Source: Tessaracoccus aquimaris (GTDB lineage Bacteria > Actinomycetota > Actinomycetes > Propionibacteriales > Propionibacteriaceae). From it: a stretch of DNA of 64,000 nucleotides. The stretch covers positions 992,001 through 1,056,000 of the forward strand of contig NZ_CP019606.1 of NCBI RefSeq assembly GCF_001997345.1. Direction: 5' to 3'. Shown here one piece after another: positions 1 to 64,000 of the stretch (position 1 is the stretch's first letter; every line of letters begins with the position of its first letter). The position numbers and the translations under genes are program-made. Under the pieces are notes generated by a model. It was given only the letters and a program-made list of their open reading frames with translations, was not told the origin of the DNA and searched no databases.

Positions 1-92
1 GGTGCGCAACATCCCGCGCGCCGTCGAACAGGTTGGATGGTCTGACGGGGGCGCTATCGTAGACGCGGATCACTATCCAGAAGGAGCCCCGC

Positions 93-1157
93 GTGAGCAC
101 ACCGCCGACCGAACAAGCGCAGTTGCCGAGCAACGTCGCCGACGCGGCCAAGGTCCTCGGACAGGCCATCAGTCAGGTTCAGCGAGTCATCGTCGGGCAG
201 GAGCACATGGTGCAACAGCTCATGGTGGCTCTGCTCGCGAAGGGCCACTGCCTGCTCGAGGGCGTCCCTGGCGTCGCGAAGACGCTTGCCGTTCGCTCGT
301 TCGCGACCGTCGTCGGCGGCGACTTCGCCCGTATTCAGTTCACCCCCGACCTGGTGCCATCGGACATCGTCGGAACGCGCATCTACTCGGCCAACTCCGA
401 GTCGTTCCAGATCGAACTCGGCCCCGTGTTCGTCAACTTCGTCCTTGCCGACGAGATCAACCGTGCGCCAGCGAAGGTCCAGTCGGCGATGCTCGAGTTG
501 ATGGCGGAGAAGCAGGTCTCCATCGGCGGCAAGACCTACCCGGCGCCGAAGCCGTTCATCGTGATCGCGACGCAGAACCCCGTCGAGTCCGAGGGCGTCT
601 ACCCGCTGCCCGAGGCGCAGCGCGACCGCTTCCTGATGAAGGTCGACGTTCCCTACCCCCGCGGCAACGAGGAACTCGAGATCCTGCGCCGCATGTCGGT
701 GCGACCGCCGGAGGCAGAGCAGGTCCTCGACACCCAGTTGGTGCTGCACCTGCAGGACATGGCCTCCAACGTCTTCGTGCACAACCTGGTCGCCGAGTAC
801 ATCGTGCGGCTCGTCCTCGCCAGCCGTGCGCCGAAGGACTTCAACATGCCCGACCTGGAGAACGTGATCCAGATCGGCTGCTCTCCGCGCGCCACCCTCG
901 GTCTTGTCGCCGCTGCGCGTGCCCTCGCGCTGATCAACGGCCGCGACTACGTCCTGCCGACCGATGTGCAGGCCGTCGCGAGGGACGTGATGGCGCACCG
1001 CATCGTGCTCGGCTTCGACGCGATCGCAGACGATGTCAGCACCCTTGACGTGGTCGACCGGATCCTCGCCATGGTGCCGGCGCCCACGCCGGTCTGGAAC
1101 CAGGAGCAGCGTCAGGCCAGCCACGAGCAGCACGCGCACCAGCCCGGTCGCGCCTAG
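93..1157 (+). CDS. MoxR family AAA+ ATPase
   Basis: A 354-residue MoxR-type AAA+ ATPase, a chaperone-like ATPase thought to act on partner proteins that carry VWA domains. The Walker A motif GVPGVAKT lies at residues 57-64, Walker B ends in the DE pair at 120-121, and the sensor-like ATQNP follows near residue 160, as in the family. The GTG start is supported by AAGGAG at 81-86. It is the first of five tightly packed plus-strand genes (MoxR, DUF58, VWA, VWA, YggS). The six-base gap to the DUF58 gene and the overlaps after it imply one operon. This MoxR-DUF58-VWA order is the classic Bat/aerotolerance-type arrangement. The exact substrate cannot be read from sequence. Confidence 0.93.
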   Translation: MSTPPTEQAQLPSNVADAAKVLGQAISQVQRVIVGQEHMVQQLMVALLAKGHCLLEGVPGVAKTLAVRSFATVVGGDFARIQFTPDLVPSDIVGTRIYSANSESFQIELGPVFVNFVLADEINRAPAKVQSAMLELMAEKQVSIGGKTYPAPKPFIVIATQNPVESEGVYPLPEAQRDRFLMKVDVPYPRGNEELEILRRMSVRPPEAEQVLDTQLVLHLQDMASNVFVHNLVAEYIVRLVLASRAPKDFNMPDLENVIQIGCSPRATLGLVAAARALALINGRDYVLPTDVQAVARDVMAHRIVLGFDAIADDVSTLDVVDRILAMVPAPTPVWNQEQRQASHEQHAHQPGRA

Positions 1158-1163
1158 GAAGCT

Positions 1164-2246
1164 GTGGCCCAGCCGGAGTTCACCTTCAACGGCCCCCCTC
1201 CGCAGGGGCCGCCCATGCTCGCGCCCGACGATCGGCGCGGCGCCGCGATGTCGGTGCTGCGTCCGCCCACCGGCCCGACCATCCCGCTCAGCAAACTGGC
1301 GCCTGAGGCCGCTCTTCGCCGCCTCGAGTTGACCATCGTCCGGCGCCTCGAGGGGTTCCTGCACGGCGACCACCTCGGCCTGCTGCCGGGCCCTGGCTCC
1401 GACACCAACGACGCCCGCGTCTACCAGCCGGGCCAGGACGACGTCCGCAAGATGGACTGGGCGGTCACCGCCCGCACCACCGTCCCGCACGTGCGCGACA
1501 CCATGGCCGACCGCGAACTCGAGGTGTGGGCGCTGCTCGACGCCACCCCGTCGATGAACTGGGGCACCGACGGCATAACCAAGCGCGACCTCGGGATCGC
1601 CGCGATCGCCACCATCGGCTTCCTCAGCCAGAAGATGGGCGACCGGTTCGGCGGCATGGTGATGCTGCCCGACAAGGTCAAGCGCTTCCAGGCCCGTTCC
1701 GGTCGCACGGCCCTCTACGGCCTGCTGCGCAAGATGCTGACCGAGCCGATCGTGCCAGACCACGCCACCGGCGACCTGCAACTTGCCGACGGCATCGAGC
1801 AGTTGACCCGCGCGGAGCGCCGCCGAGGCATGCGTGTGGTCGTCTCCGACTTCCTCACCCCGGGCGACTCTGAACTCGACGTGAACGAGCCCCCGTCGTG
1901 GGAGCGCGCGCTGCGCCGCCTGGCCGTGCGGAACCAGGTGCTCGCCGTCGAGATCATCGACCGTCACGAGGTCGAGTTCCCCGACGTCGGCGAGATGCTG
2001 ATCCGCGACCCCGAGACCGACTTCTCCCGCTACATCAACACCTCAGACGACGCGGCGAGGCGACGCATGGACGCCGCCACCAGCGCCCAGCGCGAACGTA
2101 TCAAGGTCTCGCTGCGCCGGGCCGGCGTCGGGCACATCCAGTTGCGCACCGACCGCGACTGGGTCGCCGACATCGCTCGCTTCGTCCTGAACTACCGCAA
2201 GACGGCCAGCGTGCTGCATCAGCCGCCGCAGGGGGTGAGCAAGTGA
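1164..2246 (+). CDS. DUF58 domain-containing protein
   Basis: A 360-residue DUF58 protein. The family hallmark, an Arg-x-Tyr-x-x-Gly-x-Asp-x-x-Arg stretch ending in a Trp (RVYQPGQDDVRKMDW), sits near residues 83-97. A VWA-like DATPSMNW motif follows around residue 125. DUF58 proteins are partners of MoxR ATPases in Bat-type loci. There is no clear membrane span, so this form is probably cytoplasmic or membrane-associated through its partners. GTG was taken as the start because it lies six bases after the moxR stop with a GGAAG-like element in front. The 3' end overlaps the next start as GTGA. Function beyond MoxR/VWA partnership is inferred from context. Confidence 0.88.
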   Translation: MAQPEFTFNGPPPQGPPMLAPDDRRGAAMSVLRPPTGPTIPLSKLAPEAALRRLELTIVRRLEGFLHGDHLGLLPGPGSDTNDARVYQPGQDDVRKMDWAVTARTTVPHVRDTMADRELEVWALLDATPSMNWGTDGITKRDLGIAAIATIGFLSQKMGDRFGGMVMLPDKVKRFQARSGRTALYGLLRKMLTEPIVPDHATGDLQLADGIEQLTRAERRRGMRVVVSDFLTPGDSELDVNEPPSWERALRRLAVRNQVLAVEIIDRHEVEFPDVGEMLIRDPETDFSRYINTSDDAARRRMDAATSAQRERIKVSLRRAGVGHIQLRTDRDWVADIARFVLNYRKTASVLHQPPQGVSK

Positions 2247-3205
2247 GCTGGGTTCCCGACTTCGCCAACCCCGAACGCCTCTGGACCCTCGCGCTGCTTC
2301 CGGTCCTGATCATCGCCTACCTGATCGTGCTGCGGCTCAGGGGCCGGGTCGCGCTTCGCTTCACCAACACAGGGGTCCTCGGCCGGGTCGTCGGCTCACA
2401 GAAGCGCTGGACACGACACCTGTTCGTGGCCATGTCGCTCGCCTCTCTCGTCGTCCTCGGCCTCGCCTACGCCAACCCGCTCGGCGTCGAGAAGCAACCC
2501 CGTGAGCGTGCGACCGTCGTGATGGTCGTCGACACGTCCCTGTCGATGTCGGCGGAGGACGTCAGCCCCAACCGCCTCGACGCCGCCAAGAAGGCCGCGA
2601 CGCAGTTCATGCACGACCTCCCAGACACCTACAACGTCGCCGTCGTGTCGATGTCCGGCAGCCCGTCCATCGCGATCCCACCGACCACCGACCGCGGCGC
2701 CACGGAGCGCGCCATCAACGCGCTCGAACTGGCCGACGGCACCGCCATCGGCGACTCGATCACCTCGGCGTTGAAGGCGGTCGACCAGGCGCCAAAGGGC
2801 GACGACGACAAGGCGGCGCCCGCCATGATCGTGATGCTCTCCGACGGCACCAACACCGAGGGCCCAGCCCCTGCGGACGCCGCACGGGAGGCGAAGGGCC
2901 GCGAGATCCCAATCTTCACCATCGCCTACGGCACCGAGAACGGCTTCGTCGACGTCGACGGGCGTCGCGAGAACGTGGCCCCCGACACCGCGACGCTCAA
3001 GGCGATCGCCGACGCGAGCGGCGGGAAGTCGGTCGGCGCCGACAATTCGGCGGCGCTCAAGGACGCCTACAAGCAGATCGGGTCGGTCATCGGCTACGAG
3101 GACGTCAAGAAGCCCATCACCGCCACCTACGCGGCGGTCGCGCTCGGCTTCGCGATCGTCGCGGCGCTCGGCGCGGTGTTCATGGCGGCGAGGTGGCCAC
3201 GATGA
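2243..3205 (+). CDS. VWA domain-containing membrane protein (BatA-like), copy 1
   Basis: A 320-residue membrane protein with two N-terminal hydrophobic segments (about residues 12-30 and 58-78), a von Willebrand factor A domain and a C-terminal hydrophobic segment (about 290-315). The MIDAS metal-site motif DTSLS begins at residue 97, and a second acidic motif (MLSDG) follows. This is the BatA arrangement: a periplasm-side or cell-surface-side VWA domain held between membrane helices. The GTG start overlaps the DUF58 stop (GTGA), and its own stop overlaps the next ATG (ATGA), so the genes are translationally coupled. An upstream in-frame extension only reads through the DUF58 gene and was rejected. 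Confidence 0.9.
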   Translation: MSWVPDFANPERLWTLALLPVLIIAYLIVLRLRGRVALRFTNTGVLGRVVGSQKRWTRHLFVAMSLASLVVLGLAYANPLGVEKQPRERATVVMVVDTSLSMSAEDVSPNRLDAAKKAATQFMHDLPDTYNVAVVSMSGSPSIAIPPTTDRGATERAINALELADGTAIGDSITSALKAVDQAPKGDDDKAAPAMIVMLSDGTNTEGPAPADAAREAKGREIPIFTIAYGTENGFVDVDGRRENVAPDTATLKAIADASGGKSVGADNSAALKDAYKQIGSVIGYEDVKKPITATYAAVALGFAIVAALGAVFMAARWPR

Positions 3206-4164
3206 CGCTGCTCGCCATGGAGTTCATCGCCCCGCAGCGGTTGTGGGCGTTGGCGATCATCCCCGTGATCGCGCTGCTGTACGTGTTCCTCGCGGGCAAG
3301 GGCGGCACCAAGAAGCGCCCCATGAGTTCGCGACTGCAACTGGTCGTCCCTAAGGACGCCGCCTGGAAGCGGCACGGAGCCGTGCTGCTCGCGCTGCTCA
3401 GCCTGGGGGCGCTGATCGTCGCCTGGGCGATCCCGAAGGACTACACGGACAAGCCTCGCGACCGCGCGACGGTCGTGGTCGCCATCGACGTGTCCTGGTC
3501 GATGGAGGCCGAGGACGTCAACCCCAGCAGGCTCAAGGCCGCGCAGGCCTCCGCCAAGGAGTTCGTGAACTCGCTGCCCGAACGCTTCAACGTGGCGCTG
3601 GTGACCTTCGCGGGAACGGCGGACATCGCCGTGCCTCCCACCGTCGACAGGGGAGCGGTCGATCGGGCGATCGGCGCGCTGGAGTTGGCACCGTCGACGG
3701 CCGTCGGCGAGGGCATCTACAAGAGCATCGACTCCCTGAAACTGGTGCCCCCGGATCCGAACGACCCTGAGGCCGTCGCACCGGCCGCGATCGTGCTGCT
3801 CTCCGACGGCGCCACCAACATCGGCCGCAGTTCGGCAGGCGCGGCGCAGAAGGCCAAGGACGACGGCGTGCCGATCTACACGATCGCCTACGGCACCGAC
3901 GACGGCTACGTGGTGCAGGACGGGCAGCGGCAGCGGGTCTCGGTCGACCACTACGAGATGAGCGAGATCGCCCGAATCAGTGGCGGCAAGAAGTACTCGG
4001 CCGAGTCGAGCGGGCAGTTGACCGAGGTCTACGACGCGATCCGCGAGTCGGTCGGCACCGAGAAGGTCCCCGCGGAGATCACCGACCGCTACGCCGGCCT
4101 CGCCATCATCTTCGCGGTCCTCTCAGCGCTGGGCGTCATCTCGCTCGGGGCGCGCTGGCCGTGA
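3202..4164 (+). CDS. VWA domain-containing membrane protein (BatA-like), copy 2
   Basis: Also 320 residues and clearly paralogous to the preceding gene. It has two N-terminal membrane segments (about 13-30 and 58-77), a VWA domain with MIDAS motif DVSWS starting at residue 96, a LLSDG motif, and a C-terminal membrane segment ending in GARWP (the first copy ends AARWP). The ATG at 3202 overlaps the stop of copy 1 (ATGA); an internal ATG at 3217 is an alternative. The stop overlaps the GTG of the YggS gene. The pair probably arose by tandem duplication and could form a hetero-complex served by the upstream MoxR ATPase. That role is inference from the family. Confidence 0.9.
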   Translation: MTLLAMEFIAPQRLWALAIIPVIALLYVFLAGKGGTKKRPMSSRLQLVVPKDAAWKRHGAVLLALLSLGALIVAWAIPKDYTDKPRDRATVVVAIDVSWSMEAEDVNPSRLKAAQASAKEFVNSLPERFNVALVTFAGTADIAVPPTVDRGAVDRAIGALELAPSTAVGEGIYKSIDSLKLVPPDPNDPEAVAPAAIVLLSDGATNIGRSSAGAAQKAKDDGVPIYTIAYGTDDGYVVQDGQRQRVSVDHYEMSEIARISGGKKYSAESSGQLTEVYDAIRESVGTEKVPAEITDRYAGLAIIFAVLSALGVISLGARWP

Positions 4165-4850
4165 CCGTCACCCAGAACCTGGCCCGCGTCAGGGCCGACA
4201 TCGACGACGCGTGCCTGAGCGCGGGCCGCGACCCGGGCGAGGTCAGGCTGCTGCCCGTCAGCAAGTACCACGACGCCGCGGCGATCCGTGAGGCCCACGC
4301 GGCCGGGTACGTGCTGTTCGGCGAGAACAAGGTGCAGGAACTGGTCGCCAAGGCCGACGAACTGGGCCCCGAGGGCATCGGTTTCGCCGTCATCGGGCAC
4401 GTCCAGACCAACAAGGCCCGCGACGTGGCGAGGGTGGCGACGGAGGTCCAGTCGCTGGACTCGCTGCGGTTGGCGGAGGCTCTGCAGCGGCGCCTTGAAG
4501 CAGCCGACCGGAGGCTGCCGGTGTTGGTCCAGGTGAACACGTCGGGGGAGTCGGCCAAGTCGGGCATCAGGCCGGACGAGGCGGTCGAGGTCGCCCGGGC
4601 GCTGTCGTCGTTCGACCGGCTAGACGCCAGGGGGCTGATGACGATGGCGGTCAACAGCCCCGACGAGGGCGAGGTCGCCGCGTGCTTCCGCCTCTTGGTC
4701 GACGCTCAGGCCCGGATCCGCGACGCCGTCGGTGGCGGTTGGGACGAGTTGAGCATGGGGATGTCGGGCGACTTCCGGGTCGCCATCCGCGAGGGCTCGA
4801 CGTGCGTGCGGATCGGCACCGCGATCTTCGGCCCCCGCCCGGCCGCCTGA
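4161..4850 (+). CDS. YggS family pyridoxal phosphate-dependent protein
   Basis: A 229-residue member of the YggS/PROSC (PLPBP) family, a fold-type III PLP-binding protein that buffers intracellular pyridoxal phosphate and has no established enzymatic reaction. The PLP lysine is Lys35 in the motif PVSKYH. The family motifs FGENKVQE (near 54-61), IGHVQTNK and the late SMGMSGDF are all present. In many actinobacteria this gene lies near ftsZ; here its GTG overlaps the stop of the second VWA gene, so it is translated with the Bat-like operon. Function assignment is firm at family level. Why it is coupled to this operon is unknown. Confidence 0.92.
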   Translation: MTVTQNLARVRADIDDACLSAGRDPGEVRLLPVSKYHDAAAIREAHAAGYVLFGENKVQELVAKADELGPEGIGFAVIGHVQTNKARDVARVATEVQSLDSLRLAEALQRRLEAADRRLPVLVQVNTSGESAKSGIRPDEAVEVARALSSFDRLDARGLMTMAVNSPDEGEVAACFRLLVDAQARIRDAVGGGWDELSMGMSGDFRVAIREGSTCVRIGTAIFGPRPAA

Positions 4851-4857
4851 GAATCGC

Positions 4858-5389
4858 TGGTTGAGCCGTGAAGGACGCGAAGCGCCGCTGGTTGAGCCAT
4901 GAGGTGCGCGGAGCGGACCTCATCGGTCGAAACCTTCCCGCGGCCGAGGGGCAATGCAAGCTCCAGCACCGGGCGCCAGAGGGTTTCGACGCAGCGGCGG
5001 GCGACTTCGTCGCCGCGGCTGGCTCAACCAGCGGGGCCGCTGGTTGAGCCATGAAGGACGCGAAGCGGACTTCATCGGTCGAAACCTCCTCTGGCGGCGA
5101 GCCCACCCAGTCCCTGCACAGGGTGGCAGAGGGTTTCGACGCAGCGGCGGGCGACTTCGTCGCCGCGGCTGGCTCAACCAGCGGGGCCGCTGGTTGAGCC
5201 ATGAAGGACGCGAAGCGGACTTCATCGGTCGAAACCTCGTGTGGCGGCGAGCCCACCTAGTCCCTGCACAGGGTGGCAGAGGGTTTCGACGCAGCGGCGG
5301 GCGACTTCGTCGCCGCGGCTGGCTCAACCAACGACTGCCGCGGCTGGCTCAACCAACGACTGCCGCGGCTGGCCGAACCAGCCGCGGCA
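4858..5389. repeat. Dispersed actinobacterial repeat array A (3 tandem units plus fragments)
   Basis: A non-coding array between yggS and the secreted-protein gene. Units begin with TGGTTGAGCC at 4889, 5041 and 5191 (spacing 152 and 150), with a truncated copy at 4858. Each unit has a left half that ends GGTCGAAACC, a variable middle, and a right half that runs from GGTTTCGACGCAGCGG to GGCTCAACCA, so the ends of the unit are inverted copies of each other. At unit junctions a perfect 14-bp inverted repeat with a 2-base loop is formed (for example 5171-5200). The last unit degenerates into extra GGCTCAACCA copies up to 5389. TGGTTGAGC...GTCGAAACC elements are a widespread dispersed repeat type in high-GC actinobacteria. 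Open frames across it are artefacts. Confidence 0.9.
5361..5389 (-). terminator. Hairpin after the secreted-protein gene
   Basis: A perfect 12-bp inverted repeat (5361-5372 and 5378-5389) with a five-base loop lies six bases past the stop of the minus-strand gene at 5395. It is built from the end of repeat array A. It has no U tract, so factor-independent termination is plausible but not certain. Confidence 0.5.
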
Positions 5390-5394
5390 TCCAC

Positions 5395-6090
5395 TCAGTT
5401 CCCGGTCTTCGGGGGCTTCGGGCGGTCCGGCTTCTGCGTCGGGGCGTCCTTGACCTTCAGTTCGATCATGCCGTGGCGCTTGTCGTCGGGGCCCTGAGCC
5501 CACACCACGTAGGTGCCGCGGTCGAAGTGCTTCGGGATCGTGAACGACACCGAGAAGTCGCCGTCGCTGTCGGCCTTGGTCGTCGCGACCCGGGTGCCAG
5601 GGTCGTCGGAGTTGGCGATGGCGAGGTAGATCTCGATCCGCTTCCCGGCCGGGAACATTCCGCCCTCGACCGAGTGCTTCGACCCTGGCGTCGATGCCTT
5701 GCTCGTGCCGCCGACCTTGATCCACGGATCGCCGCCGTCAGGCTCCTCGCCGGCCTCGACCTTCAACTGCACCGTCGGGTAGTGGCTCTCGGAGGTTCCC
5801 GTTGCGCACACCGCGAGGACGTCGGCGACGCCAGGCTTCATCTTGGGGACGTACATGGAGGCCTTCCACGTCCCGTCGGCGGCAGGCCGGACCTTGACCC
5901 GGGAGTCGCCCAAGAACACGTGAACGGTGTTGGCGGGGTCGCAGTCGGTGCCGGTGAGGGTGATCGTGTCGCCCACCTTCGCGCTGTCGCGGGACAGGTC
6001 GGGGGTGATGTCGGCGTGGGCCGCAGTGATGGTGCCAAGCGAGATGAGTCCGCCGAGGATGACGGTGGACAAGAGGGTCGTGCGCAACAT
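5395..6090 (-). CDS. Secreted protein with Ig-like/bacterial-surface folds
   Basis: A 231-residue exported protein of unrecognised family. The start was set at 6090 because the sequence upstream of that ATG carries AGGGAAG, and the translation then opens with a typical signal peptide (charged MLRT, a hydrophobic stretch, cleavage around AAHA-D near residue 26). The mature part has two beta-rich repeats of roughly 90 residues. The first opens with a KVGDTITLTG motif and contains two cysteines; the second contains the phrases GMFPAGKRIEIYL and TIPKHFDRGTY. Both are typical of IPT/Ig-like surface domains. The tail is KPPKTGN and then stops, which resembles the start of a sortase signal with no hydrophobic segment. 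The gene ends next to repeat array A. Confidence 0.75.
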   Translation of the reverse strand: MLRTTLLSTVILGGLISLGTITAAHADITPDLSRDSAKVGDTITLTGTDCDPANTVHVFLGDSRVKVRPAADGTWKASMYVPKMKPGVADVLAVCATGTSESHYPTVQLKVEAGEEPDGGDPWIKVGGTSKASTPGSKHSVEGGMFPAGKRIEIYLAIANSDDPGTRVATTKADSDGDFSVSFTIPKHFDRGTYVVWAQGPDDKRHGMIELKVKDAPTQKPDRPKPPKTGN

Positions 6091-6184
6091 GGTCTTCCCT
6101 TTCGCAGTCGGTGGGCACCCTTCGGGGTACCTCACTTGTAACTACGCAGGCCAGGGGGCGTTTGGTTGCGTCGAGTTCTCCGCG

Positions 6185-8014
6185 CTACAGGTTCTCGATC
6201 TCCAGGACGGGCACGTCGGGGCTCGCCGCCATGCCGAAGACCTGCTCCAGGAACGACACCTGCGCCTCCAGCGCGAGGCGCCTTGTTGCCATGGCGCGGA
6301 AGCCGTGACCCTCGCCCTCCAGCATCAGCAGCGCGACGGGTTGCCCTGCCGCTCGGACCGCGTCGGCCATCTGCACCGCCTGATTCGGCGGCACCACCTT
6401 GTCCTCGGTGCCCTGCAGGATCAGCATCGGCGTCGACAGTCGGTCGAGGTGGTTGATCGGGGAGCGCTCCTCGTACACGTCGCGACCGGAGGGCCACGGC
6501 GCGACCAGGCCCTCGGGGTAGCGCGACTCCGCCTTGTGGGTGTCGGTGACAAGCGTGGTGAGGTCCCCGATGCCGTAGCGGCTGATCCCGGCGGCGAACA
6601 CGTCGGTCGAGACGAGCGCGTTGAGCGTGGTGTACCCGCCCGCGCTGCCGCCGGTGATCGCGACCCGCTCCGGATCGGCAAGGCCTGCGTCCGTGACGGC
6701 GCGGACCGCGGCGACGGTGTCGCTCACGTCGAGCAGGCCCCAGTTCCCGCGGAGGCGGTCGCGGTAGGCGCGACCGAAGCCCGTCGAGCCCGAGTAGTTG
6801 ACGTCGAGGACCGCGAAGCCGCGCGAGACCCAGAACTGGATGGTGGCGTCGTAGCCGGAGGTCGCCATGCTGGTGGGGCCGCCGTGGGTCATCACGAGAA
6901 GCGGCGGCCGGTCGACCTCGGGGCGGTACAGCCAGGCCTGCACCGGGCCAGCCTCACCGTCGGCCCAGATGGACTCGGCGGCCGCGACGTCGGGTTCCTT
7001 CTTGGACGCGCCCGCGAGCGTCTCGACGGAGCCGTCGGGGTGGATCGCGACCAGGGACGAGGCCCGGTTGGCCCATTCGGCGACCACGCAGATCACGTCG
7101 CCTGCCACAGCCACGGATTCGATGTCCGTGGAGCCGGGAAGCGGCCACGCCACGTCACCGCCCTTGGAGGGCCAGACGGCGAGCGAGCCGATCCCGTTGG
7201 CGTAGCTCAGGGTCGCGATCCGGTCATCGCCGAAGGCGGCGGCGGTGGCGGGGTTCAGCACCCACAGCGGGCGGGAGCAGTCGCGCTCGACGGCCCACTC
7301 GGCGCCGCCGTCGATCCGCCAGTTCCAGAACCCGGAGCGGTCGTCGACGTAGGCGAGGCGGCCGGAGGGCAGCCACAGCGGGTAGCCCGCGGCGACCCCG
7401 TCGGCGGCGCTGACGGGGGAGGCGTCGGACGGGTCGGCGAGGGAGGCGACCCACACGGAGCAGGTGTCCCAACTCATGTTCGGGTGGTCCCACTGCTGCC
7501 AGGCCAGGCGACCGTCGCGCACCGCGACAGAGGCGTAGAAGTCCGCCCCCGTCACCAGCACCCGGCCGCCGTCGGCGTTGTCGCCGTCGACGGCGAGGGC
7601 GACAATCTCGGTTCGGGCCTCCGGTTCGGCGGAGTGGTCCTCGCGGACGGCCACCACGATCCCGTCGGGGAGGCTCAGCCGCAGGCCGCCGTAGACGTAG
7701 GAGGTGCCGGCTCGGGTGAGAGGCCGGGCGCCGTCGCGGTCGAGCAGCCACACCTGCCCGGTGCGGTCGTCGCAGTACGCGATGCTCAGCGCGTCGACGG
7801 TGTAGGCGCCGCCGCCGTACTCCATGGCTCGAGAGCGGACGTTCGCGTCAGGGGTCAGGTCGGTGACCTCTCCGCCCATCAGGCGTCGCACCGTCGTGCG
7901 GCCGTCCTCCGCGGCGATGGTCGCCAGCCAGTAGATGGCCTCGTCACTGGCCTGGACCTGTGAGACGGCGTCGGGGTAGTGCAGCACGGAGTCGATCGGC
8001 ATGGGTTCACGCAT
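6185..8014 (-). CDS. S9 family peptidase (prolyl oligopeptidase-like)
   Basis: A 609-residue serine peptidase of family S9. The N-terminal half (about 1-340) has the repetitive pattern of a beta-propeller (blade-like segments such as VWLLDRDG and RLAYVDDRSG). The C-terminal half is an alpha/beta hydrolase with the nucleophile motif GGSAGGY, the acid in GTEDKVVPP and the histidine in GEGHGF. It lacks a signal peptide, so it is probably cytoplasmic and cleaves small peptides or acyl-peptides. The ATG at 8014 was used; there is no strong Shine-Dalgarno sequence. It is transcribed divergently from the DUF3145 gene. Confidence 0.92.
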   Translation of the reverse strand: MREPMPIDSVLHYPDAVSQVQASDEAIYWLATIAAEDGRTTVRRLMGGEVTDLTPDANVRSRAMEYGGGAYTVDALSIAYCDDRTGQVWLLDRDGARPLTRAGTSYVYGGLRLSLPDGIVVAVREDHSAEPEARTEIVALAVDGDNADGGRVLVTGADFYASVAVRDGRLAWQQWDHPNMSWDTCSVWVASLADPSDASPVSAADGVAAGYPLWLPSGRLAYVDDRSGFWNWRIDGGAEWAVERDCSRPLWVLNPATAAAFGDDRIATLSYANGIGSLAVWPSKGGDVAWPLPGSTDIESVAVAGDVICVVAEWANRASSLVAIHPDGSVETLAGASKKEPDVAAAESIWADGEAGPVQAWLYRPEVDRPPLLVMTHGGPTSMATSGYDATIQFWVSRGFAVLDVNYSGSTGFGRAYRDRLRGNWGLLDVSDTVAAVRAVTDAGLADPERVAITGGSAGGYTTLNALVSTDVFAAGISRYGIGDLTTLVTDTHKAESRYPEGLVAPWPSGRDVYEERSPINHLDRLSTPMLILQGTEDKVVPPNQAVQMADAVRAAGQPVALLMLEGEGHGFRAMATRRLALEAQVSFLEQVFGMAASPDVPVLEIENL

Positions 8015-8068
8015 GTCTGGCTGTATATCCGATCGGCGCCCGGTTGATCAAGCCCGTGGACAACGCCC

Positions 8069-8105
8069 GTTGCCAACTCAGTCAGGCTCATGCACAATGG
8101 GCAAC
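8069..8105 (+). promoter_or_regulatory. Candidate promoter of the DUF3145 gene with overlapping inverted repeat
   Basis: TTGCCA (8070-8075) and CACAAT (8093-8098) are separated by exactly 17 bases, a reasonable housekeeping sigma promoter about 70 bases upstream of the DUF3145 start. The arms GTTGCC (8069-8074) and GGCAAC (8100-8105) form an inverted repeat around it and could be an operator, although six-base arms can occur by chance. Confidence 0.4.
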
Positions 8106-8166
8106 ACCACCTGGCGCAGCCAAATCGCAGGGGAAGGCAATTGGGCCCAACCAGGAGGTACAAGCG

Positions 8167-8685
8167 ATGACTACTCGTTTCGAGACGAGTCACCCGACGC
8201 GAGGCATGATCTTCATCCACTCGGCGTCGGCGGCGCTGTGCCCTCATGTTGAGTGGGCCATCGGGACCGCACTCGGGTCCCGCGTCGACCTCGAATGGAC
8301 AAACCAGCCGGCCCAGCCGGGCACCCAGCGCGCCGAATACTCCTGGACGGGCACCCCTGGCCAGGGAGCGGCGCTGTCGACGGCGCTCGCGCGGATCAGC
8401 CAGGTGCGCTTCGAGGTGACCGAGGAGCCGACGCCCGCCTCCGACGGTCAGCGCTACTGCTACACCCCGACGCTCGGCTCGTTCTCGGCGATCGTGGGCG
8501 TGCACGGCGACATCCTGGTGGCGGAGGACCGGCTCAAGCATGCCGTCGCCACCGACGCGCTGGGCGGCGAGCCGATCTTCAAGGCGCTCGAGCGGCTTCT
8601 CGGCGTGCCCTGGGACGACGAACTCGACGTGTTCCGCTATGCCTCCGAGGACGCCCCGGTGCGCTGGCTGCACCAGGTCGGCTGA
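8167..8685 (+). CDS. DUF3145 domain-containing protein
   Basis: A 172-residue protein of the actinobacteria-specific DUF3145 family, recognised from the opening RGMIFIHSASAALCPHVEW, the central LGSFSAIVGVHGDI and the ending DELDVFRYASE. The ATG at 8167 has a strong AGGAGG at 8154-8159. No catalytic motif or membrane segment is visible and the biochemical role is unknown. It is monocistronic, faces the fabF operon convergently, and is separated from it by a strong hairpin. DUF3145 genes are commonly found beside the fatty-acid synthesis operon in actinobacteria, which hints at a link, but that is only context. Confidence 0.9.
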   Translation: MTTRFETSHPTRGMIFIHSASAALCPHVEWAIGTALGSRVDLEWTNQPAQPGTQRAEYSWTGTPGQGAALSTALARISQVRFEVTEEPTPASDGQRYCYTPTLGSFSAIVGVHGDILVAEDRLKHAVATDALGGEPIFKALERLLGVPWDDELDVFRYASEDAPVRWLHQVG

Positions 8686-8728
8686 CCCGGCCCCCTAGAC
8701 AGGCGCTCCTCCCTGGCGCCGAAACAAC

Positions 8729-8765
8729 AACTCACCGCCACCTTTGATCCGGGTGGCGGTGAGTT
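8729..8765. terminator. Bidirectional terminator between DUF3145 and fabF
   Basis: A perfect 14-bp inverted repeat (8729-8742 and 8752-8765) with a nine-base loop lies between two convergent genes. It is flanked by T-rich sequence on the plus side and by TTGTTGTTT when read on the minus strand, so it can serve both transcripts. Confidence 0.8.
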
Positions 8766-8777
8766 TGCTTGTCTGGC

Positions 8778-10034
8778 TCAGGCGGTCACGTTCTGGTTGG
8801 TGACCGCGACCGCGACGTTGGAGCCGCCGAAGCCGAACGAGTTGTTGATGGCCGCGAGCTGACCGTCGGGCAGCGCGCGGGTCTGGTTGGCGGCGATGTC
8901 GATCGGGAGCCCCGGCTCGAGGTTCTCGATGTTGATCGTCGGCGGCACGACCCGGTCCTTCAGCGCCATCACGGTTGCGAACGTCTCGAGCGCACCCGCG
9001 CCGCCCAGGAGGTGCCCGGTCATCGACTTCGTGGAGGTCACCACGACCCCATCGACAGCGGACCCGAGAGCCGCGGCGATCGAGTTGGCCTCGGTCACGT
9101 CGCCCTGAGGGGTCGAGGTGCCGTGCGCGTTGACGTGGACGATGTCGCGGGCCTCGAGGCCCGCTGCGCGCATCGCCTTGATCATGGCCTGCGACTGGCC
9201 GCGGCCGCTCGGCTCGGGCTGCACGATGTCGTGGTTGTCGTTGCTGATCCCTGCGCCGACGAGGGTGCCGTAGATCTTCGCGCCGCGCGCCAGGGCGCTC
9301 TCCAGGGTCTCAAGGACCATGATCGCGGCGCCCTCACCGAGCACGAAGCCGTCACGGTCGACGTCCCACGGGCGGGATGCGTGCTCCGGGTCGTCGTTGC
9401 GGCGGCTGAGGGCCTGCATCTGGGCGAAGGCGTTGAGGGGGAGCGGATGCACGACGCCCTCGGTGCCGCCGACCACCGCAATGTCGCACCTGTCGAGCTG
9501 GATCTGGTCGTAGGCGAGCGAGATGGCCTCGTTGGAGGACGCGCACGCGCTGACCGGGGCGTGCACGGCGGCGGCAGCGCCGACCGTGAGGCCGAGGTTG
9601 GCGGCCGGGGCGTTGGCCATCAGCATCGGGATCGTCAGCGGGGAGACGCGACGCAGGCCCTTCTCCTTCTGGGTGTCCCAGTTGCCGAGAAGGGAGTGGA
9701 GGCCACCGATGCCGGTGCCGACGGAGACGAGCAGGCGATCGGGGTCGACGGGGTTGTCCTCGCCGAGGCCGTAGCCCGCGTCGGCCCACGCCTCGAGGCC
9801 TGCGACCATCGCGAGTTGCGAGGAGCGGTCGAGGCGGCGCGCGGCGACGCGGTCGAGACGCTCGACCGGATCGGCCGTCTCGGCCGCGAAGGTGACGGGC
9901 AGGTCGGCCGCCCAGGACTGCTGCAGCGTGTGGACGCCGGAGCGCCCTGCGAGCATTGCCTCCCAGGTGCTGGGGGCGTCGTTTCCGAGCGGGGTGAACG
10001 CGCCAAATCCGGTGATGACGACGGTGCGGGTCAT
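8778..10034 (-). CDS. fabF: Beta-ketoacyl-ACP synthase II
   Basis: A 418-residue condensing enzyme that extends acyl-ACP with malonyl-ACP in type II fatty-acid synthesis. The nucleophile is Cys164 in VSACASSNEA. The two active-site histidines are in NAHGTSTPQGD and SMTGHLLGGAGA, and the glycine-rich end (NNSFGFGGSN) is intact. The ATG at 10034 was chosen over longer in-frame extensions because AGGAG stands 8-12 bases in front and the protein then starts MTRTVVITG, as is usual. It is the last gene of the minus-strand operon fasR-like, fabD, fabH, acpP, fabF. Confidence 0.96.
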   Translation of the reverse strand: MTRTVVITGFGAFTPLGNDAPSTWEAMLAGRSGVHTLQQSWAADLPVTFAAETADPVERLDRVAARRLDRSSQLAMVAGLEAWADAGYGLGEDNPVDPDRLLVSVGTGIGGLHSLLGNWDTQKEKGLRRVSPLTIPMLMANAPAANLGLTVGAAAAVHAPVSACASSNEAISLAYDQIQLDRCDIAVVGGTEGVVHPLPLNAFAQMQALSRRNDDPEHASRPWDVDRDGFVLGEGAAIMVLETLESALARGAKIYGTLVGAGISNDNHDIVQPEPSGRGQSQAMIKAMRAAGLEARDIVHVNAHGTSTPQGDVTEANSIAAALGSAVDGVVVTSTKSMTGHLLGGAGALETFATVMALKDRVVPPTINIENLEPGLPIDIAANQTRALPDGQLAAINNSFGFGGSNVAVAVTNQNVTA

Positions 10035-10107
10035 GCGTGGGCTCCTAGGCGACGGGGAGATGAGGGGGTGTGGTGGGCGGCCACGGCGGGCGTGGCCGCC
10101 CGACGCG

Positions 10108-10353
10108 TCAGTTCTGGGCGCGCTCGATGTAGGCGACGGCGTCGCCGACGGTCTTGAGGTTCTTGGCATCCTCGTCGGGGATCGAGACGCCGAACTTGTC
10201 CTCGCAGGCGTAGATGATCTCGACCATCGACAGCGAGTCGACACCCAGGTCGTCCACGAAGGACTTGTCGAGCTGGACGTCCTCGGCGGCGACACCGGCG
10301 ATGTCGTTGACGATCTCGGCGAGGTCTGCGCGGATCTCTTCAGTGCTTGCCAT
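10108..10353 (-). CDS. acpP: Acyl carrier protein
   Basis: An 81-residue acidic acyl carrier protein. The phosphopantetheine attachment serine is Ser40 in the motif GVDSLSM. It carries the growing acyl chain between FabD, FabH and FabF. The ATG at 10353 is preceded by AAGGAG. It lies between fabH (31 bases upstream) and fabF (73 bases downstream), the usual actinobacterial order. Confidence 0.96.
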   Translation of the reverse strand: MASTEEIRADLAEIVNDIAGVAAEDVQLDKSFVDDLGVDSLSMVEIIYACEDKFGVSIPDEDAKNLKTVGDAVAYIERAQN

Positions 10354-10384
10354 GGTTGGCTCCTTCTTGTGAGGTGGTTTGCGA

Positions 10385-11386
10385 TCAGGGCAGGATCACG
10401 GTCTGGCCCGCGAACACGAGGCCCGCACCAAATCCGATGATCAGTGCACTGTCACCGCTCTTGGCCTGCCCGGATTCGAGCAGAGCCTCCATCGCCAGCG
10501 GGATCGAAGCCGCCGACGAATTGCCCATCTGGATGATGTCGCGGCCGACCACGACGTCCTCGGGCAGCTTGAGGTGGCGCAACATCGAATCGGTGATCCG
10601 GTTGTTGGCCTGGTGGGGGATGAAGCAGTCGAGTTCCTCGGGCGTCAGCCCCGACGCGGCGAGGGTCTCGACGGCCTTCTCGACGATGGCGGTGGTTGCC
10701 CACTTGAACACCTCGCGGCCCTCCATGTGGATGTGAGGGCCCTCGACGCTCGGGTTGACCGTGCGCCAGTCGTCGATCTCGATGACGCGCGACGCCTCGG
10801 GCTTTGAGCCCCACACCGTCGGGCCGATCGCGGGCGCGTCGGAGGCACCGATCACCACGGCGCCCGCGCCGTCGGAGAACAGGAAGGCGGTGGAGCGGTC
10901 GGTGAGGTCGGTGTAGTTCGAGAGCGTCTCGACGCCCAGCACCAACACGTTCGTGGCCGATCCTGCGCGCACCATCGACTCGGCGATGCCGACGCCGTAG
11001 CAGAACCCGGCGCAGGCCGCGGAGATGTCGAACGCGGCCGGGGCGTTGAGGCCGAGCTTCTCCGCCATGATGCAGGCCAGCGAGGGGGTCTGCTGGTAGT
11101 GCGACACCGTCGAGACGAGGATCGCGTCGATGTCGGAGGCCTGCAGCCCGGCGCGCTCGATGGCCTTGGTGGCGGCGTCGACGCCGAGCGTCTCCGCGTC
11201 TTCTCCCTCGGCGACCCAGTGCCGCTCGGTGATCCCCGTGCGCTGCTGGATCCACTCAGGGGTGGAGTCGATCATGGTGCACATCTCGTCGTTGGTGACG
11301 ACGCGGCTGCCGCGGGCACCGGCGACGGACAGGATGCGGGCGTACTCGGCGCCGGTGGAGGACTTCAAGGCCACAGTGGAACTCAC
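10385..11386 (-). CDS. fabH: Beta-ketoacyl-ACP synthase III
   Basis: A 333-residue initiating condensing enzyme that joins acyl-CoA with malonyl-ACP. The catalytic triad is complete: Cys125 in SAACAGFC, His in FIPHQANNR and Asn in [12 protein letters not shown] at 11386 is the chosen start because it overlaps the stop of fabD (GTGA) and because everything upstream in this frame is antisense-like translation of fabD. The N-terminus ([10 protein letters not shown]) is somewhat longer than in E. coli FabH, as is common in actinobacteria. Translational coupling to fabD is therefore likely. Confidence 0.94.
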
Positions 11387-12330
11387 TCGTTCTCGGGCTG
11401 CTGCGCAGCGGTGGATGCGTGCTCTGCGACGAAGGCGCGGGCCTCGTCGAGCTGGTCGGGGGTGTTCAGGTTGAACAATGCCACGGGTTTGAGGTTGCGC
11501 TGAGCGATCTTGGTCAACGTGCCCGCGGGAGCCAGTTCCAGCAGCCCGGTGACGCCCATCGCGGCCATCGTCTCCATGCAAAGGTCCCAGCGGACGGGGT
11601 TGGCGACCTGGTTGATCATCCGGGCCAGCGCTTCTTCGCCGGAGGTGACGACGCTGCCGTCGGCGTTGGTGAGCAGCGGGATCCTCGGGTCGGCGGTGGC
11701 GACCCCGGCCGCGACGCGCTCCAGGTGGGCGACGGCGGGCTGCATGTGGATCGTATGGAAGGCCCCCGCGACGCTGAGCGGCACCAGGCGGGCGCGGCGC
11801 GGCGGGTTCTCGGCCAGGGCGGCGAGTTGCTCGACGGTGCCCGCTGCCACGATCTGGCCGGTGCCGTTGTTGTTGGCGGGGGTGAGGCCTGCCGCCTCGA
11901 TCGCGGCGAGGACCTCGTCACGGTCGCCCGCGACGATCGCCGTCATCGACGTCGGACGGGCCGCGGAGGCCTCCGCCATCGCCCGGCCGCGCTCACGCAC
12001 GAGGATGAGGGCGTCGTCGTCGGAGATCGCCCCGGCGATCGCCATCGCGGCGAGTTCGCCGACCGAGTGGCCCGCCGTGACACCGACGGGGGAGGTGTCG
12101 TCGCCGAGCAGCGCGCGCGCCGTCAGCAGGGCCGAGGCCACCAGCAGCGGCTGAGCGATGGCGGTGTCGCGGATGGTGTCGGCATCGGCGGCCGTGCCGT
12201 AGTGGGCCAGGTCAAGCTCGCTGACGGCCGAGAGCGCGGCCAACTGCTCGGCGAGGGCGCTGTCCTCCAGCCACGGGGCGAGGAAGCCGGGAGTCTGAGC
12301 GCCCTGTCCGGGCGCGACGATTGCAAGCAC
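11383..12330 (-). CDS. fabD: Malonyl-CoA:ACP transacylase
   Basis: A 315-residue malonyl transferase that loads ACP with malonyl groups. The active-site serine is Ser89 in AGHSVGE, and the partner histidine is His192 in GAFHT. The N-terminal APGQGAQ motif is typical. The GTG at 12330 ([10 protein letters not shown]) is preferred over an ATG 99 bases further upstream, since the extra 33 residues have no family match and AAGG stands ten bases in front of the GTG. It is the first enzyme gene of the FAS operon, 160 bases downstream of its putative regulator. Confidence 0.93.
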
Positions 12331-12424
12331 GATCCAACCTTGCCCGGTCGGTGCCCCACGGGGCGAAGCGAATCGCACGAAATTGCCGGGCGGCCCGTTG
12401 TGGGAATCCAACAATGGGGCGACG

Positions 12425-12458
12425 GACAAATCGCCGCTGACTGGAGTGAGGCTTTGTC
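12425..12458 (-). promoter_or_regulatory. Inverted repeat upstream of fabD, candidate regulator site
   Basis: GACAAA (12425-12430) and TTTGTC (12453-12458) form an inverted repeat with a 22-base spacer in the gap between the FasR-like regulator gene and fabD. A regulator site is expected here by analogy with Streptomyces FasR control of fabD. The arms are short, so this is only a candidate. Confidence 0.25.
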
Positions 12459-12490
12459 AGGTGCGGTGAATTACAGCCGTGTGATTCGGA

Positions 12491-13690
12491 TCAGTCCTGT
12501 AGTCGGCCCAGGGTGATGGCCATCCTCAGCACGTAGGCCTCCCGGGCGTCGGCGGGGTTGTAGCCCGTCACGTCCTGGATCCGCTTCAAGCGGTAGCGCA
12601 CGGTGTTCGGGTGCACGAAGAGGGCACGCGCGGTCGCCTCCATGGAGGAGCCTGCGTCGAGGAATCCGACGCAGGTGTCGAGCAGTTCCTTGTTGGCGGC
12701 GAGAGCTGGGTAGATGTCACCCGCGAGCGTCCGCCTGGCGTGCCCGTCGCCCGCGAGCGCCCGCTCAGGGAGCAGGTCGATCGCGAGCATGGTCGGCGGG
12801 CCTTCGGGCCAGGCCTTCGCCGCCCGGTAGCCGGACGCGGCGGCCCGCGCCGAGCGTGGTGCGCCGGAGAGGCCGTCGACGGTGGGGCCGATCACGACGG
12901 GACCCGGCGCGAAGAACTCCTGCAGCTTCGCGACGCGTTCGCAGGTGTCGACCGGTTCCCCGACGCCGGCGCCGCCGACGATGCAGATCAACCGGTCGCC
13001 CTGGGGTGCGGCGAGGACGTCGAGCTTGAGCTTGGCCGCCGCCCTGCGCAGCCCGTCGAGTTGGCGGACGCCATCGCTGTTGGTGGTGTCGGGCGCCCCT
13101 CCGATGGCGACGACGACCTGGGACTCGGTGTTCCAGCCCAGCGTCGAGGCTCGGGAGATGACGGACTCGTCGGTCTCTGCGCGCACCACGGCGTCCACGA
13201 CGGTCGCCTCGATGCGGGAGTCCCAGGCGCCGCGGGCCTCGGCCGCTCTTGCGTAGATGGCGGCGGCCGCGAAGGCGACCTCGCGCGAGTAGTGCACGAT
13301 GCCCAGTTGGAGCGGCTGCCGGTCGCCGCGGGGGAGAAGGTGCTGGATCTGCTCCTCGACGACGTCGGTGGTGGTGCGCACCAGGTCGACCGTCTGCTGC
13401 AGCGTGATCCGCCGGGCCATCGCCCGGGGCGCAGCGTCAAAGATCGACTCGGGTTCGAAGTCCTCGCCGGAGAACCAGGTGACGAAGCCGTCGATGCCGG
13501 AGCGAGCGAGCACGCCGATCCAGGACCGCGACTCGGCGTCGAGTTGCCCGAACCACGCGTGCCTGGCGGTGAGGGCCGTGAGGGTCGCGGTGTTCATCTC
13601 CGACGAGGCCGCCGTCAGCCGCTTCACGAGGGCCGCCCTCGCCCTGGTCGAGGAGATCAGCGCTGGGGCCGTACCTGGGCGTGGTTCCAT
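12491..13690 (-). CDS. PucR/CdaR-type regulator, FasR-like activator of fatty-acid synthesis
   Basis: A 399-residue regulator with a long N-terminal sensory part, a central GGDEF-like PucR region (about 190-300), and a C-terminal PucR helix-turn-helix near residues 350-385 with the family phrase VHPNTVRYRLKRI. In Streptomyces coelicolor the similarly placed FasR activates the fabD-fabH-acpP-fabC/F operon. The position directly upstream of fabD and on the same strand supports the same role here. The ATG at 13690 is followed by a normal sequence; no strong ribosome site was noted. The symbol fasR is plausible but was left blank because orthology rests on architecture and context. Confidence 0.85.
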   Translation of the reverse strand: MEPRPGTAPALISSTRARAALVKRLTAASSEMNTATLTALTARHAWFGQLDAESRSWIGVLARSGIDGFVTWFSGEDFEPESIFDAAPRAMARRITLQQTVDLVRTTTDVVEEQIQHLLPRGDRQPLQLGIVHYSREVAFAAAAIYARAAEARGAWDSRIEATVVDAVVRAETDESVISRASTLGWNTESQVVVAIGGAPDTTNSDGVRQLDGLRRAAAKLKLDVLAAPQGDRLICIVGGAGVGEPVDTCERVAKLQEFFAPGPVVIGPTVDGLSGAPRSARAAASGYRAAKAWPEGPPTMLAIDLLPERALAGDGHARRTLAGDIYPALAANKELLDTCVGFLDAGSSMEATARALFVHPNTVRYRLKRIQDVTGYNPADAREAYVLRMAITLGRLQD

Positions 13691-13799
13691 CCCGCCAGCC
13701 TAGCCGTCGGCGCGTGGGAGCACCGCCCACGTTCGCCCGACCCTCCGGCAGGGTGGGGCTCTGGGTGGGCTTCCGCTGTCGGACGTTGCTTGATCGACC

Positions 13800-14802
13800 G
13801 GCGCCGTTCGTCGAGCTTGTCGAGACGTCCGATTCCATGGCCGCCATCGGACGCCTCGGTCGAAACCTCGCGAGCTCGGGCAGGGACCCTGGGTGGGCTC
13901 TTGTGATCGCGCTTCGGTGGGTTTCGACGCAGCGGCGGGCGACTTCGTCGCCGCGGCTGGCTCAACCAGCGCGTCGTTCGTCGAGCTTGTCGAGACGTCC
14001 GATTCCATGGCCGCCATCGGACGCGTCGGTCGAAACCTCGCGAGCTCGGGCAGGGACCCTGGGTGGGCTCTTGTGATCGCGCTTCGGTGGGTTTCGACGC
14101 AGCGGCGGGCGACTTCGTCGCCGCGGCTGGCTCAACCAGCGGCGCTGATTGAGCCATGAAGGACGCGAAGCGGGCTTCATCGGTCGAAATCTAGTGACTT
14201 CGGGCAGGGACCCTGGGTGGGCTCCTTTGATCGCGCTTCGGTGGGTTTCGACGCAGCGGCGGGCGACTTCGTCGCCGCGGCTGGCTCAACCAGCGCGCCG
14301 TTCGTCGAGCTTGTCGAGACGTCCGATTCGATGTCCGCCCATCGGACGCGTCGGTCGAAACCTCGTGGCCTCGGGCAGGGACCCTGGGTGGGCTCTTGTG
14401 ATCGCGCTTCGGTGGGTCTCGACGCAGCGGCGGGCGACTGCGTCGCCGCGGCTGGCTCAACCAGCGGCGCTGATTGAGCCATGAAGGACGCGAAGCGGGC
14501 TTCATCGGTCGAAATCTCTCGTGACCTCGGGCAGGGACCCTGGGTGGGCTCTTGTGATCGCGCTTCAGTGGGTTTCGACGCAGCGGCGGGCGACTTCGTC
14601 GCCGCGGCTGGCTCAACCAGCGGCGCTGATTGAGCCATGAAGGACGCGAAGCGGGCTTCATCGGTCGAAATCTCGTGACTTCGGGCAGGGATCCTGGGTG
14701 GGCTTTGTGATCGCGCTTCATTGGGTTTCGACGCAGCGGCGGGCGACTGCGTCGCCGCGGCTGGCTCAACCAGCGCGTCGCCGCGGCTGGCTCAACCAAC
14801 GG
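13800..14802. repeat. Dispersed actinobacterial repeat array B (6 tandem units, two types)
   Basis: About 1 kb of tandem repeats fills the gap 13691-14886 between the FasR-like gene and cobF. Unit starts fall at 13807, 13977, 14146, 14301, 14471 and 14627 (spacing 170, 169, 155, 170, 156). Two unit types occur: type A opens with TTCGTCGAGCTTGTCGAGAC (13807, 13977, 14301) and type B with TGATTGAGCCATGAAGGACG (14146, 14471, 14627). All share a right half that runs from GGGT[TC]TCGACGCAGCGG to GGCTCAACCA, identical to the right half of array A at 4.9-5.4 kb. Type B left halves match the left half of array A. No gene was found here; long open frames across it are low-complexity artefacts. The remainder of the gap (13691-13800, 14803-14886) shows nothing recognisable. 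Confidence 0.9.
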
Positions 14803-14886
14803 GCCGACCCCAATCGCCCAACGCCGTTGCGCGGACCCGGCTGGCCGACCCGATCGCGCACGGCGTCGCCGCTAGGCTTACCTGCG

Positions 14887-15624
14887 ATGGCACGCAAGGT
14901 TTTTGTGATCGGAATGGGGCCCGGCGGGTTCGGGCAACTCACCCTCGACGCCGTCGACGCGATGAACAGCGTCGACGCGTTTCTGGTCGCCGACGCTGCC
15001 GACGACCAACCCGACCTTGTCTGGCGACGCAGCGAACTGATCCGACGCAACGTGCAGCGCGCGCACCGCATCATCACCGTCCTCGACCCCGCCCACATCC
15101 ACCCGGAGGACGGCGACCTCGACGCGGCGCGGCTTGCCACCTACTCGCAGATCATGAGCGGGCTGCCGGAGGAGGCGAGCGTCGGGTTCCTCGCCTGGGG
15201 CGACCCCGCCCTCTACGACTCGATCCTGCGCGTCGTCGACGCGCTGCGCGCCACGATGACCCTCGACGTCACCGTCATCCCAGGAGTCTCCGCTCCGCAG
15301 GTGCTGGCCGCCGCGCACGAGATCGCCCTGAACCGGGCCGGGCAGAGCGTCCACCTGACCACCGGCCGACGACTGCTCGGCGAGTACCGCCCCGACCTCG
15401 GCGACGTCGTCGTCCTCAACGACGCCGACTTCACCTGCCGGGCGCTCGTCGACGAGTTCCCCGACACCGAGTTGTACTGGGGCGCCTACCTCGGCACCGC
15501 CGACCAGGTCCTCGCGAACGGCCCGCTGCGCACCGTGGTCCCCGAACTCGAACGGCTGCGAGCAAAGCTGATCGATCATCACGGCTGGATCCAGGACATC
15601 TACCTGCTGCGCCCCGCCCCCTGA
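14887..15624 (+). CDS. cobF: Precorrin-6A synthase (deacetylating)
   Basis: A 245-residue tetrapyrrole methylase. The N-terminal motif FVIGMGPGGFGQLTLDAVDAM is the first glycine-rich loop of the family, and FLAWGDPALYDS, followed by VTVIPGVSAPQ, gives the second and third conserved blocks. The LTLDAVDAMN phrase and the overall length fit CobF, which methylates precorrin-5 at C1 and releases acetate in the aerobic cobalamin route. The ATG at 14887 follows repeat array B by about 85 bases. Other corrin genes are absent nearby except the SUMT at 17.6 kb. Assignment to CobF rather than another CbiF/CobM-type methylase is good but not certain. Confidence 0.82.
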   Translation: MARKVFVIGMGPGGFGQLTLDAVDAMNSVDAFLVADAADDQPDLVWRRSELIRRNVQRAHRIITVLDPAHIHPEDGDLDAARLATYSQIMSGLPEEASVGFLAWGDPALYDSILRVVDALRATMTLDVTVIPGVSAPQVLAAAHEIALNRAGQSVHLTTGRRLLGEYRPDLGDVVVLNDADFTCRALVDEFPDTELYWGAYLGTADQVLANGPLRTVVPELERLRAKLIDHHGWIQDIYLLRPAP

Positions 15625-15726
15625 CACCCACCAGGATGCACCCGATCGAGTGGGATCGGCCCCCGGTACCCGTGTCGGTTGCTAGGTTGACGCGAATCTG
15701 CAACCAACGACGGGACTGCTGAACTC

Positions 15727-17133
15727 ATGGAAACCCTCCAGAAGACCCTCGACGCCATCTCATCCTTCGTGTGGGGCCCGTGGCTGCTCATCCCCCTCCT
15801 GCTTCTCACCGGCCTGTGGCTGACGATCCGGCTGCGTGGCATCCAGTTCCGAACCCTCGGCTCCGCCCTGCGGCTCGCCCTGTGGGAGCGCAAGGACGAG
15901 GACGCCAAGGAGGGCGACATCTCGCAGTTCCAGGCGCTGACCACCGCCCTCGCCGCGACCGTCGGCGTCGGCAACATCGTTGGTGTCGCCACCGCCATCT
16001 CGGTCGGCGGGCCCGGCGCGCTGTTCTGGATGTGGGTCACCGGCCTCGTCGGCATGGCGTCGAAGTACTCCGAGGCCTTCCTCGCCGTCCGGTTCCGCAC
16101 CGTCGACGCAAAGGGGCAGTCCTCAGGCGGCCCGCAGTACTACCTGAAGAAGGCGCTGCCGGGGAAGTGGGGCGTGGCGCTCAGCCTGGTCTTCGCGGTC
16201 TTCGCTGTGCTCGCCAGCTTCGGGATCGGCAACATGACGCAGGCCAACGCCGTCGCCGAGAACGTGCACGACGCGTTCGGCGTTCCGCAGACCATCTCGG
16301 CCATCGTGATGGTCGTCTTCGTCGGCCTGGTCATCCTCGGCGGCATCAAGTCGATCGGCACCGTCACCTCGGCGCTCGTCCCGATCATGATCGTGTTCTA
16401 CGTGGCGGGCGCGCTCTACATCCTGATCGTCAACATCGCAGACGTGCCCGGCGCGCTCGGCCTGATCTTCGGGCAGGCGTTCACCGGCAAGGCCGCCGTC
16501 GGCGGTGCGATCGGCGGCTTCCTGATCGCGCTGCAGATGGGTGTGGCGCGAGGCATCTTCTCCAACGAGTCGGGCATGGGATCTGCCGCCATCGCCGCCG
16601 CAGCCGCGCAGACCACCCACCCCGTCCGCCAAGGCCTCGTGTCGATGACGCAGACCTTCATCGACACCATCATCGTGGTGTCATGCACCGGCCTCGTGCT
16701 CGTCACGACCGGGGTGTGGGACTCGGGGGAGAGCCCGGCGGTCCTGACGTCGATGGCGTTCAGCCACGGCCTGCCAGGCGCATGGGGCGGCTACATCGTC
16801 TCCATCGGCGTCGTGCTGTTCGCCTTCTCGACGATCCTCGGCTGGTCCTACTACGGCGACCGCTGCATCGAGCGACTCTTCGGCGCCCGTGCGACCATCT
16901 GGTACCGCATCGTGTTCACCCTGGTTGTCTACATCGGTGCGACCATCCCGCTCGGCATCGTGTGGTCCTTCGCCGACATCATGAACGGCCTGATGGCGCT
17001 GCCGAACCTGATCGGCCTGCTGGTGCTCTCCGGCCTGATCGCCCGGGAGACGGCCCACTACCTCAAGCACGATCCGAAGTTGCGGGCCAACAGCGCGGAG
17101 GTGGACGAGTTCATGGCCGACCAGCCGTCCTGA
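15727..17133 (+). CDS. AGCS family sodium:amino acid symporter
   Basis: A 468-residue integral membrane transporter of the alanine/glycine:cation symporter family (AlsT/GlnT-like). The family motifs ATVGVGNIVGVATAI (near 80-95), the FSNESGMGSAAIAAAAA motif and the TTHPVRQGL motif are present, with about ten to eleven hydrophobic spans. It should import alanine, glycine or glutamine together with Na+. The ATG at 15727 is preceded by a weak ribosome site. It is transcribed on its own, ahead of the thioesterase gene. Confidence 0.93.
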   Translation: METLQKTLDAISSFVWGPWLLIPLLLLTGLWLTIRLRGIQFRTLGSALRLALWERKDEDAKEGDISQFQALTTALAATVGVGNIVGVATAISVGGPGALFWMWVTGLVGMASKYSEAFLAVRFRTVDAKGQSSGGPQYYLKKALPGKWGVALSLVFAVFAVLASFGIGNMTQANAVAENVHDAFGVPQTISAIVMVVFVGLVILGGIKSIGTVTSALVPIMIVFYVAGALYILIVNIADVPGALGLIFGQAFTGKAAVGGAIGGFLIALQMGVARGIFSNESGMGSAAIAAAAAQTTHPVRQGLVSMTQTFIDTIIVVSCTGLVLVTTGVWDSGESPAVLTSMAFSHGLPGAWGGYIVSIGVVLFAFSTILGWSYYGDRCIERLFGARATIWYRIVFTLVVYIGATIPLGIVWSFADIMNGLMALPNLIGLLVLSGLIARETAHYLKHDPKLRANSAEVDEFMADQPS

Positions 17134-17159
17134 GGCGCGGACGGCATAGTCTCTACCCC

Positions 17160-17582
17160 ATGAAAAGCAGCCTCGTGCCCGGCCTGACGGCCCAGGTCAG
17201 TGTCACGGTTGACGACTCGTTGACCGTTCCGGCCGTCAGCGACGCCTACCCGGGCTTCGCCGACATGCCGCGGGTGTTCGCCACCGGCTACATGGTCGCG
17301 TTCGCAGAATGCGCGGCGATGGCAGTCATCGCAGAGCACCTCGACGAGGGCGAGTCGTCCGTCGGCATCGACGTCAACATCTCCCACACGGCCGCGACCG
17401 CCGTCGGCATGACGGTCACCGCGCACGCCGAACTGCTCGAGGTCGACGGCAAGGTGCTGTCCTTCCGCGTCAGCCTTGAGGACGAGGCGGGGCCGATCGG
17501 TCAGGGCTCGCACAAGAGGGCAGTGATCCTTCGGGACCGCTTCGACGCGGGCGTCGCCAAGCGGCGCGACTCGGCCCGGTGA
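17160..17582 (+). CDS. FlK-like hot-dog thioesterase
   Basis: A 140-residue hot-dog fold protein of the fluoroacetyl-CoA thioesterase (FlK) family. Thr42 (in FATGYM), Glu50 (in FAECAA) and His76 (in NISHTA) sit at exactly the numbers of the Thr42-Glu50-His76 triad of Streptomyces cattleya FlK, and the length matches (FlK is 139 residues). Most relatives outside fluoroacetate producers are general acyl-CoA thioesterases with unknown substrates, so fluoroacetate resistance is not implied. The ATG at 17160 was used. Its stop overlaps the GTG of the SUMT gene by four bases, so the two are translationally coupled. Confidence 0.85.
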   Translation: MKSSLVPGLTAQVSVTVDDSLTVPAVSDAYPGFADMPRVFATGYMVAFAECAAMAVIAEHLDEGESSVGIDVNISHTAATAVGMTVTAHAELLEVDGKVLSFRVSLEDEAGPIGQGSHKRAVILRDRFDAGVAKRRDSAR

Positions 17583-18325
17583 CCGGCGACCAGCCAGGCA
17601 AGGGGCGCGTCACGCTGCTCGGCGGCGGTCCGGGCGACCCCGATCTGATCACCGTCGCGGGTCTTCGGGCGCTGCGCAACGCCGACGTCATCGTCTACGA
17701 CCGCCTCGTGCCGCTGCCGCTGCTGGACGAGGCGCGCCCCGGTGCCGAACTGATCGAGGTCGGCAAGGTGCCGCGCGGAGCGTTCACGCCGCAGGAACGC
17801 ATCAACCAGATCCTCGTCGAGAAGGCGTCCGAGGGGCTCGACGTCGTCCGGTTCAAGGGCGGCGACCCGTTCGTGTTCGGGCGCGGGGGAGAGGAGTGGA
17901 TCGCCTGCCGGGAGGCGGGCATCGAGGTGTCGACCATCCCTGGCATCTCCTCCTCGATCGCCGCGGCCGAACTCGCGGGCATCCCCGTCACGCACCGGGG
18001 CGTGGCAACCGGATTCACGGTCGTCTCCGGGCACGTCGCGCCCGACGACGAGCGCAACGACATCGACTGGCGCGGGCTGGCGACCGCTGGGACCACCATC
18101 GTGATCCTGATGGGCGTGAAGAACCTCCCCGCGATCACGGCGGAACTGATCGACGCGGGCCTCGCCCCGTCGACGCCCGCCGCCGTGATCGCCGACGCGG
18201 CGCTGCCCACCATGCGCACGATCGTCGGCACCACCGCGGGCATCGCCGAGGAGGCGGCCGCCGCCGGGATCGAGCCGCCCGCGGTGTGCGTCATCGGTGC
18301 CGTCGCAGGGCTCGGTCTGCGATGA
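17579..18325 (+). CDS. cobA: Uroporphyrinogen-III C-methyltransferase (SUMT)
   Basis: A 248-residue SAM-dependent enzyme that methylates uroporphyrinogen III twice to give precorrin-2, the branch point for siroheme and cobalamin. Family motifs include LLGGGPGDPDLIT near residues 13-25, VVRFKGGDPFVFGRG near 87-101, and TIPGISSSIAA, followed by PVTHRG. There is no fused CysG-like or HemD domain. It starts with GTG inside the end of the thioesterase gene, and its stop overlaps the ATG of the PHP gene (ATGA). The enzyme could supply siroheme or the B12 route; cobF lies 2.7 kb upstream. Confidence 0.94.
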   Translation: MTGDQPGKGRVTLLGGGPGDPDLITVAGLRALRNADVIVYDRLVPLPLLDEARPGAELIEVGKVPRGAFTPQERINQILVEKASEGLDVVRFKGGDPFVFGRGGEEWIACREAGIEVSTIPGISSSIAAAELAGIPVTHRGVATGFTVVSGHVAPDDERNDIDWRGLATAGTTIVILMGVKNLPAITAELIDAGLAPSTPAAVIADAALPTMRTIVGTTAGIAEEAAAAGIEPPAVCVIGAVAGLGLR

Positions 18326-19335
18326 GCGGGCTCACCCCGTCGGCTGCGCTGCGCGAGTACGCGTTCTGGCTCGAACGCCAACTGGCCGACACCTACCGGG
18401 TCCGCGCCTTCCGGGAGGCCGCGGCCGTCGCCGACGCGCTGACCGAGACGCCGAAGAACGAGGCGGAATGGAAGGCGCTGAAGGGCTTCGGCCCCAAGAC
18501 CGCCGCCATCGCCGCCGCGGCCGCAGAAGGGCGCCTGCACGAGTCGCTTGCCAAGCGCAGGGCCGAGGGTGCGGTCTCGCTCGACCCGGCTGGCGACGAC
18601 CTGCGCGCGTTGTTGCGTGGCGACCTGCACTCCCACACCATCTGGTCCGACGGCGGATCGCCGCTCGCCGAGATGGCCGACGTCGCAGAGGCGCTTGGGC
18701 ACGAGTACCTCGCCATCACCGATCATTCGCCGCGCCTGAAGGTCGCCCGGGGGCTCAGCCGCGAGCGCCTGGTCGCGCAATGGGAGGAGATCGACCAGGT
18801 GCAGCAGGGCCGCGGGATGCGGATCCTCAAGGGCATCGAGGTCGACATCCTCGCCGAGGGGGCCCTCGACCAGGCCGACGACCTGCTGGATCGTCTCGAC
18901 ATCGTCACCGCCTCGGTGCACTCCGACCTCAACGCGGACGCCGCCACCATGACGAGGCGTATGGTCGGCGCCGTCTCGAACCCCCACACCACCGTCCTCG
19001 GGCACCCGACCGGCCGCAAATTGCGCCCTGACGGCTCCTGGCGCGCCCAGTCCTCCTTCGACGCAGAACTCGTGTTCGCGGCCTGCGCGATGTTCGGGGT
19101 CGCCGTCGAGATCAACTCCCGCCCTGAACGCAAGGATCCGCCGCTCGACCTGTTGCTTGTCGCAAAGGAAGCCGGCTGTCTGTTCAGCATCGATTCCGAT
19201 GCGCATGCCCCCGGCCAACTCGACTTCCTCACCTACGGCGCCGCACGGGCCGTCGAGGCGGGCATCGACCCGGAGCGCATCATCACGACGTGGCCGCTGG
19301 GGCGCCTGCTGGAACACGCGAAACGGCGCCGCTGA
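18322..19335 (+). CDS. PHP domain protein with N-terminal helix-hairpin-helix region (PolX C-terminal-like)
   Basis: A 337-residue protein. Residues 1-75 form a helical, helix-hairpin-helix-like region with LKGFGPKTA near residues 53-61, similar to the DNA-binding part of family X polymerases. From about residue 93 a PHP metallophosphoesterase domain follows, with DLHSHTIWSDG, ITDHSPR, KGIEVDIL, SVHSD, GHPTG and the final DSDAHAPGQ metal-binding motifs. The architecture resembles the C-terminal half of bacterial PolX without the polymerase palm. A DNA-end 3'-processing role is therefore possible, but this is inference. The start overlaps the SUMT stop. Confidence 0.88.
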   Translation: MSGLTPSAALREYAFWLERQLADTYRVRAFREAAAVADALTETPKNEAEWKALKGFGPKTAAIAAAAAEGRLHESLAKRRAEGAVSLDPAGDDLRALLRGDLHSHTIWSDGGSPLAEMADVAEALGHEYLAITDHSPRLKVARGLSRERLVAQWEEIDQVQQGRGMRILKGIEVDILAEGALDQADDLLDRLDIVTASVHSDLNADAATMTRRMVGAVSNPHTTVLGHPTGRKLRPDGSWRAQSSFDAELVFAACAMFGVAVEINSRPERKDPPLDLLLVAKEAGCLFSIDSDAHAPGQLDFLTYGAARAVEAGIDPERIITTWPLGRLLEHAKRRR

Positions 19336-19499
19336 GGCCCAGGCACTGGCGGGGGTCGCACCTCACCGTTTCGGGTAGCCGAACCGGGGATGAGGGTGGC
19401 TGTTCGGACGTACCGGCCACACCCCGGAAGCGCGGTAGGGTGGAACTCTGGTACCGGCTTGCGCCGAGGCCATAAAGCCCGACATCGAGAGGAACCTTC

Positions 19500-22259
19500 G
19501 TGAGTCAGAACGAGGTTGGACCGATTCTCAACGGTCTGCCCACCAATCTTCCGGACATCGATCCTTCGGAGACCGCGGAATGGCTTGAATCGCTCGATGG
19601 AGTGATCGACGCAGGCGGGCGCAACCGTGCCCGCTACGTGATGCTGAAGCTCCTCGAACGTGCCCGTGAACGTCACATCGGTGTGCCGTCGCTGACAGGC
19701 ACCGATTACGTCAACACGATCCCCGCGGCGAAGGAGCCGGCGTTCCCCGGCGACGAGACCCTGGAGCGTGGCATCCGCCGACTGCTTCGCTGGAACGCGG
19801 CCATCATGGTGCACCGCGCGCAGCGCCCCGGCGTCGGCGTCGGCGGCCACATCGCCTCCTACGCGTCGTCGGCGACGCTGTACGAGGTGGGCATGAACCA
19901 CTTCTTCCGCGGCAAGGACCACCCCGGCGGCGGCGACCAGATCTACTTCCAGGGCCACGCTTCGCCCGGCATGTACGCCCGCGCCTTCCTCGAGGGTCGC
20001 CTCGACGAGGACGACATGGACGGCTTCCGCCAGGAGCACTCGCACTACGTCGACGGAAAGCTTCGGGCGCTGCCCAGCTACCCGCACCCCCACCAGATGC
20101 CCAACTTCTGGGAGTTCCCGACCGTTTCGATGGGCCTCGGCCCCATCAACGCGATCTGGCAGGCGCAGTTCAACCGCTACCTGCACAACCGCGGCATCAA
20201 GGACACCTCGCAGCAGCACGTCTGGGCCTTCCTCGGCGACGGCGAGATGGACGAGGTCGAGTCGCGTGGCGCGCTCCAGTTGGCCGCCAACGAGGAACTC
20301 GACAACCTGACCTTCGTCGTCAACTGCAACCTGCAGCGCCTCGACGGCCCGGTCCGCGGCAACGGCAAGATCGTCCAGGAACTCGAGGCGTTCTTCCGCG
20401 GCGCGGGCTGGAACGTCATCAAGCTGGTCTGGGGCCGCGGCTGGGATCCACTGTTGGCAAACGACACCGACGGTGCGCTCGTCAACCTGATGAACTCCAC
20501 CACGGACGGCGACTTCCAGACCTTCAAGGCCAACGACGGCGCATACGTGCGCAAGTTCTTCTTCGAGCGCGACCCGCGCACCGCCGCGATGGTCAAGGAC
20601 TGGAGCGACGACGAGATCTGGCGCCTCACCCGCGGCGGCCACGACTTCGCGAAGGTCTACTCGGCCTACAAGGCGGCCACCGAGTTCACCGGTGCGCCCA
20701 CGGTCATCCTCGCCCACACCATCAAGGGCTACTTCCTGGGCAAGCACTTCGCGGGCCGCAACGCGACCCACCAGATGAAGAAGCTGGCCCTCGACGACCT
20801 CAAGGGCTTCCGCGACCGCGTCGACGTACCCGTCACCGACGCGCAGCTGGAGGAGAACCCGTACCAGCCGCCCTACATCCACCCCGGCCAGGACGACCCG
20901 CGCATCCAGTACCTGCAGGAGCGTCGCCGCGAGCTCGGCGGCTACCTGCCGGAGCGTCGGGCCGACCGCAAGTTCATCTCGCTGCCGGGTGACAAGGCGT
21001 ACGAGTCGTCGAAGAAGGGCTCGGGCAACCAGCAGGTCGCCACGACCATGGCGTTCGTGCGCCTGTTGAAGGACCTGATGCGCGACAAGAGCTTCGCGCC
21101 GCGCGTCGTCCCGATCATCCCGGACGAGGCCCGCACGTTCGGCATGGACGCGTTCTTCCCGACGATCAAGATCTACAACCCGCACGGGCAGAACTACACC
21201 CCCGTCGACAACGAACTGTTCCTCAGCTACCGCGAGTCGAAGTCGGGCCAGATCATCCACACCGGCATCAACGAGGCAGGCTCGGTCGCCTCGTTCACCG
21301 CCGCTGGTAGCTCGTACGCGACGCACGGCGAGCCCATGGTGCCGATCTACGTGTTCTACTCGATGTTCGGCTTCCAGCGCACCGCTGACGCGATCTGGGC
21401 CGCCGCCGACCAGTTGGCCCGCGGCTTCCTGATCGGTGCGACCGCGGGTCGCACCACCCTGACCGGTGAGGGCCTGCAGCACATGGACGGCCACTCGCCG
21501 ATCCTGGCGTCGACCAACACCGCGGTCGTCAGCTACGACCCGGCCTACGGCTACGAGATCGCCCACATCATGCGCGACGGCCTGCGCCGGATGTACGGCG
21601 AGGATCCCGAGAACGTCATCTACTACCTGACCGTCTACAACGAGCCGATCGTGCAGCCCGCCGAGCCCGAGGGCATCGAGGTCGAGGGCATCCTGCGCGG
21701 CATGTACCTGGTCAAGCCGGGCTCCATGGAGGGCGTCGGGGAGGATGCGCGACGCGCGCAGATCCTCGCCTCCGGCGTCGGACTCCCGTGGGCGATCGAG
21801 GCGCAGGAACTGCTCAAGGACGACTACGGCGTGGTCGCCGACGTGTGGTCCGTCACCTCGTGGGGCGAGCTGCGCCGCGAGGGCCTCGAGCTGGACTCGA
21901 AGCTGTTCCACGATCCAAACGGCGACTTCGAGGCGACGTGGGTCGAGCAGAAGCTGAAGGACGCGCCCGGCCCGATCGTGGCCGTGTCGGACTACATGCG
22001 CGCCGTGCCCGACCAGATCCGTCAGTGGGTGCCCGGCGACTACACGACGCTCGGCGCCGACGGCTTCGGGTTCTCCGACACGCGCGCCGCGGCCCGTCGC
22101 TACTTCAACATTGACGGCCCCTCGGTGGCCGTCGCTGTGCTGCAGCGCCTGGCCGCCAACGGTGAGGTTCCCGCCGAGTGGGCGGCCGAGGCTGCCGCGA
22201 AGTACAAGCTCGACGACGTCACCGCTGGTGCCTCCGGCAACGCTGGTGGCGACGCCTGA
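19500..22259 (+). CDS. aceE: Pyruvate dehydrogenase E1 component, homodimeric type
   Basis: A 919-residue thiamine-diphosphate enzyme that decarboxylates pyruvate and transfers the acetyl group to lipoyl-E2. It is the single-chain homodimeric form used in actinobacteria and E. coli. The ThDP motif GDGEMDE followed by [11 protein letters not shown] lies near residues 243-280. The N-terminal part contains [13 protein letters not shown] and the C-terminal part [14 protein letters not shown] at 19500 is the start, with GAGAGGAA at 19487-19494. A strong hairpin follows the stop. The E2 and E3 genes are not in the window. Confidence 0.97.
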
Positions 22260-22270
22260 TCGCGACGCAA

Positions 22271-22310
22271 AAGAGGCGGGGTCGCTCCATTGTGGAGCGG
22301 CCCCGCTTCT
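22271..22310 (+). terminator. Terminator after aceE
   Basis: An inverted repeat of 17-18 bp (GAGGCGGGG... paired with ...CCCCGCTTC, one G-T mismatch) starts 12 bases after the aceE stop and is followed by TCTCGCTTGT. It should end aceE transcription. Confidence 0.8.
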
Positions 22311-22363
22311 CGCTTGTCGGGGTGGCCGTGAAATAACCCCCGGCATCTGGCAGGCTTGACCCC

Positions 22364-22795
22364 GTGGACATGGCAGATAGCAAGTCGACCAAGGAGAATC
22401 TCGCGGGCGCAGACCTGCTGGGCCTCACCCCTGGGCTCGTCGTTCAGGAACTCGGGTGGGATGACGACGTGGATGCGGAGCTCCGTGACGAGATCATGGA
22501 CTGCATCGACTCGGAGATGATCGATGACCCGCTAGAGGCGGTCGACGCGGTGGTGTTGTGGTGGCGCGACGAGGACGGCGACGTCGCCGACGGTCTGGTC
22601 GACGCGATGACCGACCTCGCCGACGCGGGCTGCATCTGGTTGCTGACCCCGAAGGTGGGCCGCCCAGGATTCATCACCGCGGCGAACCTGGCCGAGGGCG
22701 TCACCGTCGCAGGACTCACCCTGACGAAGACCGCGAGCGTGGCGCCGGACTGGCAGGCCACCAAGGTGCTTCGCCCCAAGGGCTCTCGTCGATGA
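22364..22795 (+). CDS. DUF3052 domain-containing protein
   Basis: A 143-residue protein of the actinobacterial DUF3052 family, recognised by GLVVQELGWDDDVD near residue 24, the VVLWWRDEDGD stretch, and the C-terminal phrase WLLTPKVGRPGFI. It has no known enzymatic motif and no membrane segment. GTG at 22364 or ATG at 22370 could be the start; neither has a clear ribosome site, so a leaderless message is possible. In Streptomyces the same family sits next to aceE, as here. The stop overlaps the ATG of the phosphofructokinase gene (ATGA). Confidence 0.87.
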   Translation: MDMADSKSTKENLAGADLLGLTPGLVVQELGWDDDVDAELRDEIMDCIDSEMIDDPLEAVDAVVLWWRDEDGDVADGLVDAMTDLADAGCIWLLTPKVGRPGFITAANLAEGVTVAGLTLTKTASVAPDWQATKVLRPKGSRR

Positions 22796-25001
22796 CGGCC
22801 CGCATCGGCGTCATGACGTCGGGCGGGGACGCGCAAGGCATGAATGCCGCGGTGCGTGCCATCGTGCGCTCCGGCATCCATCAAGGCGCCGAGGTGTTTG
22901 CCATCTACGAGGGATGGCAGGGCGCCATCGAGGGCGGCCACCACATCACCCATCTCGGCTGGAGCGACGTCTCCGGCATCCTGAACAAGGGCGGCACCGT
23001 GATCGGTACCGCCCGTTCCACCGAGTTCCGCACCCGTGAGGGCCAACTGCGGGCCGTGGAGAACCTGGTCAAGCACGGAATCGACCGCCTGATCGTAATC
23101 GGCGGGGACGGCTCGCTGACGGGCAGCAGGGCACTGTGCCTGGCGTGGCCTGAGTACGTGGCCGAGTTGGCTGCGGAGGGCCGGATCACCGCCGAGCAGG
23201 CCGCGGCCCACCCGCACCTGAACATCGCCGGCCTGGTCGGCTCCATCGACAACGACATGGTCGGCACCGACATGACGATCGGCACCGACTCCGCGATGCA
23301 CCGGATCACCGAGGCCATCGACGCGATCAGTTCGACCGCGGAGTCGCACCGCCGCACCTTCATCGTCGAGGTGATGGGCAGGCACTGCGGCTACCTCGCG
23401 CTGATGACGGCGATCGCGGGCGGTGCCGACTACACCTTCCTCCCCGAGTCGCCGCCTCGGCCGGGCTGGGAGGAGCGGATGGTCGAGGTGCTCGCCCGCG
23501 GGCGCGCCGCCGGCCGACGCGACTCGATCATCCTCGTGGCCGAGGGCGCCGCCGACCGTGACGGCACGGCGATCACCGCCGAACGGATCCAGGGGCGCTG
23601 AAGGACCTGGCGGGGGAGGACGCCCGCATCACCATCCTTGGGCACGTGCAGCGCGGCGGCACACCGTCGGCCTACGACCGCTGGATGGCCACCGTCTGCG
23701 GCGTTGAGGCCGTCAGACAGGTCCTGCAGGCGGGTGACCTGTCCGAACCGATGCTGGTGGGGGTGCGCCGCGACGAGGTGTACGCCACGCCGCTCATCGA
23801 GGCCGTCGCGGCCACCCACCGGATCGCCGACTACGTCGCGGAGGGCGACTACACCGCGGCGATCGAGGCTCGCGGCGTCGGCTTCACCACGATGGTCGAG
23901 ATCTACCGGATGCTCTCCGAGGCGACGCCAACGGTCGCACCGTCCGCAGACGCCAAGCGGATCGCCGTGATGCACGCGGGCGCGCTGGCCCCTGGCATGA
24001 ACCAGTTGGCTCGCGTCGCCGTGCGCGCCGGTCTCGACCGCGGCTACGACCTGTTCGCCGTCCAGGGCGGCGTGCCCGGCCTGATCGAGGGCGACCTCCG
24101 AGAGGTCGCGTGGTCCGACGTCGAGGGCATGGCCAACACCGGAGGCGCCAACTTCGGCACCCGCCGCTACGTCCCCGTCGACGCCGACCTGTACAAGATG
24201 GCGCGCACCCTCGAGGACAACGGCATCGACGCGCTGCTCGTGATGGGCGGCTTCCACGCCTACGCGACGGTCGACCTGATGGAGACCGAGAGGCGCAGGT
24301 ACCCCGCGTTCAACATCCCCATCGCAGTGCTGCCCGCCAGCATCGACAACAACCTGCCCGACTGGCCGATGGCCGTCGGCTCCGACACCGCGCTCAACAC
24401 CATCGTCAGTTCCATCGACATGGTGCGGATGTCCGCGTCGGCGAGCAAGCGGGCCTTCGTCGTCGAGACGATGGGCCGCACCTGCGGCTTCCTTCCGCTG
24501 CTCGGCGCCATCGCAGGCGGCGCCGAGAAGGCCTATCTGCCGGAGACGGGCATCACGCTCGAGCAACTCACCACCGACGTGATCGCGCTGGTTGACGCGT
24601 TCGAGACGGGCCGCTCGTTCTACCTCACGGTGATGGGCGAGGAGGCAAGCCAGTACTACACGGGCGACGTCATCTCGAAGATGTTCGAGGCGGAGGGCCA
24701 CGGCATGTACTCCGTGCGCGACGCCGTCGTCGGCCACATCCAGCAGGGCGGCAGCCCGTCGCCGTTCGACCGGATCAACGCGACGCGCCTGGCCTACATG
24801 GCGATCTGCAACCTCGACGAGCAGTTGCGCGGCGGAGCGAGCGACTACGTGGCGGCCTCCAGCGGCTCGCCCGGCCTGATGGCCCCGTTCCGGCAGGCGA
24901 CCGGCTCGATGGACTGGGACAACCAGCGGCCCCGCCAGCAGTGGTGGATGCGGCTACGTCCCGTGTTCGAGCAGCTCAGCAGACGCCCCGGCCAGGAGTA
25001 G
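22792..25001 (+). pseudogene. Two-domain 6-phosphofructokinase, reading frame broken by a one-base shift near 23592
   Basis: Two adjacent frames encode one protein of about 735 residues, a tandem duplication of the bacterial PFK fold. Part 1 (22792-23601) has GGDAQGMNAAV at residues 11-21, VIGGDGSL near 102-109 and the catalytic SIDND at 151-155. It then stops right after QGR. Reading one base back at the CAGGGGCGC run (23590-23598) restores ALKDLAGEDAR and then ILGHVQRGGTPSAYDR, which is in frame to 25001. The C-terminal half has GGFHAY and SIDNN in place of GGDGS and SIDND, as in the regulatory halves of eukaryotic PFKs. A missing base (real mutation or sequencing error) is the simplest explanation. 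The slippery sequence is not a known programmed type. If the base is restored, the N-half should catalyse fructose-6-phosphate phosphorylation. Confidence 0.85.
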
Positions 25002-25004
25002 CCG

Positions 25005-27320
25005 CTAGCCGGCACACTGCTTGATGGCGACGCCGAACGTGTCGGCGGCACCGCACTCCATGGTGGCCAGTTCGGCGCGCGCCGGCGCGTCGGCCGGAAC
25101 CGACTGCGGCACGGTGTCGCGGAAGACGATCGACTTCTGGTCCGAGTCTCGGCGCACGATCGTGAAGTCCACCCTCATGGCGACGTCATCGCTGGTGCGC
25201 GTCCCCGTGAACCCGCACGCGACGCCGGAGGCACCCTCGCCGACGGCGACCGCGACGGTCTCCGACAGCACGACGTCGCTGTAGGTCTGGCGCTGCTCGG
25301 CCATCAGGTCGGTGCATGCGGTGTCCAGGTCGCCGTCGATGGAGGTCAGCGTCACGATCTGGATGCGGGTGTCGGTCTCGAGGTGCTTGAGCCTGACCAG
25401 GCGCCGGTCGTCCTGGACCTTCTCGTCCGCGTAGAGCTGCCAAGTCGGCAGGACCGTCACCTTCGCGTCCCCCAGATCGAGGATCAGCGGGGTCGGGGCC
25501 GTCGGTGTCGGCGTGGGCGTCACCGTGGGAGAGGGGGTCGCCGACGGCTGCGTCGAGGCGCTCGGCGTCGTCGAGGTGGCGGGAGAGGGGCCCTCAGACG
25601 CGGTGGTGCCGCCTGTGCCTGCGGTGGAGGTGGGGCCGGGGTTGGCCTGCTCGGCGCCGGGGCGCAACACGAAGAACAGCACGCCGACGATCAGGGCGAG
25701 CACGACCGCCAGCGCACCCAGCGCGTACCACCGTCGACGGGGGTCATCGTCGTCGGCAGGAGGCAGCGGGGAGCTGTGCCTGGCTCCGCTCCCAGGTGGC
25801 GTGGGCTCCGCTGCGGGCGGTTCGACGGCCTGCCGTGCAGGCGTCCAGGGCACCTCGACGGGCTCGGCGGCGTCCGTGGCGTCCGTAGGGCTGGCGGGCG
25901 GGCCCTTGGGCGTCTCCGGGCTCGCCATCGCCGTCGAGGTGGTCGTGCGGGGGCGCAGGTCCTCCCAGTCGAACAGGGTGGGGCTGGCCTGCGCGTCGGC
26001 CGCGACCGACTCGGATGGCGTCGGCTCTGGCGCGGGCTGCTCCGGAGTGAAGGTCACCTCGGGGGGCGTCAGGCCGCTCAGCGGCGCCTGCACCCGGGGG
26101 TCGGGCCGCGTCGACACGGGGAGCGCGGGTTCGTGGGCAGGCGGCGGAGGTGGGGTAACCGTCGAGGGCATCGGGCGGGCCGCGGGCGGTTCGGCCTTCG
26201 GCTCTGGCGCCGTGGGGAGGTCGTCGACGCTGAAGCGGGCGCCGCGTCCGGGTGACGGCGGCTCGGGGGAGTCGTCGAGGCGGGCGAAGCGCCCGGTGGG
26301 CTCGTCGCCGGCCACGCCCTCGTCGCGAGACTTGGCCTCGTCGCCGGGCTCCTGGTCGCCGGGCTCCTTCTCACGTCGGAACGGCGGTGCGAAGCGACCC
26401 GTGGGTTCGTCGGCAACGTCGTGGACGTCGTTGGTGCGTTCGGCGTCCAGGGTGCGTTCGGTGTCGGGGGTGTCAGCCGGGTCCCAGGCGAAGCGTCCGG
26501 TGGTTTCGGACCCCTCGACGGGCTCGGGGATCGGTTCGTCGTTCGTCGAGCTTGTCGAGACGTCCGTGCGCCGGGTGGTGGTTTGGGATCCCTGGACGGG
26601 TTCGGGGATCGGTTCGTCGTTCGTCGAGGTTGTCGAGACGTCCGTGCGCCGAGTGGTGGTGGTGTCGGACCCCTGGACGGGCTCGGGGATCGGTTCGTCG
26701 TTCGTCGAGCCTGTCGAGACGTCCGGGTGCCGAGTGGTGGTGGTTTCGGACCCCTGGACGGGCTCGGGGATCGGTGGTTGGTCGAGCTTGTCGAGACGTC
26801 CGAGCGTCGAGTGGTGGTGTCGGACCCTTCGACGGGTCGGCTCGTCCTCGGGGTCATCCTCCGGGTCGAACCGGGCGAAGCGGCCGGTGGGCTCGTCGTC
26901 CGGATCGCTGAGCGCGAAGCGGCCGGTGGGCTCGTCGTCCGGGTCGCTGAGCGCGAAGCGCCCGGTCGGTTCGTCCTCAGCGTCGTCTTCATCGAACCGG
27001 GCGAAGCGTCCGGTCGGCTCATCCGGGACGGCGAACCGGCCACCGCGCGTCGGGGCCTCGTCCTGCTCGTCGTCGGGACCGTTGTCCTGGCGCTCGGCGA
27101 AGCGGCCGGCGGGTCGGGCAAAGCGACCGGCAGATGAGGAGGCGGGTTCGGGCTCATCGTCGGCGAAGCGTCCGGCGCGTCGCGACGGCGGCGCGTCGGG
27201 CTGATTGTCGGCGACGTAGCCGCGGCCGGTGGATCCCCGTCGACCGGCGAAGGGCGGCAACTCGGCGTTCGTGTCGCCGTCATCGGAGGGTGTGCCTCGG
27301 CGCCCGACGTTGTCGGCCAT
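25005..27320 (-). CDS. Large disordered single-span membrane protein with EPTGRFA repeats
   Basis: A 771-residue protein of unrecognised family. Residues 1-530 are acidic, proline-rich and predicted disordered. They include many GRFA/EPTGRFA motifs (about residues 40-160 and again near 310-345) and four 26-27-residue repeats (about 165-270) containing DEPIPEPVQGS and DVST.STN phrases. One membrane span follows near residues 532-555, then a Ser/Thr/Pro linker. The C-terminal domain (about 630-771) has cysteines and a beta-rich pattern and should lie outside the cell. The ATG at 27320 has a strong AGGAGGTGG. The protein resembles the many actinobacterial membrane proteins with a cytosolic disordered region, but no function can be assigned. 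Its stop is three bases from the convergent pfk stop. Confidence 0.8.
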   Translation of the reverse strand: MADNVGRRGTPSDDGDTNAELPPFAGRRGSTGRGYVADNQPDAPPSRRAGRFADDEPEPASSSAGRFARPAGRFAERQDNGPDDEQDEAPTRGGRFAVPDEPTGRFARFDEDDAEDEPTGRFALSDPDDEPTGRFALSDPDDEPTGRFARFDPEDDPEDEPTRRRVRHHHSTLGRLDKLDQPPIPEPVQGSETTTTRHPDVSTGSTNDEPIPEPVQGSDTTTTRRTDVSTTSTNDEPIPEPVQGSQTTTRRTDVSTSSTNDEPIPEPVEGSETTGRFAWDPADTPDTERTLDAERTNDVHDVADEPTGRFAPPFRREKEPGDQEPGDEAKSRDEGVAGDEPTGRFARLDDSPEPPSPGRGARFSVDDLPTAPEPKAEPPAARPMPSTVTPPPPPAHEPALPVSTRPDPRVQAPLSGLTPPEVTFTPEQPAPEPTPSESVAADAQASPTLFDWEDLRPRTTTSTAMASPETPKGPPASPTDATDAAEPVEVPWTPARQAVEPPAAEPTPPGSGARHSSPLPPADDDDPRRRWYALGALAVVLALIVGVLFFVLRPGAEQANPGPTSTAGTGGTTASEGPSPATSTTPSASTQPSATPSPTVTPTPTPTAPTPLILDLGDAKVTVLPTWQLYADEKVQDDRRLVRLKHLETDTRIQIVTLTSIDGDLDTACTDLMAEQRQTYSDVVLSETVAVAVGEGASGVACGFTGTRTSDDVAMRVDFTIVRRDSDQKSIVFRDTVPQSVPADAPARAELATMECGAADTFGVAIKQCAG
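26508..26830. repeat. Dispersed repeat family lying inside a coding sequence
   Basis: Four copies of a repeat containing TTCGTCGAGCTTGTCGAGAC, with TCGGTTCG/TCGGTGG landmarks at 26531, 26609, 26690 and 26771 (spacing 78, 81, 81; all multiples of three). The first 20 bases equal the start of the type A units of array B at 13.8 kb. Here they are translated on the minus strand into the 26-27-residue repeats of the membrane protein described above. Confidence 0.85.
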
Positions 27321-27475
27321 GGACCCACCTCCTGCGATTTCGGCGACCGAGCCAAGCTTGCCACACGCCGTTGGGCACTCAAGTTTGCCGCTTCGGTGTG
27401 AAGCGACCGGTGCGAATTAAGATACGCTGCGTTTCGTAAGGGTGGCGCCGTGGCCGCCCGGCCGGGAGGAATCAC

Positions 27476-29863
27476 ATGCGCCTCGTCTCGCCCCTCGGGG
27501 ACCTCACCGCAGCCGACCTGACGAGCGTCGGCGGCAAGGCGGCCAACCTCGGCGAACTGCTCGCCGCCGGACTGCCAGTTCCGCCCGGGTTTGCGATCAC
27601 CACCGACGCCTTCCAGCGGGCCACCGAGCGGGCCGGACTCCCCGTGCTGCTGAGCCGCGACGACGCCAGCCCGGCGACGCTGCGGGAGGCCGTCCTGACG
27701 GCCGGGATGCCATCGGAGGTGGGCGCCGCGATCGTCGACGCGTACCGAGGGCTCGGCTCGGGGCGGGTCGCGGTGCGTTCCAGCGCGACGGCCGAGGACC
27801 TGCCTGGCGCCGCCTTCGCTGGGCAGCAGGACACGTTCCTCGGCGTCGAGGGCGAGGACGCCGTGCTTGACGCGGTCGTGCGGTGCTGGGCCTCGCTGTT
27901 CACCGACCGCGCGGTCGCGTACCGGCGCGAGAGGCGCATCTCCGCGGCCGATGTGCGGATGGCCGTCGTGGTGCAGTCGATGGTCGAGGCGGATGTTGCG
28001 GGGGTGATGTTCACCGCGGACCCCGTCACCGGAGATCGGGGCACTACGGTCATCGACGCCGTGGCAGGCCTCGGAGAGGCCCTCGTTTCCGGTGAGGTGG
28101 ACCCGGAGCACCACATCCTCGACGTCTCCGGAAGGCCCGTCGATGGCCCGACGGGTGAGGCGCTGCTCGGCGAGGCCAACCTCGCCAACCTTGCCCTGCA
28201 CGGCAGGCTGATCGCCGATCTCTTCGGCCGTCCGCAGGACATCGAGTGGGCACTCGAGGGTGATCGCCCCTGGATCCTGCAGGCGCGCCCCATGACGGCG
28301 TTGCCTCCGCCGTCGGTCGCGCTGAACCCGATCCAACGCGTCCAGGCGGCGACCCTCACCGAGTATCTGCCGATCCGGCCCTATCCGATGGACGTGACCA
28401 CCAGCGTCGCCCGCGGGGCCGCGCGCATGATGTCGGAGATCGGGCATCGCTACGGCATCGAGGGGATCTTCCGCGACGTGGTGCGCGACGAGGACGGCGT
28501 GGCGGTCGCCATCGTCCCGTCGATGCCGCGCCCGACCCCTCGCGTGCTGCCCGGCGCCTTCCGCGCGCTGCGCAACGCGCGCCGCTTCCGGCCGCAACGG
28601 TGGCGCGACGATCCGCGTCAGGCGGCGTTCCTGGCCGAGATCGACCGGATGGAGGCGCTCGACCTCGCGGCGCTGCCATGGGTCGAACTGTTGGAGGTGC
28701 CCAATCGTGCCCTCCACGCGCAGGACTTCTGCCGGGACCTTCGGATCGACTATTTGCCTCGCGCGGGGGTCTCGCTGCTCCGCGCGGGGGTGGTCGTCAC
28801 GTTGCTCGGGCAGCGTCGCAGGCTTGCGGACCTGCTGGGAGGCGTCCAGACGCGCACCGAGGACGCCAACGACGCCCTGCGCGCGCTGGCCAGGGAGGTG
28901 CGCGAGGAACCGCGACTCGCGGGGATCTGCGACCCGGCGGACCTCGCGGCCGCCCTGGACGGCGACGACGACCTCGCAAGGCTGAGGGGACGCTTCGAGG
29001 CCTACCTGCGCGAGTACGGGCGCCGCGAGACGGTCTCGCCTTTGCTGATCAGCCAGCCGACGCTGGGGGAGTCCCGCGACACCGTTCTTGGCCTGGTGCT
29101 CTCCCTCGCGGACGAACCGGAGCCAGCCACACCGACCAGGTCGGAGGCTGCTCGCGCGGCGCTGCTCAGGCACCCGCTGCTGCGGCTGACCGCCGCCGCC
29201 GAGGCGGTGGGCCGGTGGATCGACGCGGCACGCGAGGCCGTCGCGTTCCGGGAGGACACCCACTTCTACTTCACGGCCGTGCTGCCGCCGCTTCGCCGGT
29301 CGCTGCTGGAGATCGGCGCTCGACTGCGGGCGGTCGGGGTGCTGGACGATCCGTCGGAGGTCTTCCATTTGGTGTGGGAGGAGGTCACGGCGATCCGCGA
29401 CCCGGAGAGTCTTGGCCCGGATGAGGTGCAGGGACTGCGTGACGCGGTCGCGCGCCGGGCGGCCCGTCGCGCGGAGTTGAGGGGCGTGCCGATGATCGAC
29501 ACCCGCCGCGTCTTCCGCGCAGCGGTTCAGGGCGCCATCGCCAGCGGCACCCCGGCGGGAGCTGGCACCGTGACCGCGGTCGCCCGGATCGTGACGGGTT
29601 CCGACGAGTTCGACCGGCTACGCGAGGGCGAGGTCCTGGTGTGCCCCTACACGAACCCGACGTGGACCCCGCTTTTCGCGCGGGCCGCCGCGGTCGTCGT
29701 CGACACCGGATCGATGGCCTCGCACGCGGCGATCGTCGCCCGCGAGTACGGGGTGCCCGCGATCATGGGCACCGGCAACGGCACCGCGACCATCCGTGAC
29801 GGGCAACTCGTCACCGTCGACGGGTCGCAGGGCGTCGTCACGAGCGTGGGCGGCCATGCTTGA
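27476..29863 (+). CDS. PEP/pyruvate-binding phosphotransferase (rifampin phosphotransferase-like)
   Basis: A 795-residue enzyme of the PEP synthase / rifampin phosphotransferase superfamily. The N-terminal ATP-grasp part (1-280) shows VGGKAANLGEL, VRSSATAEDLPGAAFAGQ and VMFTADPVTGD, and ends in ILQARPMT. The middle is divergent and would form the substrate-binding part. The C-terminal swivelling domain has the phospho-accepting histidine in TGSMASHAAIVAREYGVPA, close to the end. Length and order match Rph (ATP, substrate, His domain) better than true PEP synthase, which continues with a TIM barrel. The substrate is not certain. The ATG at 27476 has GGAGGA at 27465-27470. The stop overlaps the TetR start. 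Confidence 0.82.
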   Translation: MRLVSPLGDLTAADLTSVGGKAANLGELLAAGLPVPPGFAITTDAFQRATERAGLPVLLSRDDASPATLREAVLTAGMPSEVGAAIVDAYRGLGSGRVAVRSSATAEDLPGAAFAGQQDTFLGVEGEDAVLDAVVRCWASLFTDRAVAYRRERRISAADVRMAVVVQSMVEADVAGVMFTADPVTGDRGTTVIDAVAGLGEALVSGEVDPEHHILDVSGRPVDGPTGEALLGEANLANLALHGRLIADLFGRPQDIEWALEGDRPWILQARPMTALPPPSVALNPIQRVQAATLTEYLPIRPYPMDVTTSVARGAARMMSEIGHRYGIEGIFRDVVRDEDGVAVAIVPSMPRPTPRVLPGAFRALRNARRFRPQRWRDDPRQAAFLAEIDRMEALDLAALPWVELLEVPNRALHAQDFCRDLRIDYLPRAGVSLLRAGVVVTLLGQRRRLADLLGGVQTRTEDANDALRALAREVREEPRLAGICDPADLAAALDGDDDLARLRGRFEAYLREYGRRETVSPLLISQPTLGESRDTVLGLVLSLADEPEPATPTRSEAARAALLRHPLLRLTAAAEAVGRWIDAAREAVAFREDTHFYFTAVLPPLRRSLLEIGARLRAVGVLDDPSEVFHLVWEEVTAIRDPESLGPDEVQGLRDAVARRAARRAELRGVPMIDTRRVFRAAVQGAIASGTPAGAGTVTAVARIVTGSDEFDRLREGEVLVCPYTNPTWTPLFARAAAVVVDTGSMASHAAIVAREYGVPAIMGTGNGTATIRDGQLVTVDGSQGVVTSVGGHA

Positions 29864-30446
29864 CGCGGCCCCGCAGCGGAGGCGCGGCGAGGCCCTGCTC
29901 GCGGCGATCCGCGCCGCGACGCTCGACGAGTTGGGCGAGCACGGCTACGCGGCCCTGACCATGGAGGCCGTCGCCCGCCGGGCGGGCGCGAGCAAAGCGT
30001 CGCTGTACCGCAGGTGGCCGAGTCGGGCCGACCTCGTGATCGACTGCGTGCGCCACATCGCGCCCGCGCCCGCCGATCTGCCAGACACCGGCGAACTGCG
30101 GGGCGACCTGGTTTCCGCGCTCACCCTGGTCGCACGGGCGCTCGACGGCGTCGCTGGGGAGGCCATGCGCGGGCTGCTGGCCGAGGCGCTCCCCGACGTC
30201 GACCGGTTGCGCCAACTGCGCGCCACCACCAGCGGCCGGCACGCGGCGCTGATGCGGGAGGTGGTCGGCCGGGCCGTCTCGCGCGGGGAGGCACCACCTG
30301 AGGCCCTGGCGCCGTTGCGGCTCGAGGTCGGGGTGGCCCTGCTGCGGCACCGGTTCCTGTTCGATGGCGGGCCGCTGCCGCCCGAACTGGTCGGCGAGAT
30401 CGTCGACGACGTCCTGCTGCCTCTCTACCTGTCCCGGGAGGGGTGA
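29856..30446 (+). CDS. TetR/AcrR family transcriptional regulator
   Basis: A 196-residue TetR regulator. The N-terminal helix-turn-helix is clear: TMEAVARRAGASKASLYRRWPSR near residues 35-57. The C-terminal ligand-binding part is of the TetR_C type with GALRGDL-like start (GELRGDLV near 80). The ATG at 29856 lies inside the end of the Rph-like gene (ATGCTTGA), so the two are co-translated. That makes this the likely local regulator of the upstream enzyme gene. The ligand is unknown. Confidence 0.9.
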   Translation: MLDAAPQRRRGEALLAAIRAATLDELGEHGYAALTMEAVARRAGASKASLYRRWPSRADLVIDCVRHIAPAPADLPDTGELRGDLVSALTLVARALDGVAGEAMRGLLAEALPDVDRLRQLRATTSGRHAALMREVVGRAVSRGEAPPEALAPLRLEVGVALLRHRFLFDGGPLPPELVGEIVDDVLLPLYLSREG

Positions 30447-30471
30447 GCGCACCGTCGGCCAGAATGCGACC

Positions 30472-30861
30472 ATGAGCGCGCGACCCGACGGCAAACCTGA
30501 TGGCCTGGACGCCCGCACGGTGCTTCGCGGCGTGGTCCTCACGGTGCGCTTCGTCCTGGAACTCGCGATGCTGGCGGGCGTCGCCACGGTCGTGACGAGG
30601 CTGCTACCCGGCGCCTGGGGCTGGGTCGCCGCCGCCGTCTCGGTGGTCGCCGTCGCGACGCTGTGGGGCCTGCTGCTCTCGCCCAAGGCCAAGGTCGTGC
30701 TTCCCGCCTGGGGCAGGCTGGCACTCGAGGCTGTGCTGTTCGTCGGCACCGGGATCGCACTGGCGGTGCTCGGGATGCCCGTCGTCGGCCTGACGGGGGT
30801 TGGCGTGTGGGCCCTCCACAGGGTCGCGCTGGCGCTGCTGGAACAGCGGCGCGACCACTAG
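30472..30861 (+). CDS. YrdB family (DUF2568) membrane protein
   Basis: A 129-residue protein with four hydrophobic segments (about 23-42, 48-68, 82-100, 104-120) and the family phrase VRFVLELAMLAG. YrdB/DUF2568 proteins are small integral membrane proteins of unknown role. The ATG at 30472 lies 25 bases past the TetR gene and may be part of the same transcript. Confidence 0.8.
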   Translation: MSARPDGKPDGLDARTVLRGVVLTVRFVLELAMLAGVATVVTRLLPGAWGWVAAAVSVVAVATLWGLLLSPKAKVVLPAWGRLALEAVLFVGTGIALAVLGMPVVGLTGVGVWALHRVALALLEQRRDH

Positions 30862-30972
30862 GGTCTGACTACAACGCCAGACACGTCGGGATCGTCCGCA
30901 ATTAATAGATCAATTCGGTGCACGCCGCGCGACGTCGCCCCAACGAACCGGCACCGGCCGAGAGGAGATTCA

Positions 30973-31545
30973 GTGCCCGCGACCTTCCTGATCGCCGACA
31001 CCCACCTCGGCCACGACATGGTCGCGCGCCTTCGCGGGTTCGCCGACGCCGTCGAGCACGACGACCGGCTCGCAGAACGCTGGCACCGGCAGGTGGGGCC
31101 CGAGGATCACGTCTGGCTGCTCGGTGACGTCGCGATGGGGGACAGGCGAGCGCATCTGCGCTGGATCGCCACCTGGCCCGGCGTCAAGCACCTGGTGCTC
31201 GGCAACCACGATCGCCCTCACCCGCTGCACCGCAACGCCCACGCACACCTCGGCCCATACGAGGAGGCCTTCGAGAGCGTCCAGTTGGCCGCGAAGCTGA
31301 GGCATCCGGGGCTGAGCCTGCTGCTTTCGCACTTCCCGTACGACGGCGACCACACGGAGGAGGAGAGGCACAGCCAGTGGCGGCTCCGCGACCTCGGCAC
31401 GCCCCTGATCCACGGCCACACCCACTCCACCGAGGTCGTCACGCAGAGCGCCGCCGGAACCCCGCAGATCTGCGTCTCCCTCGACGCCTGGCCGACCCGC
31501 TTCCCGACCCTTGCCGAGTGCTCGGAGTTGGCCTCCGGAAGGTAG
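30973..31545 (+). CDS. Calcineurin-like metallophosphoesterase
   Basis: A 190-residue metallophosphoesterase with all metal-binding motifs of the family: IADTHLGH at residues 7-14, LLGDVA near 50, LGNHDR near 77, LLSHFPYDG and IHGHTHS. It resembles the small single-domain phage- and bacteria-encoded phosphoesterases. The GTG at 30973 has GAGGAG at 30962-30967. The substrate (cyclic nucleotide, phosphoester or nucleic acid end) cannot be told from sequence. Confidence 0.88.
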   Translation: MPATFLIADTHLGHDMVARLRGFADAVEHDDRLAERWHRQVGPEDHVWLLGDVAMGDRRAHLRWIATWPGVKHLVLGNHDRPHPLHRNAHAHLGPYEEAFESVQLAAKLRHPGLSLLLSHFPYDGDHTEEERHSQWRLRDLGTPLIHGHTHSTEVVTQSAAGTPQICVSLDAWPTRFPTLAECSELASGR

Positions 31546-31614
31546 TGGGCTAGCCAGGACGTGCATGACGGCGAGGCGGTGGTGAGGAACCAGACCGGTC
31601 ACCGTCCCTAACAC

Positions 31615-31929
31615 TCAGATCCAGGTGAGGGCGAAGAGCGCGATCATCACGAGGATGTGGATCACGGCGATGAAACCCGCCGGGAGGCGCCGAGTGAACC
31701 AAACCGTTGCAGCGGCCACCACGACACTGACAGCGATGACAAGCACTCCCACGGCAATGCTCACTCCGCCAGGGTTCGGGACCTCGGCACTTGGGAAGAA
31801 GCGAGTCGAGAAGACCACCTGGATGTAGAGGAAGAACGCCCACAGTGAGGCGATGGCGATGGAGACCACGATCTTGATGTTCCTCGCGGTCCGCGCATCC
31901 ATCGGGTCGAAGTCGAGCGGATCGATCAT
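31615..31929 (-). CDS. Small membrane protein, three predicted spans
   Basis: A 104-residue hypothetical protein with three hydrophobic helices (about 18-37, 55-75, 83-103). The ATG at 31929 has AGGAGCGG in front, which supports a real gene. No family is recognised. It lies on the opposite strand from its neighbours at the start of a slightly less GC-rich patch. Confidence 0.65.
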   Translation of the reverse strand: MIDPLDFDPMDARTARNIKIVVSIAIASLWAFFLYIQVVFSTRFFPSAEVPNPGGVSIAVGVLVIAVSVVVAAATVWFTRRLPAGFIAVIHILVMIALFALTWI

Positions 31930-32287
31930 CGGTTCACCGCTCCTTCCCCCGGTCGCGTCCTGCCATGTGCTTGAGACTTTAGCGTCGGCGGGCTGTAGGC
32001 CGTTGACTACGGCGCGAGAACGATCTGGTCACTGCGACTTCCCCCGGAGTCGAGGCGGCCCACTGACTGGCGGGTCCGGGATCGGGGATGTCCGGTAGCC
32101 GGTTGACGGGTGCTGAGCCTCGGTCGCGAGGTTGGACCTCCTTTGGGACTGTGAGGTTGTGGTGGAAGCGGCACGATCTTCGCTTCCTCCCAGCCTGCAA
32201 CTGTCCGGACCGTTCTTGACACTTGGTGTCACGCTCAACGTTCCCCATGATCTTTACAGTGGAAACTTACCGCTGTATGGTTACCGC
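31930..32287. other. Intergenic region between divergent genes
   Basis: About 360 bases between the small membrane-protein gene (leftward) and the TetR gene (rightward). No convincing coding potential was seen. The right part holds the candidate operator and promoter elements listed separately; the left part shows nothing recognisable. Confidence 0.6.
32216..32277 (+). promoter_or_regulatory. Candidate operator/promoter of the TetR-hydrolase cassette
   Basis: Just upstream of the TetR start (32288) are TTGACA (32216-32221), a perfect palindrome GACACTTGGTGTC (32219-32231), and a second inverted repeat with arms TACAG (32255-32259) and CTGTA (32273-32277). Autoregulation by the adjacent TetR protein is common and would use such a site. 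No good -10 hexamer at correct spacing from TTGACA was found, so the promoter call is weak. Confidence 0.4.
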
Positions 32288-32887
32288 GTGGATACCTACC
32301 ATCACGGAAACCTCCGTCGCGCGGCGCTCGATCGGGCGCTGAAGGTCGTGGCAGAGCGCGGGCCGCAAGCATTGAGCTTGCGGGAGATCGCGGCCGACCT
32401 TGGCGTGAGTCACACTGCGCCGCGCCATCACTTCGGCTCGATCAAGGGGTTGCTCACCGCGATCGCCGCGGAGGGGTTCGACATGCTGAGGGGCCGGCTC
32501 GTCGCTCTCCGCGAGGCGGGGGCGCCGTTCCTCGAGTTCGGTGTTGCCTACGTCGAGTTCGCGACGGAGAACCCTGCCCACTTCACGGTCATGTTCCAGC
32601 CGACGCTCACCGACCCGAACGACTCATCGCTTACTGAGGCGTCGCAGGGGGCGTTCAACGAACTCCGCGCCGGAGTCGCGGCGATTGCCCCGCAGAGCAC
32701 CACGGAGCTCGCGGCGGCCCTCGTCACCGCCTCCTGGTCGATGATGCACGGCCTTGCGACGCTCGATCTGACAGGCAATCTCGCGCGCTCGCAGATTCGA
32801 GAGCTCCTCGGCCTGTCCGACATTGCGGACATCGCGCGCTGCGCGGGCGGGCTTCTCGGCGGCTCGCAGGGCGGGTCATCGTCATGA
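32288..32887 (+). CDS. TetR/AcrR family transcriptional regulator
   Basis: A 199-residue TetR regulator beginning VDTYHHGNLRRAALD, a common TetR opening. The helix-turn-helix is SLREIAADLGVSHTAPRHHFGSI near residues 33-55, and the C-terminal domain is of the WHG (TetR_C_13/33) type. GTG at 32288 was chosen because the conserved N-terminus starts there. The stop overlaps the ATG of the hydrolase gene (ATGA), so it heads a three-gene cassette (regulator, hydrolase, small membrane protein). Confidence 0.88.
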   Translation: MDTYHHGNLRRAALDRALKVVAERGPQALSLREIAADLGVSHTAPRHHFGSIKGLLTAIAAEGFDMLRGRLVALREAGAPFLEFGVAYVEFATENPAHFTVMFQPTLTDPNDSSLTEASQGAFNELRAGVAAIAPQSTTELAAALVTASWSMMHGLATLDLTGNLARSQIRELLGLSDIADIARCAGGLLGGSQGGSSS

Positions 32888-33957
32888 CGCGCCTCACGGT
32901 GAAGGGTGTGTTGGCGGGTGTCGCCGCCTTCACCGTGACGACGATCGCGACGATCGCCGCCACGACGCTGGCGACCGGAGGTGAACCGGCGGCACGCCTG
33001 GCGCCGCTGCAGCCCGCCTCGGGCGTCGAGCCGCCGGAGTCAGGTCCCGTGGCCACCACCCGCAGCGATCTCACGTTTCCGGTCGACGGTGGCAAAGCGG
33101 GAGCGGTCCTCGTGGAACCGGAGGGCGGTGCCGAAGTGGGAGTGGTGATCGTCGCCGGCGCGGGAGGTTCCGGCCGCGGGGACCTGCTCGCCCTGGCGGA
33201 GCAGTTCGCCGAGCACGGCGTCGCAGCCCTCACGTATGACAAGCGTGCGGACGGATACACGTTCTTCCGACGCGACTACCCCCAACTGGCAGACGATGTC
33301 ATCGCCGCCGCCGCGGCGATGCGCGCCTCTACCGGGATCGACCGAATCGGAGCGCTGGGAATCAGCGAAGGTGGCTGGGTCATCAGTGACGCAGCCGCCC
33401 GCCCGAGCACACCGCTGGCGTTCACCGTCCTGGCATCCGCTCCGGTGGTCACCCCTGGAGAGCAGTCCGCGTGGATCGTCGACAGCAGGCTTCAGGCGTC
33501 ACCCGCATGGGTCCGACTCGCCCTGGCCACCATCAACGGGCAAGGCCGGTTCCTCATGGACTACTTCGACTTCGACATCCGCCCGCGACTGGCTGCCGCC
33601 CACACCCCGGTGATGGCGATCTGGGGGGCCGAGGACGCCATCGTCCCGATCAACGAGGCATACCGTCGCCTCGACGCTGCCCTCGACGGGGTGCTTGTCG
33701 CACGCATCTTTCCCGGACTCGGCCACGATATGTCGGCGGACGTGGACGTCTGGCTTCCTGCGGTAGCGGCATGGATCAGACAACCTGACGGCGCGGGCCT
33801 CAGTGGAGTCGGGCCCTCCTCCGATCTCGGTGTTGCGCCGATTCCGCCTCCTCGATGGTATTCGGACCCGCGCCTTCACCTGGCGGTCGCGATCCTGGCC
33901 ACCATCACGACCGTGGTGACCATCACGCACCGGACAAGCGCAAGCCAAACACGATGA
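32884..33957 (+). CDS. Membrane-anchored alpha/beta hydrolase
   Basis: A 357-residue protein with an N-terminal hydrophobic anchor or signal (about 8-32), an alpha/beta hydrolase domain (about 65-300) and one C-terminal membrane segment (about 330-350). The triad can be read as Ser in GISEGG, Asp in GAEDAIVP and His in GLGHDMS. The domain is of the dienelactone hydrolase/acyl-peptidase-like type with VIVAGAGGSGRGD near the oxyanion region. It starts within the TetR stop codon. The substrate is unknown; context suggests a regulated detoxification or lipid-modifying role, which is speculation. Confidence 0.8.
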   Translation: MTRLTVKGVLAGVAAFTVTTIATIAATTLATGGEPAARLAPLQPASGVEPPESGPVATTRSDLTFPVDGGKAGAVLVEPEGGAEVGVVIVAGAGGSGRGDLLALAEQFAEHGVAALTYDKRADGYTFFRRDYPQLADDVIAAAAAMRASTGIDRIGALGISEGGWVISDAAARPSTPLAFTVLASAPVVTPGEQSAWIVDSRLQASPAWVRLALATINGQGRFLMDYFDFDIRPRLAAAHTPVMAIWGAEDAIVPINEAYRRLDAALDGVLVARIFPGLGHDMSADVDVWLPAVAAWIRQPDGAGLSGVGPSSDLGVAPIPPPRWYSDPRLHLAVAILATITTVVTITHRTSASQTR

Positions 33958-33976
33958 ACGACAAAGGGGTAACACG

Positions 33977-34384
33977 ATGAGCACTTCCCAGACAATCACC
34001 GCCGGTGTGGTTCTGCTGACGGTGATCGGAATCGCCTACGGCGGAAGCTTCCTGCTGCGGGTGCTGAGCCGAACCGTGCCGGCCAACGACCTTCAACGCT
34101 CGTACTTCCGGGCTGGTCACGCCCACGCCGGTGTGCTCGTGATCCTGGGGCTCGTTGTCATGCTGCTGATGGCAGTGGCCGGGGTGACCGGGCTGTTCGC
34201 CACCCTCTCCATGGGAGTGCTGTGGGCGGCGATCCTGATGCCAGCGGGGTTCTTCCTCAGCGTCGTCGGGCGCGACCCCGAGAAGCCCAACGGCCTTCGC
34301 TACCTCATCTACGCCGGAGGACTCGTGCTCGTCGTCGGCGTCGGGTCCGCCGGTATCGGCCTCATCGCGGCCGGTATCGCCTGA
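33977..34384 (+). CDS. Small membrane protein, four predicted spans
   Basis: A 135-residue integral membrane protein with four hydrophobic segments (about 7-28, 46-70, 75-95, 107-133) and a conserved-looking FRAGHAHAGVL motif near residue 44. The ATG at 33977 is preceded by AAAGGGG. It follows the hydrolase gene by 19 bases and completes the TetR cassette. HAHAGVL-containing proteins of this size occur in many actinobacteria, but no function is known. Confidence 0.75.
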   Translation: MSTSQTITAGVVLLTVIGIAYGGSFLLRVLSRTVPANDLQRSYFRAGHAHAGVLVILGLVVMLLMAVAGVTGLFATLSMGVLWAAILMPAGFFLSVVGRDPEKPNGLRYLIYAGGLVLVVGVGSAGIGLIAAGIA

Positions 34385-34440
34385 GACCCACACGCCAGCA
34401 ACGCGCCAGGTCGACGCGTCGGTGGGTGTCGTGGATTTGA

Positions 34441-34869
34441 TTAGCAGGTGGTCGTCGGGGCGGAGGCCGCTCTGGCTGCGCGCCTACCCCCGACGGAGCC
34501 CGCGAGCGCGACGATCCCTGCCAGCAGGAGGAACGCGGCTCCCGCCCATGCGGCGATGAGCGGGTGACTCGAATCGCCGATGCCCACCAGGAAGGCTGCG
34601 GGTGCGGCCAGGAACACGACGCCGGGCCAGATCATCGAAGTATCACGGGCCATGTCGAAGGCGATGCCCACGCATCCAGCCAAGGCGAACAGCCAAGCGA
34701 TCGCAGGCTCGAGGAAGCCAGAGACCCCAGCGGAGGTCCAAGACATCGGTATCCATACCTCGCCTGCGGGGGTGCTCGCGTAGCTCGCTAGCTCCCATGT
34801 TGAGGCGATACCGATCACCAGCGCCATCAGTCCAAGAGCTAATGCGACAAGCTTGGCTAAGTCGGTCAT
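34441..34869 (-). CDS. Small membrane protein, four predicted spans
   Basis: A 142-residue hypothetical membrane protein. The start at 34869 is preferred because AGGAAGG stands in front and the upstream in-frame extension is arginine-rich and non-membrane. Four hydrophobic segments are visible (about 6-25, 53-70, 80-98, 106-128). It has a very hydrophobic, Ala-rich composition and no recognised domain. Confidence 0.65.
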   Translation of the reverse strand: MTDLAKLVALALGLMALVIGIASTWELASYASTPAGEVWIPMSWTSAGVSGFLEPAIAWLFALAGCVGIAFDMARDTSMIWPGVVFLAAPAAFLVGIGDSSHPLIAAWAGAAFLLLAGIVALAGSVGGRRAARAASAPTTTC

Positions 34870-35284
34870 GAGCGCGCCTTCCTGGGAGACCGGGTGCCTT
34901 AGGCTAGCCAGCCGCCTATTGACCAACCGTGTCACCTGGGAAGTCCGCAGCAAACGTGCACGAGTCTTGATCACCAACCCGGGCTTGAATAGAGGCAGCA
35001 TCTGCGGCAGCGGCCACCCGATCAACCATTGGGGGTGTGCCAGTGCCCGTCTGGTGTGACTCGTCAACCCGACTTCTGTTCGTTGGGACGCCGGTTGCGT
35101 CAGTGAACAGGGCTGGAGGGCCCTCGGGGACTCGGTTCTCCAGCGAGCGCTCCGCACATCCGCCCCACAGGCAGGCGTCAACTGGGACGTAAACGCGTGC
35201 AGACACGTGGGGAACGAAACGCGGATAGGCGTTGGCGCCTAGCCAGGAGCGTTCGAAACGGCATCCGGCTGGGGCAGATGCTAC
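34870..35284. other. Gene-poor region on the 3' side of tRNA-Val
   Basis: About 415 bases between a small membrane-protein gene and the 3' end of tRNA-Val. No credible gene was found. One long minus-strand frame runs out of the tRNA and has the usual nonsense start of such read-throughs. No copy of the tRNA 3' end (attachment-site duplicate) and no integrase were seen. Confidence 0.6.
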
Positions 35285-35361
35285 TGGTGGGCGCAGAGGG
35301 ACTCGAACCCCCGACATCTTGCTTGTAAGGCAAGCGCTCTAACCAACTGAGCTATGCGCCC
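35285..35361 (-). tRNA. tRNA-Val (UAC anticodon)
   Basis: A complete cloverleaf on the minus strand. The acceptor GGGCGCA pairs with TGCGCCC, the D arm is GCTC...GAGC, the anticodon stem CTTGC/GCAAG holds the loop CTTACAA with anticodon TAC, and the T arm contains TTCGAGT. The 3' CCA is encoded (35285-35287). It reads GUA valine codons. Confidence 0.96.
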
Positions 35362-35384
35362 GCGGGCTAGACAAGGCTAGCCAC

Positions 35385-35421
35385 ATCCGCGCCGCCGGGC
35401 TAGTCGTCGGGCGGCGCGGAT
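35385..35421 (-). terminator. Terminator after yqeY
   Basis: A perfect 12-bp inverted repeat (35385-35396 and 35410-35421) with a 13-base loop lies four bases past the yqeY stop on the minus strand, ahead of tRNA-Val. It lacks a long U tract. Confidence 0.65.
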
Positions 35422-35425
35422 CCGT

Positions 35426-35884
35426 CTACTGGGCGAGGCGCTGGCGCACCAGCGCCGCGATCTCCTTGCCCTCCGCGCGACCGTCGGCCTTCGCGGCGAC
35501 GGCCTTGACCAGTCCGCCCATCTGCTTCATCGTGGCGGGCTCGTCCAACTCGGCGAACGCCTCGTCGACCAGGGCCGAGAGTTCGTCGGCGGTCAGGGGA
35601 GCGGGGAGGTACGCGGAGATGATCTCGGCCTCCGCTGTCTCCTTCTCCGCCAGTTCCGGGCGACCCGCGCTCGCGTAGGTCTCCGCCGAATCGCGCCTCT
35701 TGCGCAACTCCTGGTTAATGACGTCCAGTTCCTGCGCGTCCGTCAGTTCGCGGGGCGCGTCGCCGGCGACCTCCTCGACGTGGATCGCGGCCAGCAGCGA
35801 GCGGATCGTCGTCTTCGCCGCCTCGTCCTTGGCGCGCATCGCGGCCGCCAGGTCCTGCTTCAGGCGGGTCTTGCTTGCTCCCAT
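35426..35884 (-). CDS. GatB/YqeY domain-containing protein
   Basis: A 152-residue YqeY protein, which resembles the tRNA-binding tail domain of amidotransferase subunit GatB. Recognisable features are [14 protein letters not shown] near the start, the central LRKRRDSAE and AEIISAYLP, and the end [12 protein letters not shown]. The ATG at 35884 has AGGAAGGTG in front; an upstream ATG was rejected. The biochemical role is unsettled (possibly linked to mischarged tRNA handling). It is divergent from prfB. Confidence 0.9.
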
Positions 35885-35968
35885 GTGGGCACCTTCCTCT
35901 TCGCCCCATTGTCGCACCGACGCGCGCGGACTCGGGAGACGGCGCCGACGGCGCTAAGATCGTGGATT

Positions 35969-37081
35969 GTGGCTAACGAAGACCTGAGCGCGCGCATCCA
36001 AGACCTCGAACACTCCCTGGAGTCGATCGAGGCCGTTGCCGACCTCGACAAGCTCCGCTCGGAGATCGCCGAACTCGAGGAGCAGGTCGCCGCGCCGAAC
36101 CTGTGGGACGACCAGGACAACGCGCAGCGGGTCACCTCGCAGCTCTCCGCCAAGCAGGGCGAGGTCGACCGGATGGTCGGCCTGCGTTCGCGTCTCGACG
36201 ACGTCACCGTGATGCTCGAACTCGCCGAGGAGGAGAACGACGCCGACGCCCGCGCCGACGTCGTGCGCGACCTCGAGAAGCTTGGCAAGGACATCGAGGC
36301 GCTTGAGGTCCGCACCCTGCTGTCGGGCGACTACGACCCGCGCGACGCGCTGATCACCATCCGCGCCGAGGCCGGGGGAGTGGACGCCGCCGACTTCGCC
36401 GAGATGCTGATGCGCATGTACCTGCGCTGGGCCGACCGGCACGGCTACCCCACCGAGATCTACGACACCTCCTACGCGGAGGAGGCCGGGCTGAAGTCCG
36501 CGACTTTCGCCGTCAAGGCACCCTTCGCCTACGGCACGCTCTCGGTCGAGCAGGGAACGCACCGCCTCGTGCGGATCTCCCCGTTCGACAACCAGGGCCG
36601 CCGCCAGACCTCGTTCGCCGGCGTCGAGGTGCTGCCAGTCACGGAGGAGGCCGATCACGTCGACCTGCCTGAGGCCGACCTGCGCATCGACGTGTTCCGC
36701 TCGTCCGGGCCCGGCGGCCAGTCGGTCAACACCACCGATTCCGCCGTGCGCATCACACACCTGCCCACCGGCATCGTGGTGAGCTGCCAGAACGAAAAGT
36801 CCCAGTTGCAGAACAAGGCCGCCGCCCTCCGGGTGCTGCAGTCGCGCCTGCTGGAGCGCGCCCGCCAGGAGCGCGAGCAAGAGATGAACGCGCTCAAGGG
36901 CGACGGGGGCAACTCGTGGGGCGCCCAGATGCGTTCCTACGTAATGAACCCCTACCAGATGGTCAAGGACCTGCGCACCGAACACGAAGTCGGCAACCCC
37001 GAGGCCGTCTTCGATGGCGAGATCGACGGATTCATCGACGCGGGCATCCGCTGGCGCAAGACCACCGAGACGGGCTCCTGA
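35969..37081 (+). CDS. prfB: Peptide chain release factor 2
   Basis: A 370-residue release factor that reads UGA and UAA. The stop-recognition tripeptide SPF is in [11 protein letters not shown], and the peptidyl-transferase motif GGQ is in SGPGGQSVN. The first 30 codons are uninterrupted, so the UGA-dependent +1 frameshift known from E. coli is absent, as is usual in actinobacteria. GTG at 35969 is the only good in-frame start. TAAGAT at 35955-35960 lies just 9-14 bases ahead and there is no Shine-Dalgarno sequence, so the message may be leaderless. The gene precedes ftsEX, as in many actinobacteria. Confidence 0.95.
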
Positions 37082-37166
37082 GGCCCCACGCACCCTTTCC
37101 GAATGAGGCACGACCCGCGTGTCGCATTAGGACTCACGTGGGCGACGACCTAGACTCCAGTCTGGT

Positions 37167-37181
37167 CTGAGAATTTCTCAG
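37167..37181. promoter_or_regulatory. 15-bp palindrome upstream of ftsE
   Basis: CTGAGAATTTCTCAG is a perfect palindrome (seven-base arms around a central T) in the prfB-ftsE gap, 31 bases before the ftsE start. It lies next to TAGACT (37151-37156), which could be a -10 element. It may be an operator, but no protein can be named. Confidence 0.35.
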
Positions 37182-37212
37182 GCTAACTTCCCCACCTGTC
37201 GGAGTGCACCGC

Positions 37213-37899
37213 GTGATCACGTTCGAGGACGTCACCAAGTTCTACCCGGGTCAGGAACGCCCTGCCCTGCGCAACATCAATCTTGAGATCGGCAAGGGCG
37301 AGTTCGTCTTTCTCGTGGGCCAGTCCGGCTCCGGAAAGTCCACGTTCCTGCGCCTGATCCTGCGCGAGTACCGCGCCACCAAGGGCACCCTGTACGTGGC
37401 GGGCAAGAACCTCGGAACCATGAACCAGTGGAAGGTGCCTGCGCTCCGCCGCCAGATCGGCACCGTCTTCCAGGACTTCCGACTGCTGCCGGGCAAGACC
37501 GTCTACGAGAACGTCGCGTTCGCGCTGCAGGTGATCGGCCGCCCCGCAAAGGAGATCCGCAAGATCGTCCCCGAGACGCTCGAACTGGTCGGCCTCGAGG
37601 GCAAGGAGGACCGCCCCTCCGACGAACTCTCCGGCGGTGAGCAGCAGCGCGTGGCCATCGCGCGCGCCTTCGTGAACCGTCCGAAGATCCTGATCGCGGA
37701 CGAGCCCACCGGCAACCTCGACCCCGAGACCTCGGTCGGCATCATGAAGTTGCTCGACCGGATCAACAAGGCGGACACCACGGTCCTGATGGCCACCCAC
37801 GACTCGTCCATCGTCGACCAGATGCGTCGCCGGGTCCTCGAACTTCGCTCCGGCGAACTCGTCAGGGACCAGGCCAAGGGCGTCTACGGCACGGCGTAG
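37213..37899 (+). CDS. ftsE: Cell division ATP-binding protein
   Basis: A 228-residue ABC ATPase that pairs with FtsX to control peptidoglycan hydrolysis at the septum. Walker A is GQSGSGKST near residue 36, the ABC signature is LSGGEQQR, and Walker B is [14 protein letters not shown] at 37213 ([13 protein letters not shown]) was chosen over a GTG nine bases upstream because GGAG at 37201-37204 is spaced correctly for it. It is followed by ftsX after 20 bases. Confidence 0.95.
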
Positions 37900-37919
37900 G
37901 GCAAGGAGCAACCACACAC

Positions 37920-38822
37920 ATGCGACATTCACTACGCGAAACTTGGTCGGGCCTTCGACGCAACCTCGCCATGACGATCGCCGTCATCGTGACGATGGGC
38001 GTCTCCCTCTCCCTCCTGGGCGCGGGCATCCTGACCGCGATGGAGGTCGACCTCGCAAAGCGGAGCCTCTACAACAAGGTCGAGATCTCCGTGTTCCTCT
38101 GCACCGAGCAGACCCAGGGCGGACGATGCGCGCCGGGCAAGGCGACCACCGACGCCCAGCGTGAACAGATCCAGCAGACCCTCGAGGCCAACCCCGAGGT
38201 CAGCGAGGTCGTCTACGAGTCGAAGGAGGCCGCGTTCGAGGAGTTCAAGCGGGTCTTCGCCGAGTCCCCGGTCGTTGACTCCCGCACCGCGGCCGACATG
38301 CAGGACTCGTTCCGCGTCAAGCTGGTCAACCCCGAGAACTACGCCGGCGTCGTCAGCGAGGCAAAGGGTCTCCAGGGCGTCCAAGCGGTGCAGGACCTGC
38401 ACTCCGTCCTCGATCCCATGTTCAAGTGGCTCGGCGCCCTCCAATGGGCGACCATCACCATGTCGGCGCTACTTCTGCTCGCAGGCGCCCTCCAGATCGC
38501 CAACACCATCCGGATGGCCGCCTTCACCAGACGCCGCGAAATCGGCATCATGCGACTGGTCGGCGCATCCAACCTCTACATCCTGCTGCCGTTCCTGCTC
38601 GAGTCCCTTGTCGCGGGCCTGATCGGCATCGTCATCGCCGCCGGAGCGCTCACCGCGGGCTACTGGTTCGTCATCGTAGAGAACGCTCAAACCTCAATTA
38701 CAGCTTTACCGTGGATTGGCTGGACCGACCTGGCAACTGCCATTGTTGCCATTGCGGTCGTAGGCATCGCTCTCGCTGTGATCCCAACACTGCTCGCAAC
38801 ACGAAAGTACCTGCGAATCTAG
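37920..38822 (+). CDS. ftsX: Cell division protein, permease-like
   Basis: A 300-residue FtsX. It has a first membrane span near residues 20-42, then a large extracellular domain (about 45-175) containing two cysteines, and three C-terminal spans with the typical MAAFTRRREIGIMRLVGAS motif between them. FtsX transmits FtsE ATP hydrolysis to an outer peptidoglycan hydrolase, and the next gene encodes such a candidate. The ATG at 37920 has AAGGAG at 37902-37907. Confidence 0.95.
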   Translation: MRHSLRETWSGLRRNLAMTIAVIVTMGVSLSLLGAGILTAMEVDLAKRSLYNKVEISVFLCTEQTQGGRCAPGKATTDAQREQIQQTLEANPEVSEVVYESKEAAFEEFKRVFAESPVVDSRTAADMQDSFRVKLVNPENYAGVVSEAKGLQGVQAVQDLHSVLDPMFKWLGALQWATITMSALLLLAGALQIANTIRMAAFTRRREIGIMRLVGASNLYILLPFLLESLVAGLIGIVIAAGALTAGYWFVIVENAQTSITALPWIGWTDLATAIVAIAVVGIALAVIPTLLATRKYLRI

Positions 38823-38832
38823 ACCGATTGGA

Positions 38833-40311
38833 GTGAAGCGTGAACAGGGATCTTCCCCCAAGCCCGTTCGTCGCCAACTAACCACCCGCCTGGCACGTGG
38901 CATCGTCGCCGCCGCCTGCGCCGTCACCCTCGTGTGCAGCACGTGGACGCCGGCAACCGCCGACGACCTCGACGACCGCAAGGAACAGCTCAAGCAGGAG
39001 ATGGCCACGCAGGCCGTCGCCGTCGACGAGGCGCACGCAAGCCTCAACAGCGCCGTCCAGGCGGCCGCTGACGCCCGCGCCCAACTCGCCGACGCCAAGG
39101 CCGCCCTCGCCGCCGCAGAGTCGGCCCAGCGTGAGGCCGAGGAGCTCGACGCGCAGCGCGAGAAGGAACTCGCCGCCGCCGAGAAGAAGCTCAAGCAGGC
39201 ACAGGCAGACGTCGCAGCGGCCAAGGCGGCGCTCGACTCCGTCAACAAGCGCCTCGACGAGGAGATCCTCGTCACCACGCAGCAGAACAGCGGCCTGCTG
39301 AACCTGGCCCTGATCTTCAGCGACGTTGACGCCTCCAACCTCAATCAGCGCGCGCAGCTCGCCGACACGCTCTTCGACTCGTCGACCAAGCAGCTCGACG
39401 AGCTGGAGATGCGCAGGCTCGCCCTCGAGGACGCGCAAGCCGAGGCCGACGCCGCCGAGAAGGCCGCCACCGAGGCTCGCCAGGCCGCCGCCGACCAACT
39501 GAAGGCATCGCAGGACGCCACGCAGGAGGCCGAGGACCTCAAGGCCGAGGTCGCCCGCCTGTCGAAGCAGCGCGACGCTGCCGAGGTCGCCGCCACGGAC
39601 GAGGTCGCCTCCGAGGAACAGCGCCAGCGCGACCTCGAGGCCGAGAACTCCTCGGTCGAGAAGCGCATCCAGCAGCGCATCGCCGCCGAGAAGAAGGCCG
39701 CCGAGGAGAAGGCGGCCCGCGAGAAGGCCGAGCGTGACGAGGCCGCCCGTCAGAAGGCGGCCCGCGACAAGGCCGCCCGGGACAAGGCGGCCGCCGCCGC
39801 GTCGAAGCCGTCGTCGTCGGACAAGGGCTCCAGCTCGTCGTCCGGCTCATCAAGCTCCAACAAGAAGCCATCCAGCTCGTCGGGTGGCGGCTCGTCCTCA
39901 TCCTCGTCGAGCCGCGACTTCATCTACCCCGTGCCCGCGCGCATCACCTCGCAGTACGGCATGCGCCTGCACCCCGTGCTCGGCTACTGGAAACTGCACG
40001 ACGGCACCGACTTCGGCGCCGCATGCAACACGCCCATCAAGGCCGCGGCCGACGGCGTCGTGTCCGAGCGCTACTACAACGGCGGCTACGGCAACCGGCT
40101 CATGATCGACCACGGCAAGGTGGACGGCTACTACGTCACCACCGGCTACAACCACGCCACCCGTTACGTCGTCTCCGTCGGCCAGCGTGTCAGCCAGGGC
40201 CAGACCATCGGCTACGTCGGCTCGACCGGCTACTCCACTGGCTGCCACCTGCACCTGATGGTGTGGCAGAACGGGTCCCTGGTCAACCCCATGAGCAAGT
40301 GGTTCCGCTGA
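38833..40311 (+). CDS. M23 family peptidoglycan endopeptidase with coiled coil (FtsEX partner)
   Basis: A 492-residue exported protein. A signal peptide ends near residue 44 (TPATA-DD). Residues 45-310 form a long Ala/Glu/Lys-rich coiled coil, a Ser/Lys-rich linker follows (about 320-360), and the C-terminal LytM/M23 domain (about 362-492) has the zinc ligands in RLHPVLGYWKLHDGTDF and CHLHLMVW. This coiled coil plus M23 layout matches EnvC/RipC-like activators and hydrolases of FtsEX. Position ten bases after ftsX supports that partnership. Because the HxxxD and HxH zinc motifs are intact, it is probably an active endopeptidase and not only an activator. GTG at 38833 was used. Confidence 0.9.
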   Translation: MKREQGSSPKPVRRQLTTRLARGIVAAACAVTLVCSTWTPATADDLDDRKEQLKQEMATQAVAVDEAHASLNSAVQAAADARAQLADAKAALAAAESAQREAEELDAQREKELAAAEKKLKQAQADVAAAKAALDSVNKRLDEEILVTTQQNSGLLNLALIFSDVDASNLNQRAQLADTLFDSSTKQLDELEMRRLALEDAQAEADAAEKAATEARQAAADQLKASQDATQEAEDLKAEVARLSKQRDAAEVAATDEVASEEQRQRDLEAENSSVEKRIQQRIAAEKKAAEEKAAREKAERDEAARQKAARDKAARDKAAAAASKPSSSDKGSSSSSGSSSSNKKPSSSSGGGSSSSSSSRDFIYPVPARITSQYGMRLHPVLGYWKLHDGTDFGAACNTPIKAAADGVVSERYYNGGYGNRLMIDHGKVDGYYVTTGYNHATRYVVSVGQRVSQGQTIGYVGSTGYSTGCHLHLMVWQNGSLVNPMSKWFR

Positions 40312-40334
40312 CACCCAGGTGTCATACTTGAGCG

Positions 40335-40817
40335 ATGCCCAGGGAAGTCGGACGAAAGCTCGTCGCACAGAACAAGAAGGCCCGGCACGATTACCAGATC
40401 GGTGACGTGTTCGAGGCCGGTCTTGTGCTGACCGGCACCGAGGTCAAGACCCTGCGCGCAGGGCGGGCCACGCTGACCGATGCGTACGCCACCGTCGACG
40501 ACGGGGGAGAGGCGTGGCTGATCAACGCCAACATCCCCGAGTACGAGTTCGGCACCTGGCGCAACCACTCGGCACGCCGCACCCGCAAACTGCTGCTGCA
40601 CCGCGCGGAGATCAACAAGATGGAACGTGCGCTGGACAACTCCGGTCGCACCCTGATCCCGCTGTCGATCTATTTCAAGGACGGCTACGCGAAGGTGGAG
40701 ATCGCCGTCGCGACGGGCAAGAAGGACTGGGACAAGCGCCGCGACCTCGCCGAGCGGGACGCTAAGCGCGAGGCCGAGCGGGCGCTCGCCACCCGCAACA
40801 GGTACAACCGCCGCTGA
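40335..40817 (+). CDS. smpB: SsrA-binding protein
   Basis: A 160-residue OB-fold protein that binds tmRNA and brings it to stalled ribosomes. Family motifs are [13 protein letters not shown] near residue 10, [11 protein letters not shown] near 35, and [13 protein letters not shown] near the C-terminus, followed by the basic tail. It lies 23 bases after the M23 gene and 700 bases upstream of ssrA, its functional partner. Confidence 0.97.
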
Positions 40818-40878
40818 CACAGACCTCCGGGATCAATCAGGGGGATTCCCGTTGGGTGGGCGGGTCCGCTGCGCCACA

Positions 40879-41475
40879 ATGGATGACATGAGTGTTCCCG
40901 GTCAGTCTCCCTTCAACGGTGTCAGCGACGAACTGCGCGACCGCGCCGTCGCTCACCTGAGCGCCATGTACGGCAACGGCACCATCAACGAGACGGAACT
41001 CGATCGACGACTAGGCCTCGCGCTCGGCGCGCGGGACAGGATCGAACTGGGTCGCTCGCTCGCCGGGCTCGCCCGGATGGCGCCCGCCGTCCTGACCCCG
41101 AAGACACCCGGCGGCGCGACCCCCGTCGAGAACGTCGGCGCAGGCCTCGTTCAACTCTCCGGGCTCGCGACCTCCTTCGTCGGCCCCGCCATCGTCAAGG
41201 CGGCGACCAAGCCGGGGTCACGCCTCTGGTGGGAGGCAGGTCGCGCCATGAGCCTCCAGTTGACCTTCCTGGCCATCGGGCTGGCGCTCACCGTCCTCGG
41301 CTGGATGTTCCACGTCGAGGCGCTCGTGTTCCTCGCGTGGGCGGCCTGGTGGGGCTCGACCATCTGGGCGTCGGTGCGAGCCTTCAACGGCAAGCGGTCG
41401 ACGGGCAACGTCGAACCGTTCCTGCTTGCCCGACCCAAGCTGCCTGGTTCCACGACTCCTGGGATCACCCGCTAG
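40879..41475 (+). CDS. DUF1707 domain-containing membrane protein
   Basis: A 198-residue protein with an N-terminal DUF1707 domain (about 12-62: VSDELRDRAVAHLS...DRRLGLALGARDRIEL) and two C-terminal hydrophobic segments (about 118-140 and 143-160). DUF1707 is an actinobacterial domain of unknown function, often found at the N-terminus of membrane proteins. ATG at 40879 or 40888 may be the start. The sequence directly before (GCGCCACAAT) is promoter-like, so the message may be leaderless. Confidence 0.82.
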   Translation: MDDMSVPGQSPFNGVSDELRDRAVAHLSAMYGNGTINETELDRRLGLALGARDRIELGRSLAGLARMAPAVLTPKTPGGATPVENVGAGLVQLSGLATSFVGPAIVKAATKPGSRLWWEAGRAMSLQLTFLAIGLALTVLGWMFHVEALVFLAWAAWWGSTIWASVRAFNGKRSTGNVEPFLLARPKLPGSTTPGITR

Positions 41476-41499
41476 ACTTGGTCGTGCGACAACTCAACA

Positions 41500-41864
41500 G
41501 GGGGTGACTGGTTTCGACTTGGGGCGGTAGTCCCAGGAGAAGCGGGCCGAGGATCCACGTTTATCTCGTAAACGCTGCGTGGAAACCAATAAGTGCCAAC
41601 AACAACCGCACTAACTTCGCTCTCGCTGCCTGATCAGCGACCGAAGGGTCAGCTCAGGGACGCCTTCGCCTTGAGTCCTGGCCTCATTTAGAGGGCTTGC
41701 TGGACAGCTTGTGTGTCAGGGGCTGTTCGGGACTTAACTGATACTGGGTCCGTTTGCGACATGCTGACGTGAGTGCAAGGACCGAGTAAAACGCCTAGTT
41801 AGCTGCGCCCGGAGAAGCCCTGGTTCATCTCTCAAGGACGCGGGTTCAATTCCCGCCACCTCCA
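41500..41864 (+). ncRNA. ssrA: Transfer-messenger RNA (tmRNA)
   Basis: A complete tmRNA. The 5' end GGGGGTGACTGGTTTCGAC pairs with the 3' acceptor strand CACCTCC at 41857-41863, and GGTTCAATTCCC gives the T arm. The tag reading frame (41595-41633) encodes ANNNRTNFALAA followed by TGA, a typical actinobacterial tag ending in ALAA that marks truncated proteins for degradation. The 3' CCA is not encoded (genome has ACCC), so it must be added after transcription. SmpB is encoded just upstream. TAGACT at 41473-41478 may be its -10. Confidence 0.97.
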
Positions 41865-41871
41865 CCCCTGC

Positions 41872-41903
41872 GACAGTGCCCGCCCATTGTGGCGGGCACT
41901 GTC
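41872..41903 (+). terminator. Terminator after ssrA
   Basis: A perfect 13-bp inverted repeat (41872-41884 and 41891-41903) with a six-base loop lies eight bases after the tmRNA end and is followed by ATTT. Confidence 0.85.
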
Positions 41904-41944
41904 ATTTCCCGGGATCCCACGGCCCGGCTTGTAGAGTGGATGAC

Positions 41945-42508
41945 GTGGATCACGCCGGAGCAGTAGCAGTTGGTCAGTTGCTCGTCGCCACCCAACCGGG
42001 CCGCGGCGGGTACTTCGACCGCACCGTCGTGCTGCTCATCGAGCACCAGAGCGAGGCGACAGTCGGGCTCTGCCTCAACGTGATGTCCGAGATCCCTGCC
42101 AGTAGTGTGCTGTCCGACTTCACCGAGCTGATGAGTCCGCCCGTCAGCGTCTTCGAGGGCGGCCCCGTCAACCAGGACGTCGTCGTCGCGCTGGGTGAGC
42201 CCGCCTCGCCCGAGTCGCCACCACCCGGCTGGGAACGCATCTCCGGCGACATCGGCGTGGTCGACGTCAACTACCCGTCCGAGCTGCTGGTCACGTCGTT
42301 CACCCAGCTCCGGGTCTTCGTGGGCCTGTCCGCCTGGTCTCCTGGCCAACTCGAGGGCGAGTTGATCCGCGGATCCTGGTTCCGCACGCCGGTGCGTTCG
42401 GAGGACGTGTTCGGCGACCCGGATGGCCTCTGGCGACGGGTGTTGCGTCGAATGGGCGGTTCGACGGGCCGCTGGTCGACGTGGGTGGAGGAGCCTTCGC
42501 TCAACTGA
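41945..42508 (+). CDS. YqgE/AlgH family (DUF179) protein
   Basis: A 187-residue member of the YqgE/AlgH family, recognised by GQLLVATQPGRGGYFDRTVVLL near residue 10, VGLCLN, the FEGGPV motif and FVGLSAWSPGQLEGEL near 130. The family has a solved fold but no established reaction. GTG at 41945 is used; GTG at 41936 is also in frame. No ribosome site is evident and TAGAGT stands directly upstream, so the message may be leaderless. Confidence 0.88.
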   Translation: MDHAGAVAVGQLLVATQPGRGGYFDRTVVLLIEHQSEATVGLCLNVMSEIPASSVLSDFTELMSPPVSVFEGGPVNQDVVVALGEPASPESPPPGWERISGDIGVVDVNYPSELLVTSFTQLRVFVGLSAWSPGQLEGELIRGSWFRTPVRSEDVFGDPDGLWRRVLRRMGGSTGRWSTWVEEPSLN

Positions 42509-42577
42509 CGGGGCCGGATCGATGCCGAAAATGACCCGTGCCTCTGAAAGAATTGCGCTCGGACGAGGGAGGATGAC

Positions 42578-43291
42578 GTGCTGCACGACCCGGTTGAGGA
42601 CGATGAGTTGCTGGCCCCGCAGGGCCTCGGCGTCGAGGACACCGACGACCTGGACGACGACACCGACGACCTGACCGGCGACTGGCAGGCCGCCCACGGC
42701 TATCCCGATACCCGCAGGGCCGTTCGCATCTGGGTGGACGAGGACACCAGGCATCTGACGAAGATGCGGCTCTCCACACGCTGGCGCGACCGGCTCGGCA
42801 CCCACAAACTCGAGGACGCGTTGGCGGAGGCCTTCTTCCTCGCTAACGCCCGCGTCGGCGACGTCCCGACGCTCGCCCCATCCACGATCGAGGTCCCCGA
42901 GGGCGACCCCAATCTCACATGGGCCGATCATCCCCGCATCAGCGAGCAGATCCAGACTCTGCTTGAGCGCGTCACGGAACTCAGTTCCCGGGCGCCAGAC
43001 CAGGTCCGGTGGGCCGACTTCCAGGGCGAGCAGGTCACCGCAAGCAGTTCGCACGGCCACTGCACCGTGACGCTGTCCCTAGCGGGGCTGACCGACAGCG
43101 TGGCCCTCGACAAGAAGTGGCTCCGCACCGCCCGCATGGGCGAGGTGGTCGAGGCGGTCCTCAAGGCCCACGAAAAGGCCTACGCGGCATATCAGCCGCC
43201 GGTGTTCGTCCCGGGAGAGCACGAGGAACTCGCCGCCGAACTCGCTCAGGCCCAAGGGGCCCTGCAATCCATCGTCTCGAAGGGAATCTGA
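42578..43291 (+). CDS. YbaB-like protein with two tandem half-domains
   Basis: A 237-residue protein. Residues 1-35 are very acidic. Two segments share a YbaB/EbfC-like pattern (beta strands, then a long helix): residues about 47-92 (VRIWVDEDTRHLTKMRLS, then LEDALAEAF) and 162-204 (CTVTLSLAGLTDSVALD, then MGEVVEAVLKAHEKA). The second is preceded by a helix at 120-140. YbaB-like proteins of this kind accompany type VII secretion loci in actinobacteria (EspL in M. tuberculosis). The family call is by pattern only. GTG at 42578 has GGGAGGA at 42566-42572. It ends one base before the next gene and begins the three-gene module. Confidence 0.7.
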   Translation: MLHDPVEDDELLAPQGLGVEDTDDLDDDTDDLTGDWQAAHGYPDTRRAVRIWVDEDTRHLTKMRLSTRWRDRLGTHKLEDALAEAFFLANARVGDVPTLAPSTIEVPEGDPNLTWADHPRISEQIQTLLERVTELSSRAPDQVRWADFQGEQVTASSSHGHCTVTLSLAGLTDSVALDKKWLRTARMGEVVEAVLKAHEKAYAAYQPPVFVPGEHEELAAELAQAQGALQSIVSKGI

Positions 43292-43292
43292 C

Positions 43293-44684
43293 GTGAACCG
43301 CGACGCCGAACCCAACCTGGGGGACTCCGAGGAGGCGATCCTGCGTTACCGCAAGGTGCTGCCCGAGGAGAAGAAGGAACCGAAGTCGGTTGGCAGACCC
43401 ACCCTTGCGCCCGACGTGCCGGTGAGCGCCGGGCTCGGCGGCGCAGCCGTGGTGTTCGGGCACGAGGAACTCGCCGCCGCCGAACCCACCTCTGACGACC
43501 CGTGGGGCACCGACGACGCCGACGACTACGCCGTGCCGAGCGCCGTGACCCGCGCAGACGACGATCAGGAGGACCGGCGCCGGCGCTCCAAGGTTGCCAT
43601 GGCGCTGCGCGGTTCCGGCACGCGCGGCGGTGCCAAGGCCAAGGACCAGTCGGCGAGCGTCCTTCCTCCAGCCGCCGCCCCCGGTGCGACTGTCGGCGGA
43701 GTCGGCGCCCCCGTCGGCGCCGCCAACCCCGGTGCCATGACGTCGATGCAGGCCAACGCGGCGCAGAACGCAGCCGTCGGAACCATGCCCGTCTCCCTGC
43801 TCCAGAACGCACAGAACGCGGGCCGTGGCGGAGCAGCCCCCGTCTTCGCGCCGCCCGGCGGCGGCGGAGGACTGCAGGCGGCAAGCGCAGCACCGGTCTA
43901 CGACCCCGAGTTCGTCAAGGAGGCGCTGCAGGCCAACGGGTTCACCGACCCCGACGCCGACCCGGCAGGCTCGGCCGCAGGGCCGGAGGGCGAGACGGAC
44001 CGCCCCGGCGGAGCGAAGACCCAGCCAGGGACCACCCTGAGCGCCATGCCCCCGGTGCTGAGCGGCGGTCCCGCGACGGGCCCGGCGCCCGTCGTGCTCG
44101 CGCCGCAGCCACCCGGCGGCGGCGGGGGAGGCGCTGGCGGCGGCGCCGCGCCGAGCACCCCGTACCTGCCCGGCCCGGTCCTCACCCCACAGCCGCTTCC
44201 GGTGGGCACCACGCCCCTTCCGCCGTTCACCACGCCGACGGCCCCCATCGTGCGTCACCCCGGGCCCGACATCGTCGTCTCGGGGCCGCGGCCCGCAGAG
44301 AGCGGCACCCCGCCGCGCAGCGGAGAGCCGGGTAAGGACTTCCACCAGGAGACCCCCACCTATCAGCCGCCGAGCGCAAACTCGGGCGACTACGCCGTCA
44401 GCACCGACGACCTGCGACGCGACGCGAAGAAGTGGGCCGAGGTCGCCGATCTGTCCGCGCCCATCGTCGACGCGATGCTCAAGGCGCCCCCACCGTCGAC
44501 GATGTTCGGACACATGAAGGCCCCCGTTACCTCGTACCAGGATGCGGTCGACAGTTCCATCGGCTTCGTCGACGACGCAGGCGAGCGCCAGTTGTCGACC
44601 TCCGAGCGGCTGGCCCTGTCGGCGGACAACTTCGACGAGCAGGAAGTCTGGGCCACCTACGTCACGGGAAGGACCCTCCAGTGA
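43293..44684 (+). CDS. Gly/Pro-rich protein with C-terminal helical WXG/EspC-like domain
   Basis: A 463-residue protein. The N-terminal part (1-130) is charged, and the central part (about 130-360) is Gly/Pro/Ala-rich and disordered. The C-terminal 90 residues are predicted helical, beginning AVSTDDLRRDAKKWAEVAD, which resembles the N-terminal helix of EspC/WXG100-type secretion proteins. It has no signal peptide. GTG at 43293 has AGGGAA in front, and the stop overlaps the next GTG (GTGA). By analogy with EspB-like substrates it may be exported by a type VII system. That is inference; no core secretion genes are in the window. Confidence 0.65.
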   Translation: MNRDAEPNLGDSEEAILRYRKVLPEEKKEPKSVGRPTLAPDVPVSAGLGGAAVVFGHEELAAAEPTSDDPWGTDDADDYAVPSAVTRADDDQEDRRRRSKVAMALRGSGTRGGAKAKDQSASVLPPAAAPGATVGGVGAPVGAANPGAMTSMQANAAQNAAVGTMPVSLLQNAQNAGRGGAAPVFAPPGGGGGLQAASAAPVYDPEFVKEALQANGFTDPDADPAGSAAGPEGETDRPGGAKTQPGTTLSAMPPVLSGGPATGPAPVVLAPQPPGGGGGGAGGGAAPSTPYLPGPVLTPQPLPVGTTPLPPFTTPTAPIVRHPGPDIVVSGPRPAESGTPPRSGEPGKDFHQETPTYQPPSANSGDYAVSTDDLRRDAKKWAEVADLSAPIVDAMLKAPPPSTMFGHMKAPVTSYQDAVDSSIGFVDDAGERQLSTSERLALSADNFDEQEVWATYVTGRTLQ

Positions 44685-45448
44685 GCGCACCGTTCCACAT
44701 CACACACGAGACGGTCGCAGAGACCATCCAGAAGACCTCGGACGGCCTCGTGCGAGCACGGACCTACGACGCGATCGAGGCCTTCCTCAGCTTCGGCCTG
44801 CCTGTCTTCGCGCAGCACCTGGGCCTCGCCGCCATCCGGGCGATGGTCGCGGCCGATGCCGAGGCCGCCTGGGGCCGCGCCGCCAACGCGTTGAACCGCG
44901 TCATCTCCTGCCACGCCTGGTTGGCGCAGTCCGCAGACTCCGTCTCCGCGCTCGGCCAAGGACAGGAGGCGTGGCAGGGAGCCAACGCCGCCACCGAGGA
45001 GGCCACCCTGGCCATGCGCCAGGTCATCGACACCTACACGCACTGGGACGGCGCAGGCGCCGCCGGGCAGTTGGCGAAGGCCAAGGGCCAGTTGATGGCG
45101 CAGCAGGAACTGCTCGAGGTGACCGAGAAACTACAGCAGGGCTGCGCGAAGGCCGACTCCGTGATGCGCTCGGTGTTCCAGCGGGTGGCCATCACGCTCG
45201 CAGCGCAGTTGATGGCGGCCAACGGACTCGCGCAGCGCGCCCCCTCGCCGACCACGAACATGTTCGCGCTCAACTCGCGGGTCAAGATCTACGCGCTCAC
45301 GCTGGAGAGCGCCGCCGAGATGTACGAGGGGATCCGCGCGGGTGACGGCTGGTCCGGCCCGTCGGCGTCGCTCGCAGGAAGCTTCGCTGACCACGGCGGT
45401 CGCATCGAACGGGTCGCCGCGAAGGCGAAGGCGGCGATGCCCGTCTGA
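44681..45448 (+). CDS. Helical protein with WXG-like turns, possible type VII secretion-associated protein
   Basis: A 255-residue, almost wholly helical protein with no signal peptide. It has two W-x-G turns (AWQG near 102-105 and HWDG near 124-127) in a hairpin region, and an alanine- and glutamine-rich second half. This resembles long WXG/LXG-type proteins but is not a close match to a named family. The GTG at 44681 overlaps the preceding stop, so the two proteins are co-translated and probably work together. The response regulator gene mtrA follows after 52 bases. Confidence 0.62.
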   Translation: MSAPFHITHETVAETIQKTSDGLVRARTYDAIEAFLSFGLPVFAQHLGLAAIRAMVAADAEAAWGRAANALNRVISCHAWLAQSADSVSALGQGQEAWQGANAATEEATLAMRQVIDTYTHWDGAGAAGQLAKAKGQLMAQQELLEVTEKLQQGCAKADSVMRSVFQRVAITLAAQLMAANGLAQRAPSPTTNMFALNSRVKIYALTLESAAEMYEGIRAGDGWSGPSASLAGSFADHGGRIERVAAKAKAAMPV

Positions 45449-45500
45449 GCGACGAGGCGGCGTCGGTACCATGGAGGCCTCACAGCAAGGAGGCACCAGG

Positions 45501-46202
45501 GTGAGCGAAGCCAAGGGCAAGGTCCGCATTCTCGTCGTCGACGACGATGCCGCACTCTCCGAGATGCTGCAGATCGTCCTGCGGCAGGAGGGGTTCGAGA
45601 CCGTCCGCTGCGCAACGGGTGACGCCGCGCTCGCGGAGTTCCGCCAGTCGCGACCAGACCTGGTGCTGCTCGATCTGAACCTCCCCGGTCGCGACGGGGT
45701 GCTCGTGTGCCGCGACATCCGTGCCGAGTCGGGCGTGCCGATCATCATGCTGACGGCAAAGAGCGACACCGCCGACGTGGTGTCGGGCCTCGAGGCCGGG
45801 GCCGATGACTATGTCGCCAAGCCGTTCAAGGCGAAGGAACTGCTCGCCAGGATCCGCACCAGGCTGCGGCGCGTCTCCAGCGACGCCGGGGCCGACGTCC
45901 TCACCATCGGCGACCTGACGATCTCGGTGTCCTCGCACGTGGTGCGGCGCGGCACGCAGCAGTTGCCGCTGACGCCGCTCGAGTTCGACCTGCTGCTCGC
46001 GCTCGCGAAGCGCCCGACGCACGTGTTCACCCGCGAGGCGCTCCTCGACGAGGTGTGGGGCTACCGCAACGCCGCAGACACACGGCTCGTCAACGTCCAT
46101 GTCCAGCGCCTCAGGGCCAAGGTTGAGAAGGATCCGGAGAGGCCGGAGATCGTCATCACCGTTCGGGGGATCGGATACCGCGCTGGTGAACGCTCCGCGT
46201 AA
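45501..46202 (+). CDS. mtrA: Two-component response regulator MtrA
   Basis: A 233-residue OmpR/PhoB-type regulator. The receiver domain has VVDDD near residues 12-16, the phosphoacceptor Asp58 in LLDLNLPG, and the lysine in VAKPFK. The winged helix at the C-terminus has LTPLEFDLLLALA and TVRGIGYR. MtrA controls cell-wall and division genes in actinobacteria. GTG at 45501 is backed by AAGGAGG; an upstream in-frame ATG was rejected. It starts the mtrA-mtrB-lpqB operon. Confidence 0.95.
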   Translation: MSEAKGKVRILVVDDDAALSEMLQIVLRQEGFETVRCATGDAALAEFRQSRPDLVLLDLNLPGRDGVLVCRDIRAESGVPIIMLTAKSDTADVVSGLEAGADDYVAKPFKAKELLARIRTRLRRVSSDAGADVLTIGDLTISVSSHVVRRGTQQLPLTPLEFDLLLALAKRPTHVFTREALLDEVWGYRNAADTRLVNVHVQRLRAKVEKDPERPEIVITVRGIGYRAGERSA

Positions 46203-46226
46203 CCGTCCGAAGGGCTGGGCCCAGCT

Positions 46227-47741
46227 GTGGTGGAGCTCGCTGCCCTCAGGGTGCTGCTCAGCACCCTCACGCTGTCGATGCTGCTCCTGGTGCTGGCCGG
46301 CGTGCTGCTGATGAACCAGGCGACCGCGGGGGTCGTCGCGGCGAAGAAGGAGTCCTCGCTGAACGAGGCCGCCGGCGTCTACGCGTTCATGCAGGCCCAA
46401 CTGCGCACCCCGGACTCGCGCGGTGTCGCGATCCACGAGACCCTCGGCCGGCTGGCCGACCTCGCGGACGCGCAGGCCGCGCAGTACCGCGTCCTGATCC
46501 AGGGCCCCACCTCCAGCTTCGGCTCGAGCGGCATCAAGAGCGACTCGGTGCCGGAGTCGCTGCGCGAGAAGGTGGAGCAGAGCGACGGGATGTTCGTCAC
46601 TGCCACCAACGTCGTCTACAGCCAGCCCGAGGAGCCGGCGGAGCCCGGCTGGGCCGTCGGCACCTCGCTTATCGGCTCGACGGGTGAGCGCTACCCCGTC
46701 TACTACATCTTCCCGATGACGGCGGAACTGCAGACGCTGCGGGCCCTACAGGCGGCCGTGCTGGTGACAGGCAGCGTGCTGACCGCCGCCCTGTCCGCGG
46801 TCGCCTACCTCGTCACCGCCCAGGTGGTGCGACCCGTGCGGCGCGCCAGCCAGGCCGCCCTCCGGCTGGCCTCGGGAGAGCTCGACCTGCGGCTCAAGGT
46901 GCGCGGCACCGACGACCTCGCCTCGCTGGCGAAGTCCATGAACCGGATGGCGGCGCAGCTTCAGCAGCGGATCCGGGAACTCGAGATGCTCTCCACGCTG
47001 CAGCAGCGCTTCGTCAGCGACGTCAGCCACGAACTGCGCACCCCGATGACCACCATCAAGATGGCCGCAGACATGCTGCACGAGTCGCGCGACACGTTCG
47101 AGCCCATGCAACGCCGCTCCGCGGAGTTGATGAGCTCGGAGATCGACCGCTTTGACCTGATGCTCGCCGACCTGCTCGAGATCTCCCGCTTCGACGCGGG
47201 CGCCGCCGTCTTGTCGCTCGACGAGTCCGACGTCGCCGCGCTCGTGACCGCAGAGGTCGACGGCAACCGCGGCATCGCCGAGAGCCTCGGGGTCGACCTC
47301 AGCGTCGAGGTACGAACCACCGACAACACCGCGCAGGTCGACTCCCGACGCATCCGGCGCGTGATCCGCAACCTCGTCACCAACGCCATGGAGCACGCCG
47401 AGGGGAAGCCGGTGAAGGTGGTGGTCGCCTCCGACGACGTTGCAGTCGCCGTGACCGTTCGCGACTTCGGCGTCGGCTTCGAGGCGGAGGACGCTGCCCG
47501 CGTGTTCGACCGGTTCTGGCGCGCCGACCCGAGCCGGACCCGCGTCGTCGGTGGCTCTGGCCTGGGGCTGTCGATCTCGATGGAGGACGCGCGACTGCAT
47601 CACGGCTGGCTGACCGCCTGGGGCAGGCCCGGCCGAGGCGCCCAGTTCCGCCTGACGCTGCCGAAGGAACCGGACCACGAACTGACCGGGTCGCCGCTCG
47701 CGGTGATCCCTGTCGACGATGCGGGAAGGAGCCGCCGATGA
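46227..47741 (+). CDS. mtrB: Sensor histidine kinase MtrB, N-terminus possibly shortened by a frameshift
   Basis: A 504-residue histidine kinase with a membrane span near 8-28, an extracellular sensor part (about 35-165), a second span near 175-197, HAMP (about 200-250), the phosphoacceptor His268 in VSDVSHELRTP, and an ATPase domain with the N box NLVTNAMEHA and the G box GGSGLGLSI. It senses envelope state and phosphorylates MtrA. GTG at 46227 has no ribosome site. A different frame opened by GTG at 46186 reads NAPRNRPKGWAQLWWSSLP, then is broken at the CCC run 46243-46245. With one more C it would continue PLRVLLSTLTLS, the expected MtrB start. Confidence 0.9.
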   Translation: MVELAALRVLLSTLTLSMLLLVLAGVLLMNQATAGVVAAKKESSLNEAAGVYAFMQAQLRTPDSRGVAIHETLGRLADLADAQAAQYRVLIQGPTSSFGSSGIKSDSVPESLREKVEQSDGMFVTATNVVYSQPEEPAEPGWAVGTSLIGSTGERYPVYYIFPMTAELQTLRALQAAVLVTGSVLTAALSAVAYLVTAQVVRPVRRASQAALRLASGELDLRLKVRGTDDLASLAKSMNRMAAQLQQRIRELEMLSTLQQRFVSDVSHELRTPMTTIKMAADMLHESRDTFEPMQRRSAELMSSEIDRFDLMLADLLEISRFDAGAAVLSLDESDVAALVTAEVDGNRGIAESLGVDLSVEVRTTDNTAQVDSRRIRRVIRNLVTNAMEHAEGKPVKVVVASDDVAVAVTVRDFGVGFEAEDAARVFDRFWRADPSRTRVVGGSGLGLSISMEDARLHHGWLTAWGRPGRGAQFRLTLPKEPDHELTGSPLAVIPVDDAGRSRR

Positions 47742-49432
47742 GACGCGCATGGCTCGCGCTGGTCGCGGTCCTGCTCGCGACGCTGACCGCGTGCACCGGG
47801 ATCGCCACGAGCGGCCCCATCGAGGAGGTCCCGATGTCGGCACAGCCGCCCGGCATCGACGTGGCCCCCGAGCCACCACAGGCGGGCATCACCCCGAGCA
47901 GGCTCGTCGAGGGCTTCCTGCAGGCGATGGCCGACCCAGAGGGCGACTATGCGGTCGCGCGGCAGTACCTCACATCGCAGGCAAACGACGGCTGGCAGCC
48001 GATCGGCGCCGTCGTCTACGACGGTTCCGTCACCGGCGACGCTGCCGAGGCGTCCATCGACGGCATGGCGATCGGCGAACTCGACGCGGCGGGGCACTAC
48101 GCGGCGCAACTGCGCGCGTTCGAGCACGACTTCGGCGTCGTAAAGCAGGACGACGAGTGGCGCATCGGCGTCCCGCCCGGCGGGCTGCTGCTCTCGCGCT
48201 ACATCTTCGAGCGCTACTACTCGGAGGTCACGGTCTACTACATGTCGACCACCGGCACCCATGTCGTGCCGGACCCGATCCATCTGCCCGAGTCGAAGGT
48301 CTCACCCACCGGCATCATCGACTCGCTGCTCGACGGCCCATCCGAGTCGATCGCGCGCGCCGTCAGCAACGCCATTCCCGTGACGGTCAAGCTCGGGGAC
48401 AACGAGGCGAGCATCGACCCCCAAGGCGTCGTCACCGTCGACCTCACCGGCCTCAGCTCCAGCCTTGGCGACGACGCCAGGCGGCGCATCGGTGCCCAAC
48501 TGCTGTGGTCGTTGACGTCGATCCCGCGCGTCACCGGCCTTGCCGTGACCCGCGACGGCCTGCCGTTCACCCTGCCCGACTCCAACGCGCAGGGCGTGCT
48601 GGAGTTGGCCACCCAGCAGGGCTACCAGGTGCTCTCCCGAGCCGTCCCCACCCCCGAACTGTTCGCGATCCGCGACGGCGTCCCCGGCAGGCTCAGCGAG
48701 ACCTTCGAGGCGCTGATCCGCCAGGAGACCAGGTACTCGGAGTTGGCGATCTCGCTCGACGGCGGCACCCTCGCCCTGATCGACGAGACGCGCACCGTGC
48801 TGTCGATGGGGCCGAGGGCGGGGCAGACCAGTGCGGTGGCCACCGCCGGCCTGTCGAACCTGCGGCGCCCGCAGTTCGTCCTCGGGTCGCTGTGGCTGCT
48901 CGGCGACGAGACCGACGGCACCACCCGGCTGATCGTGGTGCAGCGCGGCCGTGACCCCGAGAGGGTGGCCTTCGACGAGGTGCCCGGCTCCCGCATAGAG
49001 GGCTTCGCCGTGTCCCCGACGGGGGCGAGGGCTGCGATCATCCTGTCGCACGGGCAGGAACGCAGCCTCGGCCTCGGCACCGTGCTCAGCGCCTCTCCGG
49101 TGCGCGTGGTCGGCTGGCGCGAACTGGAACTGATCGGGGACCAGAACCAGCGGCTGAGCAACGTGCAGGCCGTCACCTGGTCCGACGAGACGCTGCTGGG
49201 CCTGATCGGCACGAAGGGCTCCCAACCGTCCGTATTCACCGCGCACGTCGACGGCTCCCGCATCGAGGACCTCGCCCCCTCCGGTGCTCCCGTAGACATC
49301 ACTGCGCTCGCGCGGCAGGGCGGAGGGCCCATCGCGATCCGCACCGACACGGGGTCTGCCTGGCGCTACGACGCGCGCACCCGCTGGCATCGGCTGGCTG
49401 ACAACATCAGTTCGGTCGCCTACGGCGGCTGA
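47738..49432 (+). CDS. lpqB: Lipoprotein LpqB
   Basis: A 564-residue lipoprotein with signal peptide and lipobox LTAC (lipid-bearing Cys19). A GerMN-like domain follows (about 180-300; phrases LPESKVSPTG and VTVDLTGLSS), then a WD40-like beta-propeller half (about 340-564). LpqB acts with the MtrAB system at the membrane. The ATG at 47738 overlaps the mtrB stop (ATGA). Order mtrA-mtrB-lpqB is conserved in actinobacteria. Confidence 0.95.
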   Translation: MRRAWLALVAVLLATLTACTGIATSGPIEEVPMSAQPPGIDVAPEPPQAGITPSRLVEGFLQAMADPEGDYAVARQYLTSQANDGWQPIGAVVYDGSVTGDAAEASIDGMAIGELDAAGHYAAQLRAFEHDFGVVKQDDEWRIGVPPGGLLLSRYIFERYYSEVTVYYMSTTGTHVVPDPIHLPESKVSPTGIIDSLLDGPSESIARAVSNAIPVTVKLGDNEASIDPQGVVTVDLTGLSSSLGDDARRRIGAQLLWSLTSIPRVTGLAVTRDGLPFTLPDSNAQGVLELATQQGYQVLSRAVPTPELFAIRDGVPGRLSETFEALIRQETRYSELAISLDGGTLALIDETRTVLSMGPRAGQTSAVATAGLSNLRRPQFVLGSLWLLGDETDGTTRLIVVQRGRDPERVAFDEVPGSRIEGFAVSPTGARAAIILSHGQERSLGLGTVLSASPVRVVGWRELELIGDQNQRLSNVQAVTWSDETLLGLIGTKGSQPSVFTAHVDGSRIEDLAPSGAPVDITALARQGGGPIAIRTDTGSAWRYDARTRWHRLADNISSVAYGG

Positions 49433-49480
49433 GCCTGGGGACACCAGGCACGACACGGCGCCCGCGGCGTATGAAGGGGC

Positions 49481-50152
49481 ATGGCCTCCCTGTTCGATGC
49501 GGCAGCCGACCTCCTGCTCGGCGCCACCTGCCCCGGATGCGACGCGCCGGGCTGGGGGATCTGCCGCGCCTGCCGCGCGCTTCTCGACCGCGGGCCCGTC
49601 CGCGTCCCTGGGCTGCGCGGGCTGGAGGTGATTGCGGCGAACCCGTACCGGCCAGTGCTCGAGCACGTGGTGCCGCGCTACAAGGACGACGGCGCCCTCC
49701 ACCTGGAGCGGGCACTGGCAGACCGCCTCGCGGTGGCCGTGGCGGCGTGGCGGCCACCGCCGGGGACGCTGCTGGTTCCCGTCGCCTCGCTGCCCGCCAA
49801 CGTCCGGGCGCGTGGCTTCGACCACGGGTGGCGGTTGGCGCGGCTCGCCGCGCGGCGCACGGGCCTCGGTGCTGCGCGGCTGCTGCGTCGTCGCGGGGGA
49901 GGGGCCGACCAGTCGGGGCTCGGGCGCGGCGAACGGCAGCGCAACCTCGACCACGCGATGCTCGCCCGGCCGACCCGGTCGCCGGTCCTGATCGTGGACG
50001 ACATCGTCACGACCGGGGCGTCGCTCAGGGAGGCGCGCCGTGCCCTACAGCAGGTGGAAGCGCTCATCGTCGGTGCGGCGACAGCGGCTTATGTGAGCGA
50101 TTCGGGCGCCATGCCGGACAAAGGGCTGACAGCCAACTTGGGCTACCGGTAG
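49481..50152 (+). CDS. comF: ComF family protein
   Basis: A 223-residue ComF/GntX-type phosphoribosyltransferase homologue. Two CxxC pairs near the N-terminus (CPGC, then CRAC at about 17-32) form a zinc site, and the phosphoribosyl-binding motif VLIVDDIVTTGAS is near 168-180. ComF proteins support DNA uptake in competent bacteria; elsewhere the role is unclear. It is the usual gene between lpqB and hpf in actinobacteria. The ATG at 49481 was used. Confidence 0.9.
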   Translation: MASLFDAAADLLLGATCPGCDAPGWGICRACRALLDRGPVRVPGLRGLEVIAANPYRPVLEHVVPRYKDDGALHLERALADRLAVAVAAWRPPPGTLLVPVASLPANVRARGFDHGWRLARLAARRTGLGAARLLRRRGGGADQSGLGRGERQRNLDHAMLARPTRSPVLIVDDIVTTGASLREARRALQQVEALIVGAATAAYVSDSGAMPDKGLTANLGYR

Positions 50153-50281
50153 CGTTGCTCTATGGAGGCGCCGCAGGAGGACCAGAGATGGGACATCCTG
50201 GGGCGCGTTTTCATCCGTGGGTGAGAGCACCTCGCCAACGGCACAACGGGCCGAAAAAGCCCCATGACAGACGGAGGAAGC

Positions 50282-50881
50282 ATGGACATCGTCGTCACCG
50301 GTCGTCGGATCACGATCAGCCCCGAACTCAAGGAACTCGTCACCGAGCGGGTGACCAGCGTGGAGCGGCTTCGCGACCGCGTCATCCGCGTCGAGGTTGA
50401 GTTCAGCGCATCGGATACCACGAAGGACCCCGCAGACGCCATCACCGTGCAGTTGACGCTCCGCAGCCGCGGACCTGTCATCCGAGCCGAGGCGAAGGCC
50501 AGCGACAAGATGGCCGCGTTCGAGCTCGCACTGGACCGATTGAAGGCCCAGCTCCGCAAGGCGGCCGATCGACGCAAGACCCACCGCGGGCTGCGCGCCG
50601 CCAGCATCAGTGAGGCGCTGCCCGCCGAGGCGGCGCAGGCAGATGAGGGGGAGGTCGAGTCGCACACCGTCGCAGGCCTGGTGGTGACCGGCGACGGCCC
50701 GCTCGTCGTGCGCGAGAAGGAGTTCGAGGCCGAGCCGCTGACCCTTGCGCAGGCCCTCGACGAGATGGAACTGGTCGGGCACGACTTCTTCCTCTACAAG
50801 GACGCGGACACGGGAAGGCCGTCGGTGGTTTACCGCCGCAAGGCCTACAACTACGGTGTGATCCACCTCAACGTGTCCTGA
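50282..50881 (+). CDS. hpf: Ribosome hibernation-promoting factor, long form
   Basis: A 199-residue long-type HPF. The S30AE domain (1-100) starts [16 protein letters not shown], and the C-terminal dimerisation domain (about 140-199) has the phrase [17 protein letters not shown] and ends in NYGVIHLNV. It pairs 70S ribosomes into inactive 100S particles in stationary phase. ATG at 50282 is used because GGAGGAAG lies directly before it; an ATG 18 bases upstream is unlikely. A strong hairpin separates it from secA. Confidence 0.95.
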
Positions 50882-50900
50882 CGCGCCACCTGTATTCACG

Positions 50901-50933
50901 ACGCTCGCCCCGGCTCAATGCCGGGGCGAGCGT
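50901..50933 (+). terminator. Terminator between hpf and secA
   Basis: A perfect 14-bp inverted repeat (50901-50914 and 50920-50933) with a five-base loop lies 20 bases after the hpf stop. No U tract follows, but the stem is very GC-rich. Confidence 0.75.
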
Positions 50934-51023
50934 CCCGCGTCTCGCGTGCCTTGGTGCCGCGCGTTAGGATGGCTGGCGGTATGCCGCCTCGTCCGCGGCG
51001 TGGGTAGAGAAAAGGACAACCTC

Positions 51024-53876
<2,853 letters not shown>

Positions 53877-53879
53877 ACC

Positions 53880-54260
53880 TCATGACGGCTGCAGCACCGT
53901 CAGGTCGGTGCAGCGCCAGGCGCGTTGCCCCACATCGAGCCTGATCACGCAGCTGATCCAGCGGGAGGCGCAGCGCAGCCGGACGCTCGCCTCGACGGCG
54001 CGGCCGGTCGGCATCTGGGTGCGGACGCTGCCCACCGTCATCCGACGGAAGGCCCCCTCGTCGACGTAACAGGCCAGGTGCCCGAAGGCGGCGAGATCCA
54101 GGTGCGGACGCAACTGGTGCAGCGGCCTCCTGCCCATCATGGCCTCCAGGAGCGCCGTGATCAGCGCCATCGCCTGCGGGGGTGCAGGCGGCTCGGGCGA
54201 CGCGGCCGGATCGGGATGGACGACGGCCAGGGTCGCGGGCCGGGCGCTGATCACTGTCAT
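53880..54260 (-). CDS. Rv3235-like family protein
   Basis: A 126-residue protein of the Rv3235 family. The N-terminal 30 residues are proline-rich, followed by a helix (ALITALLEAMMGRRPLHQLRPHL near 32-54) and a beta-rich part ending in WRCTDLTVLQ. In many actinobacteria this small gene lies next to secA, as here, where it is convergent with a three-base gap. Its function is unknown. Confidence 0.78.
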   Translation of the reverse strand: MTVISARPATLAVVHPDPAASPEPPAPPQAMALITALLEAMMGRRPLHQLRPHLDLAAFGHLACYVDEGAFRRMTVGSVRTQMPTGRAVEASVRLRCASRWISCVIRLDVGQRAWRCTDLTVLQPS

Positions 54261-54408
54261 GGGATGACGCTAAGACCCGCCCAGCAGCCCAGGAACGGCC
54301 CCCACAGCCCGCGACAACACGCATCAGGGCCGGACAACACCGCCTGTTTCCGCGACGCCCCAGCCGATCGCTGAGCAATCGACACCCCCTGCATCTAGGC
54401 TGGGGGAC

Positions 54409-54885
54409 GTGAACCGCCAACTGGTCTTCGTCCCCGTCGCCGCGCACGAACTCGACGTGCTTGCGGGGGAGTCGCTCGGCCCCGACAGGATCGCCTATAC
54501 CGTCACCCCCGAACTGCTCGAGGAACTTGGCTACGCCGCCTCGGACTCGGAGGACGCCGAATACGCGGCGCTGGTGCTCGCCTCCGTCGCGGGGCTCGCC
54601 ACACACGGCGTCCGGCTGGTCGTGGTCGCCGAGGTGGACCCTGACCTGATCGAGCCGGGGGAGGACCCCGGCAACGGTCAGGTGTCGCTTCGGGAGTTGC
54701 CGTCGAGGGCCATCACGGCCTGGTTCGCCGACGAGCCCGGGACGGACGTGGCGGATGCCGCCGCGATCTCAAAGGGCCTGACCATCGACCAGGTCTGGGA
54801 GATGCCGCAGGTGCAGGACCTGCTCAACAGCCACGACCTGCTCTGGAACGACGTCGTCGAGTATCGACGGCTCAAGGAGGACTGA
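54409..54885 (+). CDS. DUF6912-like hypothetical protein
   Basis: A 158-residue acidic protein starting VNRQLVFVPVAAHELDVLAG and containing ATHGVRLVVVAEVD and the ending WNDVVEYRRLKED. It fits the small actinobacterial family annotated as DUF6912 that is found between secA and downstream genes. No catalytic motif or membrane span is visible. GTG at 54409 follows TAGGCTGGGGGAC. It is followed by ku after three bases, so the two are probably co-transcribed. Confidence 0.7.
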   Translation: MNRQLVFVPVAAHELDVLAGESLGPDRIAYTVTPELLEELGYAASDSEDAEYAALVLASVAGLATHGVRLVVVAEVDPDLIEPGEDPGNGQVSLRELPSRAITAWFADEPGTDVADAAAISKGLTIDQVWEMPQVQDLLNSHDLLWNDVVEYRRLKED

Positions 54886-54888
54886 GAC

Positions 54889-55698
54889 ATGCCACGCTCC
54901 ATCTGGAAGGGATCGATCTCGTTTGGTCTGGTCTCGATCCCCGTCAAGGTCTACGGCGCAAACGACGACAAGGACGTCAGCTTCCGGCAGGTGCACTCCA
55001 CCGACGGAGGGCGGGTGCGCTACCAGCGCGTCTGCGAGAAGTGCGGAGAGGTCGTCCAGTTCGCCGACATCGCGAAGGGCTTCGAGGCCTCCGACGGGAG
55101 GATGGCGATCCTGACCGACGAGGACTTCGCCAACCTGCCGCTCTCGACCCTGAGGACGGTCGACGTCGTGCAGTTCGTCGACGAGGAGGAGGTCGACCCG
55201 CGGTTCTTCCAGAAGACCTACTTCCTGGAGGCGGAGACCGCGGGCCAGAAGCCCTACGTGCTGCTCCGCGACGCGCTGACCCGCGAGAACAAGGTCGCCG
55301 TCGTCAAGGTGGCGCTGCGCAGCAGAGAGTCGCTCGCGCTGATCCGCGCCAAGGACGACCTGCTGCTGATGCACACCATGTACTGGCCAGATGAACTGCG
55401 CGACGGCGCGTTCGCGGCCCCGCCCGCCGAGGTGACGGTCTCCGACGCGGAGATCGACATGGCCAAGATGCTGATCAGTCAACTCGAGGGCACCTTCGAC
55501 CCCGAGGCCTACAGCGACTCCTACCGCGAGGCCCTGCTGGAGGTCGTCGAGGCCAAGCTGGCCGGGGCCAGCATCCCCGAGGCCGCGGACACGTCTGCGC
55601 CCGCGGGCGACGTCGTCGATCTGATGGCGGCGCTGAAGGCTTCGGTGGAGGCGGCAAAGCAGCGGCGTGAGGAGGCCGCGGCCACCAAGGCCAGCTGA
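54889..55698 (+). CDS. ku: Non-homologous end joining protein Ku
   Basis: A 269-residue bacterial Ku, a homodimeric ring that binds DNA double-strand ends and recruits LigD. It opens RSIWKGSISFGLVSIPVKVY, the standard start, and contains the central VCEKCGE (Cys-x-x-Cys), FFQKTYFLEA and VLLRDAL stretches. A short basic, Ala-rich tail (EAAKQRREEAAATKAS) lies at the C-terminus. The ATG at 54889 has AAGGAGG. A LigD polymerase-domain gene starts the right edge of the window, so the pair is about 7.5 kb apart. Confidence 0.96.
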   Translation: MPRSIWKGSISFGLVSIPVKVYGANDDKDVSFRQVHSTDGGRVRYQRVCEKCGEVVQFADIAKGFEASDGRMAILTDEDFANLPLSTLRTVDVVQFVDEEEVDPRFFQKTYFLEAETAGQKPYVLLRDALTRENKVAVVKVALRSRESLALIRAKDDLLLMHTMYWPDELRDGAFAAPPAEVTVSDAEIDMAKMLISQLEGTFDPEAYSDSYREALLEVVEAKLAGASIPEAADTSAPAGDVVDLMAALKASVEAAKQRREEAAATKAS

Positions 55699-55907
55699 TG
55701 CGGCCCACCACCATCTCTTTCGACGATCCGGACGAGGCGGAGTCGACCCGCGCCGCCCTCGAGGCGGCCGGGCACTACGTCGAGACGGGACGGGAACGGT
55801 TCCTGGGCGAGGACGACGACGAGGAGGTCGTGTTCCTCCTTCTCACCGACGCCGAGCCGGACGTCGCCCGCGCCTTTGTGGAGGGCGACGGGTTCGTCGT
55901 CGGCTAG
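55698..55907 (+). CDS. Small acidic protein coupled to ku
   Basis: A 69-residue acidic protein (about 19 Asp/Glu) with a TISFDDPDEAESTRAAL start and a beta-rich FLLLTDAEPDVARAF end. The ATG overlaps the ku stop (TGATG), which supports real translation. No family is recognised. It may be a small partner of Ku or an unrelated product; nothing in the sequence decides. Confidence 0.6.
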   Translation: MRPTTISFDDPDEAESTRAALEAAGHYVETGRERFLGEDDDEEVVFLLLTDAEPDVARAFVEGDGFVVG

Positions 55908-55908
55908 T

Positions 55909-56379
55909 TCAGCGGGCCAGCCAGTCGGCTGCGCGGCGCTCCAGTCCGTCGAAGGCGTCGGTGATGAACGGCTCGACCTGCGCCTCGACCTTCTTGCCGA
56001 CCAGGGGGATCCTGACCCGCAGTTCGCCGGAGTAGAGGCCGCGGGTGGTTTCGCCCTCGGGGCGCAATTGCGCGGCGGCGTTCACCTCGACGGGCATGCC
56101 AGGCACGTCAACCTCGACGGTGCCTGGGACGGTGCCGTCGGCGCCCGCCGCCTGGAACCGGAAGATCTGATCGATCCGCATCGTCTGGCCCACGAACTTG
56201 GTGAGGCTCGCGGGCACCTTCAGGGTCATCCCCAGCTTGGTCGCTTCGTCGGAGACGTCGACGGTGTGGGCGACGGCGCCTGCGTGCTTGGCGACGTCGT
56301 CGAGGAACTCAGGGGTGCGCATCAGGGCGACGACCTGCTCCGGCGTGGCGGCGTAGGTGTGGACGTAATCGAGCTTCAT
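55909..56379 (-). CDS. DUF2505 domain-containing protein
   Basis: A 156-residue protein of the DUF2505 family, with the opening MKLDYVHTYAATPEQV and a START-like alpha/beta pattern. Features include VGQTMRIDQIFRF and a C-terminal helix (AFDGLERRAADWLA). It probably binds a small hydrophobic ligand; the function is unknown. The start at 56379 matches the family N-terminus, and further in-frame sequence upstream is not conserved. Confidence 0.85.
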   Translation of the reverse strand: MKLDYVHTYAATPEQVVALMRTPEFLDDVAKHAGAVAHTVDVSDEATKLGMTLKVPASLTKFVGQTMRIDQIFRFQAAGADGTVPGTVEVDVPGMPVEVNAAAQLRPEGETTRGLYSGELRVRIPLVGKKVEAQVEPFITDAFDGLERRAADWLAR

Positions 56380-56434
56380 GGGACCCAAGGGTAGTGGTGC
56401 GTCGGGGCCGTCCCGGACGTCGCCGCGGTGCGGA

Positions 56435-56788
56435 TCAGTCGCGGTTGTCGGCGCGGGCCTGTTCGGCGAGCACGGTGCGGTGGGTCTCACGCTCCCGGAC
56501 GAGCCACTGAGGCGGGTCGTCGAGCAGCACGCCGATCTCGTCTGCCGTCATGGCCTCCGTGACGCCGGCGCGCGCCAGCCCGGAACGGGACACGCCCAAC
56601 TTCTGCGCGACCACGTCGCGCGGGAACGGGCCGTTGCGGCGCAGGTCGGCCAGCCACGCGGGCGGATCGGCCCGCAACTCGTCGATCTCCTCGCGGGTGT
56701 GCGAGGTCGCGCGGAACTCCTCCGGGGCTGCGGGCAGGTAGATGCCCAGCTTGGCTGCCGCGGTGATCGGCTTCAGCGTCTGGCTCAT
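56435..56788 (-). CDS. DUF5997 family protein
   Basis: A 117-residue protein of the actinobacterial DUF5997 family, recognised from SQTLKPITAAAKLGIYLPAAP near the start and DPPAWLADLRRNGPFPRDVVAQKLG in the middle, followed by a helix-turn-helix-like SRSGLARAG. It is divergent from the LysR-domain gene with only 30 bases between the starts. The shared promoter region and the HTH-like segment suggest a regulatory partnership. Confidence 0.82.
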   Translation of the reverse strand: MSQTLKPITAAAKLGIYLPAAPEEFRATSHTREEIDELRADPPAWLADLRRNGPFPRDVVAQKLGVSRSGLARAGVTEAMTADEIGVLLDDPPQWLVRERETHRTVLAEQARADNRD

Positions 56789-56818
56789 TCCACCGAGCTT
56801 ACGGGTACCCTGATCCGG

Positions 56819-57475
56819 GTGACGAATTGCCTGCGCATCGGGAAGGTCCCCGGGGTGACGCTGACCAAGTGGCAGCGCATCTGGGAGGAGCGGTTCCCCG
56901 GCATCGACCTCGCCGTCGAGGAGGTGACGCTCGAGCAGCAGCGCGGTCGCGTCGTCGACGGGTCGCTCGACCTGTGCTTCGCCCGGCTCCCCATCGGGCG
57001 CGATGGGCTGCACGCCATCCCGCTCTACGACGAGGTGCCCGTGGTGTGGATGTCGAAGGACCACGTGCTCGCGGAACTCGACGAGGTGAGCCTCGACGAC
57101 CTCGCGGACGAGAACGTGATCGAGGACGCCGAGCCCGCCAGCATCGACCTGGCCACCTATTCCGCGGCAGTGCTGCGCGTGCCGATGTCGGTGGCCCGCA
57201 GCCTCTCGCGCCGCGACATGGTCTACCGGAACGTCACCGATGCGCCCCCCACCACGGTCGCGCTGGTGTGGCGCGTCGACGACGAGAACCCGCTGATCGA
57301 CGAATTCATCGGGATCGTCCGGGGTCGCAGCGTCAACAGTTCCCGCAGCGAGGCGGAGCGCCGCACCAAGGAGGCCCCGGAGCCACGCAAGCCCCCGGCC
57401 CAGGCGGGTCGCACGGGCGGCACCAGGAGGGGCTCCAGGAACGGCGCCAGGAGACAGCGCCCCACTCGCCGCTGA
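56819..57475 (+). CDS. LysR-type effector-binding domain without DNA-binding domain
   Basis: A 218-residue protein that consists only of the LysR substrate-binding fold (RIGKVPGVTLTKWQRIWEERFPGIDL, then GSLDLCFARLP near 50 and VPVVWMSKDH). The N-terminal winged helix found in true LysR regulators is missing, and a basic Arg/Lys-rich tail (about 175-218) is added. GTG at 56819 was chosen; TACCCT stands just upstream, so the message may be leaderless. It may sense a small molecule and act through the divergent DUF5997 protein, which has an HTH-like segment. Confidence 0.82.
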   Translation: MTNCLRIGKVPGVTLTKWQRIWEERFPGIDLAVEEVTLEQQRGRVVDGSLDLCFARLPIGRDGLHAIPLYDEVPVVWMSKDHVLAELDEVSLDDLADENVIEDAEPASIDLATYSAAVLRVPMSVARSLSRRDMVYRNVTDAPPTTVALVWRVDDENPLIDEFIGIVRGRSVNSSRSEAERRTKEAPEPRKPPAQAGRTGGTRRGSRNGARRQRPTRR

Positions 57476-57504
57476 CCACGGCCTCCCGCTCTAGGATGGT
57501 GCGC

Positions 57505-58356
57505 ATGAGGATCGACCTTCACACCCACTCGCGCGTCTCCGACGGGACGGACACGCCCACGAGCCTCGTCATGAAGGCCCACGAGGCGGGGCTCGACGTC
57601 GTCGCGCTCACCGACCACGACTCCTTCGGGGGCATCCCCGAGGCGCTCGAGGCGGGCAAGCGGATCGGCGTCAAGGTGCTGTGCGGCATCGAACTGTCGA
57701 CCGAACACGACGGCCGCTCCGTGCACCTGCTCGGCTACGGCTGCGACCCGTTCGACAGGGCGCTCAACGAGGAACTGGGCCGGATCAGGTTCGGTCGCAC
57801 CGACCGGCTCCCCGCCATGGTGGAGCGGCTCACCGAGGCAGGCCTTCCCATCACCATGGACGACGTGATGACGGCCGCGCACGGGGCGCCCGCCGTCGGC
57901 CGCCCGCACGTGGCTGACGCGCTGGTCGCCAAGGGCTACGTCGAGGACCGCGACGAGGCGTTCGCGAAGTGGCTTGGGGACGGGAAGCCCGGCTATGTGC
58001 ACCGCTACGCGGTCCCGTTGGAGCGGGGCATCGACCTGGTGCACGCCGCGAAGGGCGTCGCAGTGATCGCCCACCCCTGGGGACGCGGCAACCGCGAAGT
58101 GCTGCCTGCGCCCTACCTGGAGTCGCTGGTCAGGTCGCACGGGCTGGAGGGCATCGAGGTCGACCATCCCGACCACGACGAGGACACCCGGTCGCTGCTG
58201 TTCGAGATGGGCGCGCGCCTTGGGCTGGTGCGTACCGGATCCAGCGACTATCACGGCACAGGCAAGAAGAACCATCCGCTCGGCGCCAACGTGACCCGCC
58301 CGTCTGCGTACCGCGATCTCATCGGACGCATCCGGCGCCGAGGCGGAGTGGTGTAG
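57505..58356 (+). CDS. PHP domain phosphoesterase (YciV/RNase AM-like)
   Basis: A 283-residue PHP-family metallophosphoesterase. Metal motifs are RIDLHTHSRVSDG at the start, ALTDHDSFGG near 34-43, the CGIELST motif near 59, AHPWGRG and SSDYHG near the end. This is the YciV/3',5'-nucleoside bisphosphate phosphatase type, which can also act as a 5'-3' exoribonuclease. The ATG at 57505 was used; an ATG at 57496 is a possible alternative. Confidence 0.88.
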   Translation: MRIDLHTHSRVSDGTDTPTSLVMKAHEAGLDVVALTDHDSFGGIPEALEAGKRIGVKVLCGIELSTEHDGRSVHLLGYGCDPFDRALNEELGRIRFGRTDRLPAMVERLTEAGLPITMDDVMTAAHGAPAVGRPHVADALVAKGYVEDRDEAFAKWLGDGKPGYVHRYAVPLERGIDLVHAAKGVAVIAHPWGRGNREVLPAPYLESLVRSHGLEGIEVDHPDHDEDTRSLLFEMGARLGLVRTGSSDYHGTGKKNHPLGANVTRPSAYRDLIGRIRRRGGVV

Positions 58357-58415
58357 CGGCGGGGGAGCGCTAGGCTGGGGCCGCAGACAGACCCCCATCA
58401 GACAGGTAGTTACCG

Positions 58416-59507
58416 ATGTCGCTCGAGCCGGGCAGCAACGATCACGAGGCCTCGCTGGCCCGCTCAACGGAGCGGAGCCGCGAGATCGAGGCGGAGATCG
58501 CCAAGGACCCCTCCAAGTTCCGCATCCTGACGGGCGACCGGCCGACCGGTCACCTGCACATCGGGCACTACTTCGGGTCGCTCCAGAACCGGGTCCGGCT
58601 CGCGAGCCTCGGGATCGACACGATGATCCTGATCGCCGACTACCAGGTCATCACCGACCGCGACGGCGTCGGCCCCATCAAGGAGCGCGTCTACTCGCTG
58701 CTGACCGACTACCTGGCGGTCGGGCTCGACCCGGCGCACGCCACCTTCTTCACCCACTCGTCGGTGCCTGCGCTGAACCAGTTGATGCTGCCGTTCCTGT
58801 CGATCGTCACCGACGCCGAACTGCGCCGCAACCCCACCGTCAAGACCGAACTCGACGACACGGGCGGCCGCCCGATGTCGGGCCTGCTGCTGACCTACCC
58901 GGTGCATCAGGCCGCAGACATCCTCTTCTGCAAGGCGAACCTGGTGCCCGTGGGCAAGGACCAGTTGCCGCACCTGGAGCAGGCGCGCGTGATCGCCCGG
59001 CGCTTCGACGAGCGCTACGGTCGCGCCGACGCCTCGCGCCCCGTCTTCCCGGAGCCCGACGCGCTGCTGAGCGCCTCCGGGACCGTGCTCGGCCTCGACG
59101 GCCAGAAGATGAGCAAGTCGAAGGGCAACACCATCGAACTGCGGATGACGGCCGACGAGACCGCCAAGCTGATCAAGCGGGCGGTGACCGACTCGGACCG
59201 TCACATCAGCTACGACCCGGCCAACCGTCCCGAGGTCTCCAACCTCGTCAACGTGGCCGCGCTTGCGCTGGGTCGCACCCCCGAGGACGTCGCGGACGAA
59301 CTCGGCGACGCGGGCGGCGGCGGCCTCAAGAAGCTGGTCACGGAGTCGCTCAACGAATACTTCGCGCCGATCCGCGCCCGCCGCGCCGAGTTGGAGGCCG
59401 ACCCGGGGTACCTGCGCCAGGTGCTCGCCGACGGCAACGCCCGCGCCAACGCGATCGCCGACCAGACCCTCTCCGAGGTCCGCGCCGCGATGCAGATGGA
59501 CTACTGA
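58416..59507 (+). CDS. trpS: Tryptophan--tRNA ligase
   Basis: A 363-residue class I aminoacyl-tRNA synthetase that charges tRNA-Trp. The HIGH motif is HLHIGH near residue 45, and the KMSKS motif is QKMSKSKGN near 230. The signature ADYQVITD and QAADILFCKA phrases are present. It has about 30 extra N-terminal residues compared with Bacillus TrpS, as in several actinobacteria. The ATG at 58416 has CAGGTAG in front. It is alone and followed by a terminator. Confidence 0.96.
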   Translation: MSLEPGSNDHEASLARSTERSREIEAEIAKDPSKFRILTGDRPTGHLHIGHYFGSLQNRVRLASLGIDTMILIADYQVITDRDGVGPIKERVYSLLTDYLAVGLDPAHATFFTHSSVPALNQLMLPFLSIVTDAELRRNPTVKTELDDTGGRPMSGLLLTYPVHQAADILFCKANLVPVGKDQLPHLEQARVIARRFDERYGRADASRPVFPEPDALLSASGTVLGLDGQKMSKSKGNTIELRMTADETAKLIKRAVTDSDRHISYDPANRPEVSNLVNVAALALGRTPEDVADELGDAGGGGLKKLVTESLNEYFAPIRARRAELEADPGYLRQVLADGNARANAIADQTLSEVRAAMQMDY

Positions 59508-59680
59508 GCCTGCGGTTGGCTCGGCGTTGAGCAGTAACCGGGGTTCGGTGCCGTCAGCGGCCGGTGTGCACGTTCAAGTCGGCGCCGAGTTGCCGATGCT
59601 GCTCATCGCCCTGACGCCTGGACCCTGGGACAGGGGCCCCTGCGTGCTCTGGATCTGCATTCTGGCTGTGCAACGAAGAA

Positions 59681-59711
59681 GACGGCCGCGCCCCCTGGGG
59701 ACGCGGCCGTC
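59681..59711. terminator. Bidirectional terminator between trpS and the DEAD-box gene
   Basis: GACGGCCGCG (59681-59690) and CGCGGCCGTC (59702-59711) form a 10-bp stem extended by CCCC/GGGG with one bulged A. It lies between two convergent genes, 19 bases before the DEAD-box stop. Confidence 0.7.
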
Positions 59712-59729
59712 TGCTGACGGTAGGGAGGC

Positions 59730-61151
59730 CTACTTGGCCTCCTCGCGGTTCACCTCGACGCCGTTGACGACCCGACGACGGCGACGACGCGGCTTCGACG
59801 GCTGATCGGCCGGCTTCTTCTCGGCGGCGTGGTCGCCAGCGGCCTCCGTCGAGCGACGCGAACGGTGGCGACGGCCACCGCCCTCGCCTGAAGTCTGTCG
59901 CGACGGGCGCTCGCGATCCGAGGAGCGCTCCTTCGCGACGGCGCCGGGCAGCCTGCCCTTGGTGCCCTCGGGAATGCTCAGATCGGTGAACAGGTGGGGC
60001 GACGTCGAGTAGGTCTCCTCGGGCGTGCCCTTGTTCAGGTCGAGCGCGTGGTCGATCATCTTCCAGCGCTGCAGATCCGACCAGTCCACCAGCGTGACAG
60101 CCACGCCCGTGTTGCCGGCGCGACCCGTGCGACCGATGCGGTGCACGTAGGTGGCGTCGGTGTCGGGGCACTCGTAGTTGACGACGTGGCTGACGCCGCT
60201 GATGTCGATGCCGCGGGCGGCGACGTCGGTCGCCACCAGCACGCTGATCGTCCCGGCGCGGAACTTCTTCAGCCCGCGCTCACGGGCCTGCTGGTTCAGG
60301 TCGCCGTGGATCGCCGCGGCCGCGAAGCCCCGGTCGACCAGGTCGTCCATCAGGCGCTGCGCCGCGCGCTTGGTGCGGGTGAAAACCATCACCTTCGTGG
60401 TCTTCTCGCCCTGCAGGATCCGCGAGATGATCTCCGGCTTGTCGAGGTCGTGCGCCTGGTAGACGAACTGCTCGATGTCCGGCACCGTCATCTGCGCGTT
60501 GGCGCCCTCGGCGCGGATGTTGATGGGCTTGTTCAGGGTGGCGCGCGCCAGCGTCAGGATCGGCGCGGGCATCGTCGCCGAGAACAGCATCGTCTGCCGA
60601 TCCGACGGCGTCTTGCGCAGGATCCGCTCGATGTCGGGCAGGAAGCCCAGGTCGAGCATCTCGTCTGCCTCGTCGAGGACGAGCACCTGGATGCGGCTCA
60701 GATCGAGCGCGCCGCGGTCGGCGAGGTCGAGCAGGCGACCGGGAGTGCCGACGGCGATGTCGATGCCCTTCTCAAGGGTGTCGAGTTGCTCGTCGTAGCC
60801 GGTGCCGCCGTAGATGGTCAGGACGCGCATCTGCAGGTGCTTGCCTGCCACGTCCATGTCGCGGCCGACCTGCAGGGCCAACTCACGGGTCGGGCACACC
60901 ACGAGGGCGCGGGGCTTCCCGTGGGTCGGCTTGACGCCGTCGGAGATGGTCACCATGCGGTGCAGCAGGCTGACGCCGAACGCCAGGGTCTTGCCGGTGC
61001 CCGTGCGGGCCTGGCCGATCAGGTCGCTTCCGCCCAGGGCCAGCGGGATCGCCAGCGTCTGGATCGGGAAGGGATGGACGATGCCGGCCTCAGCCAGCGC
61101 GGAGGTGATGGATTCGTGGACACCAAGGTCGGCGAAAGTCTCGTCGGCCAC
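59730..61151 (-). CDS. DEAD-box ATP-dependent RNA helicase
   Basis: A 473-residue DEAD-box helicase. The Q motif ([10 protein letters not shown]), ARTGTGKT (Walker A), [16 protein letters not shown], and the late HRIGRTGR are all present. The C-terminal 70 residues are basic, Arg/Lys-rich and probably bind RNA. It should unwind RNA in ribosome assembly or cold response, as RhlE-type proteins do. GTG at 61151 is the start; an ATG two bases further in another frame is not used. Confidence 0.95.
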
Positions 61152-61279
61152 ATTCTCGTTGTCGCTCAGGGCTCAAACCTTCAGTCAAAAATGAACTCAC
61201 GGCGCGCAGCGGCGCAGCCGGAGGCGGACGGTTTGCGTCCGCATGGAGGCCATTCTAACGCAGGCCGCCCGAAAGCCAC

Positions 61280-61504
61280 TCAGACGGTGCCGAAGCCGAC
61301 CGCCCTGGCCGCGGGGGCGCCGAGGTCGACGTAGCCGATCTTGGAGGCGGGAACCAGGATGCGGCGACCCTTATCGTCCGTCAGATCCACCAACGAGGAG
61401 TTCTCGACGGCGGTGCGGATCTGGTCCGCGATCTCGTCAGGGGTGGCGAGGGTCTCGATGGTGACCTCGCGCGCGATGTCTGTGATGCCGAACTTGACTT
61501 CCAT
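61280..61504 (-). CDS. DUF3107 domain-containing protein
   Basis: A 74-residue protein of the actinobacterial DUF3107 family (MEVKFGITDIAREVTI opening, LTDDKGRRILVPASKIGYVDLG end). It has an alpha/beta pattern and no known function. ATG at 61504 has GGGAGGC in front, which rules out the longer form. DUF3107 genes are commonly next to a DEAD-box helicase in actinobacteria, as here. Confidence 0.88.
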   Translation of the reverse strand: MEVKFGITDIAREVTIETLATPDEIADQIRTAVENSSLVDLTDDKGRRILVPASKIGYVDLGAPAARAVGFGTV

Positions 61505-61601
61505 GCCTCCCACTCTAGTGGTCAGGCGCAAGCCGTCGCCGCCTCGCCAGTCGTCGTCGGCATCTCGGAGGGCGCGACGGTGGCCGGTCTGACTCAGGCG
61601 C

Positions 61602-62249
61602 TCACGGGGTGCGGCCGTCTCCGCGGCGCAGCATCAGGCCACGGAACCGGGAGGCGGCCCAGACGACGGCTCCGGCACCGAGCATGGCCGCGAACAGGCC
61701 GACGACGTGCGCCGCCAGGGAACCGGGGCCCCGGTCGGGAAGCAGGAAGCCGTACGGCACCCAGCCGTCGGTCCTGCCGCGGATGAGCGTGACGACGAGC
61801 CACGCCACCGGGTACGGCAGCACGAGCCACAGTCGGCGCCACGCCAGCGCGGGACGGTCGCCCACCAGCGTCCAGTCGAGCAGCACGAGCAGCGGGACGA
61901 CGACGTGCAGGACCACGCTGACCCACGGCGGCGCCGACCCGGTGCCAGGCACCAGGGTGTTGTAGACGACGGCGACCACGATCAGGCATCCGGTTACGAC
62001 GCCTCGGGCCACCGTCAGCCAGTGGGGGACCGGGCGGCCAGCGAGCGTGAGGGTCCCAACGGCGATCAGCACGAGCGACGTCAGGAGGCTCGTCTGGTTC
62101 GTGAAGTAGCCGAAGAAGTCGAACGGGTTGGCGTCCCGCGCGGCCACCCGACCCGCGTAGGTCAGGAGGAGCACCACGACCACGGCGACGCCCGCCGCGA
62201 CGCGGGCACCGGCCACGGCGAGGGCCGTCGGAGAGCGGCGCGCGTTCAT
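61602..62249 (-). CDS. Pr6Pr family membrane protein
   Basis: A 215-residue integral membrane protein with six predicted spans and the family phrase FDFFGYFTNQTSLL near residue 43-56, followed by VVYNTLVPG and VVVPLLVLLDW. Pr6Pr (FAR-17a/AIG1-like) proteins are of unknown function in bacteria. The ATG at 62249 was used. Confidence 0.85.
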   Translation of the reverse strand: MNARRSPTALAVAGARVAAGVAVVVVLLLTYAGRVAARDANPFDFFGYFTNQTSLLTSLVLIAVGTLTLAGRPVPHWLTVARGVVTGCLIVVAVVYNTLVPGTGSAPPWVSVVLHVVVPLLVLLDWTLVGDRPALAWRRLWLVLPYPVAWLVVTLIRGRTDGWVPYGFLLPDRGPGSLAAHVVGLFAAMLGAGAVVWAASRFRGLMLRRGDGRTP

Positions 62250-62381
62250 GGCCGCGACGCTGCGTCGACGCTGGGGGCAGGACGTGGGATGAGCAGTATC
62301 CGTGGCTCGACGACGATGTGAACGCGAACACCTGCCGCGGCCGCACCCGAGTGCGGAATGCTGCTCAACGCCGGACCCGGC

Positions 62382-63185
62382 TCAGCGCTCGATGCGGGCG
62401 ACCACGGCGGTGATGTTGTCGCGGCCGCCGCGCGCGTTGGCCCAGGCGACCAGGTTCTCGGCGACCTGGCCTGGGTTCGACGAGCGGGACAGCACCTCCT
62501 GGAACGTGTCCGACATCGACTCCGGAGAACTCGAGTAGTTCCACAGCCCGTCGGAGCACAGCAGCAGCCAACCGTTGGTGCGGGGGAGCAGCGTGATCAC
62601 CGACGGCGTGACGTTGGTCGAACTGCGCCCGAGCCACTTCGTGATGGCATGCGCCTGATTGGACCGTTCGGCGTCGTCGCGCGACATGCCGAGCATGATC
62701 CGGGCCTGTGCCATCGAGTCGTCGGTCGAGAGCAACTGGCACGACCCGTCGTCGCCCAGCCAATAGGCGCGCGAGTCGCCGACGTTGCCGACGGCGATGG
62801 CACCCTCGTCGATGCTCGCGGCGATCAGCGTGCAGGCGGACGGCTCGTCCCGGGCGTCCAGCACTGCCTGGTGCGCGCCCTCGAAGGCATGCACAAACGC
62901 GAGGTTGGTGGGCTGCCCGGCCTGGGTGGCCTCGATCAGTTGCTCGACGACCGTCTCCGCCGCCACGAGCGAGGCGACCTCGGAGCCCTCGGCAGTGGTG
63001 ACGCCGTCGGCGACGGCCAGCATCGCCGTGTGGCGGGTCTCGTCGCGCACCGCCAGGCACATCGCGTCCTGGTTGGTCCTGTGGCGCTGTCCGGTATCGC
63101 TGCAGCCTGCGACCCAGGCGGCGGGGACGCGCACGTAGTGAGAGCGCTCTGAGCGGTCGGTCTGCATCGAGTCGGTCACTCCCAT
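62382..63185 (-). CDS. PP2C family serine/threonine phosphatase
   Basis: A 267-residue PP2C-type phosphatase. Metal-binding and structural motifs are RTNQDAM near residue 36, ADGVTTAEG, GNVGDSRAY, SDGLWN and the final GGRDNITAVV. It probably dephosphorylates Ser/Thr kinase substrates; no kinase gene is in the window. The start at 63185 is a choice between two ATGs (63185 and 63167). It is cytoplasmic, with no membrane span. Confidence 0.88.
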   Translation of the reverse strand: MGVTDSMQTDRSERSHYVRVPAAWVAGCSDTGQRHRTNQDAMCLAVRDETRHTAMLAVADGVTTAEGSEVASLVAAETVVEQLIEATQAGQPTNLAFVHAFEGAHQAVLDARDEPSACTLIAASIDEGAIAVGNVGDSRAYWLGDDGSCQLLSTDDSMAQARIMLGMSRDDAERSNQAHAITKWLGRSSTNVTPSVITLLPRTNGWLLLCSDGLWNYSSSPESMSDTFQEVLSRSSNPGQVAENLVAWANARGGRDNITAVVARIER

Positions 63186-63208
63186 CGGGCGGTTCGCGCC
63201 CCATCTTG

Positions 63209-64000
63209 TCAGGTCAGCGGGTCGGGCAACGCCGGGCTGTCCGGGGTCGACACCTGAGCCGCCCACAGATCACCGTAGCGCCCCAGCCGTTCCAGCAGTT
63301 CGGCGGGGGAGGTTCGCAGCCGCGTCTCGGGAGTGAGCGCGCCGACCTCGTCCCACGTCAGCGGCGTCGCAACCGACGGCTCGTCGAGGCCCCGCACCGA
63401 GTAGGCCGTCACTGTGTTGCGGGCGGCGAGGTTCTGGGCGTAGTCGACGAAGATCAACCCCGAGCGCGCCTCCTTGCTCATCGTGGCGATGAACAGCTTC
63501 GGGTGCGCGGCAGCGAGCGCCTTTGCGAGCGACCCGGCGAAAGCGAACACCCGCGAGGCGGGCGTCGGGGCGATCGGGACGCTCAACTGCAACCCCTTGT
63601 TCCCCGAGGTCTTCGGGAACGCCTCGAGGCCGAGTTGGGCAAGCAGCGTCGCCGCCAGGATCGCGCCCTTTGCCGAGTCCGCCGGGGTGATGCCCGGGCC
63701 TGGGTCGAGGTCGACGATCAGCGTCGTGGAGCGTGGCTCGTCCTCGCCCTCGAGGATCACGCCATCGGGACCAACGTTCGCGTGCTCGGCGCGCCACTGC
63801 GGCGTGTGCAACTCGACGGCGGCCAGGTTGGCCAGCCACGCGAGGGTTGCCCGGTCCTCGGCGAGCACGTAGTTCACGCTGCCTGCAGAGGTGGCGACGT
63901 CCAGCGTGCGGACCCACTCCGGCGCCCCGGCGGGGGCGTTCTTCTCGAAGAACGACTGGGCGGAGGTCCCGTTGGGGAACCGCACCCGCGTGACGGCCCG
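63209..64000 (-). CDS. ligD: LigD polymerase domain (DNA primase-like), 5' end outside the window
   Basis: A partial gene of 263 codons whose N-terminus lies beyond the right edge. It encodes the archaeo-eukaryotic primase-type polymerase domain of bacterial NHEJ. It contains RFPNGTSAQSFFEKNAP near the visible start, the catalytic aspartates in IVDLDPG, and a SGNKGLQ motif where most LigD polymerases have a final His. It fills gaps and adds nucleotides at broken ends brought together by Ku. Whether ligase and nuclease domains are fused upstream cannot be seen. The frame stays open to position 64000. Confidence 0.88.
   Translation of the reverse strand, partial: RAVTRVRFPNGTSAQSFFEKNAPAGAPEWVRTLDVATSAGSVNYVLAEDRATLAWLANLAAVELHTPQWRAEHANVGPDGVILEGEDEPRSTTLIVDLDPGPGITPADSAKGAILAATLLAQLGLEAFPKTSGNKGLQLSVPIAPTPASRVFAFAGSLAKALAAAHPKLFIATMSKEARSGLIFVDYAQNLAARNTVTAYSVRGLDEPSVATPLTWDEVGALTPETRLRTSPAELLERLGRYGDLWAAQVSTPDSPALPDPLT

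Follow-up and report, generated by a model that had tools for sequence, protein, structure and literature searches.

A REP/BIME-like repeat array within the coding sequence of a hypervariable protein tail in Tessaracoccus aquimaris, probably captured from a dispersed repeat family

The DNA analysed in this work is a 64,000-nucleotide stretch of the Tessaracoccus aquimaris genome (NZ_CP019606.1, positions 992,001 to 1,056,000), referred to here as the window, and coordinates are those of the window unless given as genome positions. The gene under study (the host gene) occupies 25005..27320 on the minus strand, and comprises 771 codons; gene calls were made with our own dicodon model trained on the open reading frames (ORFs) of the window and are not an annotation. 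It is adjoined on one side by a 6-phosphofructokinase gene and on the other by a PPDK-type gene. The encoded protein consists of a low-complexity N-terminal tail (residues 1 to approximately 528), one transmembrane segment (approximately 532-552) and a C-terminal domain. The most hydrophobic 19-residue span begins at residue 534 with PRRRW just before it, so that by the positive-inside rule the tail ahead of the membrane segment is probably cytoplasmic, and its composition, the sole basis on this point, would indicate disorder; the original prediction, which placed the repeats described below on a cytoplasmic, disordered side of the protein, stands with those qualifications. Pfam searches returned no matches for the whole host protein or for two of its homologues (P0002 and the G020 protein). 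When solved structures were searched with a C-terminal-domain profile, the one match obtained (E = 0.11) was set aside as too weak.

The C-terminal domain was matched in 36 of 38 same-genus relatives. The 6-phosphofructokinase gene adjoins the orthologue in at least four relative loci (L035, L037, L038 and L044), and in T. bendigoensis and T. coleopterorum the orthologue lies behind phosphofructokinase too; among the phosphofructokinases of 27 named loci, the highest identity was found in T. coleopterorum (91%, best segment), followed by T. bendigoensis (84%). The tail is hypervariable. Among the best same-genus matches, some of which are broken or on short contigs, open frames of more than 500 residues were present only in the T. 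aquimaris genome itself and in G020, and the tail of the T. bendigoensis orthologue is nearly absent. Native DEPTGRFA repeats occur in the tail. In T. coleopterorum HDW20 (L053/L173) the orthologue is split over several frames and the match to phosphofructokinase extends over 1786 bp, against approximately 1353 bp expected, which suggests assembly indels or broken genes.

Within the tail-coding region lies an inserted repeat block at 26499..26834 (minus strand), of 336 nt or 112 codons, encoding residues 163-274. The block is bounded by GAGCCGACC (DEPT) on one side and GGACGCTTC (GRF) on the other, native-type flanks that define a DEPT^GRFA site. Two kinds of element, A and B, alternate along it in inverted orientation, and a repeat search resolved it into four units of approximately 80 bp, each made of a 20-mer A and a B element. 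The A copies lie on the plus strand at 26542..26561 (exact; the minus strand reads DVSTSSTN), 26620..26639 (one mismatch; DVSTTSTN), 26701..26720 (one mismatch; DVSTGSTN) and 26778..26797 (one mismatch; GRLDKLDQ, in another frame). The B elements, also on the plus strand, comprise a family-typical CCCTCGAC form at 26512..26529, whose minus strand reads PEPVEG, three copies carrying a CTGGAC substitution (26590..26607, 26671..26688 and 26752..26769) and a partial element (26811..26836) at the 5' (coding) junction of the block. The fourth A copy is read in another frame because the linker to its B partner is 4 nt shorter, and the A-to-A spacings are accordingly 78, 81 and 77. The four copies and the peptides DEPIPEPVQGS and DVST.STN had been correctly predicted; the predicted spacings of 78, 81 and 81 were right for the first two and wrong for the third (26701 to 26778), and the claim that all are multiples of three applies to two of the three intervals, with the block as a whole amounting to 112 codons. 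An entry that left the frame unbroken had also been proposed: the net insert is in frame, and one copy inside it is frame-shifted.

Of the 112 residues of the block, 23 are threonine and 12 serine, a Thr/Ser-rich composition. As RNA (26497-26836) it folds better than 100 of 100 shuffled sequences (z -2.7). The trinucleotide ACC is present at both junctions, which fits either a tiny target duplication or microhomology and does not choose between them. A protein search with the block alone found only the host protein itself among 2470 candidates.

Homologues had been proposed as a comparison for the same repeats, and in four of them (P0002, P0003, P0004 and the G020 protein) the block is absent and the DEPTGRFA motif is kept; P0003 and the G020 protein are near-identical to each other. 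The closest homologue found, P0002, has an identity of 82% in the alignment (in BLASTP, 77% with 65% of the query covered) and reads DDEPTGRFAW where the host protein reads PEDEPT, the block, and then GRFAW. P0002 is a metagenome protein from a 3.3-kb contig, and the empty site is thus seen only at the protein level. From these comparisons, loss of the block in the relatives would be less parsimonious than its gain.

The 20-mer TTCGTCGAGCTTGTCGAGAC was found seven times in the window at up to three mismatches, against a mean of 0.04 over 100 shuffles, none of which reached seven. Four of these copies are those of the host gene, and the other three, all exact, are intergenic, at 13807, 13977 and 14301, in agreement with the intergenic occurrence at 13.8 kb originally noted. 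The latter three form part of a tandem array (13807..14320, plus strand) between ORFs 12491-13690(-) and 14698-15624(+). An intergenic tandem array with units of approximately 153-171 bp, containing a second repeat, GACGCAGCGGCGGGCGACTTCGTCGCCGCGGC, besides A, was also observed at 13867-14780. Genome-wide, and with the gene copies included, A was matched 147 times at up to two mismatches and B 264 times at up to one, where the reversed patterns used as controls gave 0 and 1 matches, respectively. The A consensus is CCGTTCGTCGAGCYTGTCGAGACGTCCGA (120 copies), and B elements, for example GGACCCCTCGACGGGCTCGGGGA, are near reverse complements of A. Paired, A and B form a single hairpin (-19.1 kcal/mol; z -3.0, equalled by 1 of 200 shuffles); A or B alone did not fold better than shuffles (z of -0.5 to +0.7 in five sequences). 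With short, high-copy, mostly intergenic elements in alternating orientations that can fold into larger hairpins, the family fits best the description of REP/BIME-like inverted pairs.

The family is wider than the insert, since A-type matches are abundant in other genomes. At up to one mismatch, the 38 same-genus relatives had none in 30 cases and 1-2 in six, with 83 in G021 and 46 in G033; in other genera, G054 had 95, G077 had 121 and G114 had 66. Among the copies listed, those of G021 and G033 show the variant TCGTTGAGCYTGTCGAAAC, and most of those from G114 show TGGTCGAGCYTGTCGAGAC. Literature searches on the core strings gave no title concerning this repeat among the matches listed, and a search combining Tessaracoccus with repeats gave none mentioning Tessaracoccus among the matches listed.

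At the DNA level, the matches of the block are arrays elsewhere in the genome. The 13.8 kb copies had been proposed as the nearest relatives, and this did not hold: the best relative among the matches listed is an array at genome positions 2,803,995-2,804,232, to which query positions 2-290 align at 73% identity. This array has a longer linker, GGTTCGTCGTTCGTCGAG, in common with three of the gene units, and no other copy of that linker was found in the fetched stretches at up to one mismatch. The ORF just downstream of this array encodes what we take to be an acetyltransferase-like protein. The CTGGAC form of B gave three exact-pattern matches in 361 kb of T. aquimaris DNA, all in the host gene and in three neighbouring units. 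Since this form is private to the host gene and common to neighbouring units, the units were probably duplicated inside the gene after insertion.

The opposite direction, in which the repeats were born as protein repeats in the host gene and the intergenic copies derived from them, would suit a tail that is repeat-prone, as its native DEPTGRFA repeats indicate. We give this reading almost no credence: the four compared homologues are without the segment, A-type matches are numerous in other genera (G054, G077 and G114), no copy of the CTGGAC form lies outside the host gene in the 361 kb examined, and a second, DoxX-like gene described below uses another frame. The direction from dispersed family to coding sequence is well supported, and entry of the family into the coding sequence, as first proposed, is very probable given four block-free homologues, arrays elsewhere and a net frame that is kept.

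All six reading frames of the block are open. Among 48 non-overlapping array windows of block length outside the two genes, 0-5 frames were open and none had all six, and shuffles of the gene's array had a mean of 3.4 open frames. A elements outside both genes (147) had a mean of 5.95 of six frames open, against 5.61 in shuffles; B elements were no more stop-free than shuffles (all six frames open in a fraction of 0.71 against 0.75). The frame-shifted copy within the block was tolerated because there is no stop in any of the six frames. In the gene's own frame the dicodon score of the block was +0.23, the best of the six, with the five others at -0.15 or less; a score of 0.23 was also reached in some frame by 2 of the 48 array windows outside both genes, and the 2.804 Mb array scored at most +0.11.

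These properties bear on the possibility that the open frame is accidental, with the region untranslated or translation starting downstream of the block. In its favour, stops are scarce in every frame of the A-type elements, and eight other called ORFs cross arrays only as 5' extensions with a negative coding score. Against it, the sequence upstream of the block has a coding score of +0.45 per codon in the frame of the gene, and the host protein aligns with its homologues from residue 1 on, and we regard an accidental frame here as quite improbable.

A second gene with coding repeats, outside the window, encodes a DoxX-like protein (L118 2051-3750, genome positions approximately 3,898,550-3,900,249), the C-terminal part of which matches DoxX (PF07681) at 28.5 bits with a cut-off of 23.6. 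It contains seven identical A-type copies, CCGTTCGCCGAGCCTGTCGAGGCGTCCG, read as PFAEPVEAS, with A spacings of 84, 60, 101, 84, 78 and 78. Their 26-mer core also occurs, unchanged, in a single intergenic array, at 3,322,201. At the spacing of 101, a G run near L118:2441 marks a change of reading frame, due either to an assembly error or to a real break. The motifs EPF, PVE[AT]S and ST[SG]ST were absent from all 14 readable relatives of this gene; 29 loci had been fetched, of which 15 were not recovered, and two of the 14 (L143 and L146) show no readable tail. The frame used in the DoxX-like gene differs from that of the host gene, and across the two genes the repeats are read in at least three frames.

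A spacings divisible by three made up 2 of 3 in the host gene and 36 of 107 outside the two genes (p 0.27, not significant); in the DoxX-like gene they made up 5 of 6 (p 0.023), and the two genes pooled gave 7 of 9 against 36 of 107 outside (Fisher p 0.013), all p values being optimistic because tandem units are not independent. This bias, together with the Thr/Ser-rich composition of the block, would also fit a block that has taken on a role in the tail, as spacer length or as modification sites, with selection on whole-unit changes. Frame keeping alone explains the spacing bias, however, and the almost missing tail of T. bendigoensis also argues against such a function, which we consider unlikely.

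A count of copies and their coding share, suggested at the outset as a check, was made over 54 stretches of the T. aquimaris genome plus the window (approximately 361 kb), the stretches having been chosen for holding matches, with 46 of the 264 B matches falling outside them. This census contained 158 A and 218 B matches (376 in total), of which 34 lie in called ORFs: 14 in the two genes, 18 in the 5' extensions of eight ORFs and 2 as singles in well-scored genes. The singles, in L106 and L111, are not in arrays and were set aside as likely chance matches. In L071, L075, L076, L083, L084, L092, L106 and L109, the ORF enters a stop-poor array at its 5' end only and scores negatively there, and these eight extensions are likely wrong starts and spurious. 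With 14 of the 34 ORF matches in two genes and the rest in extensions or singles, coding capture is rare but not unique within the DNA examined.

A RAYT as the mobiliser in this genome was rejected, since Y1_Tnp (PF01797) gave no match in it; 5 of 14 control genomes were matched, and there were no matches in the 38 same-genus relatives. Across all 146 genomes searched Y1_Tnp was matched in five; seven of the genomes hold 10 or more element matches, and one of these seven is among the five. Of G021, G033, G054, G077 and G114, only G077 has a Y1_Tnp match, and its nearest core copies lie approximately 2 kb from that match.

Comparable cases are known among intragenic REPs. Di Nocera et al. (2013, PMC3733652) describe the GTAG and CGTC families as short and mostly intergenic, often in inverted pairs and also within ORFs, and report clusters from Thauera and R. 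conorii that encode 43-82 residues; the word Actinobacteria is absent from the main text of that paper. Dispersed short repeats, inverted pairs and occurrence in ORFs are common to those families and to the one reported here, whereas the present block encodes 112 residues. Unlike GTAG REPs associated with RAYTs, the A consensus is missing the GTAG tag at the element end and the genome is without a RAYT (Y1_Tnp) match. CGTC REPs are characterized in the same source by a stem of 8-9 bp, a loop of 4-5 nt, a CGTC end and a CCA-like tail (PMC3733652); CGTC occurs in A, but the 8-9 bp stem was not found in single-element folds. Since the tests for GTAG tag, RAYT and CGTC stem failed, the family was not filed in either REP superfamily. 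Alternating orientation, arrays and high copy number are also shared with BIMEs that have RAYT transposases.

Rickettsia palindromic elements (RPEs) are described in a review as dispersed elements inserted in frame within protein-coding genes, approximately 150 bp long and encoding a conserved peptide (PMC10969869). Likened by description, they share with the present case, which has element-free homologues, the in-frame insertion in a coding gene; they differ in that the elements here are approximately 25 bp and that the two genes between them use at least three frames to read them. The enterobacterial repeat units RU-1 to RU-3 are described as intergenic repeats also read in proteins and proposed as a source of new proteins (Delihas 2007, PMC2759123). 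Likened by description only, they are MITE-like, 103-168 bp long and from another host group. Judged against intragenic REPs and RPEs as these sources present them, in-frame capture of a dispersed repeat is thus already known, and what appears to be new is this further example.

Taken together, the observations make it highly probable that a REP/BIME-like array was captured in a tail that is hypervariable and tolerant, with later amplification mainly in steps of whole codons. Elements of approximately 25 bp occupy many mostly intergenic sites in the genome as alternating inverted A and B copies, and under this reading a piece of an array, likest that at 2.804 Mb, would have been copied into the DEPTGRFA-repeat tail at DEPT^GRFA. 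One internal linker is off by 4 nt, which places the first part of the block in another frame, and units of approximately 80 bp would then have been duplicated within the gene. Survival of the insert would be explained by the hypervariability of the tail among orthologues, by a length divisible by three and by the lack of stops in every frame.

For annotation, the stop-poor arrays call for caution, since ORFs running into them are likely to carry spurious 5' extensions. In the host gene a dispersed repeat seems to have turned into a predicted protein segment of 112 residues, with homologues at hand that are free of the element, and the second gene in the same genome makes the idea of low-complexity tails as repeat sinks testable. 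We propose tentatively, holding it a little more doubtful than probable, that in REP-rich actinobacteria intergenic inverted-pair arrays may be a recurrent raw material for disordered tails, entering in whatever frame is open, being amplified unit by unit with the frame under selection, and giving rise to lineage-specific protein repeats. If this is true, the two genes found here, which use different frames, would represent two independent births.
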